Shown here piece after piece: positions 1 to 35,726 of a DNA stretch of 35,726 nucleotides. Under the pieces are notes generated by a model. It saw nothing but the letters and a program-made list of their open reading frames with translations. It was not told the origin of the DNA and did no database searches. Made by a program: the position numbers and the translations under genes. Origin of the DNA: Nitrospira sp. Its GTDB lineage: Bacteria; Nitrospirota; Thermodesulfovibrionia; Thermodesulfovibrionales; SM23-35. Within the stretch, counting starts at the first letter, position 1. Every line of letters starts with the position of its first letter. The stretch covers positions 1-35,726 of the forward strand of contig VGWX01000019.1 in NCBI GenBank assembly GCA_016873615.1, read 5' to 3'.

Positions 1-140
1 GGTAAAGTTAATTCAGTATTTTCAAGCGCTTGTAAAATCCCTTTTTTACGCATGGCATTCAAGAGGTCGTCCCGACTCGTGTCGGGATCAGCTCCACCAT
101 ATAAATAAACCACCTGCGTGTCATTAAAATCCTCTAACAA
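1..140 (-). other. Open frame running off the left edge, possible gene fragment
   Basis: On the minus strand a frame is open from a TGA near 155 to position 1 and encodes about 50 residues (including QLLEDFND, VVYLYGG and LLNAMRKKG). The only start codon near its beginning is TTG at 138-140, without a ribosome-binding site. A palindromic half-repeat (66-89) lies inside the frame and supplies the residues DPDTSRDD. The composition looks protein-like, but I do not recognise a family. It may be the 5' part of a gene that lies mostly outside the window, or a decayed remnant. Confidence 0.25.
66..89. repeat. GTC-CCCGAC palindromic half-repeat
   Basis: CCCGAC-TCGT-GTCGGG forms a 6-bp stem with a 4-nt loop, preceded by GTCGT and followed by ATC. 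It resembles one arm of the GTCATT-type two-hairpin repeats at 25520-25580 and 34794-34885, which also run GTCATT, stem, 5-nt loop, stem, AATC. Confidence 0.45.
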
Positions 141-193
141 CTGTTGGAATGTTCAGAATTTTAAAATATGGAGATGAATTATAATATATCGTT

Positions 194-724
194 ATGTCAG
201 GCATAGCGATCTGGATAACCGGGCTGCCGGGGAGCGGGAAGAGTACGGCAGCGGATGAAATAAAAAAGCTCCATCCTGAATTTATCCTCCTCCGGATGGA
301 TGAATTGAGAAAAGTCGTCACACCTGAGCCGACATATTCTGATTCTGAAAGGGAGACAGTCTACAGGGCGCTGGTTTATCTTGCCGTGAAGCTCTCAGAA
401 GCCGGACACGATGTAATCATTGATGCTACCGGAAATCTCAGAAAATGGCGCGATCTTGCGCGGAATATGATCCCCCGATTCGCAGAGGTCTATCTCAAAT
501 GCCCTCTAAAAATATGCGTGGAGAGAGAAAAGGACAGGGTGAATACGCGCGAAGCGCCAAAGGATATTTATAAGAAAGGCGCTGCAGGCTCGCCCGTGCC
601 CGGCGTGAAAGTACCTTATGAAGAACCTTTGAATCCGGAAATCTTAATAGATACAGATAAAACTTCCATTGATGAGATAAGAAAAAGAATGGATCAGGAG
701 ATATTGCGGCTTAAAGGCTGCTAA
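194..724 (+). CDS. Adenylylsulfate kinase-like P-loop kinase (CysC-related)
   Basis: 176 residues, close to the size of stand-alone APS kinases. A Walker A motif GLPGSGKST sits at residues 10-18 and a C-terminal VPYEEP-LNPEILIDT stretch matches the CysC signature around the substrate lid, preceded by DIYKKGAAG, so membership of the APS kinase superfamily is clear. The middle differs from classical CysC: the DGDNIR-type APS-binding segment reads RMDELRK and is followed by VIIDATGN. The substrate may therefore not be APS, and a nucleotide or metabolite kinase paralogue is possible. No sulfate-assimilation gene is adjacent. There is no Shine-Dalgarno; a TATAAT (180-185) lies 8 nt before the ATG. 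The 3' end overlaps convergent lptD by 14 nt. Confidence 0.8.
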   Translation: MSGIAIWITGLPGSGKSTAADEIKKLHPEFILLRMDELRKVVTPEPTYSDSERETVYRALVYLAVKLSEAGHDVIIDATGNLRKWRDLARNMIPRFAEVYLKCPLKICVEREKDRVNTREAPKDIYKKGAAGSPVPGVKVPYEEPLNPEILIDTDKTSIDEIRKRMDQEILRLKGC

Positions 725-2699
725 GACTCTTGCTGATACCGGTCAGTTCAAGCATTACCCTTGCGTCAAAGTCCCCGGGCCTTTTGATGAATTCCATTAA
801 GACGCCCCAGCACTTGCTTAGATATTTGAGCTTCAGAGAGATTGCTTTTGTCTCGTGTTCAGTATTGTCATACCATATCCTGCTTTCAAGATAGAGGGGC
901 TTATATGGATGGATGGCAAGTCCTGCATTATAGTATGATATATCGTTCGTTCTGTTATATCTGTGACCGGCCATAACAGTTATTTCAGTGATTATTGGCA
1001 AGACAATATCTGAATTTGTACTCTCAACTTTTCCTGTATTCACATCATAGTCTGCATCAAACCGCACAGAAAGGGGGCTCTTTACTCCTACTTCCAGTTT
1101 TAGGGGGAGAAACGGTCTGTCTCCGTGCTCCGAATTAAATCCCTGTGAAATCCTGAATACCATAAGCTCTCCACGGCTGCTTATAATCCTGTTTAAGAAA
1201 GAAAGCTCAATCAGGGACGTCTTTTTAAACAGTTCAGTTGAATCGAATACCGGCAGATTATTTTCAGAATTTGTGATCAGTGAATAGCGTAACGAAGGCT
1301 CTACAATGTGCGTGAATGAGTTGTATTTCTTCAGGAACCGCGAATGGGCATCTATGATGTATTCCAGAGATTCCCTATGAGGAGAATTCTCATCGTCATC
1401 CTGGAGTGAATATACTGTTTCCCGCAACCCGAGTGTCTGTGAAATCACAATATCATTGCCAAAGAACTCATGCTGCAGTTTTGGAAAAACATCAAATCTA
1501 AACCCGTGAACGCCTTCGTCCCTCCAGAAATTTGAGACTGCGGTTGCCGCAGAAAACCAGAAATTGCCGATGTTGGTCGGGTGTAAGACAAAGCCTGCTT
1601 CAGGAAGTCTTTGTGAAGGTGTTTCAGTATTTTCTTTCAGGTCGATCCAGTACTGCGACATCAGATAAGCACGGGAGTTGGAAAATGGGATTATTATCTC
1701 TCCTGATGATTCAAGGAAACGGTTTGTACGGATATCGATTGAGGGATTGAACTCCCTGTAATAATCCTTTTCATGCACAATATTGACACTCAAAAACCCG
1801 TTGATTTTTTCTGAAGAGTACTGCTGGTGAAGCGCCCTGAATTCAACGAAGTCCTTATTAAGCTCGGTATCCCTTATGTGGTAAAGCCACCACTTGCCTT
1901 TAATATTTCCCGGTTCCACATATCTGTATTCTATGCCCTCACCGATACCCTTTTTGGTGTATTCATCAAAAATAAACGTTGCATCACGGTTCTCTGTTAT
2001 TGCCCAGAAGAAAGGCAGCGTTAAATGAAACCCCCTTAAATTACTGTAGCCTGCAGACGGCATGAGAAGTCCTGTTTTCCTCTCTGTTGTAATGGGGGCC
2101 AGGAGATATGGAGTATAGAAAACCGGCATGTCGCTGATACGAAATGTCACATCCCTTGCTTTTAATCTGTCACCGGCGATAGCGTCTATATTTTTACCTT
2201 TGAAACACCATGCGGCCGGCGCATCGCAAGTCGTGAAGGTAGCTTCAGGACTGACATAATAGTTCTCTCCTTTCTTTTCTATCTCTTTCCCTGATATATG
2301 GTAGTTGTCCTTTTTAAAGAGGATTTCTGCATCATGAAGGGCGCCTGTCTTTTTTTCGAGATTCAGATCAGCCCTGCTTGCTGTAATCGAAACCTCAGGA
2401 TCCTTATATCTTATATTCCCTTTAGCAACAAGCTCGTCCGACTGTTCGTTATATATCATTTCATCGGCTTCAACGACGATATCAGCTTTCTGAACCTTCA
2501 CATTGCCTTTAGCGCTGTAGGTAAATGTCTCCCTTTTGTATTCGAGGCTATCTGAAGTTATGGTTGTTTTCTCTTCAGCCAAACAACAGTGAACAGTAAA
2601 TAGTAGATAGTAGACAGGAAAAAGGAAAACTATAAAAATGATCCATTTAGTTTTTTTGCTGTTTACTGATACCTGTTTGCCGTCTACTGTCGTTCTCAT
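711..2699 (-). CDS. lptD: LPS-assembly protein LptD (OstA/Imp)
   Basis: 662 residues. A hydrophobic signal segment at about 20-41 precedes an N-terminal OstA/LptA-like beta-jellyroll domain (about 45-170; repeated short strands such as AKGNVKVQKADIVVEADEM) and a long LptD barrel domain with the typical entry region ISDMPVFYTPYL..P and frequent aromatic strand ends. It would insert LPS into the outer leaflet of the outer membrane as the LptDE translocon. It is the last gene of the minus-strand operon and its ATG overlaps the folC stop (ATGA, 2696-2699). The signal-peptide region is encoded by simple-sequence DNA (TACTATCTACTATTTACTG-like, about 2590-2625). At 662 aa it is shorter than E. coli LptD but normal for non-proteobacterial homologues. 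Confidence 0.9.
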   Translation of the reverse strand: MRTTVDGKQVSVNSKKTKWIIFIVFLFPVYYLLFTVHCCLAEEKTTITSDSLEYKRETFTYSAKGNVKVQKADIVVEADEMIYNEQSDELVAKGNIRYKDPEVSITASRADLNLEKKTGALHDAEILFKKDNYHISGKEIEKKGENYYVSPEATFTTCDAPAAWCFKGKNIDAIAGDRLKARDVTFRISDMPVFYTPYLLAPITTERKTGLLMPSAGYSNLRGFHLTLPFFWAITENRDATFIFDEYTKKGIGEGIEYRYVEPGNIKGKWWLYHIRDTELNKDFVEFRALHQQYSSEKINGFLSVNIVHEKDYYREFNPSIDIRTNRFLESSGEIIIPFSNSRAYLMSQYWIDLKENTETPSQRLPEAGFVLHPTNIGNFWFSAATAVSNFWRDEGVHGFRFDVFPKLQHEFFGNDIVISQTLGLRETVYSLQDDDENSPHRESLEYIIDAHSRFLKKYNSFTHIVEPSLRYSLITNSENNLPVFDSTELFKKTSLIELSFLNRIISSRGELMVFRISQGFNSEHGDRPFLPLKLEVGVKSPLSVRFDADYDVNTGKVESTNSDIVLPIITEITVMAGHRYNRTNDISYYNAGLAIHPYKPLYLESRIWYDNTEHETKAISLKLKYLSKCWGVLMEFIKRPGDFDARVMLELTGISKSLSSL

Positions 2700-4060
2700 T
2701 CTCTCAGTCTTGTCAGCACGCCTTTCTGTCCGAGCGCTTCCTTTGCTTCGCCTATTGTGTAGAATGAACCGGTAATTAAAACCAGTGATGAGTGATGAGT
2801 GATGAGTGATGAGTGATAACTTTTACGTATAGCTACATCAATAGCATCTTTTACCGTTGGCGCAATTCGCAGGTCAGAGAATCCTAATGACTGGGCGATA
2901 TCTGCAAGGTGTTCAGGTGAGGCTGCCCTGCTGTATGAAGGGGCAGTGAGAATCACCTCAGACGCCAATGGTAATAATGGTTCCATGATCCCTTTTATAT
3001 CTTTATCAGCCATAATGCCGAGTATAATTATAATCTTTTTGTATGTTTCGAGGAAGGTTCTTTTTAATGCCCTGGCAAGAGCGTCTGCAGCGGCAGGATT
3101 GTGGGCGGCATCAATGAGTATCGGTGGGTTTTCCTTAATGAACTCGAGCCTTCCCGGCCACTTTACTGCTGCAATGCCGTCTTTTATGCATTTGATTGTA
3201 TCTTTCCCATGACCCGGGAACCCGGAGACCCGGAGATTGTTCAGCACAATCCTTGCTGCCTTAATGGCAAGTGAGGCGTTCTGCATTTGGTGCGCACCTG
3301 TGAGCGGCAGGATCAGATCATGAATAGCAAAAGAATCGCTGTCCCGGTAATCAAAACATAAACCTGAAACATTTTCGCTTTTCAGCAGAGAAGAAAAATC
3401 CCTGCCATACAGATAAAGGTCGGCATGTTTTTCATCTGCAGTCATTTTAATAACATCCAATGCCTCTCTGTCCTGATATGATATTACAGCAGGAACATCT
3501 TCTTTTATAATGCCTGCTTTCTCCCTGGCAATTTCTCTGAGTGTATCTCCGAGAAACTCTTTATGGTCATAGCCGATGTTTGTAATGACAGAGACTTCAG
3601 GCATAATGATATTTGTAGCATCGAGCCTTCCACCCATGCCGACTTCCATGACAGCTATATCTATTTCCTTCCTTTTGAAATACAGCATGGCTATTGCAGT
3701 AACGACTTCAAAAAAAGTGGGAGAAAACTCATCAAGAGCTGAAACAATATCCCTGATCTCCGCAGCTATGCTTATAACATCATTTCCGGTTATCTCTTCT
3801 CCATTAACCCTTATCCTCTCTGTGAAACTGATAAGGTGTGGTGATGTAAAGAGGCCGACAGTGAAACCAGCGGTCTGGAGGACAGAGGCAATAATAGCTG
3901 AGGTGGAACCTTTGCCGTTTGTGCCTCCAATATGAACGGCAAGAAATGATTTGTGAGGGTTATGAAAAGCTGAAAGAAGTCTGTTTATGTTCTGAAGCCC
4001 GAATTTTATGCCGTGTTTCTGGAGGTTATAGAGGTGCCGGATTGTCTCATCGTAATTCAT
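2696..4060 (-). CDS. folC: Bifunctional folylpolyglutamate/dihydrofolate synthase
   Basis: 454 residues. The ATP-binding loop is GGTNGKGST near residues 45-53, followed by the Mur-ligase-family signatures FTSPHL, ITNIGYDH and a C-terminal DAAHNP motif. It adds glutamate to (dihydro)pteroate and folates in the cytosol. It is coupled to accD upstream and lptD downstream by ATGA overlaps. The C-terminal domain contains the odd insertion SYHSSLITHHSSLVLITG, encoded by five tandem 7-bp units (2784-2818) just before the conserved beta strand VLITGSFYTIGEA. Gain or loss of a single unit would shift the frame of the last roughly 30 residues. Confidence 0.95.
   Translation of the reverse strand: MNYDETIRHLYNLQKHGIKFGLQNINRLLSAFHNPHKSFLAVHIGGTNGKGSTSAIIASVLQTAGFTVGLFTSPHLISFTERIRVNGEEITGNDVISIAAEIRDIVSALDEFSPTFFEVVTAIAMLYFKRKEIDIAVMEVGMGGRLDATNIIMPEVSVITNIGYDHKEFLGDTLREIAREKAGIIKEDVPAVISYQDREALDVIKMTADEKHADLYLYGRDFSSLLKSENVSGLCFDYRDSDSFAIHDLILPLTGAHQMQNASLAIKAARIVLNNLRVSGFPGHGKDTIKCIKDGIAAVKWPGRLEFIKENPPILIDAAHNPAAADALARALKRTFLETYKKIIIILGIMADKDIKGIMEPLLPLASEVILTAPSYSRAASPEHLADIAQSLGFSDLRIAPTVKDAIDVAIRKSYHSSLITHHSSLVLITGSFYTIGEAKEALGQKGVLTRLRE
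2784..2818. repeat. Five tandem 7-bp repeats inside folC
   Basis: Plus-strand unit AGTGATG occurs four times, followed by AGTGATA. Seven is not a multiple of three, so slippage by one unit is a frameshift. On the coding strand the repeat reads TCATCACTCATCACT and encodes a low-complexity SSLITHHSSL stretch. Confidence 0.9.
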
Positions 4061-4890
4061 ATGAGAAGTTCAAAGATTTTAGCAAGGGTTTCCTTCAGTA
4101 TTTTCCGGTCTACGACCATATCGATAAGTCCGTGTTCGAGCAGAAAATCTGCTCTCTGGAAATCATCCGGGAGTGGTTGTTTGATAGTCTGTTCGATTAC
4201 CCGCGGACCTGCAAAGCCTATCAGACTTTTTGGTTCAGCAATGATGATATCACCCAATGAGGCAAAGCTTGCGGTGACACCGCCGAACGTAGGGTCGCAT
4301 AAGATTGATATATAGAGGATGCCGTTGTCTTTCAGCCTGCCGATAGACGCAGAGGCTTTTGCCATCTGCATAAGAGAAAATATGCCTTCCTGCATGCGTG
4401 CGCCGCCGGAAGACGCAATAGAAATAAACGGCTGCTTTTTTTCGATTGACCTTTCTGCCGCCCTTGATACCTTTTCACCCACAACTGATCCCATGCTCCC
4501 GCCCATGAATGAAAAATCCATGATAATAAGACTGACCGGATACCCTTTTATCAATGCGTCTCCTGAAACGACAGCCTCTTTAAGACCGCTCTTTTTCTGG
4601 TTTTCCTTCAATCTGTCTTTGTATGAGATGGAGTCTTTAAAATGCAGAGGATCGACTGATGACAGGTTTTCATCGATCTCGACAAAGCTTCCTTCATCAA
4701 CGAGGAGTTTCAATCGTTCACGCGCGCTTATCCTGAAATGATAATTGCATTTAGGGCATATCTTGAGGTTCTTTTCTATCTCTTTTTTGTATATGATTTC
4801 TTTGCAGCCGTCGCACTTTACCCAGAGTCCCTCCGGAGTTTTGCCCTTTTTGTCGGTTCGTATTTCTTTTGTCTTTTTAAACCATGCCAT
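4057..4890 (-). CDS. accD: Acetyl-CoA carboxylase carboxyltransferase subunit beta
   Basis: 277 residues, standard length. An N-terminal zinc ribbon (C26, C29, C45, C48) precedes the crotonase-type carboxyltransferase fold with SIASSGGARMQEG and GGVTASFASLGDI, the oxyanion-hole and CoA-binding elements. With AccA (not in this window) it transfers carboxyl from carboxybiotin to acetyl-CoA to make malonyl-CoA. The stop overlaps the folC start (ATGA). It starts 53 nt after the upstream HD-GYP gene. The order trpA-accD-folC is seen in many bacteria; here a signalling gene interrupts it. Confidence 0.95.
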   Translation of the reverse strand: MAWFKKTKEIRTDKKGKTPEGLWVKCDGCKEIIYKKEIEKNLKICPKCNYHFRISARERLKLLVDEGSFVEIDENLSSVDPLHFKDSISYKDRLKENQKKSGLKEAVVSGDALIKGYPVSLIIMDFSFMGGSMGSVVGEKVSRAAERSIEKKQPFISIASSGGARMQEGIFSLMQMAKASASIGRLKDNGILYISILCDPTFGGVTASFASLGDIIIAEPKSLIGFAGPRVIEQTIKQPLPDDFQRADFLLEHGLIDMVVDRKILKETLAKIFELLI

Positions 4891-4943
4891 TTTGTTATCC
4901 TAAGCAATCATTATCCGGCAGCTGCAGTCCTGAAAGCCAGGGA

Positions 4944-6059
4944 TCAGCCTGCATTCTCTCCGGAAGATGAAACAGTGAATTTCTGTTCCTGGTAAAGCTT
5001 TATAAAAGCATCAACTATCACTTCGTCGAATTGTATGCCGGAATTCATCTTTAATTCCTTCAAAGCATTCTCAACGCTTAGCGCATCCCTGTAAGGTCTG
5101 TCTGAAGTAATTGCATCAAAAGTATCCGCTACCGCAATTATTTTTGCTATGACCGGGATATCATCATTTTTCAGACTGTCCGGATACCCCTTGCCGTCCA
5201 CCCTTTCATGGTGGCCCCGGACGCCCGGTATCACATCTTTCAGCTGCCTGATATGACTCAGTATCTCAGCCCCATATTTGGAATGCAGGATCATTTTCCC
5301 AAACTCCTCACGGTTCAGTCTGCCTCTTTTCAAAAGGACAGCATCACTGACGCCTATTTTACCAACATCATGGAGTATAGCAGCAAGCCTGAGGTCCTCG
5401 ATGTCTTTTTTTGAAAGACCTATAGATTCCCCGATCATGATGCTGTAATTCATTACTCTCCTCGTGTGACCTCCTGTATAGTGATCTCTTTTTTCGATTG
5501 TCTCTGCAAGGGCCTCAGCCGTGCCATAGAATGTGTCCTTCAATTCATGATAGAGGTTTGCATTCTCGATCGCTATCGCTACCTGGTTTGCAAGGGCTGA
5601 GAGAACCTCTTTATCGTCATCGCTGAAGACGCCCTTCTTTTTGTTTATCGCTTCGAGAACGCCAAGAACCCGGTCTTTTGATTTTACAGGGACACATACC
5701 ATATTCTTTGTCTTAAATTTGCTTTTTATATCAGGCATCTTGAAAAACCTGGGGTCTGACTGCACATCATCAATTATTATGCATTCCCCTTTTTCCATAA
5801 CCCAGCCTGCAATCCCCTGACCTTTCTTGATCCTGACCTCTTTTACCATGTTTCCCTTATCACCGAGGGCAACCTCAAAAAAAAGGTCGCCTGATTCCTG
5901 GTCGGCAAGGATGAGACTGCCGGCCTCTGCCTCCGCAAGCTTCATGGCTGCCTCAATTGCGCGTTTCCTTATTTCAGCCGTATCAAGTGATGAGTTTATA
6001 AGAGAGGAAAGCTCCATCAGTGTTTTTAACTGTTCAAGTTTTCTCAGGATTGAATTCAT
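4944..6059 (-). CDS. GAF-HD-GYP phosphodiesterase (cyclic di-GMP type)
   Basis: 371 residues. An N-terminal GAF sensor domain (about 15-165, beginning LEQLKTLMELSSLINSS) is linked by a helix to an HD-GYP domain (about 180-350). The latter shows the metal-binding HDVGKIG motif, the paired HH-ERVDGKGYP motif and VADTFDAITSDRPYR. HD-GYP proteins hydrolyse c-di-GMP (some act on cGAMP). No transmembrane segment is visible, so it should be cytosolic. It lies between trpA (4-nt ATGA overlap, 6056-6059) and accD, an unusual place for a second-messenger enzyme. The GAF ligand cannot be read from sequence. Confidence 0.9.
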   Translation of the reverse strand: MNSILRKLEQLKTLMELSSLINSSLDTAEIRKRAIEAAMKLAEAEAGSLILADQESGDLFFEVALGDKGNMVKEVRIKKGQGIAGWVMEKGECIIIDDVQSDPRFFKMPDIKSKFKTKNMVCVPVKSKDRVLGVLEAINKKKGVFSDDDKEVLSALANQVAIAIENANLYHELKDTFYGTAEALAETIEKRDHYTGGHTRRVMNYSIMIGESIGLSKKDIEDLRLAAILHDVGKIGVSDAVLLKRGRLNREEFGKMILHSKYGAEILSHIRQLKDVIPGVRGHHERVDGKGYPDSLKNDDIPVIAKIIAVADTFDAITSDRPYRDALSVENALKELKMNSGIQFDEVIVDAFIKLYQEQKFTVSSSGENAG

Positions 6060-6835
6060 ATGATTGCTTTGCGAAGATTCAAAAGATAGCTCTTTAGCTC
6101 ATCGGGATTTTCATGAGCTTTCCTGACAATGGCGCTTCCTACAATAACTCCGTCAGATACCTTTGCGACTGCCGAAGCATTTTCAGGATTGGAAACGCCA
6201 AATCCGACAGCTAACGGCTTATCCGTATATCTTTTAATGTTTGATATCAAAGTGTCCATCGATCCATCGAACAAAAGGCCGGCTCCTGTTATGCCTGTGA
6301 TGGAAACGTAATATATGAAACCAGTTGAAGCCTTTGCCACTTTTTTTATCCTGTCTTCTGTTGAGGTTGGCGCAAGAAGGAAGATCGTATCAAGAGCTGC
6401 CTTTCTCGCAAGCAGAATGAAATCTCCAGCTTCATCAGGCGGCAGATCAGGGATAATCACACCGTCAACCCCTGCAACCCTTGCATCTTTTATGAAACTC
6501 TCCATGCCATATTTGAATACAGGGTTGAAGTAAGTCATAAGAGCGAGCGGTATCTGAGTGAAAAATCTCAGCTCTTTAACATGAGAGACGACCTTTCTTA
6601 AGGTAACCTTATTTTTCAGGGCCCTTTCCGAGGCGCGCTGGATGACAGGCCCATCTGCAAGAGGGTCTGAAAAAGGCACGCCCAATTCGACTATATCCGC
6701 TCCGCATTCCTCGAAAAGAAGCACGATATCCTTTGTCTTTTCCAGGGAAGGATCACCGGACATGATATAAGGAATAAAGGCCTTTTTCCCTTCCTTCTGT
6801 AATCGTTTAAATGTTTCTGAAATCCTTGTTCTCAC
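6056..6835 (-). CDS. trpA: Tryptophan synthase alpha chain
   Basis: 259 residues, full length. It carries the alpha-subunit signature [17 protein letters not shown] with the catalytic Glu and Asp, and a phosphate-binding [10 protein letters not shown] and [11 protein letters not shown] near the C-terminus. It cleaves indole-3-glycerol phosphate to indole and glyceraldehyde-3-phosphate and channels indole to TrpB. Its ATG overlaps the trpB stop (6832-6835) and its stop overlaps the HD-GYP start, so all three are probably translationally coupled. Confidence 0.97.
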
Positions 6836-8046
6836 AACTCTATCCCCTTAATACGCGCAACCTGCTGGACATCCTTGTCTCCCCTTCCGGAAAGATTCAC
6901 AAGAACAATTGCATCTTTGGAAAGCATAGGCGCAAGTTTGATCGCCTCTGCAACTGCATGGGCGGATTCCAGCGCAGGGATGATGCCTTCAGTTTTTGAA
7001 AGAAGCTCAAAGGCGTGCAATGCTTCATCATCAGTGGCATATGTATATTGAACCCGTTCCGTATCCTTCAGGAAAGGGTGTTCCGGACCTATGGATGCAT
7101 AATCAAGGCCTGCTGATACAGAATGTGTCCCAAGGACATTTCCGTCGTCGTCCTGCAGGAGATAGCTTTTGCATCCCTGAAATACGCCGACAGAACCGCC
7201 TGCAAACCGTGCAGCGTGTTCTCCTGTCCCTATCCCTTTGCCGCCCGCCTCGACCCCTGTCATTTTCACATTGTCGTCATTCAGGAATTCGTAGAAAAGT
7301 CCCATTGAATTGCTTCCACCGCCAACACAGGCGATGAGATAATCAGGCAGTCTTCCCTCTGCATTGAGTATTTGTCTCTTTGCCTCTTTCCCGATGACAG
7401 ATTGGAAATCCCTGACCATGACAGGGAATGGATGGGGACCGAATACTGTCCCAAGCACATAATGTGTTGTACGGACATTTGTGGTCCAGTCACGCAAGGC
7501 ATCATTGATCGCATCTTTAAGTGTCTTTGAGCCGGTCGAGACCCCGGTTACCTTTGCTCCAAGAAGTCTCATTCTGAAAACATTCAGGGACTGTCTTTTC
7601 ATATCCTCTGTACCCATATAGATTTCACACTCCAGACCGACAAGTGAGGCCCCTGTTGCAGTGGCTACTCCGTGCTGACCTGCGCCAGTCTCGGCAATCA
7701 CTCTTTTCTTTCCCATCTTTTTTGCAAGCAACACCTGGCCGACAGCATTATTGATCTTGTGAGCGCCAGTATGTGCAAGGTCCTCACGTTTCAGATAGAT
7801 TTTTGCCCCTTTAAGGTATTCGGTAATCCGCCGTGCAAAATACAGTGGTGTGGGTCTCCCAATATATGTTTTCTGGAGATGGCCGAGTTCTCTCAGGAAA
7901 TCCCTGTCTTTTTTTATTTGATGGAACGCATCCTCCAGTTCCCTGAGAGCCGGCATAAGGGTTTCAGGCACAAAGCGGCCTCCGTATATGCCGAAATATC
8001 CTTTTCTGTCAGGTAATTTTTTAATCGTAACCTCCAAAAGAATCAA
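6832..8046 (-). CDS. trpB: Tryptophan synthase beta chain (start codon uncertain, probably ATT at 8025)
   Basis: Up to 404 residues. The PLP lysine is in [11 protein letters not shown], the indole tunnel/ammonia site in AETGAGQHG, and the PLP phosphate loop in [10 protein letters not shown]. The enzyme condenses indole with serine to tryptophan. The start is odd. No ATG or GTG is available; TTG codons at 8044-8046 and 8035-8037 have no upstream ribosome-binding site. A strong GGAGG (8031-8035) lies 5 nt before ATT at 8023-8025, giving (M)[17 protein letters not shown], which agrees with the usual N-terminus of the family. I list the longest frame but favour ATT. It is the first gene of the operon, behind the promoter at 8067-8095. 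Confidence 0.95.
8031..8035 (-). promoter_or_regulatory. trpB ribosome-binding site pointing to an ATT start
   Basis: GGAGG on the minus strand, 5 nt upstream of ATT (8023-8025) and followed by AAAAAATTACCTGAC (KKLPD). The upstream TTG codons lie within or before this sequence, so they cannot use it. Confidence 0.6.
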
Positions 8047-8066
8047 AACTGTTTTATTAAATAAAT

Positions 8067-8098
8067 ATTATAGCCGATGTATTGCAAATATTACATCG
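8067..8098 (-). promoter_or_regulatory. Promoter of the trpB operon with overlapping inverted repeat
   Basis: A TATAAT -10 box (8067-8072) places the start near 8060. A perfect 7-bp inverted repeat CGATGTA-N10-TACATCG (8075-8098) covers the spacer and the weak -35 region (TGTAAT, 8090-8095). An inverted repeat in this position is what a repressor operator would look like. I cannot match it to a known TrpR box, and I see no leader peptide or attenuator. Confidence 0.5.
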
Positions 8099-8129
8099 AT
8101 TCAATCGCTCATGAAATCCTTTTCAGTGT

Positions 8130-8159
8130 TTGACATATAAGGGAGTATATTTTTATACT
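8130..8159 (+). promoter_or_regulatory. Sigma-70 promoter of the DUF3842-cooT genes
   Basis: TTGACA (8130-8135), an 18-nt spacer and TATACT (8154-8159). Six nt separate the -10 from the GTG at 8166, so the transcript should start at or beside the start codon. The TTG at 8130 that could be taken as a start codon is part of the -35 box. Confidence 0.75.
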
Positions 8160-8165
8160 TATTTT

Positions 8166-8588
8166 GTGTTTAAGATCGCTGTGGTTGACGGTCAGGGAGG
8201 CGGCATAGGAAGCTTGATTGTTAAGAGGCTTCGGGATGAATTCGGAGATAAAATCGAGATCCTTGCCCTCGGCACAAATGCTGCAGCAACATCTGCCATG
8301 ATGAAATCAAGGGCTAATAAAGGCGCTACAGGAGAAAATGCAATTGTCTGGAATTCGAACAAGGTCAGAATGATCATAGGGTCTCTCAGTATTGTTCTTC
8401 CGAATGCAATGCTCGGAGAACTGACTCCGAAAATGGCGGATGCAATACTGTCATCCGAAGCAAAAAAAACTCTTCTGCCCCTTAACCAGGAAGGCATTGA
8501 CATTACAGGGATAGAAAAAGAGCCCCTTCCGCATATGATAGAGAAGATCATTGAGAATGTCAGGCAGGAGATAGGAAAGGAGAAGTAA
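8166..8588 (+). CDS. DUF3842 family protein, leaderless GTG start
   Basis: 140 residues from GTG at 8166, which gives the family's usual N-terminus (M)FKIAVVDGQGGGIG, a Rossmann-like glycine-rich loop. Further hallmarks are ALGTNAAATSAMMKS, GATGENAIVWNS, the GSLSIVLPNAMLGE segment and PKMADAI. The longer frame starting at TTG 8130 is rejected because that TTG is a promoter -35 element. The biochemical role is unknown. It is followed directly by cooT, whose ribosome-binding site lies in its 3' end. A link to nickel or CO/acetyl-CoA metabolism is an inference from that adjacency. Confidence 0.85.
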   Translation: MFKIAVVDGQGGGIGSLIVKRLRDEFGDKIEILALGTNAAATSAMMKSRANKGATGENAIVWNSNKVRMIIGSLSIVLPNAMLGELTPKMADAILSSEAKKTLLPLNQEGIDITGIEKEPLPHMIEKIIENVRQEIGKEK

Positions 8589-8589
8589 T

Positions 8590-8778
8590 ATGTGTGAAGC
8601 AAACGCCTATATTTATGAGAACGGGAAAGAAAATCTCTATCTGGAAAGCGTTGATATTATGAGGCCGGAAGAGGGAAAGATATACCTCAGAAACCTTTTC
8701 GGAGAACAGAAAATCTTTGATGGAGAGATAAAGGAGATTTCCCTCTTACATCACAAAATAGTCCTTACAAAGAGATAA
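8590..8778 (+). CDS. cooT: CooT family nickel-binding protein
   Basis: 62 residues, the family's usual length, beginning MCEANAYIYENG. Cys2, the nickel-binding residue shown for Rhodospirillum rubrum CooT, is present. The rest follows the family pattern: VDIMRPEEGKIYLRNLFGEQK and a C-terminal EISLLHHKIVL. It is a small cytosolic protein thought to supply nickel, classically for carbon monoxide dehydrogenase. Here it is coupled to the DUF3842 gene (1 nt after its stop) rather than to a CODH gene. Confidence 0.88.
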   Translation: MCEANAYIYENGKENLYLESVDIMRPEEGKIYLRNLFGEQKIFDGEIKEISLLHHKIVLTKR

Positions 8779-8805
8779 TATTTTAAAGGATGCTCAACTC
8801 AGTTT

Positions 8806-9057
8806 TTATTTTTTGGACGCCTTCTTTTTAGCTGCAGGTTTTTTCTTTGCAACAACCTTCTTTGCCAATACCTTTTTGGCCGCTTTCTTTGCTGTCTTCT
8901 TTTTGGGCCTGGCAGGTTTCTTTCCTTCGGAAGAAATCTCGGTTACTTTTATCCCGCAGCAATAAATAGGACTCAACTGACTTTCTCCGGATGGTGTAAC
9001 AATGATTTCAGAACCGCACTGCTCGCATTCATAGGTGATTATTCTTGCGTTTAGCAT
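8806..9057 (-). CDS. Desulforedoxin-like Cys4 knuckle with histone H1-like Lys/Ala tail
   Basis: 83 residues. Residues 9-38 show YECEQCGSEI...YCCGIKV, with C11, C14, C33 and C34 spaced like desulforedoxin and the N-terminal domain of desulfoferrodoxin, which bind iron (or zinc) through four cysteines. From about residue 46 the protein is almost only Lys, Ala, Pro and Val (KKTAKKAAKK, AKKKPAAKKK), like bacterial histone H1/AlgP-type tails that bind DNA nonspecifically. The ATG has a good AAAGGAGG site. The gene stands alone, convergent to cooT and divergent from the next gene. A metal- or redox-sensitive DNA-binding role is a guess. Confidence 0.75.
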   Translation of the reverse strand: MLNARIITYECEQCGSEIIVTPSGESQLSPIYCCGIKVTEISSEGKKPARPKKKTAKKAAKKVLAKKVVAKKKPAAKKKASKK

Positions 9058-9152
9058 AATAGGGCCTCCTTTGTTTTATCTTGATAATATAGTATATTAC
9101 TTTAAAGCATGGAATAAAAGACGCAGTCAGATTATTTAAAAAGGTGACTTTA

Positions 9153-9833
9153 ATGTTTCATCTTAATACAAAAAACATAACTGAATGTACGCGATGCGGC
9201 AACTGTTGTCTGAAAGGAGGGCCGGCCCTGCACCATGAAGATAAAAAAATACTCCTTGCCGGTTGCGCAGGCCATCAGCATTTAGTGACTATACGGAAAG
9301 GGGAAATGGCTTTTAACCCTCTCAGAAACATACTCGAACCTGTTAAAAAAGAACTGATTAAGGTAAAGGGAAAAGGCGATGACTGGACATGTTATTTTTA
9401 TGACGAAAAAGAGTCATCATGCAATATTTATGAGAACCGTTTCCTGGAATGCTGGCTCTTAAAATGCTGGGATACATCTGAAATAATATCACTCATAGGA
9501 AAAAACACTATTGCCCGCGCAGATATTATTAATCCCGGCGACCCTATTATGAAGGTTATTGAAGAACATGAACAGGCATGTCCTTTTAACGAAATAAACG
9601 CTCTGGTATCCGGCCTGTATTCAGGAAAAGAGAAATCAAAAATTCTCTCTCAGCTGTCTGAGTTTGTTCGAAATGATTTTGCTATTCGATCTTATGCTGT
9701 GGCTGAGTTAGGACTAATGGAAGAGTTTGAAATGTTTATTTTCGGACGTCCATTGTATAAGGGCCTTAATGACCGCGGGTTGAATGTCCGTATAATAGAC
9801 AATGATATTCATGTGGAGTGCAGGCCTTCCTGA
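9153..9833 (+). CDS. YkgJ-family cysteine-cluster protein
   Basis: About 226 residues from ATG 9153, which has AAGGTG 6 nt upstream; a GTG at 9144 lies within that site and is not preferred. The N-terminus carries CTRCGNCCLKGGP, followed by CYFYDEKESSCNIYENRFLEC and LLKCWD, the two clusters of the YkgJ zinc/iron-chelating domain. The C-terminal half (about 130-226) is helical and not recognised. The function of the family is not well defined; metal binding is likely. It is the first of two same-strand genes, separated from the next by a short hairpin repeat. Confidence 0.8.
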   Translation: MFHLNTKNITECTRCGNCCLKGGPALHHEDKKILLAGCAGHQHLVTIRKGEMAFNPLRNILEPVKKELIKVKGKGDDWTCYFYDEKESSCNIYENRFLECWLLKCWDTSEIISLIGKNTIARADIINPGDPIMKVIEEHEQACPFNEINALVSGLYSGKEKSKILSQLSEFVRNDFAIRSYAVAELGLMEEFEMFIFGRPLYKGLNDRGLNVRIIDNDIHVECRPS

Positions 9834-9839
9834 GATAAT

Positions 9840-9871
9840 TAAAGAATTCCTCGCTGCTCTGCTGAGGGGTC
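9840..9871. repeat. TTCCTCG hairpin repeat, copy 1
   Basis: AAAGAATTCCTCGCTGCTCTGCTGAGGGGT reads as a short stem around GCTGCTCTGCTG. It is almost identical to 16801-16832 and shares the TTCCTCG...GGAGT/GGGGT frame with 18482-18505. Confidence 0.6.
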
Positions 9872-9901
9872 AGGTAAAATAAGAATTTGCAAGGAGGAAA
9901 G

Positions 9902-10489
9902 ATGGGGAAAGTAAAGAGCGCTCTTGAAATTGCCATGGAAAAGGCAGACGAGATCGGTGGTTTATCTCAGGAAGAAAAAGAAAAAATAAAAGATGAGGAG
10001 AAGGCGCTCTCCATATTAAAAGAGTTTTATCATGGGAAATTAGATTCGAATGGTCTCTGGCAGCAGTTAAGAGGGACTAAGCCTTCTCTGTTGCATATGG
10101 CTCAAATAAACCTGATCGAAACATTGAGTCTGGGAAGTTTACCGGAGGAACTGCAGACAAAAAGGCAGGGAATTTTAGCGGTCGAAACACTCAAGGAAAG
10201 CCCGCGTACGTCAGTTATTGAGCCGGTACTGCACGAGATCGAGGGCCTGCAGAGGGAATACGAAGAAATGAAGGCAAAGGTCAGAGAAGATTTAAAGAAG
10301 CAGATAGAAATGCATCCGCAGTTGAGGATGCAGCCTGTGAGGACCCCGGATGGAAAGACGGTCATGCAAATGAGCGTATCAGTTGATGAAGCTGTAAAGG
10401 CCCGGTTAGCCGAATACCTATCAAAACATGAAGAAGAGTACAGCCGGGAATTTATGAAAATGCTAGAAGAGTTGAAGAAGTACGTTTAA
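9902..10489 (+). CDS. Hypothetical helical protein
   Basis: 195 residues from ATG 9902, chosen because AAGGAGG ends 4 nt upstream; an upstream TTG at 9887 precedes that site. It is charged, cytosolic and mainly helical (LSQEEKEKIKDEEKALSILKEFYHGKLD near the start, a coiled-coil-like stretch at about 115-140, an amphipathic Glu/Lys-rich end). There are no cysteines, signal peptide or catalytic motif. I do not recognise the family. The C-terminus is convergent with a histidine kinase gene, 13 nt apart. Confidence 0.7.
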   Translation: MGKVKSALEIAMEKADEIGGLSQEEKEKIKDEEKALSILKEFYHGKLDSNGLWQQLRGTKPSLLHMAQINLIETLSLGSLPEELQTKRQGILAVETLKESPRTSVIEPVLHEIEGLQREYEEMKAKVREDLKKQIEMHPQLRMQPVRTPDGKTVMQMSVSVDEAVKARLAEYLSKHEEEYSREFMKMLEELKKYV

Positions 10490-10502
10490 TTGCAGCTTTG
10501 CA

Positions 10503-12845
10503 TTATGTGTCCAGAACCTCTCTGATTTTTGCCAGAAAGTCTCCGGGTGAAATAGGTTTTGAGATAAATTCCATTCCTTCTTCCATGATCCCCTTTTTAT
10601 GAATGATATCTGCGCTGTAGCCGCTTACAAAAACAACCCTGATATTCGGCTTTTCCTTCTTTATCTCATCATACACTTCTTTGCCGTTTTTCTTCGGCAT
10701 GACAACATCAAGGATAAGAAGATGAAGCCTGTCCTTGTGCTGATTGAAAATCCTTATTGAATCTTCACCATCTTCAGCCTCGATAATCTCATACCCTGCC
10801 TTCTCAAGTATCTCTTTCATGAGACTTCTGACATGTAGGTCATCTTCACAGATGAGGATTGTTTCAGTCCCTGTTTTTTCCGGAGGATAGACTTCAGGCT
10901 GTTTATCTTCAGCTTTTGATTCGATCAATGGTAAATATAATTTGAAAGTTGCCCCTCTGCCGGGCTCGCTGTATAAATTGATATATCCATTATGCTGCTT
11001 GATTATCCCATAAACCATTGCAAGCCCAAGGCCTGTCCCTTTTCCAACATCCTTGGTGGTGAAGAATGGTTCAAATATCCTCTTTTTTGTATTTTCGTCA
11101 ATGCCTGTCCCGGTATCTTCAAATGACAGGACCGCATAAGGACCGGGTTTGCCATAACCATGGGCGCTTATAAACTCGTTGTCCAGTTGAATATAGTCTG
11201 TGCTGATGATTAAATTTCCTCCCTTAGGCATTGCATCACGCGCATTTGTGGCGAGGTTCATTAACACCTGATCTATTTGGGCGCTGTCTGCCATAGTGTT
11301 TAATTCCTTATCCGAAAGGACTGTTGAAAGCTCTATATCCTCACCAATGATCCTGGATAACAGTTTATGCATTTCTTTGATTAATTTATTCAGGTCGACG
11401 GGCCTGGGATTTATGATCTGTTTTCTGCTGAAGGTAAGGAGGTCATTGGTAAGGGTAGCGGCTCTTTCTGCTGCGCTAAGAATCTGCGTTATATATGAAG
11501 TAAGGCGGGCGTCGGCGCTTATCTCTGATTTTAAGAGGTTCCCGTAGCCTATGACTGCTGTGAGCAGGTTGTTGAAGTCATGCGCAATACCTCCTGCGAG
11601 CTGCCCAATAGCTTCCATTTTCTGCGCCTGCAGAAGCTGTGCTTCAAGCTTGCCCCGATCTTCTTCAGCCCGTTTACGCTCGGTGATGTCTTCCATGACA
11701 CCATCTATCCATTTTATCCCGCCATTTTCTGAGTACTGCACCTTAGCGGTGACAGAACAGAATATAGGGGTTCGGTCTTTCTTCTGAAGTTTAAGCTCTT
11801 CATCTTTGACGTAACCATCTTTATGGATTTTTTCGATAAATCGCTTCCTTTCAACCGGGTTTTGGTAGAGATCAGATGGATGAATTTTCATGATTTCATC
11901 AACAGATTCATAACCGAAAATTTTAGACATGGCAGGGTTCGCCTGTAAAAAACATCCATGATCTCCGGCTGTACTCCTGTATACGCCTATGTTCAGATTC
12001 TCAATAAGCGACCGGTATTTCTCCTCTGATTCTATCAGGGCATTCTCTGCCGTCTTCCGGGCAGAAATATCTTCATATATAACCACAATTTTTTTCTTCT
12101 CCAGCTTCTTTCCGGTTACAGAAGCGCTCACCCGGCATAAAATATCGCTGCCGTCTTTGTGACGGCATGTAAACTCTTCAGTATGGGTTCGCTGTGTCTC
12201 AAGGACAGGATAAAAACATCTGCCGATTTCCTCATATTCTTTATCAGACCTGTATAGCACTCTTGTGCTTTTATCTATTAATTCTTCCGGCGTCCAGCCA
12301 AAAACAGATTTGACCGCTTCGTTTGCAAAGATGATTTTGCGTTCACGCAACCCAATAACTGCGTGGGGTATTGCACTAAGGATAGAGAACTCCAGCGCTT
12401 CTATTTCCCTGAGAGATTCTTCTGCTATTTTTTGTTCGTTCAGAGCCCTGGATATGCTCTCTATCATTTCGTTTGTTACCTTTTTGAGAGACTCCAGAAG
12501 TTCTACGCTTGAATTTCCGGATACCCGTGCATTCAGGTCGCCACTTGATACTTTAAGCAAGACATCAAAGTGTTCGGCAATGACCATGGCAAACTCATGT
12601 GATTGATCAACGATTTCCCCTATATTTTCAGCGGTCAGATTGATCATATGTTTCAGCTGCGAAATTAATTCAACACTGGAAGTTTCATCGATCCGTATAT
12701 AAGGGTCACCTGCGGAAATCTTCTTTAAAGCTTCGAAGACCTCGGAAATGCCGAGAGCCATCTCCATGTATATGTTTTTCAGTTCCTTGTCATTTCTCCC
12801 GGCAAAATGACTGTTTTTTATCTTCTCTGTTTTATTTTCTTCCAT
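10503..12845 (-). CDS. Soluble hybrid histidine kinase: HAMP-HAMP-PAS-PAS-HisKA-HATPase-REC
   Basis: 780 residues with no transmembrane segment. Two HAMP-like repeats (about 30-80 and 85-135; ISAGDPYIRIDETSSVEL and VSSGDLNARVSGNSSVEL) precede two PAS domains (about 150-275 and 280-400). HisKA follows with GGIAHDFNNLL (phospho-His near 420), then an HATPase domain with NLATNARDAMPKGG, DTGTGID and GKGTGLGLAMVYG, and a C-terminal receiver with LLILDVVMPKKNG and FISKPI. The kinase core is complete. Tandem HAMPs without a membrane anchor suggest an intracellular sensor in which HAMP stacks relay a PAS signal. No cognate regulator is adjacent. Confidence 0.93.
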   Translation of the reverse strand: MEENKTEKIKNSHFAGRNDKELKNIYMEMALGISEVFEALKKISAGDPYIRIDETSSVELISQLKHMINLTAENIGEIVDQSHEFAMVIAEHFDVLLKVSSGDLNARVSGNSSVELLESLKKVTNEMIESISRALNEQKIAEESLREIEALEFSILSAIPHAVIGLRERKIIFANEAVKSVFGWTPEELIDKSTRVLYRSDKEYEEIGRCFYPVLETQRTHTEEFTCRHKDGSDILCRVSASVTGKKLEKKKIVVIYEDISARKTAENALIESEEKYRSLIENLNIGVYRSTAGDHGCFLQANPAMSKIFGYESVDEIMKIHPSDLYQNPVERKRFIEKIHKDGYVKDEELKLQKKDRTPIFCSVTAKVQYSENGGIKWIDGVMEDITERKRAEEDRGKLEAQLLQAQKMEAIGQLAGGIAHDFNNLLTAVIGYGNLLKSEISADARLTSYITQILSAAERAATLTNDLLTFSRKQIINPRPVDLNKLIKEMHKLLSRIIGEDIELSTVLSDKELNTMADSAQIDQVLMNLATNARDAMPKGGNLIISTDYIQLDNEFISAHGYGKPGPYAVLSFEDTGTGIDENTKKRIFEPFFTTKDVGKGTGLGLAMVYGIIKQHNGYINLYSEPGRGATFKLYLPLIESKAEDKQPEVYPPEKTGTETILICEDDLHVRSLMKEILEKAGYEIIEAEDGEDSIRIFNQHKDRLHLLILDVVMPKKNGKEVYDEIKKEKPNIRVVFVSGYSADIIHKKGIMEEGMEFISKPISPGDFLAKIREVLDT

Positions 12846-12993
12846 TGCGTAAATTTCATTCCTTTTTATTGAGCTTGATAAAATATATTATCTACTGCAA
12901 CAGAAGTCTAGGTCAACTCTTTTAACTTCTATGTTAAGACCATATATCCATAAATTTACAAAAATCTCCTGTTTTGATGTAAAATCATTTGAA

Positions 12994-13587
12994 ATGAAAA
13001 CATTTGAAGATGTTGTTGAATTTCATGGCCATTCATGCCCAGGGCTTGCATTGGGATACAGGGCCTCTGTGTTTGCTCTAAAACAACTTGGGGACAGGGC
13101 GGCGGATGAGGAACTGGTGGCAATTGTTGAGAATAATTCGTGTGCTGTTGATGCTGTTCAGGTTGTAACAGGCTGTACATTCGGAAAGGGCAATCTTATT
13201 TTCAGGGATTACGGGAAGCAGGTATATACGTTTATAAAGAGACCTTCAGGCAAAGGGATAAGGATCTCTGTTGACTGGAAATCTCCTGCGGAGACGAAAG
13301 AAGAGAAACGCATGTGGGAGCGATACATGAATGGCGATCAAACCGAAGAGGTTTTGAAAACGGTTCATAGCAGAAAATCAAAAAAAATTGACATAATAAT
13401 GAAATTAGGAGACGATGAACTTTTCAGAGTCAAATGGGATAAAATGGAGCTGCCTGATGAAGCAAGTATATATAAAAGTCTGACATGTGCCATATGTGGT
13501 GAAAAGATGATGGAGCCAAGGGCACGGGTAAAAGACGGGGAGATAGTCTGCATCCCGTGTTTTGGGGAGGATCTTGAGAAGATATAA
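12994..13587 (+). CDS. fmdE: FmdE family protein with C-terminal zinc finger
   Basis: 197 residues from ATG 12994 (MKTFEDVVEFHGHSCPG), the usual start of the family; an ATG at 12931 in the same frame would add 21 residues unlike the family. The FmdE domain has FHGHSCPGLALG, a conserved Cys in VENNSCAVDAVQ, and GCTFGKGNL. The C-terminus carries a treble-clef pair CAICGEKMMEPRARVKDGEIVCIPC. The family is named after the formylmethanofuran dehydrogenase operon of methanogens, but its members are widespread in anaerobes and the exact role is unsettled. The last codons form one side of the outer stem of the structured element at 13576-13687. Confidence 0.85.
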   Translation: MKTFEDVVEFHGHSCPGLALGYRASVFALKQLGDRAADEELVAIVENNSCAVDAVQVVTGCTFGKGNLIFRDYGKQVYTFIKRPSGKGIRISVDWKSPAETKEEKRMWERYMNGDQTEEVLKTVHSRKSKKIDIIMKLGDDELFRVKWDKMELPDEASIYKSLTCAICGEKMMEPRARVKDGEIVCIPCFGEDLEKI

Positions 13588-13687
13588 CCTTTTCACATCA
13601 TTCTCGGTCGTTCCGACCTTCGAGGGAAATTCTGTCTTCATTAAGATTCAGACAGAATTTAAATCCGCTCAAAGGCCATATCTTCTC
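13576..13687. other. Structured intergenic element, copy 1 (possible RNA)
   Basis: The outer stem GAGAAGATAT/ATATCTTCTC (13576-13585 with 13678-13687) continues after a 2-nt mismatch as CCTTT/AAAGG. Inside are TCATTCTCGGTCGTTCC...CGAGG (13598-13625), an inner stem AAATTCTGTCT/AGACAGAATTT, and AATCCGCTC (13662-13670). The internal core and the AATCCGCTC motif recur at 32370-32483, where the stems have different but again complementary sequences. Confidence 0.6.
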
Positions 13688-13711
13688 ATATAATTAAAAA
13701 TGGAGTTTATG

Positions 13712-14590
13712 ATGAAAGACATTATTACAAAGGCCGAGATTCTTATAGAAGCACTTCCATATATCAGGAATTTTTACGGGAAATCTTTTGTTATAAAATA
13801 CGGCGGCGCAGCCCAGGTGAAGGAAGAGCTCAAGGAGTCTTTTGCCAAGGATATTGCTCTGCTTAACTTTATAGGCATTAAGACTACCATAGTCCATGGC
13901 GGGGGTCCCAAGATTTCTGCCACAATGGAGAAAATGGGCAAGAAACCAAAATTTGTTCAGGGGCAGCGTGTTACTGATCAGGAGACAATGGATATTGTAG
14001 AGATGGTCCTCGGAGGTCTCGTCAACAAGGAGATAGTATCTCTCATTAATAACCACGGAGGAAAGGCAGTCGGTCTGAGCGGCAAAGACGGAGGACTTAT
14101 TAAGGCGAAAAAGAAACTGATAAAAAAATCATCTGCAAAAGGCGTTGATGAGATTATAGATATTGGTCTTGTGGGTGAGGTAACCCGGATCGATCCGCAT
14201 ATAATAATCAGTCTCGAAAAAGAAGGTTTTGTCCCTGTTATATCACCGGTTGGTGTTGGACCAAAGGGTGAGACACTGAACATTAATGCAGATTACGTTG
14301 CCGCATCTGTTGCATCTGCGCTTCAGGCGGAAAAACTTATACTCCTGACAGATGTCCCCGGGATCATTGACAAAAAAGACAGAATAATTTCGACCCTGAA
14401 GAAGCAGCAGATAAAAAAACTCGTTGATGACGGGACAATTTCAGGCGGTATGCTCCCAAAAGTCCAGGCATGTATAAAGGCGATAGAGGGAGGCGTCTCC
14501 AAAACGCATATTATTGACGGGAGAGTCGCGCACTGCATGCTTCTTGAAATATTTACAAAAGAGGGAATTGGCACAGAAATTCAGGCATAA
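13712..14590 (+). CDS. argB: Acetylglutamate kinase
   Basis: 292 residues from ATG 13712 (MKDIITKAEILIEALPYI), preferred because GGAG lies 6 nt upstream; ATGs at 13700 and 13709 are alternatives. Amino-acid kinase fold with KYGGAAQ (catalytic Lys), VHGGGPKIS, and NINADYVA plus SGGMLPKVQAC near the C-terminus. It phosphorylates N-acetylglutamate in arginine synthesis. No other arg gene is in the window. mtgA starts inside its 3' end. Confidence 0.95.
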   Translation: MKDIITKAEILIEALPYIRNFYGKSFVIKYGGAAQVKEELKESFAKDIALLNFIGIKTTIVHGGGPKISATMEKMGKKPKFVQGQRVTDQETMDIVEMVLGGLVNKEIVSLINNHGGKAVGLSGKDGGLIKAKKKLIKKSSAKGVDEIIDIGLVGEVTRIDPHIIISLEKEGFVPVISPVGVGPKGETLNINADYVAASVASALQAEKLILLTDVPGIIDKKDRIISTLKKQQIKKLVDDGTISGGMLPKVQACIKAIEGGVSKTHIIDGRVAHCMLLEIFTKEGIGTEIQA

Positions 14591-15392
14591 AAAACTTTTT
14601 ACACTTTTTCTCATTTTCTCTGCAGGGATCATCCTTTACTTTGTATTGTTCCCGGATGTTGGGAGGCTGAAAAAAGAAAACCCCCGAAAGACTTCTTTTA
14701 TGGAATATCGTGAAAGAGAGTGGCAGCGTGAGGGTAAGAAATACAGGATTCAGCAGAAATGGATTCCCCTTTCCCGGATATCTCCATATCTTATTAAGGC
14801 TGTTCTTATTGCTGAAGATGACAAATTCTGGAGCCATGAGGGGTTTGACTACGAAGCAATTCAGAAGGCGATTGAAAAGGATATCAAAGCGAAAAAGTTC
14901 AAGTTAGGCGGCAGCACTATCAGCCAGCAGCTTGCAAAGAACCTGTACCTTTCTCCGTCAAAAAACCCGATACGGAAAATAAGAGAGGCGATCATTACAT
15001 GGAAGATGGAAAGGGCATTGACCAAAAAACGTATTCTTGAACTCTATTTAAATGTTGCTGAATGGGGCGACAAGGGGATTTTTGGCATTGAAGCCGCGTC
15101 AGGACATTATTTTAATAAAGCTGCGTCTGAACTTTCTGCTGAAGAGGCTGCAAGGCTTGCGTCAATACTTCCAAACCCGAGGAAATACAACCCTCTCGGA
15201 GAAAGCAGATATGTAACGCAGAGGTCTAACCTTATTTACAGCATAATGGTCAGGAGAGGTATCGTTGTGCCTGAATATGAGGACGTCATAGGAGAAGAAA
15301 AGGGAAGCGACATAACACCTGGAATCAAGTCCCCTCCGGAATCACCGATAGAGACACATGCAGAAGTTCCAGGTACAAAACAGAACAAATAG
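14568..15392 (+). CDS. mtgA: Monofunctional biosynthetic peptidoglycan transglycosylase
   Basis: About 274 residues from TTG 14568, preceded by AGAGGG. The frame stays open upstream to a TTG at 14514 but that would overlap argB by 77 nt. One N-terminal membrane helix (LFTLFLIFSAGIILYFVLF) is followed by a GT51 domain with the catalytic EDDKFWSHEGFDY and GGSTISQQLAKNLYLS, then ALTKKRILELYLNVAEWG. It polymerises lipid II into glycan strands at the periplasmic face. There is no transpeptidase domain, and the tail is Pro/Glu-rich. It overlaps argB by 23 nt and is convergent with acpS. Confidence 0.92.
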   Translation: MAQKFRHKKLFTLFLIFSAGIILYFVLFPDVGRLKKENPRKTSFMEYREREWQREGKKYRIQQKWIPLSRISPYLIKAVLIAEDDKFWSHEGFDYEAIQKAIEKDIKAKKFKLGGSTISQQLAKNLYLSPSKNPIRKIREAIITWKMERALTKKRILELYLNVAEWGDKGIFGIEAASGHYFNKAASELSAEEAARLASILPNPRKYNPLGESRYVTQRSNLIYSIMVRRGIVVPEYEDVIGEEKGSDITPGIKSPPESPIETHAEVPGTKQNK

Positions 15393-15398
15393 AGTCTG

Positions 15399-15770
15399 TC
15401 ACTGCTCCAATATTACGCAGGCTACTCCATATTCATGCTCATGGCTTATGCTCAGGTGCGCTTTTTTAATGAAACTTATCTTGATAAAATATTCAAGTCT
15501 GCTGCTGAATTGTAAAAATGGTTTCCCCGAATCGCTGTTTATAACTTCAATATCGGTCAATGATACAGGGATACCGGAACCTATAGCCTTAATGAATGCT
15601 TCCTTTGCTGCAAAGCGCACTGCAAGCGACAGATAGGGAGTTCTCTTCCGGTAACAATACGATATCTCATTTTCAGTGAATACCCTTGCAAGAAACTTCT
15701 GTCCCCATTTCTCTACAACCTCTTTCATCCGATCTGTCCTGATAATATCTATGCCGATTCCGTAAATCAT
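15399..15770 (-). CDS. acpS: Holo-[acyl-carrier-protein] synthase
   Basis: 123 residues, the standard AcpS length. It starts MIYGIGIDIIRTDRM with the Mg-binding Asp in GIDI and has the second signature RFAAKEAFIKAIG. It transfers 4'-phosphopantetheine from CoA to apo-ACP. It stands alone on the minus strand, convergent with mtgA and divergent from the IHF gene. No Shine-Dalgarno is visible. Confidence 0.95.
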   Translation of the reverse strand: MIYGIGIDIIRTDRMKEVVEKWGQKFLARVFTENEISYCYRKRTPYLSLAVRFAAKEAFIKAIGSGIPVSLTDIEVINSDSGKPFLQFSSRLEYFIKISFIKKAHLSISHEHEYGVACVILEQ

Positions 15771-15870
15771 GTGAATAAAAGATTAACATATTGATGCGTA
15801 TCTTTACGATATTGCGAAGGTTTTTGACTTTTTTTATATGGTTGAGCTACTATATTCAACTAAATTCTTC

Positions 15871-15899
15871 TTGACAAGTATCTATGTCCTTAATATAAT
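15871..15899 (+). promoter_or_regulatory. Consensus sigma-70 promoter of the IHF/HU-merR genes
   Basis: TTGACA (15871-15876), a 17-nt spacer and TATAAT (15894-15899), matching the consensus at every position. It is followed by a short leader and GAGG 8 nt before the ATG at 15923. It probably also feeds merR and the tRNA. Confidence 0.85.
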
Positions 15900-15922
15900 T
15901 ATAAAAAATTGAGGTAGAGTTT

Positions 15923-16207
15923 ATGACAAAGGCAGATTTAGTAGAAAGAATATTTGAGAAGATAGGACTTTCAAAAAAAGAGGCGCAGGAAATAATCGAA
16001 ATCCTGTTTGATACCATGAGACAAACCTTTATAGAAGGCGAATCCGTCAAGATATCAGGGTTCGGTACGTTTAATGTAAGACAAAAGACTGCAAGGCGCG
16101 GAAGGAATCCTAAAACAGGTGATGACCTTGAGATAACCCCAAGAAGGGTTATTACGTTCAGGGCGAGTAACCAGGTTAAATCTTCAATGGAGAAACATGA
16201 TGTATAA
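15923..16207 (+). CDS. ihfA: IHF alpha/HU-type DNA-bending protein
   Basis: 94 residues. N-terminal dimerisation helices ([27 protein letters not shown]), the signature [23 protein letters not shown] (beta arm) and [10 protein letters not shown]. The arm and the RRVxTFR ending are closer to IHF-alpha than to HU. The neighbours agree: in many bacteria ihfA is followed by a MerR-type gene and tRNA-Pro, as here. The stop overlaps the merR start by about 10 nt. The distinction from HU is not certain. Confidence 0.88.
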
Positions 16208-16592
16208 ACCTGCACCAGAGAGCTTTAAGTCGTTCATATCTTTTCCGGATAAACTATTTTACAAGATAGGAGAAGTGAGTAAGATTGTTGGTGTTGAACC
16301 ATATGTTCTCAGATACTGGGAAACAGAGTTCACTTTTTTAAAGCCGAGGAAAAATAAATCCGGTCAGAGAGTTTATATCAAAAAAGATGTCGAACTCCTG
16401 CTATCTATTAAAAAGCTTCTCTATCAGGAAAGATATACAATAGAGGGTGTCAGAAAAAGATTTGGTCTTGGCTCTGCTCAGGCTGAAACCAAACCTGAAC
16501 CGGAAGCGTCAAAGAAAGAAGTTCATCAACCTGCCAGGACAATCGAGCATATCAAAAAAAGACTCAGGGAGATACTGAGTCAACTCCAGTAA
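16197..16592 (+). CDS. MerR family transcriptional regulator
   Basis: 131 residues. A winged-helix DNA-binding domain at about 20-95 reads [25 protein letters not shown], then [21 protein letters not shown], typical of the short MerR regulators found next to ihfA. There is no metal-binding C-terminus; a Glu/Pro/Lys linker ends in a predicted helix. Two in-frame ATGs (16197, 16200) follow GGAG. It overlaps the ihfA end, so co-transcription from the promoter at 15871 is likely. The target is unknown. Confidence 0.88.
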
Positions 16593-16606
16593 AGAATCAA
16601 AAAAAT

Positions 16607-16683
16607 CGGGGCGTAGCGCAGCCTGGTAGCGCACTCGCTTGGGGTGTGAGTGGTCGGCAGTTCAAATCTGCTCGCCCCGACCA
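16607..16683 (+). tRNA. tRNA-Pro (anticodon GGG)
   Basis: 77 nt including an encoded CCA (16681-16683). Acceptor stem CGGGGCG/CGCCCCG, D arm GCGC..GCGC, anticodon arm CTCGC-TTGGGGT-GTGAG with anticodon GGG, variable loop TGGTC, and T arm GGCAG-TTCAAAT-CTGCT. All stems pair (with G-U pairs) and the discriminator base is A. It reads CCC and CCU. No integrase or duplicated 3' end nearby suggests use as an integration site. Confidence 0.97.
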
Positions 16684-16860
16684 TTTTTAATCAAGGAATT
16701 CCATGGAGTTGAGCTTCAGGATTTTCTAAATATTTTATTCACTATTTAAAACCTTTAATAAATCTCTCACATTAGAATATAGCAATTGCTAAATTTAATC
16801 AAAAGAATTCCTCGCAGCTCTGCTGCGGGGTAGTTCATTTTAGACGATGTATATTATTTC
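16684..16860. other. Intergenic region between tRNA-Pro and the PilZ gene
   Basis: AT-rich, with no gene start that I can support. It contains a 12-bp palindrome TAGCAATTGCTA (16780-16791) and a TTCCTCG hairpin repeat (16801-16832). I see no clear tRNA terminator. Confidence 0.6.
16801..16832. repeat. TTCCTCG hairpin repeat, copy 2
   Basis: AAAGAATTCCTCGCAGCTCTGCTGCGGGGT folds as CCTCGCAGC-TCT-GCTGCGGGG, a nearly perfect 9-bp stem. It is almost identical to 9840-9871 and lies immediately upstream of the PilZ reading frame, whose in-frame stop TAG (16831-16833) overlaps its right edge. Confidence 0.65.
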
Positions 16861-16902
16861 ATCAAAAATAGAAGACAGTATAAGAGATTTACAGTCGATG
16901 TC

Positions 16903-17616
16903 ATGAATATGTACGGCAAGATGGTGCTGGCCGATGATGTGAAGATTCTTGACATAAGTCTCAGCGGGATTTCTCTGAAGGCAGACAGAAGGCTTAATAT
17001 CGGTTGCAATCATATGCTGAATATAGAAGATAAAGATAATATTTTGAATGTTAAGGGAAAGGTTATTTGGTCATTGCTCAGTGAAAACAAAGACGGAAAG
17101 CGCGGTGAGATTGTTCCTATATATACAGCCGGCATGAAATTTACGGATATCACGAAAAAGAAGAAAAAGGAAGTTGCCGAGTTCATAGCTGCACATTTCA
17201 ACAATGGACATAAGGTATCAGACGCATCAAATGAGCAGAAGAAAGAAGTTCATAAACAGGTCAATGTGTCTAAAATAAGCGGGCTCAGGATTTTTATCAA
17301 GGCAAATATCAATGCTCCGGGGGAACTTATACTGAATCGCAACAAGAATTTCAGGGTAAAAGAACTCAGTCCCACTGATATGCTCATGGAAAGCAAACAA
17401 CCACTGGAGATCGATAGCAAGTTAGATATGGAGATATTACTTCCGGAATATAAAAATATCAATGCGCTTGGATGTGTTGCATCATGCTGTACAAAAAAGG
17501 ATAAGGATTCAGTGAATTATGACATCGGGATAGAATTTCTGGACATGCCTGAAAAAGATTGGGAATTACCCAGCGGATTTATTTTTCTGTACGATCATAT
17601 TGATGAAGGCAATTAA
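16903..17616 (+). CDS. PilZ-domain protein, 5' end uncertain
   Basis: 237 residues from ATG 16903. The first domain has KILDISLSGISLKADRRL (PilZ D-x-S-x-x-G-x-x motif, about 14-30) and a second, more divergent PilZ-like half follows from about residue 125 (LILNRNKNFRVKELSPTDMLM). The c-di-GMP-binding RxxxR element expected just before the first strand is encoded upstream of this ATG: residues RRQYKRFTVDV read in frame from 16870 to 16902. No ATG, GTG or TTG lies between the upstream stop (16831) and 16903, so either a rare ATC (16861) or ATT (16837) start is used, or the 5' end was damaged next to the repeat. It could respond to the same second messenger as the HD-GYP protein. Confidence 0.75.
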   Translation: MNMYGKMVLADDVKILDISLSGISLKADRRLNIGCNHMLNIEDKDNILNVKGKVIWSLLSENKDGKRGEIVPIYTAGMKFTDITKKKKKEVAEFIAAHFNNGHKVSDASNEQKKEVHKQVNVSKISGLRIFIKANINAPGELILNRNKNFRVKELSPTDMLMESKQPLEIDSKLDMEILLPEYKNINALGCVASCCTKKDKDSVNYDIGIEFLDMPEKDWELPSGFIFLYDHIDEGN

Positions 17617-17626
17617 TGTATCGTTA

Positions 17627-18442
17627 TTATTGTGACCTGTAAGGGAAATAGAGACTGAAGACTGAGCCCTTTCCGGTAGGACTGTCTACTTTAATAAAAC
17701 CTCCATGACCCTCAACAATTTTTTTGCAGATTGAAAGACCTAGACCCGTCTCTTTTTTTGTAACTTTGGTGGTAAAAAAAGGTTCAAAAATTAAATTCAG
17801 ATTTTTTTCAGGAATCCCTATGCCCGTATCTGCTATTTTCAACGTCACATAATTTTTCCTGTTCATTGATTCTTCATTGGTTTCAATAGTAAGTGACCCG
17901 CCCTGGGGCATTGCGTCAATAGCGTTTGATATGAGGTTATTGATTGCTTCCTTAATGTGTTTTTTATCGGCATATACAGGGGTGACTTCTCCAAAAGATC
18001 TTTGTATGCTGATTGACCGCTGATTGCAAAGAATTTTGTATGCATTTAAAGATTCAACAGCTACCCTGTTGATATCAAGTTTTTTCTTGACAAAAAAAGG
18101 CTTATTTGAAAAAAGCAATACATCTCTAAGTATGTCCTCAAGTCTTTTTACTTCCAAAGAAATCAGTTCTGCATACTCTTTTTCTTTTGCTCCGGAAGGA
18201 ATATTTTTATTGAGTCTTTCTGCAAATCCTCCGATTATGGTAATCGGATTCCGTATCTCATGCGCCACATTTGCCGTGAGCCTGCCGAGGGCGGATAATT
18301 TTTCATGTTCAGTAAGCTTTTTATGCAACCTTTTCTCAGCTTCTTCAAACTTGCATTTAGCCCTTTCCATTTTGGCAATAGACCTGCGTAATGTTCTTAA
18401 TTCATTGATGAGCTGTTCCCTTGTCTTATATGCATCCTTCAT
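17627..18442 (-). CDS. Orphan cytosolic sensor histidine kinase
   Basis: 271 residues. A short N-terminal coiled coil (residues 1-45, ELRTLRRSIAKMERAKCKFEEAEKRL) leads into HisKA with LGRLTANVAHEIRNPITIIGGF (phospho-His near 62) and HATPase with NNLISNAIDAMPQGG, ADTGIGIPE and ETGLGLSICKKIVEGHGG. There is no membrane segment and no recognisable sensor domain, so it probably takes its input from a partner protein through the coiled coil. No response regulator is adjacent. It is convergent with the PilZ gene. A GGA site precedes the ATG. Confidence 0.92.
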   Translation of the reverse strand: MKDAYKTREQLINELRTLRRSIAKMERAKCKFEEAEKRLHKKLTEHEKLSALGRLTANVAHEIRNPITIIGGFAERLNKNIPSGAKEKEYAELISLEVKRLEDILRDVLLFSNKPFFVKKKLDINRVAVESLNAYKILCNQRSISIQRSFGEVTPVYADKKHIKEAINNLISNAIDAMPQGGSLTIETNEESMNRKNYVTLKIADTGIGIPEKNLNLIFEPFFTTKVTKKETGLGLSICKKIVEGHGGFIKVDSPTGKGSVFSLYFPYRSQ

Positions 18443-18481
18443 ATAGCATTTCCTTTTTGATTATCTATTCAACCAAAAGTG

Positions 18482-18505
18482 TTCCTCGAATCATTGATTC
18501 GGAGT
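18482..18505. repeat. TTCCTCG hairpin, copy 3
   Basis: TTCCTCGAATCATTGATTCGGAGT has the apex CGAATCA-T-TGATTCG, a perfect 7-bp palindromic stem. It keeps the outer TTCCTCG...GGAGT frame of copies 1 and 2 but has a different, self-complementary apex. It lies just downstream of the restriction-modification operon and may act as a weak terminator. Confidence 0.45.
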
Positions 18506-18535
18506 TTATCATAATCTTTCCCCTTAATTATATCT

Positions 18536-19096
18536 TTAAATTGCATCTGCTGTGTTCAAAACCATAGCAAGCTGCTTCTTTGCAGCGCTCTGGAATTTGA
18601 ACCAGTGTGAGTTTATATCTCTGACAGAAATGTCAACGAACCTCGGCCTGTTCGGTTTAGGATTGCCTGTAGAAGAATCATCTTCAGGGATTTCCGATGC
18701 ATCCCTTGAGAAAATCAAAGCTTCGTTTATCCACTTATCCTCATCATAGTCTTCCATCTTTGGATACATATCCCGAATCAATTTAATTCGCTCATCAAGA
18801 TTTTCAGCATTAATAATCTTTTCAAAATCTGATTTCACATCTTCCCACTTGGCTCTCCCCTTTTTAATGAGCTGGAAAATTTCTTCTGAGGCTCTTAGTG
18901 CTCGTTCCTTATTATCTATTTTAACTTTACCAAATCTTTCATCGATCCAGGAATTAGATATTTCATCCGGCTTATGAAAAACTTCCGCATGGCCTACATT
19001 CGGAGGCAGATTCTTGAAAATACCTGATTTAAAAACTCGATTCCAATCCTCATGGAATGCACTGAACCTCTCATGATGCCAGATTTCTTCAGCCAT
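18536..19096 (-). CDS. Hypothetical protein downstream of the restriction endonuclease
   Basis: 186 residues from ATG 19096, soluble, charged and mainly helical, without motifs I recognise (EIWHHERFSAFHEDWNRV near the start; a Pro/Asn-rich break near 147-152). It is in the same reading frame as the upstream nuclease: only the TAA at 19124 and nine sense codons (RFGAAIENS) separate them, and those codons look like coding sequence. The ATG has no ribosome-binding site. Translational coupling, a rare start codon or readthrough are all possible. It could be an accessory of the restriction system or the remnant of a gene the cassette was inserted into. Confidence 0.6.
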   Translation of the reverse strand: MAEEIWHHERFSAFHEDWNRVFKSGIFKNLPPNVGHAEVFHKPDEISNSWIDERFGKVKIDNKERALRASEEIFQLIKKGRAKWEDVKSDFEKIINAENLDERIKLIRDMYPKMEDYDEDKWINEALIFSRDASEIPEDDSSTGNPKPNRPRFVDISVRDINSHWFKFQSAAKKQLAMVLNTADAI

Positions 19097-19123
19097 GCTG
19101 TTTTCAATTGCTGCACCAAACCT

Positions 19124-19930
19124 TTATTCAATGACAGTTACTGTTTCGTATAGTGAAGGCAATTTGTCTTGTTTTAATCTGAATTTTGTTCCATGATTAT
19201 GACCCGTGCGAGCATCAAAATCCACTAACACGTAGCCCTTTTCAGCACAGTCCAGAAATTTTGCAAATGAAAAACCAGACAAGATAAGAAGCTTATCGTA
19301 TTTGAAATACTCATGTTTGTCTTCAATCTTGGTATCAGCAACTACATAAAAGCAGTTCATTATCTTAGAGCCAATCGCGTAATTGAGATCGTCAAATGCC
19401 CAGTAAGGGTCGGGGTTGATTGGTCCTAAGCCGACACGCTCTTTCACTGTATCGAGCCATGCACATATTTCAGGGTTTGAAGTGTCAGCTTTGTAAGCGT
19501 CAAAAACAAAAATAAACTTCTTGTTGTTTCTATCAACGACAACTCTAAAACCACGGTTTGTATATGCCGTTGCACTTGTGGTAGAGCGAAAACTCTTTTC
19601 CGTTTTGGGATATTTTTTGCCAGCTTCCTTGTGCTTCCATCCGCATAGAGGGAGAAGAATACTTGAAACAATCTTAGCGCCAGTGGGTGAAGGTTCAATA
19701 TGCTTTAGAGTCACTAAAGAAGTGGTATGTTTTCTTTGTCCTTTTAGTTCCCACTCTCGCGCATTTGGTAAAGGCAAATTATTTTCTTTGATACCAAGTA
19801 ATGATTCCAGCGTATTACCAACAGCGCCATCGTTTCTCTTGTTGATAGTTTTTTTTACGCTTTTATACCAGCCGACTTTAATTATTTCTTGGATGGTCTT
19901 TATAAGTTCTTCTTTTGTATAAAGCTTCAT
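19124..19930 (-). CDS. MvaI/BcnI-like type II restriction endonuclease
   Basis: 268 residues, near the size of MvaI and BcnI. The diagnostic region is at 34-66: DGAVGNTLESLLGIKENNLPLP followed by REWELKGQR, where E61-x-K63 is the PD-(D/E)XK-type catalytic pair. The later segments (FVFDAYKADTSNPE, GFSFAKFLDCAEKGYVLVDFDARTGHNHGTKFR) fit the C-terminal recognition half. Known relatives cut CCWGG (MvaI) or CCSGG (BcnI) as monomers; the exact site here cannot be read. The start overlaps the end of the methyltransferase gene by 4 nt, a usual type II layout. Confidence 0.85.
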   Translation of the reverse strand: MKLYTKEELIKTIQEIIKVGWYKSVKKTINKRNDGAVGNTLESLLGIKENNLPLPNAREWELKGQRKHTTSLVTLKHIEPSPTGAKIVSSILLPLCGWKHKEAGKKYPKTEKSFRSTTSATAYTNRGFRVVVDRNNKKFIFVFDAYKADTSNPEICAWLDTVKERVGLGPINPDPYWAFDDLNYAIGSKIMNCFYVVADTKIEDKHEYFKYDKLLILSGFSFAKFLDCAEKGYVLVDFDARTGHNHGTKFRLKQDKLPSLYETVTVIE

Positions 19931-20895
19931 TTAGCAGGAGGTCTCCAAAAATCTAAAAGATACTCAAATGTTGTACCCATAGTTATATAGTTTGAGGGCC
20001 AACCAAAAATGCCTATGCGATTAACTATATTGGTTCTATCCCATATTATGATGTTCCGCAACTCATAACCCCGCTTCCTTAGTTCTTCAACTAAAGCAAT
20101 ATGGATTGTAATCCTCTCGTTTTCCCACCACATATCAGGGACATTTATTACGCAGTGACCCTTTGGCTTGAGCAAAGGCAATAGTCCTTCGTATATGTCT
20201 CCCATTGTTTTTGAATATTCAGCTAAACTCATGGTTCCAAGGTCTTTTGGATTTTGACTATACTGCTCTACCTTTAAGAATTGTTCGTTTTTCCTCTCAT
20301 CCCCGCGACGACTTTTGTTCTTTCTTGCTCTGTTTAACAAATTTGCATAAGGAGGCGATGTAAAAATTAATTTAACTGTTCCTTCTTCTAAATAAGCAGG
20401 AATATTAAGTGCATCATCAGCAATTGCTATTTGTCTGGTATCTCCGAAAAGCGTGTCTTGGCTAAGGCGCTGTCCGCACAAGTTGATATACTCTCTCTTT
20501 AAATCAAAGCCAACTGCATTTCTCCCGCAATCTTTAGCAGCAACTAAGGTAGTCCCAGAACCCACAAAAGGGTCTAAAACAATCTCGCCTTTATGACTAA
20601 AAAGCTCAATAACCTTTTTTGCAAGTGAAAGTGGGAAAGTAGCAGGATGCAAAGTTCTATCTCTTACATCTTTTTTATCATAATTAAATTGCCATACGCC
20701 TAGTTGAGATTTAATCCATTCTTTTGGTGTCTGACAGTTTATGTGTGTAGGTTTGCAATCGCATGTTCTATGAAATGGTATATCCAATTTTTGAGAATAT
20801 ATGGCCTGCGTTTCTCTAATTGTCAAATACTCCTTAACCACTTCAGGGTATTTAAACTTCTTCTTTAGGGGTTTATTTCTTATTTTGCTTTTCAT
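19927..20895 (-). CDS. DNA methyltransferase, probably N4-cytosine type
   Basis: 322 residues. SAM-binding motif I DPFVGSGTT at 108-116, preceded by the motif X-like LHPATFPLSLA (82-91), and catalytic motif IV TSPPY at 179-183. The S/T-PPY form is typical of N4-cytosine methylases, which matches an MvaI/BcnI-type partner. N-terminal cysteines (C45, C47, C54 in RTCDCKPTHINC) could bind metal. It protects host sites against the downstream nuclease and is the first gene of the cassette. No ribosome-binding site precedes the ATG. The AT-rich sequence and the decayed genes upstream suggest acquisition by transfer. Confidence 0.88.
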   Translation of the reverse strand: MKSKIRNKPLKKKFKYPEVVKEYLTIRETQAIYSQKLDIPFHRTCDCKPTHINCQTPKEWIKSQLGVWQFNYDKKDVRDRTLHPATFPLSLAKKVIELFSHKGEIVLDPFVGSGTTLVAAKDCGRNAVGFDLKREYINLCGQRLSQDTLFGDTRQIAIADDALNIPAYLEEGTVKLIFTSPPYANLLNRARKNKSRRGDERKNEQFLKVEQYSQNPKDLGTMSLAEYSKTMGDIYEGLLPLLKPKGHCVINVPDMWWENERITIHIALVEELRKRGYELRNIIIWDRTNIVNRIGIFGWPSNYITMGTTFEYLLDFWRPPAK

Positions 20896-21031
20896 TTTTT
20901 AAAATACATTTCTACAGTTTATAGTATTTTAGATTTACACTCTCATCTTGCAGTTCATCCATCACTTGACCATCGCCGATGATTATGGTCGTCTTTGGTT
21001 TTTCACTATTCAATTAGAACCGTCCCCTTTT

Positions 21032-21151
21032 CTATTTCTTTAATATTTCTACCGTATCGAATTTTTGGTCATCAACGAAAAGTACATGACAAACCCTTTT
21101 TATTTTGTTGATCGTTCTGCTCGGAAGTTTTATTTTATTTCTGAAAAACAT
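21032..21151 (-). pseudogene. Truncated receiver-like gene fragment
   Basis: A 39-residue frame from ATG 21151: basic N-terminus, then VCHVLFVDDQKFDTVEILKK and a stop. The VLFVDD-xKF-xxVEILKK segment is the beta1-alpha1 start of a receiver (CheY-like) domain of the kind found in small accessory proteins near defence genes. The rest is missing; the following DNA has stops in the frame. I infer a decayed gene. Confidence 0.45.
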
Positions 21152-21176
21152 TTCTTAAATTAACCTTCCTACAGCG

Positions 21177-21325
21177 TTACAGTCTTGACAAAGAACCCTC
21201 CCATATTCCCTCGTTTCCTAATCCTCTAATGGTATAAAAATTCTGCTCATCTGTAATTTTCAATCTTTCAACCATCCATTCTGCAATAACATCTCTTATC
21301 TCGCCTCAATCTGCGTTTTCGCTAT
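21177..21325 (-). pseudogene. Decayed small gene with ATA in the start position
   Basis: AAAGGAGG is followed 7 nt later by ATA GCG AAA ACG CAG ATT GAG (AKTQIEA). That frame stops, but a shifted frame continues as EIRDVIAEWMVERLKITDEQ and on to SLSRL at 21177. The fit of a good ribosome-binding site with a mutated or rare start, and one frameshift, indicates a recently broken gene of about 50 residues. Family unknown. Confidence 0.45.
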
Positions 21326-21354
21326 CCTACTTCCTCCTTTTCATTAACTTAGTC

Positions 21355-23574
21355 TTATCCGCATTTTGTAAAGCCACAGTTATGGCATACGGCGCATCCG
21401 CCTTCGTGTTCAACTGCACCGCCGCATTCAGGGCAGGCGCCCATGAGCATGATGACCTTATTGCTGTCTCCATTGCCCTTCTTGCCTTTTGCATTGTATT
21501 TCTCTAATGCTCTTGCTATGGCATCAGAGCAGGAAAGCACCCTGCCTCCGTCATGCCATGTCGGTGAATGGCATGAAATGCCTTTCAGTTGATTGATAAC
21601 TTCATCAGGCTCGATATTTGATCTGAATGCAAGCGACACGAGTCTGCCGATCGCTTCGGACTGACTCGCAGCACATCCGCCGGCCTTGCCCATTGAGGTG
21701 AAAAGTTCAAAAAGATGTCCCTCTCCATCTTCATTAATCGTGACATAGAGATTTCCACAGCCTGTCTTCATGAACCTTGTTGATCCTCTTATAACTTCCG
21801 GTCTTTTTCTCGGCACAATCTTCTGCCATGATTCTATTGCATGCTTCTCATCTTTTCTGCCCTTTGTGAGAACCTGCTTTTCTCTTGAACCGTCGCGGTA
21901 AACAGTGACGCCCTTGCAGCCGAGTTTATATGCGAGGAGATATACGTCTTCCACATCTTTTGGAGTTGCTTTATGAGGGAAATTCACAGTTTTTGAAACA
22001 GCATTATCAACGAATTTCTGGAAAGCCGCCTGCATGGTTATATGTTCCACGGGTGAGATGTCATGGGCAGTTACAAAGACAGCCTTAACATCGCTTGGTA
22101 TCTCTTCAAAATCCTGCACGGAACCTTTGTCTGCTATCCTCTCCATGAGGTCTCTGGACCAGAATCCGCGTTCTTTTGCAACCTTCTCAAAATATGGGTT
22201 TATCTCAATGAGTTTTGTGCCTTCCATGACAGTCCTTACGAAAGAGACGGCAAAGAGCGGTTCAATCCCTGATGAACAGCCTGCTATTATCGAGAGAGTT
22301 CCTGTTGGGGCTATGGTTGTAACTGTTGCATTTCTCAGTTTTACCTTGCCGTCATAGATACTTCCTTCATAATTCGGAAAGACCACCCGTGCGGCTGCAA
22401 GCGCTTCTGATGCGCTCTTGCCTTCTTTCTGAATGAACTCCATTACATCTTCTGCAAGATGCGCAGCCTTATCAGAGTTATACGGAATCCCGAGTTGTAT
22501 GAGCATGTCTGCCCATCCCATCACCCCAAGGCCTATCTTTCTGTTCGCCTTTGTCATCTCCTCTATCTTCGGGAGAGGATATTTGTTGATATCGATGACA
22601 TTATCGAGGAAGTGTACTGCTTTCCATGTTGTGTCTCTGAGTTTATCCCAGTCCACCTCAGTGCTTTCTGGTTTTATCATCTTTGCGAGATTGATTGAAC
22701 CCAGGTTGCAGGACTCATACGGCAGAAGTGGCTGTTCACCGCAGGGATTGGTTGACTCTATATGTCCTGCTTTGGGGGTAGGATTTGACGCATCAACCCT
22801 GTCAATGAAGACGATGCCGGGTTCTCCGTTTCTCCATGCATGCTCTACGATGAGATTAAAGACGTCCTTAGCCTTCAGGGTGTTCGCTACTTTTTTTGTT
22901 CTTGGGTTGATAAGGTCATATGTCTTGTCTTCTTCAACGGCCTGCATGAACTCATCAGTAATTGCAACAGAGATATTAAAGTTATTGAATTTTGCAGTGT
23001 CATCCTTGCATGTAATAAAATTGAGGATATCAGGGTGATCGACCCTCAGGATGCCCATATTGGCGCCTCTTCTCGTGCCGCCCTGTTTAACAGCTTCAGT
23101 GGCTGTATCAAAAACAGTCATAAAAGAGACCGGGCCTGAGGATATGCCTTTGGTGGAGCCGACAATATCTCCATTCGGTCTCAGCCTCGAAAAACTGAAG
23201 CCTGTGCCTCCGCCTGATTTATGAATAATCGCGGTATGTTTGACCGCGTCGAAAATGGATTCCATAGAGTCATTAACAGGGAGTACAAAACAAGCACTGA
23301 GCTGGCCGAGCCTCCTTCCTGCATTCATAAGGGTAGGGCTGTTTGGAAGAAATGCAAGGGAAGTCAGCATAGTGTAGAAATCGTTCTCAAACGCTTCGAC
23401 TTCTTCAGGAGATTTTCCATACTGCAGATCAGCAGATGCAATACTTTTTGCAACCCTTCTGAAGAGATCGTCAGGCGTCTCTACTACCTTTCCCTCCTCA
23501 TTCTTTTTCAGGTACCTCTTTTCAAGCACCTTCAATGCATTTGGTGTCAAGTTTAATCCTTTCAGCGCTTCCAT
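21355..23574 (-). CDS. nrdJ: Adenosylcobalamin-dependent (class II) ribonucleotide reductase
   Basis: 739 residues. An N-terminal ATP-cone-less start (LTPNALKVLEKRYLKK) is followed by the NrdJ barrel with LPNSPTLMNAG, LSACFVLPVNDS (substrate-cleft Cys), NPCGEQPLLPYESCNLGSINLAK (finger-loop Cys) and TIAPTGTLSIIAGCSSGIEP. A C-terminal tail holds GGCAASQ and ends in a zinc ribbon CPECGGAVEHEGGCAVCHNCGFTKCG with the redox-active cysteines. It reduces ribonucleotides to deoxyribonucleotides using B12, without oxygen. A strong AAGGGGGAG precedes the ATG. It lies 45 nt downstream of a small Cys-rich ORF, behind a promoter with two NrdR-type boxes. I see no cobalamin riboswitch. Confidence 0.96.
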   Translation of the reverse strand: MEALKGLNLTPNALKVLEKRYLKKNEEGKVVETPDDLFRRVAKSIASADLQYGKSPEEVEAFENDFYTMLTSLAFLPNSPTLMNAGRRLGQLSACFVLPVNDSMESIFDAVKHTAIIHKSGGGTGFSFSRLRPNGDIVGSTKGISSGPVSFMTVFDTATEAVKQGGTRRGANMGILRVDHPDILNFITCKDDTAKFNNFNISVAITDEFMQAVEEDKTYDLINPRTKKVANTLKAKDVFNLIVEHAWRNGEPGIVFIDRVDASNPTPKAGHIESTNPCGEQPLLPYESCNLGSINLAKMIKPESTEVDWDKLRDTTWKAVHFLDNVIDINKYPLPKIEEMTKANRKIGLGVMGWADMLIQLGIPYNSDKAAHLAEDVMEFIQKEGKSASEALAAARVVFPNYEGSIYDGKVKLRNATVTTIAPTGTLSIIAGCSSGIEPLFAVSFVRTVMEGTKLIEINPYFEKVAKERGFWSRDLMERIADKGSVQDFEEIPSDVKAVFVTAHDISPVEHITMQAAFQKFVDNAVSKTVNFPHKATPKDVEDVYLLAYKLGCKGVTVYRDGSREKQVLTKGRKDEKHAIESWQKIVPRKRPEVIRGSTRFMKTGCGNLYVTINEDGEGHLFELFTSMGKAGGCAASQSEAIGRLVSLAFRSNIEPDEVINQLKGISCHSPTWHDGGRVLSCSDAIARALEKYNAKGKKGNGDSNKVIMLMGACPECGGAVEHEGGCAVCHNCGFTKCG

Positions 23575-23619
23575 AGCTCCCCCTTTTCAATGACGTCCAT
23601 ACAATTTTTTATTTGGTTT

Positions 23620-23787
23620 TTACTGTTTTTCAAAATAAGTTCTTTCTTTATTTGCATCACGTATGCTGCTTATCTGCCTATTCATTTCTTCAATCACGTT
23701 TTCACCCTCTATCAGGCAGGCTTTTGTGCATAAATAGGGACAATTTAGGCATTCAAGCCAGTTTCCTAACCCTCTGCAAGGTTCCAA
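23620..23787 (-). CDS. Small Cys-rich protein in the nrdJ leader
   Basis: 55 residues from a TTG (23785-23787) placed 7 nt after AAGGAG, ending TAA at 23620-23622. The sequence has five cysteines: C4, then C13-x2-C16-x3-C20-x3-C24 in LECLNCPYLCTKACLIEG, followed by a charged helix (ENVIEEMNRQISSIRDANKE). The compact CxxCxxxCxxxC block suggests an Fe-S cluster or zinc site. It is the first gene behind the NrdR-type promoter and is presumably cotranscribed with nrdJ 45 nt downstream. It is too short for usual gene-calling cut-offs. I know no characterised homologue; a redox, metal or regulatory partner of the reductase is a guess. Confidence 0.65.
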   Translation of the reverse strand: MEPCRGLGNWLECLNCPYLCTKACLIEGENVIEEMNRQISSIRDANKERTYFEKQ

Positions 23788-23816
23788 GGATTGTCTCCTT
23801 TTGAGATTTTACTTTA

Positions 23817-23828
23817 ACAATAAATTGT
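23817..23828. promoter_or_regulatory. NrdR-type box 2
   Basis: ACAATAAATTGT, a 12-bp near-palindrome matching the core of the NrdR box. Its centre lies 31 bp (three helical turns) from the centre of box 1, as expected for paired NrdR sites. Confidence 0.6.
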
Positions 23829-23839
23829 ATTCCCTGAAA

Positions 23840-23868
23840 ATTAAACCACAATATATTGTGCTTGTCAA
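23840..23868 (-). promoter_or_regulatory. Promoter of the nrd leader ORF and nrdJ
   Basis: Minus strand: TTGACA (23863-23868), a 17-nt spacer and TTTAAT (23840-23845). Transcription should start near 23833, about 46 nt before the TTG of the small ORF. NrdR box 1 fills the spacer. Confidence 0.75.
23847..23860. promoter_or_regulatory. NrdR-type box 1
   Basis: CACAATATATTGTG, a perfect 14-bp palindrome matching the NrdR consensus ACACWATATATWGTGT, located between the -35 and -10 of the nrd promoter. NrdR is the zinc-finger/ATP-cone repressor of ribonucleotide reductase genes. Confidence 0.8.
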
Positions 23869-23947
23869 GGAAAAAGTGAATTTTTTATAATAGATTGATT
23901 TAGAAAGGTTTTTCTGGGGAAATGTGTGTGAATAATATGTGTAAAGA

Positions 23948-25366
23948 TTATTTTATAATCTCGGCAGTAAAGGTATATAATTCGGCGTCCCTCCATGCGT
24001 ATTCCGGTAAACCTGCTTTTGCACAAAGGTTTTTCAGAAAGGCGTCTCTGTCCCATCCCAATTCTCCTGCGACCTGTGGAAGAAGAAGGCCGCTATGTGC
24101 GCCTTTTCTGATAACAAGACCATGTTTGCCGATTTGGATGTCCTTTATGTCTTTGACCGGATTCATTGGAGAAAGTATTGATATCTCGATATCGATATCC
24201 TTTAATTCCTCTTCTCTCATTGGAGGGAATCTCGGGTCGCCTGAACACGCTGCTATGGCATTTTTTATTACAGACTGATACAGCGGCATGATCGCCTGAA
24301 CATGCCCGATACAGCCCCTTAAAGAGCCATTCTTTTTAATAGTCACAAAAACAGCTCCATCAGCCTTGTATTTCTGGTTGTTTACTTCTATCTTAGGCGT
24401 TTTCCCATTTCTCACATAATCAGTAACAGCCTTTCCTGCCAAAGCAAGAAGGTCTTTCTTTTCCTGTTCTGTTAAGGGACTTTTATAGAGTCCGATGGAG
24501 GCATAACCAACTACATGATCCTTTCCGTCTGAAACATCGCCTGAATTTGCATACTTAAATAGCACGCCGAGGTTTGCTCCCTGCCTCCGTGCTATCTCCA
24601 TGGCAATGATCACCGGGAATGCGCCGCACATTTCAGCCGTACCATCCTTCAAAAGCTGTCCCGCATCTATGACAGAAAGTCTCTCAATGGCTGATATCAT
24701 ACGGCTGTCCATTTCTATCGCCTTATGATAATCATGATAGTGTGAGAGGTCTGTGCTTGCAATGATTAATGTTTTCTCATCAAGTATCTCTGTCAGTCTT
24801 GATATAAGATGTTCGTATGTATGTTTCGTGGGTGAACCAACGAGAATGGGAATTATAGTAAAGTCTTTAAGGACTGTTTGGAGGAACGGCAACTGTACCT
24901 CGATCGAATGCTCTTTTTCAAATGCGCCCGGATTAAACATAACGTCAGCATTCCCGTTGAGCAGGCTTTCCGCAAGTTTTTCATTTATCTTTATATCACC
25001 GATAGGAGTTCTGAAACTCCCTTTTGTATAAACAGACGCCCCTTTGAATCCCGCATGATGACTGGATCCGATCAGTATAACCTTTTGTATCCCGCTGTCT
25101 TTAATCTCCTGATATCCGTATGCTGCCACCTGTCCTGAATATCTGTAGCCTGCATGCGGCGATATGATTGCGATGAGTCTTCCATCTCTCTTTCCTTTCT
25201 GCACTTTAGATAGAAAACTTCCGACAGCTTCTTTCAATTCCTTTTTATCAGAGGGATAGAACTTACCGGCTACAGAAGGCTCTTTGATATTTTCAGCACA
25301 GCCTGCAGAGCAGGGAATAAAGAGAAGGCAGCAGACAATAAGAAAAAATAATTTTATAAAATTCAA
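23948..25366 (-). CDS. AmmeMemoRadiSam proteins B and A fused: exported MEMO-AMMECR1 protein
   Basis: 472 residues from TTG 25366, with GGAGG 8 nt upstream. An N-terminal signal sequence (IKLFFLIVCCLLFIPCSAGC, lipobox-like at the end) predicts export, perhaps as a lipoprotein. A MEMO domain follows (about 30-290) with the metal-site motifs ISPHAGYRYSG, GSSHHAG, STDLSHY and EMCGAFPV. An AMMECR1 domain (about 300-472) carries LRGCIGHV and PRFPPMREEEL. In genomes with this set, MEMO, AMMECR1 and a radical SAM protein occur together and their shared function is not established. The radical SAM gene lies just upstream; a short orphan Tat leader overlaps this gene's start. Confidence 0.9.
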   Translation of the reverse strand: MNFIKLFFLIVCCLLFIPCSAGCAENIKEPSVAGKFYPSDKKELKEAVGSFLSKVQKGKRDGRLIAIISPHAGYRYSGQVAAYGYQEIKDSGIQKVILIGSSHHAGFKGASVYTKGSFRTPIGDIKINEKLAESLLNGNADVMFNPGAFEKEHSIEVQLPFLQTVLKDFTIIPILVGSPTKHTYEHLISRLTEILDEKTLIIASTDLSHYHDYHKAIEMDSRMISAIERLSVIDAGQLLKDGTAEMCGAFPVIIAMEIARRQGANLGVLFKYANSGDVSDGKDHVVGYASIGLYKSPLTEQEKKDLLALAGKAVTDYVRNGKTPKIEVNNQKYKADGAVFVTIKKNGSLRGCIGHVQAIMPLYQSVIKNAIAACSGDPRFPPMREEELKDIDIEISILSPMNPVKDIKDIQIGKHGLVIRKGAHSGLLLPQVAGELGWDRDAFLKNLCAKAGLPEYAWRDAELYTFTAEIIK

Positions 25367-25494
25367 TCTATTTTCCTCCAGAACATCGCCTCTTTCAGGT
25401 TATTTTCAGGGATTTTTTCAGCCTTTGCCTTTTTTATGAAGGGGCTGAAAAAACTTCCTAACAATAATAACACCAAAAAATCTCTTCTTTTTAT
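25363..25494 (-). pseudogene. Orphan Tat leader resembling the N-terminus of an AmmeMemoRadiSam radical SAM enzyme
   Basis: A 43-residue frame reading (I)KRRDFLVLLLLGSFFSPFIKKAKA, then KIPENNLKEAMFWRKID and a stop. KRRDFL plus a hydrophobic run is a twin-arginine signal. In Tat-exported radical SAM homologues, as I remember them, such a leader and an EAMFWRKL-type linker come directly before the VQCELCP cysteine motif. Here that motif starts the separate gene upstream (25638-26612). The codon at the expected start is ATA (25492-25494), and there is no ribosome-binding site. It overlaps the MEMO gene start and carries its GGAGG. Probably a remnant of a second or rearranged copy. Confidence 0.5.
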
Positions 25495-25519
25495 ACAACT
25501 GTGTCTATGTTGTGTTTTT

Positions 25520-25580
25520 GTCATTCCGACTTGTTCGGAATCCTTCTTATTAGAAAAGATTCTGGACAAGCCAGAATGAC
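25520..25580. repeat. GTCATT two-hairpin repeat
   Basis: Ends GTCATTC/GAATGAC. The left hairpin is ATTCCGA-CTTGT-TCGGAAT and the right is ATTCTGG-ACAAG-CCAGAAT. The loops CTTGT and ACAAG are complementary, so the whole 61 bp is also one imperfect inverted repeat. It lies between the radical SAM gene and the orphan Tat leader. A related copy is at 34794-34885. Confidence 0.75.
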
Positions 25581-25637
25581 AGAACTTGTAGATTGAAGAT
25601 TTGCTGCGGGTTAATTGATTCCCTGTATTTGTCATTC

Positions 25638-26612
25638 CTAACTCCATACTCCTGCAACAGGACTGCTGCAGAATTTGCACTTGCCATTCAATATATGATT
25701 CTGTTTTACAAAATATCCAATCCTTTCGACCAGCAGCTTTTTGCATTTAGGGCAGAATGTGCTTTCCCCTTCATGCCTGATGTTTCCGATGTAGACATAT
25801 CTCAAACCGGAATCCATTGCAGCCTTTCTCGCATCAATAAGGGTCTCAAGCGGGGTAGGGGGAAGATTCGTCAGTTTGTAATGAGGAAAGAACCTTGAGA
25901 AATGGACCGGTGTATCAGATCCGAGGTTTTTCTGCATCCATATGCACATATCTTTGATATTCTTTATGTTGTCATTCAACGTAGGGATAACAAGATTGGT
26001 GATTTCAAGCCAGACACCTTCTTCCTTTAAAACCACAAGAGAATTCAGTACAGGCTTTAGACTGCCGCTGCAGATCCTGCCATAGAAATCCTCTGTGAAT
26101 GCCTTAAGGTCAATATCAGCGGCATCCATGTATTTTGATAATTTCCTGAGAGGTTTTTCATTTATATATCCGCAGGAATGCATTGTGTTCTTTATCCCCT
26201 GCTTCCTGGCAATGACAGCCGTATCATACATATATTCATAAAAGACTGTAGGTTCTGTATACGTGTAGGTAACAGACCTGCATTTATTTGCTATCGCCTG
26301 AGAGACTACTTTATCCGGAGGCAGGTCATACGTATCAGTATCTTCAGGTTTTGCCTGGGATATCTGCCAGTTCTGGCAGAATTTACAACTCAGTACACAC
26401 CCTGCGGTAGCGATGGAAAAAGCAGTAGTCCCCGGCAGAAAGTGAAAAAACGGTTTTTTTTCTATCGGATCAATATGTACAGCGCATGGTTTTCCGTATA
26501 CAAGGCTGTATAGTTTTCCATCCTTGTTCATCCTTGTCCTGCACCTGCTGCGCTGGCCTTCATCCAGGACACAACCGTTCGGGCAAAGCTCGCACTGGAC
26601 TCGATTAGCCAT
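25638..26612 (-). CDS. amrS: AmmeMemoRadiSam system radical SAM enzyme
   Basis: 324 residues. An N-terminal cysteine cluster CELCPNGC...RCRTR (C7, C10, C14, C24) precedes the radical SAM motif CVLSCKFCQN (C72, C76, C79) with a typical TYTEPTVFYEY and a C-terminal CPKC...KCKFC pair that suggests a second metal site. It is related to the pyruvate-formate-lyase activating enzyme group. No leader is present: the protein starts MANRVQCELCP. A TATAAT at 26619-26624 ends 6 nt before the ATG and there is no Shine-Dalgarno. The downstream MEMO-AMMECR1 gene is presumably its partner. The substrate is unknown. Confidence 0.92.
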   Translation of the reverse strand: MANRVQCELCPNGCVLDEGQRSRCRTRMNKDGKLYSLVYGKPCAVHIDPIEKKPFFHFLPGTTAFSIATAGCVLSCKFCQNWQISQAKPEDTDTYDLPPDKVVSQAIANKCRSVTYTYTEPTVFYEYMYDTAVIARKQGIKNTMHSCGYINEKPLRKLSKYMDAADIDLKAFTEDFYGRICSGSLKPVLNSLVVLKEEGVWLEITNLVIPTLNDNIKNIKDMCIWMQKNLGSDTPVHFSRFFPHYKLTNLPPTPLETLIDARKAAMDSGLRYVYIGNIRHEGESTFCPKCKKLLVERIGYFVKQNHILNGKCKFCSSPVAGVWS

Positions 26613-26618
26613 ATTTAT

Positions 26619-26624
26619 ATTATA
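26619..26624 (-). promoter_or_regulatory. -10 box of the radical SAM gene, predicted leaderless
   Basis: TATAAT on the minus strand, separated by ATAAAT (6 nt) from the ATG at 26610-26612. The -35 region is weak. Transcription should begin at the start codon. Confidence 0.6.
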
Positions 26625-26630
26625 AAACTA

Positions 26631-26661
26631 TTGAATATAAAAAATAGATTTATTATATAAT
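26631..26661 (+). promoter_or_regulatory. Plus-strand promoter preceding CIRCE
   Basis: TTGAAT (26631-26636), a 19-nt spacer and TATAAT (26656-26661). The predicted start near 26668 places CIRCE at the very 5' end of the transcript, the position where HrcA operators usually act. The next gene on this strand is nifU. Confidence 0.5.
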
Positions 26662-26669
26662 TTAGGTAA

Positions 26670-26696
26670 TTAGCACTCTCAATATGAGAGTGCTAA
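26670..26696. promoter_or_regulatory. CIRCE element (HrcA operator)
   Basis: TTAGCACTC-N9-GAGTGCTAA with no mismatch to the consensus. CIRCE is the operator of the heat-shock repressor HrcA and normally precedes groESL or dnaK/hrcA. Here no chaperone gene is present; it sits between amrS (minus) and nifU (plus). Confidence 0.93.
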
Positions 26697-26768
26697 TTTA
26701 TTTTTTATAACAAAATTCTAAAAATGTCAATAGGGTATTTGTTATTTTATAAATAAAATCTACAAAAA

Positions 26769-26797
26769 TTGACATTTATTCCCGCTCTCTGTTTAAA
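26769..26797 (+). promoter_or_regulatory. Proximal promoter of nifU, predicted leaderless
   Basis: TTGACA (26769-26774), a 17-nt spacer and TTTAAA (26792-26797), followed by 6 nt and the ATG at 26804. No Shine-Dalgarno is present. Confidence 0.65.
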
Positions 26798-26803
26798 TTA
26801 ATC

Positions 26804-27634
26804 ATGTGGGAATATACAGATAAGGTAAAAAAATTCTTTTTAGAACCAAAGAATATCGGCGAAGTTGAGAACCCGGATGCTGTGGGAGATGTCGGCAGTA
26901 TGGTATGCGGTGATGCTCTGAGGCTTACTCTGAAAATTGACAAAGATACGAGCAGGATCACTGATGCGAAATTCCAGACATTCGGCTGTGCGAGCGCTAT
27001 CGCAAGCTCATCAGCGCTGACTGAACTTATTAAGGGAAAGACACTTGATGAGGCGATTCAGGTAACAAATCAGGATATTGCAGAATTCCTCGGCGGTCTG
27101 CCCCAGGAGAAGATGCACTGCTCAGTCCTGGGAAGAGAGGCTCTTGAGTCTGCTATTGCAAATTATAAGGGCATACCGATAGCTGTTGAAGAAGAAGGCA
27201 AGGTTCTCTGCAAGTGTTTCAATGTTACAGAAGAAAAGATAAGGAAGGTTGCGATAGAAAATCATCTGACTACAGTTGATGAAATTACTGATTACACGAA
27301 GGCCGGGGGAGGCTGCGGTGAATGCAGGCCTGATATAGAGGCTATTCTCAGGGACATATGGTCTTTGAAGGCGCCTGAAAAGCCTGTAAAGCCAAAGAAA
27401 CTTACCAACCTTCAGAAGATAGCTCTCATTCAGGAGATTATCGAGCGGGAAATAAGGCCGGGATTACAGGCAGACGGAGGAGACATCGAACTCATTGACA
27501 TAGACGGCAACAGGGTTATTATTGCCCTGCGCGGCATGTGCACCGGATGCGCTATGGCAGGCGTAACAATCAATGGCGTCCAGCTAAAACTCAGGGAACT
27601 TGTAAGCGATGATATAGTTATAGAGGCGCAATGA
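26804..27634 (+). CDS. nifU: Fe-S cluster assembly scaffold NifU (three-domain)
   Basis: 276 residues with all three domains of full-length NifU. The IscU-like scaffold (about 1-125) has cysteines in VCGDALRL, FGCASAIA and MHCSVLG. A central BFD-like [2Fe-2S] domain has CKCFNVTEEKI and GGGCGECRP. The C-terminal Nfu domain (about 205-276) has QADGGDIEL and RGMCTGCAMAGVT. It assembles Fe-S clusters with sulfur from NifS, whose start overlaps by 4 nt. No nitrogenase gene is in view, so general Fe-S assembly in an anaerobe is likely. Two upstream promoters are visible, one adjoining a CIRCE operator. Confidence 0.95.
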   Translation: MWEYTDKVKKFFLEPKNIGEVENPDAVGDVGSMVCGDALRLTLKIDKDTSRITDAKFQTFGCASAIASSSALTELIKGKTLDEAIQVTNQDIAEFLGGLPQEKMHCSVLGREALESAIANYKGIPIAVEEEGKVLCKCFNVTEEKIRKVAIENHLTTVDEITDYTKAGGGCGECRPDIEAILRDIWSLKAPEKPVKPKKLTNLQKIALIQEIIEREIRPGLQADGGDIELIDIDGNRVIIALRGMCTGCAMAGVTINGVQLKLRELVSDDIVIEAQ

Positions 27635-28815
27635 ACACGATATATTTTGACAATAATGCAACAACCCCTGTAGCCCCTGAAGTTCTTGAGGAGATGCTTC
27701 CGTACCTCAGTGAATATTATGGCAACCCTTCAAGCATGCATACCTTTGGCGGTCAGCTCCACAGAAAGGTTGAAGAGGCAAGGCACAGGGTTGCGCAACT
27801 GATTGGCGCTGAGCCTGAGGAGATAATTTTCACGAGCTGCGGCACAGAAAGCGACAATACAGCAATAATGAGCGCTGTTGAATCATATCCCCAAAAAAGG
27901 CATATCATTACAACAAGGGTTGAGCACCCTGCTGTTATGAATTTCTGCAAGCATCTTGCGCGAAAAGGCTTCAGGGTTACATACCTGCCTGTTAACAACT
28001 ATGGACAATTACAGGTCAGTGATTTAATGAAGACGATTGAGGATGATACAGTGGCGGTATCCATCATGTATGCTAATAACGAGGTTGGGAATATCTTCCC
28101 TATACCGGAAATCGTAGAAATACTCAGGGAAAGGCGAATACTGTTTCATACTGATGCTGTTCAGGTCGTTGGGAAGATACCCATAGACGTCAAGAAACTC
28201 CCTGTTGATATGCTGTCCCTTTCAGGTCATAAGCTGCATGCCCCCAAAGGCATAGGGGCTCTGTATGTAAGAAAAGGCACAAGGTTTTCTCCCTATCTTA
28301 TCGGTGGACATCAGGAGAGGGGGAGGAGGGCCGGCACTGAAAATGTGGCGTCAATCATAGCCCTTGGCAAGGCATGTGAACTTGCCTTGAAGAATCTCAA
28401 TGAAGAAGTCGTATATTTAACCCGTTTGCGGGATAAACTTGAGAATTCGCTTTTGCAGTCATGCCCTGATGCCAGGATCAACGGAGATGTAAGCAGCAGA
28501 CTGCCGAATACCACAAACCTGAGTTTTGAGTACGTTGAAGGGGAAGCGATACTGCTTAGACTCAATGAATACGGCATCTGCGCCTCATCAGGTTCGGCCT
28601 GCACTTCCGGGTCTCTTGAGCCTTCTCATGTCCTCAGGGCAATGGGAGTGCCTTTTACCGCAATACACGGCTCAATCAGATTTTCATTAAGCAGATACAA
28701 TATAGAGGATGAGATAGATAAAGTAACAGAGATTATGCCAAAGATAATAAAAAACCTCAGGATGCTCTCCCCATTCGGCAGGGATAAGCTCGGTCAGAGT
28801 ATCAAATGTCCTTAA
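27631..28815 (+). CDS. nifS: Cysteine desulfurase (NifS)
   Basis: 394 residues. PLP-dependent class V fold: FDNNATTPVAPEVL at the start, HTDAVQ, the PLP lysine in SLSGHKLHAPKG, and the active-site cysteine in CASSGSACTSGSLEPSHVL. It takes sulfur from cysteine and passes persulfide to NifU. It is coupled to nifU by an ATGA overlap (27631-27634). The 3' end overlaps the convergent phospholipase-like gene by 14 nt. Confidence 0.96.
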   Translation: MNTIYFDNNATTPVAPEVLEEMLPYLSEYYGNPSSMHTFGGQLHRKVEEARHRVAQLIGAEPEEIIFTSCGTESDNTAIMSAVESYPQKRHIITTRVEHPAVMNFCKHLARKGFRVTYLPVNNYGQLQVSDLMKTIEDDTVAVSIMYANNEVGNIFPIPEIVEILRERRILFHTDAVQVVGKIPIDVKKLPVDMLSLSGHKLHAPKGIGALYVRKGTRFSPYLIGGHQERGRRAGTENVASIIALGKACELALKNLNEEVVYLTRLRDKLENSLLQSCPDARINGDVSSRLPNTTNLSFEYVEGEAILLRLNEYGICASSGSACTSGSLEPSHVLRAMGVPFTAIHGSIRFSLSRYNIEDEIDKVTEIMPKIIKNLRMLSPFGRDKLGQSIKCP

Positions 28816-29650
28816 TCCGCTTTATCCCAGTCCTTTTCCTACTATTAAAAAAATGATAATTCCTAAATTTAACGGGCGTATACAGAAATGCATTAAAGTC
28901 ATTCTTTAAGAATCTCCTTCTGTGCACGCTGCCGCTGGGATTTATTTTTACAACCTCAGATTTTTCCCAGTTCTGAAACAGGTCAATTATTTTATCAAGC
29001 GATTCATGGTGCAGTTTCTCTATTGTCTCCCTGACCGGCATGTAAGTGACAATATTTCTGTCGAGGAAATCCCCTACTTTTTCCGGATAACAGATGGTGA
29101 GAAATGCCATGCTCCTTAAAATCCTTTTGTTTGTTTTAAAAGAAAAAATGCACCTTTCTATGGAATTTTCGAGGAAGATGTCGTTTCTAACCTGTATATT
29201 TCGGTCTATCTCCCTTACTTGCTGCCAGTATTTCTTGTCGATAATGCAGTCAGCCTTCATTTCGAGTAAAGTATGTTTTATATTCTTTTTGTTTGCAGTA
29301 TAGATGTTGTGAGCAACAGTATCTGCAGCAAGATGGCTCATATATCCATATACGAATGCCTTTTGCTGTTTTGTCTCGGCTGCCTTCAAAAGATCAAAGG
29401 TAAAATCCCAGTTGTGAGAGTTTTTGTGGTCCGGCAGATATTTCTTGCCGACGATAATGTCAGCCATAAGATTCCCATATATGAAATCTTTCCTGTATTT
29501 TTTGATAATCTTAAAGAGGCCTGCAGGAAGTAGAGCGCCATATGAAAACAATTCGCTTCCAAGGTATGTATGTGTTAAGGGACCCCAGGCAAATGCCAAT
29601 GACGGCAAAAGTAATATATATATAATTATCAACAAGTTAAATATAATCAT
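28802..29650 (-). CDS. Secreted zinc-dependent phospholipase C-like protein
   Basis: 282 residues. A signal peptide (IIFNLLIIIYILLLPSLAFA) ends exactly before WGPLTHTYLG. In Bacillus-type zinc PLC the mature protein starts with a Trp that ligates zinc, so this cleavage fits. Further His/Asp ligand motifs are SHNWDF, YGYMSHLAADTVAHNIY and LEMKADCIID. It resembles the PLC/S1-P1 nuclease superfamily proteins common in anaerobes; the true substrate may be phospholipid but is not proven. Its ATG overlaps the stop of the aminopeptidase gene (29647-29650). The basic C-terminal tail is not conserved in the family as I know it. Confidence 0.8.
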   Translation of the reverse strand: MIIFNLLIIIYILLLPSLAFAWGPLTHTYLGSELFSYGALLPAGLFKIIKKYRKDFIYGNLMADIIVGKKYLPDHKNSHNWDFTFDLLKAAETKQQKAFVYGYMSHLAADTVAHNIYTANKKNIKHTLLEMKADCIIDKKYWQQVREIDRNIQVRNDIFLENSIERCIFSFKTNKRILRSMAFLTICYPEKVGDFLDRNIVTYMPVRETIEKLHHESLDKIIDLFQNWEKSEVVKINPSGSVHRRRFLKNDFNAFLYTPVKFRNYHFFNSRKRTGIKRIKDI

Positions 29651-31098
29651 TTAAACCCTTTTATTAAGTCTAAAATAAGCCTTACCCCAATGCCGGAGGC
29701 GCCCTTTGGCATGTAAGGTTTTTCTTTTTCTATCCATGCGGTCCCTGCTATGTCGAGATGTACCCATGGTGTATCTCCGGCAAATTCATACAAAAAGTAT
29801 GCCGATGAGATGAGAGAGCCGCTTTTCCCTCCTGTATTTTTGAGATCAGCAATATCGCTTTTTAGAGATTCTTCAGATTCCTCAAAGAGAGGCATTTCCC
29901 AGACCCTCTCATAGGTATTATCCCCGGATTTTTTTAATTTATCAACCAGATCCCTGTCATTCCCCATCATTGCTATCGCAACATTTCCCAGGGCTATGGA
30001 ACATGCGCCTGTTAGAGTTGCCAAATCTATGATCATTGCTGGTTTAAGGCGTTTGGCATAGCCTATTGCATCAGCAAGTGTCATGCGGCCTTCAGCGTCT
30101 GTACTGATGATCTCGATCGTCTTTCCGTTGATAGCCCTCACAACATCACCCGGCCTTGTCGCTGAACCCCCGGAAAGGTTTTCTGTTGCAGGCAGGATTC
30201 CGATCAGGTTGACAGGCAATTTCAATTCAGAAGCAGCCCTGATAATTCCGAGAACAGCTGCGCCGCCGGCCATGTCGTATTTCATCTTTTCCATGCCATC
30301 CGCTGGTTTTATGGATATTCCGCCGCTGTCGAATGTGATCGACTTTCCTATGAGAACCACAGGCGCTCCTTTTGCGCCATGGTAATGAAGCATAATAAAT
30401 TTCGGAGGCTGATTCGAGCCATATGCAACTGACAAATAAGAGCCCATACCAAGTCTCTGACATTCCTTTTTTTCAAAAATCTTCACTGTGAGGTTTTTTC
30501 TTTTAAGAGATCCGGCTGCATCTGCTAAACGGGAAGGGGTCATGTCATTTGCAGGGGTGTTTATTAAATCCCTTGCAAAATTGACAGATGATGCCACTGT
30601 TTCAGTCCTGTGAAGATCAGCTTTCAGACTATTCGTAATCTTTGAAAGCAATATGAGACTGTTAATTTTTTTGGTTTTATTCTCGTGGATATATTTTTTG
30701 AATGTGTAAAGCCCGAGCAGGCTTCCTTCGATGAAATCTGTTGCCGACATTTTCAGGGATGAAAGGGCTCTGGTTGATAATGCAATCTTTTTCATTCCCA
30801 TATCACGAAGAAAAACTGCTGATTTTCCGCCTGCCTGTCTCACTTTCTCTTTAGAAATCTTGTCTTTTTTGCCAAGACCTGCGAGAAGTATCCTTTCGGG
30901 TTTGGTATCCATAGGAGCAGGAAGGAGCAGGAGTTCATTCTGTTTGCCGCTGAACTCTTTGGAGAATGATTTTTTTATAAGGCTGGAAAGAGATATGTCC
31001 AGGTTATTATAGAGCCCTTTATCACCTTCAGTGAAAGGAAGAATAAGGGCATCACAGGCGCAGTCATTTTCTTTGAGATTCTTTATAACTACATTCAT
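29647..31098 (-). CDS. pepA: Leucyl aminopeptidase (M17)
   Basis: 483 residues, normal for M17. The metal and catalytic motifs are GKSITFDSGGISIKPADGME (Lys and Asp), KYDMAGGAA (Asp), and STDAEGRMTLADAI (Asp, Glu, Arg), followed by DLATLTGACSIALG. It is a cytosolic hexameric enzyme that removes N-terminal residues. It is first of two coupled genes with the phospholipase-like one. There is no visible Shine-Dalgarno before the ATG. Confidence 0.96.
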   Translation of the reverse strand: MNVVIKNLKENDCACDALILPFTEGDKGLYNNLDISLSSLIKKSFSKEFSGKQNELLLLPAPMDTKPERILLAGLGKKDKISKEKVRQAGGKSAVFLRDMGMKKIALSTRALSSLKMSATDFIEGSLLGLYTFKKYIHENKTKKINSLILLSKITNSLKADLHRTETVASSVNFARDLINTPANDMTPSRLADAAGSLKRKNLTVKIFEKKECQRLGMGSYLSVAYGSNQPPKFIMLHYHGAKGAPVVLIGKSITFDSGGISIKPADGMEKMKYDMAGGAAVLGIIRAASELKLPVNLIGILPATENLSGGSATRPGDVVRAINGKTIEIISTDAEGRMTLADAIGYAKRLKPAMIIDLATLTGACSIALGNVAIAMMGNDRDLVDKLKKSGDNTYERVWEMPLFEESEESLKSDIADLKNTGGKSGSLISSAYFLYEFAGDTPWVHLDIAGTAWIEKEKPYMPKGASGIGVRLILDLIKGFK

Positions 31099-31149
31099 CT
31101 AACTATTAATATTAGCCTATTTTCTCAATAAATATCCATGAGGAATCGA

Positions 31150-31178
31150 TTGACAGAAAATATTATTTAGGCAATTAT
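31150..31178 (+). promoter_or_regulatory. Promoter of the PLD-family gene, predicted leaderless
   Basis: TTGACA (31150-31155), a 17-nt spacer and AATTAT (31173-31178). Five nt separate it from the ATG at 31184, and no Shine-Dalgarno is present. Confidence 0.55.
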
Positions 31179-31183
31179 GTATT

Positions 31184-32347
31184 ATGCATGCTTCAGAAAC
31201 AGGCGGATCTTTTACAAGAGAAGCTATAGAGAAGTTTTATGGAACACCATTCACTGAAGGAAACAGAGTCACTCTTCTATGGAAAGAGAAAGAATCATTC
31301 TACACAATATTTGAATCAATAGAGAACGCAAAGGAACTCGTATGCCTGGAGTTCTACATTTTCCGCAACGATGAAACAGGAAATGAGCTGTCGGATATAT
31401 TAAAGAGAAAAGCAACAGAAGGCGTAAATATCTATATCCTCTATGACCATTTCGGCTCATTCGGCACGCCAATAAAATTCTGGAAAAGTCTGAAACAGGC
31501 AGGGGTTCATATTAGGGCGTCGCGTCCATTTAAATGGACAGACCCGCTCCATTATGTTTATCGGGATCATAAAAAGCTTATTATCGTTGACGGGGTATTG
31601 GCTTTCACCGGCGGACTTAATATTGCAAATGAATACAGGGGATACCACAGGATTAAGAGAATCAAAGGATGGAGGGATACAGGCATATTTCTTAGAGGAC
31701 CCATAGCGAAAACACTTTTCGGGATATTTACAAAAAGCTGGGAGATATGGAAAGGCACGCCGATTCAGCACAATATTAATCTGCAGCCATCCTCAGACGG
31801 CATTCCTGTAATTCCCATATTTGCAAGCTCCTCCAGAGGCAGAAGGAAAATGAGGAAGCTGCTCTACTACAGCATAGCCCGGGCTCAGAAATGCATCTAT
31901 CTGACAACAGCCTATTTTACTCCGAGCAGGCGGATGATCAATATCCTTGAAGAAGCGGTATCCAGGGGGGTAAACGTAAAGCTGCTTTTACCGGGCAGGT
32001 CAGATGTAACAGCAGCGCATTACGCAGGCAGGGCTTCTTTTACAAAGCTCCTTAAGGCCGGCGTTGAGATATATAATTACCAGGGAGAAATACTGCATGC
32101 GAAGACCTCTGTTTTTGACGGGATATGGAGTGTGATCGGTTCAGCGAACCTCGATTTTCAGTCTCTCAGGAGAAATGACGAGGGTAATGTAGGCATAATG
32201 GATGAAAATTTCGGAATGCAGATGATAGAGATTTTTAATGAGGATTTAAGGCAGTCGGAACAGATAATTCTTGATACATGGGTCAAACGGCCCTTCTGGG
32301 AGAAGGCTAAGGAACAGTTCTTTGCATTGTTCAGGAGGAGGCTGTAG
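31184..32347 (+). CDS. Cardiolipin synthase-like phospholipase D family protein
   Basis: 387 residues with two HKD motifs: HKKLIIVD-G...GGLNIANEYRG (H129, K131, D136) and LHAKTSVFDGIWSVIGSANLDFQSLRRNDEGNV in the C-terminal half. The layout, and the lack of an N-terminal membrane pair, resemble ClsB. Such enzymes join two phosphatidylglycerols, or PG with PE, into cardiolipin. The C-terminus is basic and could bind the membrane. The downstream spacer holds structured element copy 2. Confidence 0.9.
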   Translation: MHASETGGSFTREAIEKFYGTPFTEGNRVTLLWKEKESFYTIFESIENAKELVCLEFYIFRNDETGNELSDILKRKATEGVNIYILYDHFGSFGTPIKFWKSLKQAGVHIRASRPFKWTDPLHYVYRDHKKLIIVDGVLAFTGGLNIANEYRGYHRIKRIKGWRDTGIFLRGPIAKTLFGIFTKSWEIWKGTPIQHNINLQPSSDGIPVIPIFASSSRGRRKMRKLLYYSIARAQKCIYLTTAYFTPSRRMINILEEAVSRGVNVKLLLPGRSDVTAAHYAGRASFTKLLKAGVEIYNYQGEILHAKTSVFDGIWSVIGSANLDFQSLRRNDEGNVGIMDENFGMQMIEIFNEDLRQSEQIILDTWVKRPFWEKAKEQFFALFRRRL

Positions 32348-32369
32348 AGCAGATTGCTCTGACGGCAGA

Positions 32370-32483
32370 GGATGGAGTATTGTAGCTCATTCTCGGTCGT
32401 TCCTCCCTGCGAGGCTTTTGTGTCTTTATTTTCAAATGCTTTACTTGACTATCGACAAAAGAATCCGCTCTAATACTCCATCC
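32370..32483. other. Structured intergenic element, copy 2 (possible RNA)
   Basis: The outer stem GGATGGAGTATT/AATACTCCATCC (32370-32381 with 32472-32483) is 12 perfect pairs. The internal core TCATTCTCGGTCGTTCC...CGAGG starts at 32387, an inner stem CTTTTGT-GTC/GACAAAAG follows, and AATCCGCTC is at 32462-32470. The total length (114 nt) nearly equals copy 1 (112 nt). The stems differ in sequence from copy 1 but pair in both. Confidence 0.6.
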
Positions 32484-32543
32484 GCTGCTGTTGTTATAAT
32501 TTCATGAATTATATGGTTAAAATAGTCACTCAGGAGGTTCATA

Positions 32544-33614
32544 ATGATGACAAACCACTCAATGGATTTTTTCGTGCAGCTGCACCTTACAGAAAGGTGT
32601 AATCTGAAATGCAAACATTGTTATCAGACAGGGAGGAAAGTTTATGAATTGTCATTTGCCGAGGTTGCAGGTCTTATAAAGGAGACTGTAGAAACTCTGA
32701 AAGAATGGAGAAAATTATATGACATGGAATATTCTCCAAGTTTCAATGTGACCGGCGGAGAACCCTTTTTGCGGAATGATATTTTTGATATTCTCGCTGA
32801 AATAGGATACAGGGGTTTTGATATATACCTGCTGACAAACGGAATCCTTGTAAATAAAAAGAAGGCGGAGGCACTGTTCAATCTCGGTGTGAAGGGAGTG
32901 CAGGTGAGCATAGAAGGCCCTGAAAATATTCATGATTCAATACGGGGGAAAGGCAGTTTTTCAGGTTCTGTAAAGGGCATTAAAAATCTTCTTGACGCCG
33001 GGTTGAGGGTTACATTAAATACTACACTTTCATCAGTGAATGCGGATCATTTAATGGATATAATCGGGATATCTTCACGTCTTGGCGTCCGGCGCATCGG
33101 TTTTTCACGTCTTGTCCCATCAGGAAGGGGCAAAACAATGCTGAAAGATGCGCTGGATACAGAGAGGGTGAAAGATCTCTATGAAAAGATCTTTTTTATG
33201 GATACCGGCGAACTCGAAATTGTTACAGGAGACCCTGTTGCAACCCAATCGAAAATAGAAGATGTCCATGCAGATAAAGGAAAAATCCCGTTGGGAGGCT
33301 GTGCAGCAGGAGTATCAGGTCTGACAGTTATGCCGGATGGTACGATCACACCTTGCAGAAGATTGCCCATTCCAATAGGTAATATTAGAATAGATTCATT
33401 AAGAGAGGTCTGGGCTGGTTCAGATGTTCTGGAAGCCTTACGGGACAGAAGCAGATATAAGGGCAAATGCAGGAGATGTAAAAGATGGGCAGACTGCCGT
33501 GGCTGCAGGGCCATATCATATGCTTTCTCAAGGGCAAAAGGAAAAAGTGATTTCCTTGCCGAAGACCCTCAGTGTTTCATATCTCCTAACCCAAATAATG
33601 CAATTAACCACTGA
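32544..33614 (+). CDS. Radical SAM/SPASM domain protein
   Basis: 356 residues. The radical SAM motif is CNLKCKHC (C19, C23, C26), followed by NVTGGEPFLR (SAM-binding GGE) and LLTNG. A C-terminal SPASM region has CAAGVSGLTVMPDGTITPC, then CRRCKRWADCRGC and a last Cys near PQC, enough for auxiliary 4Fe-4S clusters. Relatives modify peptides (PqqE, AlbA, anSME) or haem precursors (NirJ/AhbC/D). I cannot tell which, and no precursor peptide or haem gene is next to it. The ATG pair follows AGGAGG. A strong hairpin lies after the stop. Confidence 0.9.
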   Translation: MMTNHSMDFFVQLHLTERCNLKCKHCYQTGRKVYELSFAEVAGLIKETVETLKEWRKLYDMEYSPSFNVTGGEPFLRNDIFDILAEIGYRGFDIYLLTNGILVNKKKAEALFNLGVKGVQVSIEGPENIHDSIRGKGSFSGSVKGIKNLLDAGLRVTLNTTLSSVNADHLMDIIGISSRLGVRRIGFSRLVPSGRGKTMLKDALDTERVKDLYEKIFFMDTGELEIVTGDPVATQSKIEDVHADKGKIPLGGCAAGVSGLTVMPDGTITPCRRLPIPIGNIRIDSLREVWAGSDVLEALRDRSRYKGKCRRCKRWADCRGCRAISYAFSRAKGKSDFLAEDPQCFISPNPNNAINH

Positions 33615-33617
33615 GTC

Positions 33618-33665
33618 CGAATAAGCATAATTCCGCAACTAATCCAGCGGAATGATGCTTGTTCG
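33618..33665. terminator. Long hairpin between convergent genes
   Basis: CGAATAAGCATAATTCCGC and GCGGAATGATGCTTGTTCG pair along about 19 positions with two or three mismatches and a 10-nt loop. It lies between the stop of the radical SAM gene and the stop of the convergent glycosyltransferase gene. There is no clear U-tract, so intrinsic termination is only likely; it may protect both 3' ends. Confidence 0.55.
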
Positions 33666-33691
33666 TATAAAACGATGTAGATGAGAATATT

Positions 33692-34798
33692 TTATTTTAA
33701 AACGCATTTCATTATCTCGTCAAAAATTAGTTTTGAAGCCTCTGGTTTCGCAAATTTTCTGATCTGTTTTTGCATCACCTTGAGATTTTGTTCGTTAGTT
33801 ATCGTGTTGATGATTGCCTCAGGGAGCTTTTTAGCAATGTCATGCGGTTCAATGATAATGCAGGCGCCTTTTTGAGAGTAAGCCCTGGCATTATACATAT
33901 GATGGTTCTCTGTCACGGTCGACGACGGCAGGATTATTGATGGCACGCCTGATACGGATAGCTCTGCAAGGGTTACAGCTCCGCCTGCTGAGACTGCGAG
34001 GTCTGCAATTGCATATGCCTGTTCCATCTGCTCAATAAAGGGGAGCACCCTGAAATGATGAAGGTTTTTGTTTTTCAATCTGTCAGAAACGTATGCAAAA
34101 TCGCGTTCTCCGGTCTGCCAGAGGAGTTGAATGTTATTCCCGGCAAAAAGGGAAACATTATCGAGTATTACCCGGTTTAATGCGCCTGAATCAGAACTTC
34201 CTCCTGTGACAAGGCATGTGCGCAGGTTAGGGCTGAGGCCAAAGAACCTGTAGGCACTATCTCTGTCAACAGAGGGATATATTATGGAATTTCTTATTGG
34301 CGTACCGGTGAGCACCAGTTTTTCTTTCGGAAAATGCATAGCTGTCTCGCTGAAAGATATGCATATTTTATCAGCCTTATTTTTGAGAAACGTATTGGTT
34401 TTGCCGGGATATACATTCGGTTCTATGATTATGGTTGGAATCTTCTTTAGTGCAGCAGCATATACGAACGGACCGCTGGGGTATGCGCCTAAACCTACGA
34501 CTACATCAGGCCGGTGTTGCTGCAGAATTTTCATGGATTGTATTAAACTCAGACCAAAATAAAAGGGTAGCATTAAATTTTTGTATCTGTTTTTTCTCTC
34601 AACAGGGACGATGGTGAGAGAATATTTTAGAATATCGGCAGGAAGCACCCTTTCCATCTGTACCCTGCCGTTAACTCCGACAAAAACGATTTTACTCTGG
34701 CGTGTGTGTTCTTTAATGCACTCGATGAGTGCAACAGCAAGGTTCAGATGCCCATAAGTTTCTCCGCTGCTTAAAATTACATTCAGATTGTCTGTCAT
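33692..34798 (-). CDS. GT28 glycosyltransferase, divergent MurG-like (possibly Alg14/13-like role)
   Basis: 368 residues with a MurG layout: SSGETYGHLNLAVAL in place of the GGTGGHIFPAL loop (the His is kept), GLGAYPSGPFVYAAALKKIPTII, EPNVYPGKTN in place of EQNAVPGLTN, GGSSDSGALNRVI, LWQTGERD, and SAGGAVTLAELSVSGVPSIILP with ENHHMYNA. MurG adds GlcNAc to lipid I; related Alg14/Alg13 add GlcNAc to a polyprenyl-PP-sugar. No mur genes are nearby. Its start overlaps the pglB stop by 4 nt, which suggests a part in building the lipid-linked glycan. The start codon and first bases belong to a repeat element (34794-34885). Confidence 0.8.
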   Translation of the reverse strand: MTDNLNVILSSGETYGHLNLAVALIECIKEHTRQSKIVFVGVNGRVQMERVLPADILKYSLTIVPVERKNRYKNLMLPFYFGLSLIQSMKILQQHRPDVVVGLGAYPSGPFVYAAALKKIPTIIIEPNVYPGKTNTFLKNKADKICISFSETAMHFPKEKLVLTGTPIRNSIIYPSVDRDSAYRFFGLSPNLRTCLVTGGSSDSGALNRVILDNVSLFAGNNIQLLWQTGERDFAYVSDRLKNKNLHHFRVLPFIEQMEQAYAIADLAVSAGGAVTLAELSVSGVPSIILPSSTVTENHHMYNARAYSQKGACIIIEPHDIAKKLPEAIINTITNEQNLKVMQKQIRKFAKPEASKLIFDEIMKCVLK

Positions 34799-34885
34799 TG
34801 CGGTTTGTCCGCAATCCTTTTGGTTTTTTCAGAAAGATTCTCGCCTCGGCGAGTCGCCTGAGGTGACCCGACAAGCGGGAATAAC
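34794..34885. repeat. GTCATT two-hairpin repeat inside the pglB 3' end
   Basis: The left arm is GTCATT-GCGG-TTTGT-CCGC-AATCC and the right arm GATTC...CCCG-ACAAG-CGGG-AATAAC, with an extra CTCGCCTCGGCGAG-like hairpin between. It has the same architecture and loops as 25520-25580. The CAT of GTCATT is the start codon (minus strand) of the glycosyltransferase, and the rest encodes the C-terminal tail of PglB. Confidence 0.7.
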
Positions 34886-35726
34886 ATTAATGAAGATTCA
34901 CTTGCAGTCATATTAGTTTGTTTCAAGGCATATTTGGAAAGAGGATTTAATCTGTAAGTCCTGATAAACGGGAAGCGGTCTATCACCAGTTTGAAATATG
35001 GTTCAAATGTTTCCGGCTCCCGAATGAGCATCTGTACCATCAATGAGTTATATACGCTTTCATCCATTAAATACATTGAGTCGATTACTGCATTTCTGAT
35101 AACAAAGACCCCTTTTTTGTTTTCAGGCCATGCATAGTGTTTTCTGCCATGTTCTGAAAGCAGATCCGCAGCACTTACTTTAAACGGCTTTTCGTCTTCA
35201 TATAATATGCCTTTCTGCATATCAAATTTTATCTTCCCTTTTGTCCTGATGATCTGTCCCGGTGTTGAGGCTCCTGCGCTAAAATCCCATGTGCCAAAAA
35301 TGCTTATTTCCCGCGCAATTTCAAGGTTATCCCATGACACTATCAAATACTGACCGGAGAAGTCCTGCCGGATTGCCGGAGGCTGAGATTTTAGATCCTG
35401 CATTAAGTCCTGTGCGCTTTTGGGATCCTTTTTATTCAATAGTTTTGTAAACGGATTACGATACAGCGGCACAATGGCATTATGTCCTTTCTGAATCAGG
35501 CCGAGAGCCTTTTGCTGACTGGCAGTGAATGCAATCAACCGGTAGGCATGGAGCGGTGAAGGAGTGAAATGTACATGTGCAAGAGGCACGGTATATTCGC
35601 CGGTATTCCTGCTGCCATCTGCAAAGGTCATGCGTTCTGTAAAATACTGGGCAGCATAACCCCAGTCCCACCAGATCCATATCTGGTCATCAGGAGAGGA
35701 CATTGAACGTAATTCCTTAAGAGTTT
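34795..35726 (-). CDS. pglB: PglB/STT3-type oligosaccharyltransferase, C-terminal part (5' end beyond window)
   Basis: About 310 residues are visible and the frame is open through the right edge (KELRS precedes the ATG at 35703, which is internal). The motif WWDWGY near the visible start corresponds to the catalytic WWDYG of STT3/PglB, followed by QYFTERMTFADGSR. The periplasmic domain ends FVIRNAVIDSMYLMDESVYNSLMVQM, aligning well with the end of Campylobacter jejuni PglB. The enzyme moves a lipid-linked oligosaccharide to Asn in the periplasm. The membrane part is outside the window. Y-to-W in the motif is notable. The last roughly 30 residues (about VGSPQATRRGENLSEKTKR) are encoded by a repeat element. 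Confidence 0.85.
   Translation of the reverse strand, partial: TLKELRSMSSPDDQIWIWWDWGYAAQYFTERMTFADGSRNTGEYTVPLAHVHFTPSPLHAYRLIAFTASQQKALGLIQKGHNAIVPLYRNPFTKLLNKKDPKSAQDLMQDLKSQPPAIRQDFSGQYLIVSWDNLEIAREISIFGTWDFSAGASTPGQIIRTKGKIKFDMQKGILYEDEKPFKVSAADLLSEHGRKHYAWPENKKGVFVIRNAVIDSMYLMDESVYNSLMVQMLIREPETFEPYFKLVIDRFPFIRTYRLNPLSKYALKQTNMTASESSLMLFPLVGSPQATRRGENLSEKTKRIADKPQ

What the first reader, a model, noticed from the sequence alone, without database searches (positions are those of the whole stretch)
23620..23787. Unlisted 55-residue Cys-rich protein at the head of the nrdJ transcript
A TTG-initiated ORF with AAGGAG at 7 nt fills the leader between an NrdR-type promoter and nrdJ. It has a tight CxxCxxxCxxxC cluster, a fifth Cys and a charged helix, which looks like a metal or Fe-S site rather than random sequence. 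Being first in the ribonucleotide reductase transcript suggests a partner or regulator of class II reductase: a reductant, a cobalamin/metal helper or a sensor. Its size and TTG start would hide it from most gene callers.
Basis: partly seen in the sequence, partly recalled or inferred. Interest (0 to 1): 0.75.

Follow-up and report, generated by a model that had tools for sequence, protein, structure and literature searches.

The report
Tiny cysteine-rich protein before nrdJ
A real, previously unclassified 55-residue cysteine-rich protein is the first gene of the switch-controlled transcript that makes a vitamin-B12-dependent DNA-building-block enzyme in one order of anaerobic bacteria; it is conserved but dispensable, probably binds a metal or iron-sulphur centre, and is a candidate helper for an enzyme whose natural electron donor is unknown.

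Summary
The 55-codon TTG ORF at 23620-23787(-) is a protein-coding gene. Homologues were found in 48 of 177 genomes of the same order. In 45 of these the gene lies directly upstream of nrdJ on the same strand, one is cut by a contig edge, and two lie elsewhere. Pairwise dN/dS is mostly 0.1-0.5. Core consensus: C-K-G-x3-W-x2-C-x2-C-P-x2-C-T-x2-C-P-[IL]-E. Nearly every intact nrdJ-linked copy follows a sigma-70 promoter whose 17-nt spacer is an NrdR box. Sampled genomes lacking the gene mostly carry a box directly before nrdJ. The gene is therefore a removable first cistron of an NrdR-controlled nrdJ unit, lost or degraded repeatedly. No Pfam, NCBIfam or PDB family matches. The Cys site resembles 4Fe-4S ferredoxin motifs and the four-Cys loop of some Rrf2 regulators equally well, so membership in neither is claimed. 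The adjacent NrdJ carries the six-Cys C-terminal domain for which thioredoxin and glutaredoxin failed as donors in the one enzyme tested (PMC5704485). Best reading: a small metal/Fe-S accessory of class II ribonucleotide reductase, perhaps its redox partner. Reality of the gene is near certain; the role is inferred.

The parts
23620..23787 (-). 55-codon small Cys-rich ORF (TTG start; LEPCRGLGNWLECLNCPYLCTKACLIEGENVIEEMNRQISSIRDANKERTYFEKQ)
   Evidence: homologues across the order, dN/dS below 1, invariant C4 W10 C16 C24
23795..23800 (-). Shine-Dalgarno AAGGAG, 7 nt from the start codon
   Evidence: comparable purine-rich sites before many homologues
23863..23868 (-). -35 hexamer TTGACA
   Evidence: conserved at the same distance from the box in all but one of the loci scored
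23846..23861 (-). NrdR box 1 (GCACAATATATTGTGG), filling the promoter spacer
   Evidence: NrdR itself encoded at G000:C11
23840..23845 (-). -10 hexamer TTTAAT
23815..23830 (-). NrdR box 2 (ATACAATTTATTGTTA), 31 bp downstream of box 1
   Evidence: weaker, seen above threshold in only some relatives
21355..23574 (-). nrdJ, class II ribonucleotide reductase, 739 aa, TSCPD domain and C-terminal six-Cys array (C714, C717, C727, C730, C733, C738)
   Evidence: 45 nt after the small ORF's stop

Best explanation
The ORF is a genuine small protein of a new, order-restricted family, translated from the first cistron of the NrdR-repressed nrdJ transcription unit, so it is made together with the class II reductase when dNTP supply is low. 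Its four-to-five conserved cysteines (core C4, C13, C16, C24, with C20 optional) most likely hold one metal or Fe-S centre, followed by a short charged helix. The most likely role is a non-essential accessory of NrdJ, for example a redox partner that helps keep the NrdJ C-terminal six-cysteine domain reduced or metallated. Shown: coding, conservation, co-transcription layout, shared NrdR promoter, dispensability. Inferred: metal binding, physical or functional action on NrdJ, direction of the effect.
For: Homologues in 48/177 order genomes, 45 directly upstream of nrdJ on the same strand. dN/dS mostly 0.07-0.5 while synonymous sites reach saturation. TTGACA-NrdR box-TTTAAT before 41 of 42 scored ORFs (38 with a box score of 13/16 or more; shuffles average 0.3), 39-134 nt from the start codon. 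In many sampled genomes without the gene the same box lies about 83-118 nt before nrdJ, so the cistron is inserted or removed cleanly. No terminator and no good consensus promoter directed at nrdJ between the ORF and nrdJ. G009's ORF overlaps the nrdJ start. Invariant C4/W10/C16/C24 and near-invariant C13/C20/T21/P25/E27 fit a metal site; weak hits are to 4Fe-4S domains. The window NrdJ has the six-Cys domain that PMC5704485 shows carries electrons and binds zinc, and for which thioredoxins and glutaredoxin did not work in the enzyme tested.
Against: Most nrdJ-bearing genomes of the order lack it, with no obvious change in the NrdJ cysteines, so NrdJ does not need it. In G014 and G019 it sits in a polysaccharide locus without an NrdR box, next to another small Cys-rich ORF. 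No metal, fold or interaction could be shown; the AlphaFold models are poor (pLDDT 58 and 56). Nothing beyond genomic layout ties it to NrdJ chemistry.
Confidence: 0.5

Rival explanations
1. A small Zn- or Fe-S-binding regulator or sensor, not an electron donor: it would tune NrdJ activity or transcription in response to redox or metal state, much as small inhibitors tune eukaryotic reductases.
For: First-cistron position under NrdR; four-Cys spacing C-x8-C-x2-C-x7-C-P with an aromatic at +6 identical to the ligand loop of a four-Cys Rrf2 subtype; repeated loss fits a modulator.
Against: No DNA-binding domain; the Rrf2 resemblance scores no better than a ferredoxin control (66.5% against 66.0% probability); that Rrf2 subtype was not found in the window's genome.
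Confidence: 0.22
2. A general small metal- or redox-protein with no specific tie to NrdJ, placed under the NrdR promoter for growth-linked expression and able to move to other loci.
For: G014 and G019 carry it in a polysaccharide locus beside a second Cys-rich ORF; G024 has a diverged orphan copy far from nrdJ; many losses.
Against: 45 of 48 genomes keep it exactly between the NrdR promoter and nrdJ, across several families.
Confidence: 0.2
3. A leader peptide whose Cys codons sense cysteine or ribosome stalling to control nrdJ (attenuation).
For: It is an ORF in the leader, rich in Cys codons.
Against: Selection acts on the protein (W, T, P, E and spaced Cys conserved; dN/dS mostly 0.1-0.5); no terminator-like hairpin near the window copy; no run of Cys codons; two copies lie outside nrdJ leaders.
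Confidence: 0.04
4. A chance ORF or decaying remnant with no function.
For: Degraded copies exist: G020 truncated, G004 frayed, G271 with an altered end after the fourth Cys of the cluster.
Against: Dozens of intact copies under purifying selection.
Confidence: 0.02

Closest known systems
NrdH/NrdI/NrdG-type accessory genes of ribonucleotide reductase operons (from general knowledge)
   Same: Small partner gene co-transcribed with a reductase under dNTP-dependent control.
   Different: No sequence relation was found to any known family; those partners serve class I and III enzymes, and this one precedes class II nrdJ.
NrdJ C-terminal cysteine-rich domain / NrdJb (PMC5704485)
   Same: Small Cys array linked to class II reductase; a redox and zinc site.
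   Different: Here that domain is already fused to NrdJ; profile comparison shows no relation (probability 0.4%).
4Fe-4S ferredoxin domains (Pfam Fer4 group)
   Same: C-x2-C-x(n)-C-x3-C-P motif; weak hits (best E 0.004); hhalign probability 66%.
   Different: Spacing C-x2-C-x3-C-x3-C-P instead of the ferredoxin C-x2-C-x2-C-x3-C-P; no ferredoxin repeat; an extra conserved C4; C20 can be lost.
Rrf2 family, four-Cys subtype (PF02082)
   Same: Identical C-x8-C-x2-C-x7-C-P spacing, aromatic at C+6, following helix.
   Different: No winged helix; hhalign probability 66%, no better than ferredoxin; the Rrf2 proteins fetched from this order show other Cys patterns.
DUF1284 (PF06935)
   Same: Short C-x2-C-P-x6-C stretch gives a weak hit in G013.
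   Different: Larger domain with His motifs; only part of the motif is shared.

Membership tests
Ferredoxin (Fer4) | C-x2-C-x2-C-x3-C-P cluster motif | tested here: not met
   Motif here is C-x2-C-x3-C-x3-C-P in the alignment; C20 absent in G024 and G036
Ferredoxin (Fer4) | Significant match to a family model | tested here: not met
   Pfam best E 0.004 in single members, none for the window protein
Rrf2 regulators | N-terminal winged helix-turn-helix | tested here: not met
   48-64 aa proteins beginning 2-8 residues before C4
Rrf2 regulators | Cys ligand loop spacing of the four-Cys subtype | tested here: inconclusive
   Spacing identical, but the profile score equals the ferredoxin control
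NrdJb / detached CRD | Six-Cys C-terminal array and TSCPD domain | tested here: not met
   Five Cys, no TSCPD; hhalign 0.4% against NrdJ tails
Ribonucleotide reductase accessory protein | Co-regulation and co-transcription layout with the reductase | tested here: met
   NrdR promoter and gene order conserved; the transcript itself was not observed
Ribonucleotide reductase accessory protein | Binds or changes activity of the reductase | not testable with these tools
   Needs biochemistry

The most novel reading that the evidence does not exclude
The protein is a dedicated Fe-S or dithiol electron donor or relay for class II ribonucleotide reductases with the C-terminal Cys-rich domain, that is, a reductant unrelated to thioredoxin and glutaredoxin.
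Probability: 0.17. Interest if true: 0.85.

Novelty: new variant of a known kind. Interest (0 to 1): 0.55.

Why it matters
Class II reductases with a C-terminal Cys-rich domain are common in microbes, and in the one studied (Stackebrandtia) neither thioredoxins nor glutaredoxin supplied electrons (PMC5704485). A small Cys-rich protein co-expressed with such an enzyme under NrdR is a concrete, easily tested candidate partner. It is also a clean example of a conserved small protein absent from the family databases searched here.

Tried and rejected
Rfam scan: no regulatory RNA in the leader. Pfam, NCBIfam and PDB sequence searches: no family. AlphaFold with two alignments: confidence too low for a fold search, so none was run. 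Viral contigs, plasmids, phages: no relatives. The genome-contig scan with the single sequence found only two relatives; it could not be repeated with the profile, so phyla other than the window's were not properly tested. Rrf2 homology: attractive by eye and above shuffled controls, but a ferredoxin control scored the same, so it is not claimed. NrdJ columns that track presence or absence of the ORF: nothing clean, only variable linker positions and residue 574.

Full report
What is there. The minus strand of 23620-23787 holds a 55-codon TTG ORF with AAGGAG 7 nt before the start. It is followed after 45 nt by nrdJ at 21355-23574, a 739-residue class II ribonucleotide reductase with the all-alpha, barrel and TSCPD domains and a C-terminal array of six cysteines (CPEC...GGCAVCHNCGFTKC). 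Upstream, on the same strand, TTGACA (23868-23863), a 16-nt NrdR box (23861-23846) that fills the spacer, and TTTAAT (23845-23840) form a promoter; a second, weaker box lies 31 bp further on (23830-23815). The genome encodes NrdR.

Is it a gene? Searching 61 relatives with the single protein gave 28 genomes with a match. A profile of 26 homologues found 48 of 177 genomes in the order. The same order-wide search with NrdJ found 169 of 177. Matching coordinates between the two searches, 45 of the 48 lie on the nrdJ contig, same strand, just upstream of nrdJ. One (G325) is at a contig edge, and nrdJ begins at the end of another contig. Two (G014, G019) are elsewhere. Pairwise Nei-Gojobori estimates give dN/dS well below 1: for pairs with moderate dS mostly 0.07-0.5, highest 0.64; a few very close pairs with only a handful of changes run higher, up to 0.93. 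Of 45 homologues scored, 31 start with ATG, 8 with TTG, 5 with GTG, and one has no start codon near the motif. The gene is real.

Promoter. In 42 loci where the ORF start could be placed, 41 have the TTGACA-NrdR box-TTTAAT layout (or close variants of it) 39-134 nt before the start codon; 38 boxes score 13/16 or more, against a mean of 0.3 in 200 shuffles. The exception is cut by a contig end. In genomes without the ORF a box lies about 83-118 nt before nrdJ in many sampled cases, further upstream in some, and was not found in others (L078, L090, L091, L096, L097). No comparable Cys-rich ORF was seen there. The ORF is thus a cistron that can be present or absent between a fixed promoter and nrdJ.

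Distribution. An NrdJ tree mixes carriers and non-carriers. Two separate groups of families carry the gene, with losses visible inside the window's own family (G003, G005, G007, G016) and another (G257, G275, G350). G020 keeps a truncated, degenerate copy, G004 a frayed one, and G271 a copy whose end is altered after the fourth Cys of the cluster. Some of these may be assembly errors in draft genomes. In 396 genomes drawn from the phylum, every match below 1e-3 lay in this order. Other phyla were not properly searched.

Exceptions. In G014 and G019 the ORF lies in surface-polysaccharide loci without an NrdR box and is followed by another small Cys-rich ORF (I-K-A-C-x2-C-x2-H...), which also occurs in the window's genome at C32:6093-6239 in a similar locus. 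G014's nrdJ is preceded by a DNA methylase gene and shows no NrdR promoter in its upstream sequence. G024 has a second, diverged copy away from nrdJ. So linkage to nrdJ is strong but not absolute.

The protein. In 44 homologues C4, W10, C16 and C24 are invariant, and C13, C20, G6, T21, P25 and E27 nearly so. Loss of C20 in both members of one genus points to C4, C13, C16 and C24 as the core site; the single C13-to-F change (G008) is against this unless it is a sequencing error. AlphaFold gives two helices at low confidence. Weak profile matches fall on 4Fe-4S domains and on the ligand loop of a four-Cys Rrf2 subtype with identical spacing. Profile comparison gives 66% for each, and shuffles that keep the Cys columns do not reach the Rrf2 score. 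This supports a metal- or Fe-S-type site in general; it does not identify a family.

Mechanism. Most likely the protein is an accessory of NrdJ made on demand with it. The redox-partner version is attractive because the six-Cys domain of such reductases carries electrons and binds zinc, while its natural donor was not found among thioredoxins and glutaredoxin in the enzyme studied (PMC5704485). That step is inference. The dispensability of the gene argues for a helper or modulator, or for a substitute donor in genomes that lack it.

Verdict. Observation confirmed; interpretation partly supported. New small-protein family in a known kind of setting, and a testable candidate for an open question.

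Noticed in passing
L141:6027-6242 (window genome C32), L004:3-125, L133:669-851: Another unclassified small Cys-rich protein (I-K-A-C-x2-C-x2-H...C...EC) in surface-polysaccharide loci; in G014 and G019 it follows a relocated copy of the nrdJ-linked ORF.
   Followed up: partly
L122 (window genome C67:8628-10325): A second, shorter class II reductase (about 575 aa, 59% identical, without the C-terminal Cys domain); six order genomes checked directly all have such a copy, and most others show a second NrdJ match.
   Followed up: partly
window 23948-25366(-) and 25638-26612(-): Fused Memo-AMMECR1 protein and a radical SAM protein just upstream of the nrdJ unit; AMMECR1-like sequence also precedes nrdJ in some relatives.
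   Followed up: no
window 26804-28815(+): NifU (with BFD-like Fe-S domain) and a NifS-like cysteine desulfurase gene close to the nrdJ unit.
   Followed up: no
L134:3285-4277: In G014 a DNA methylase gene directly precedes nrdJ, where other genomes have the NrdR promoter and small ORF.
   Followed up: partly
L128 about 5848-5946(-): Diverged orphan copy of the small ORF in complete genome G024, away from nrdJ, next to uvrA.
   Followed up: partly
L222-L251: Rrf2 regulators with a four-Cys loop C-x8-C-x2-C-x7-C-P, unlike the usual three-Cys IscR pattern.
   Followed up: partly
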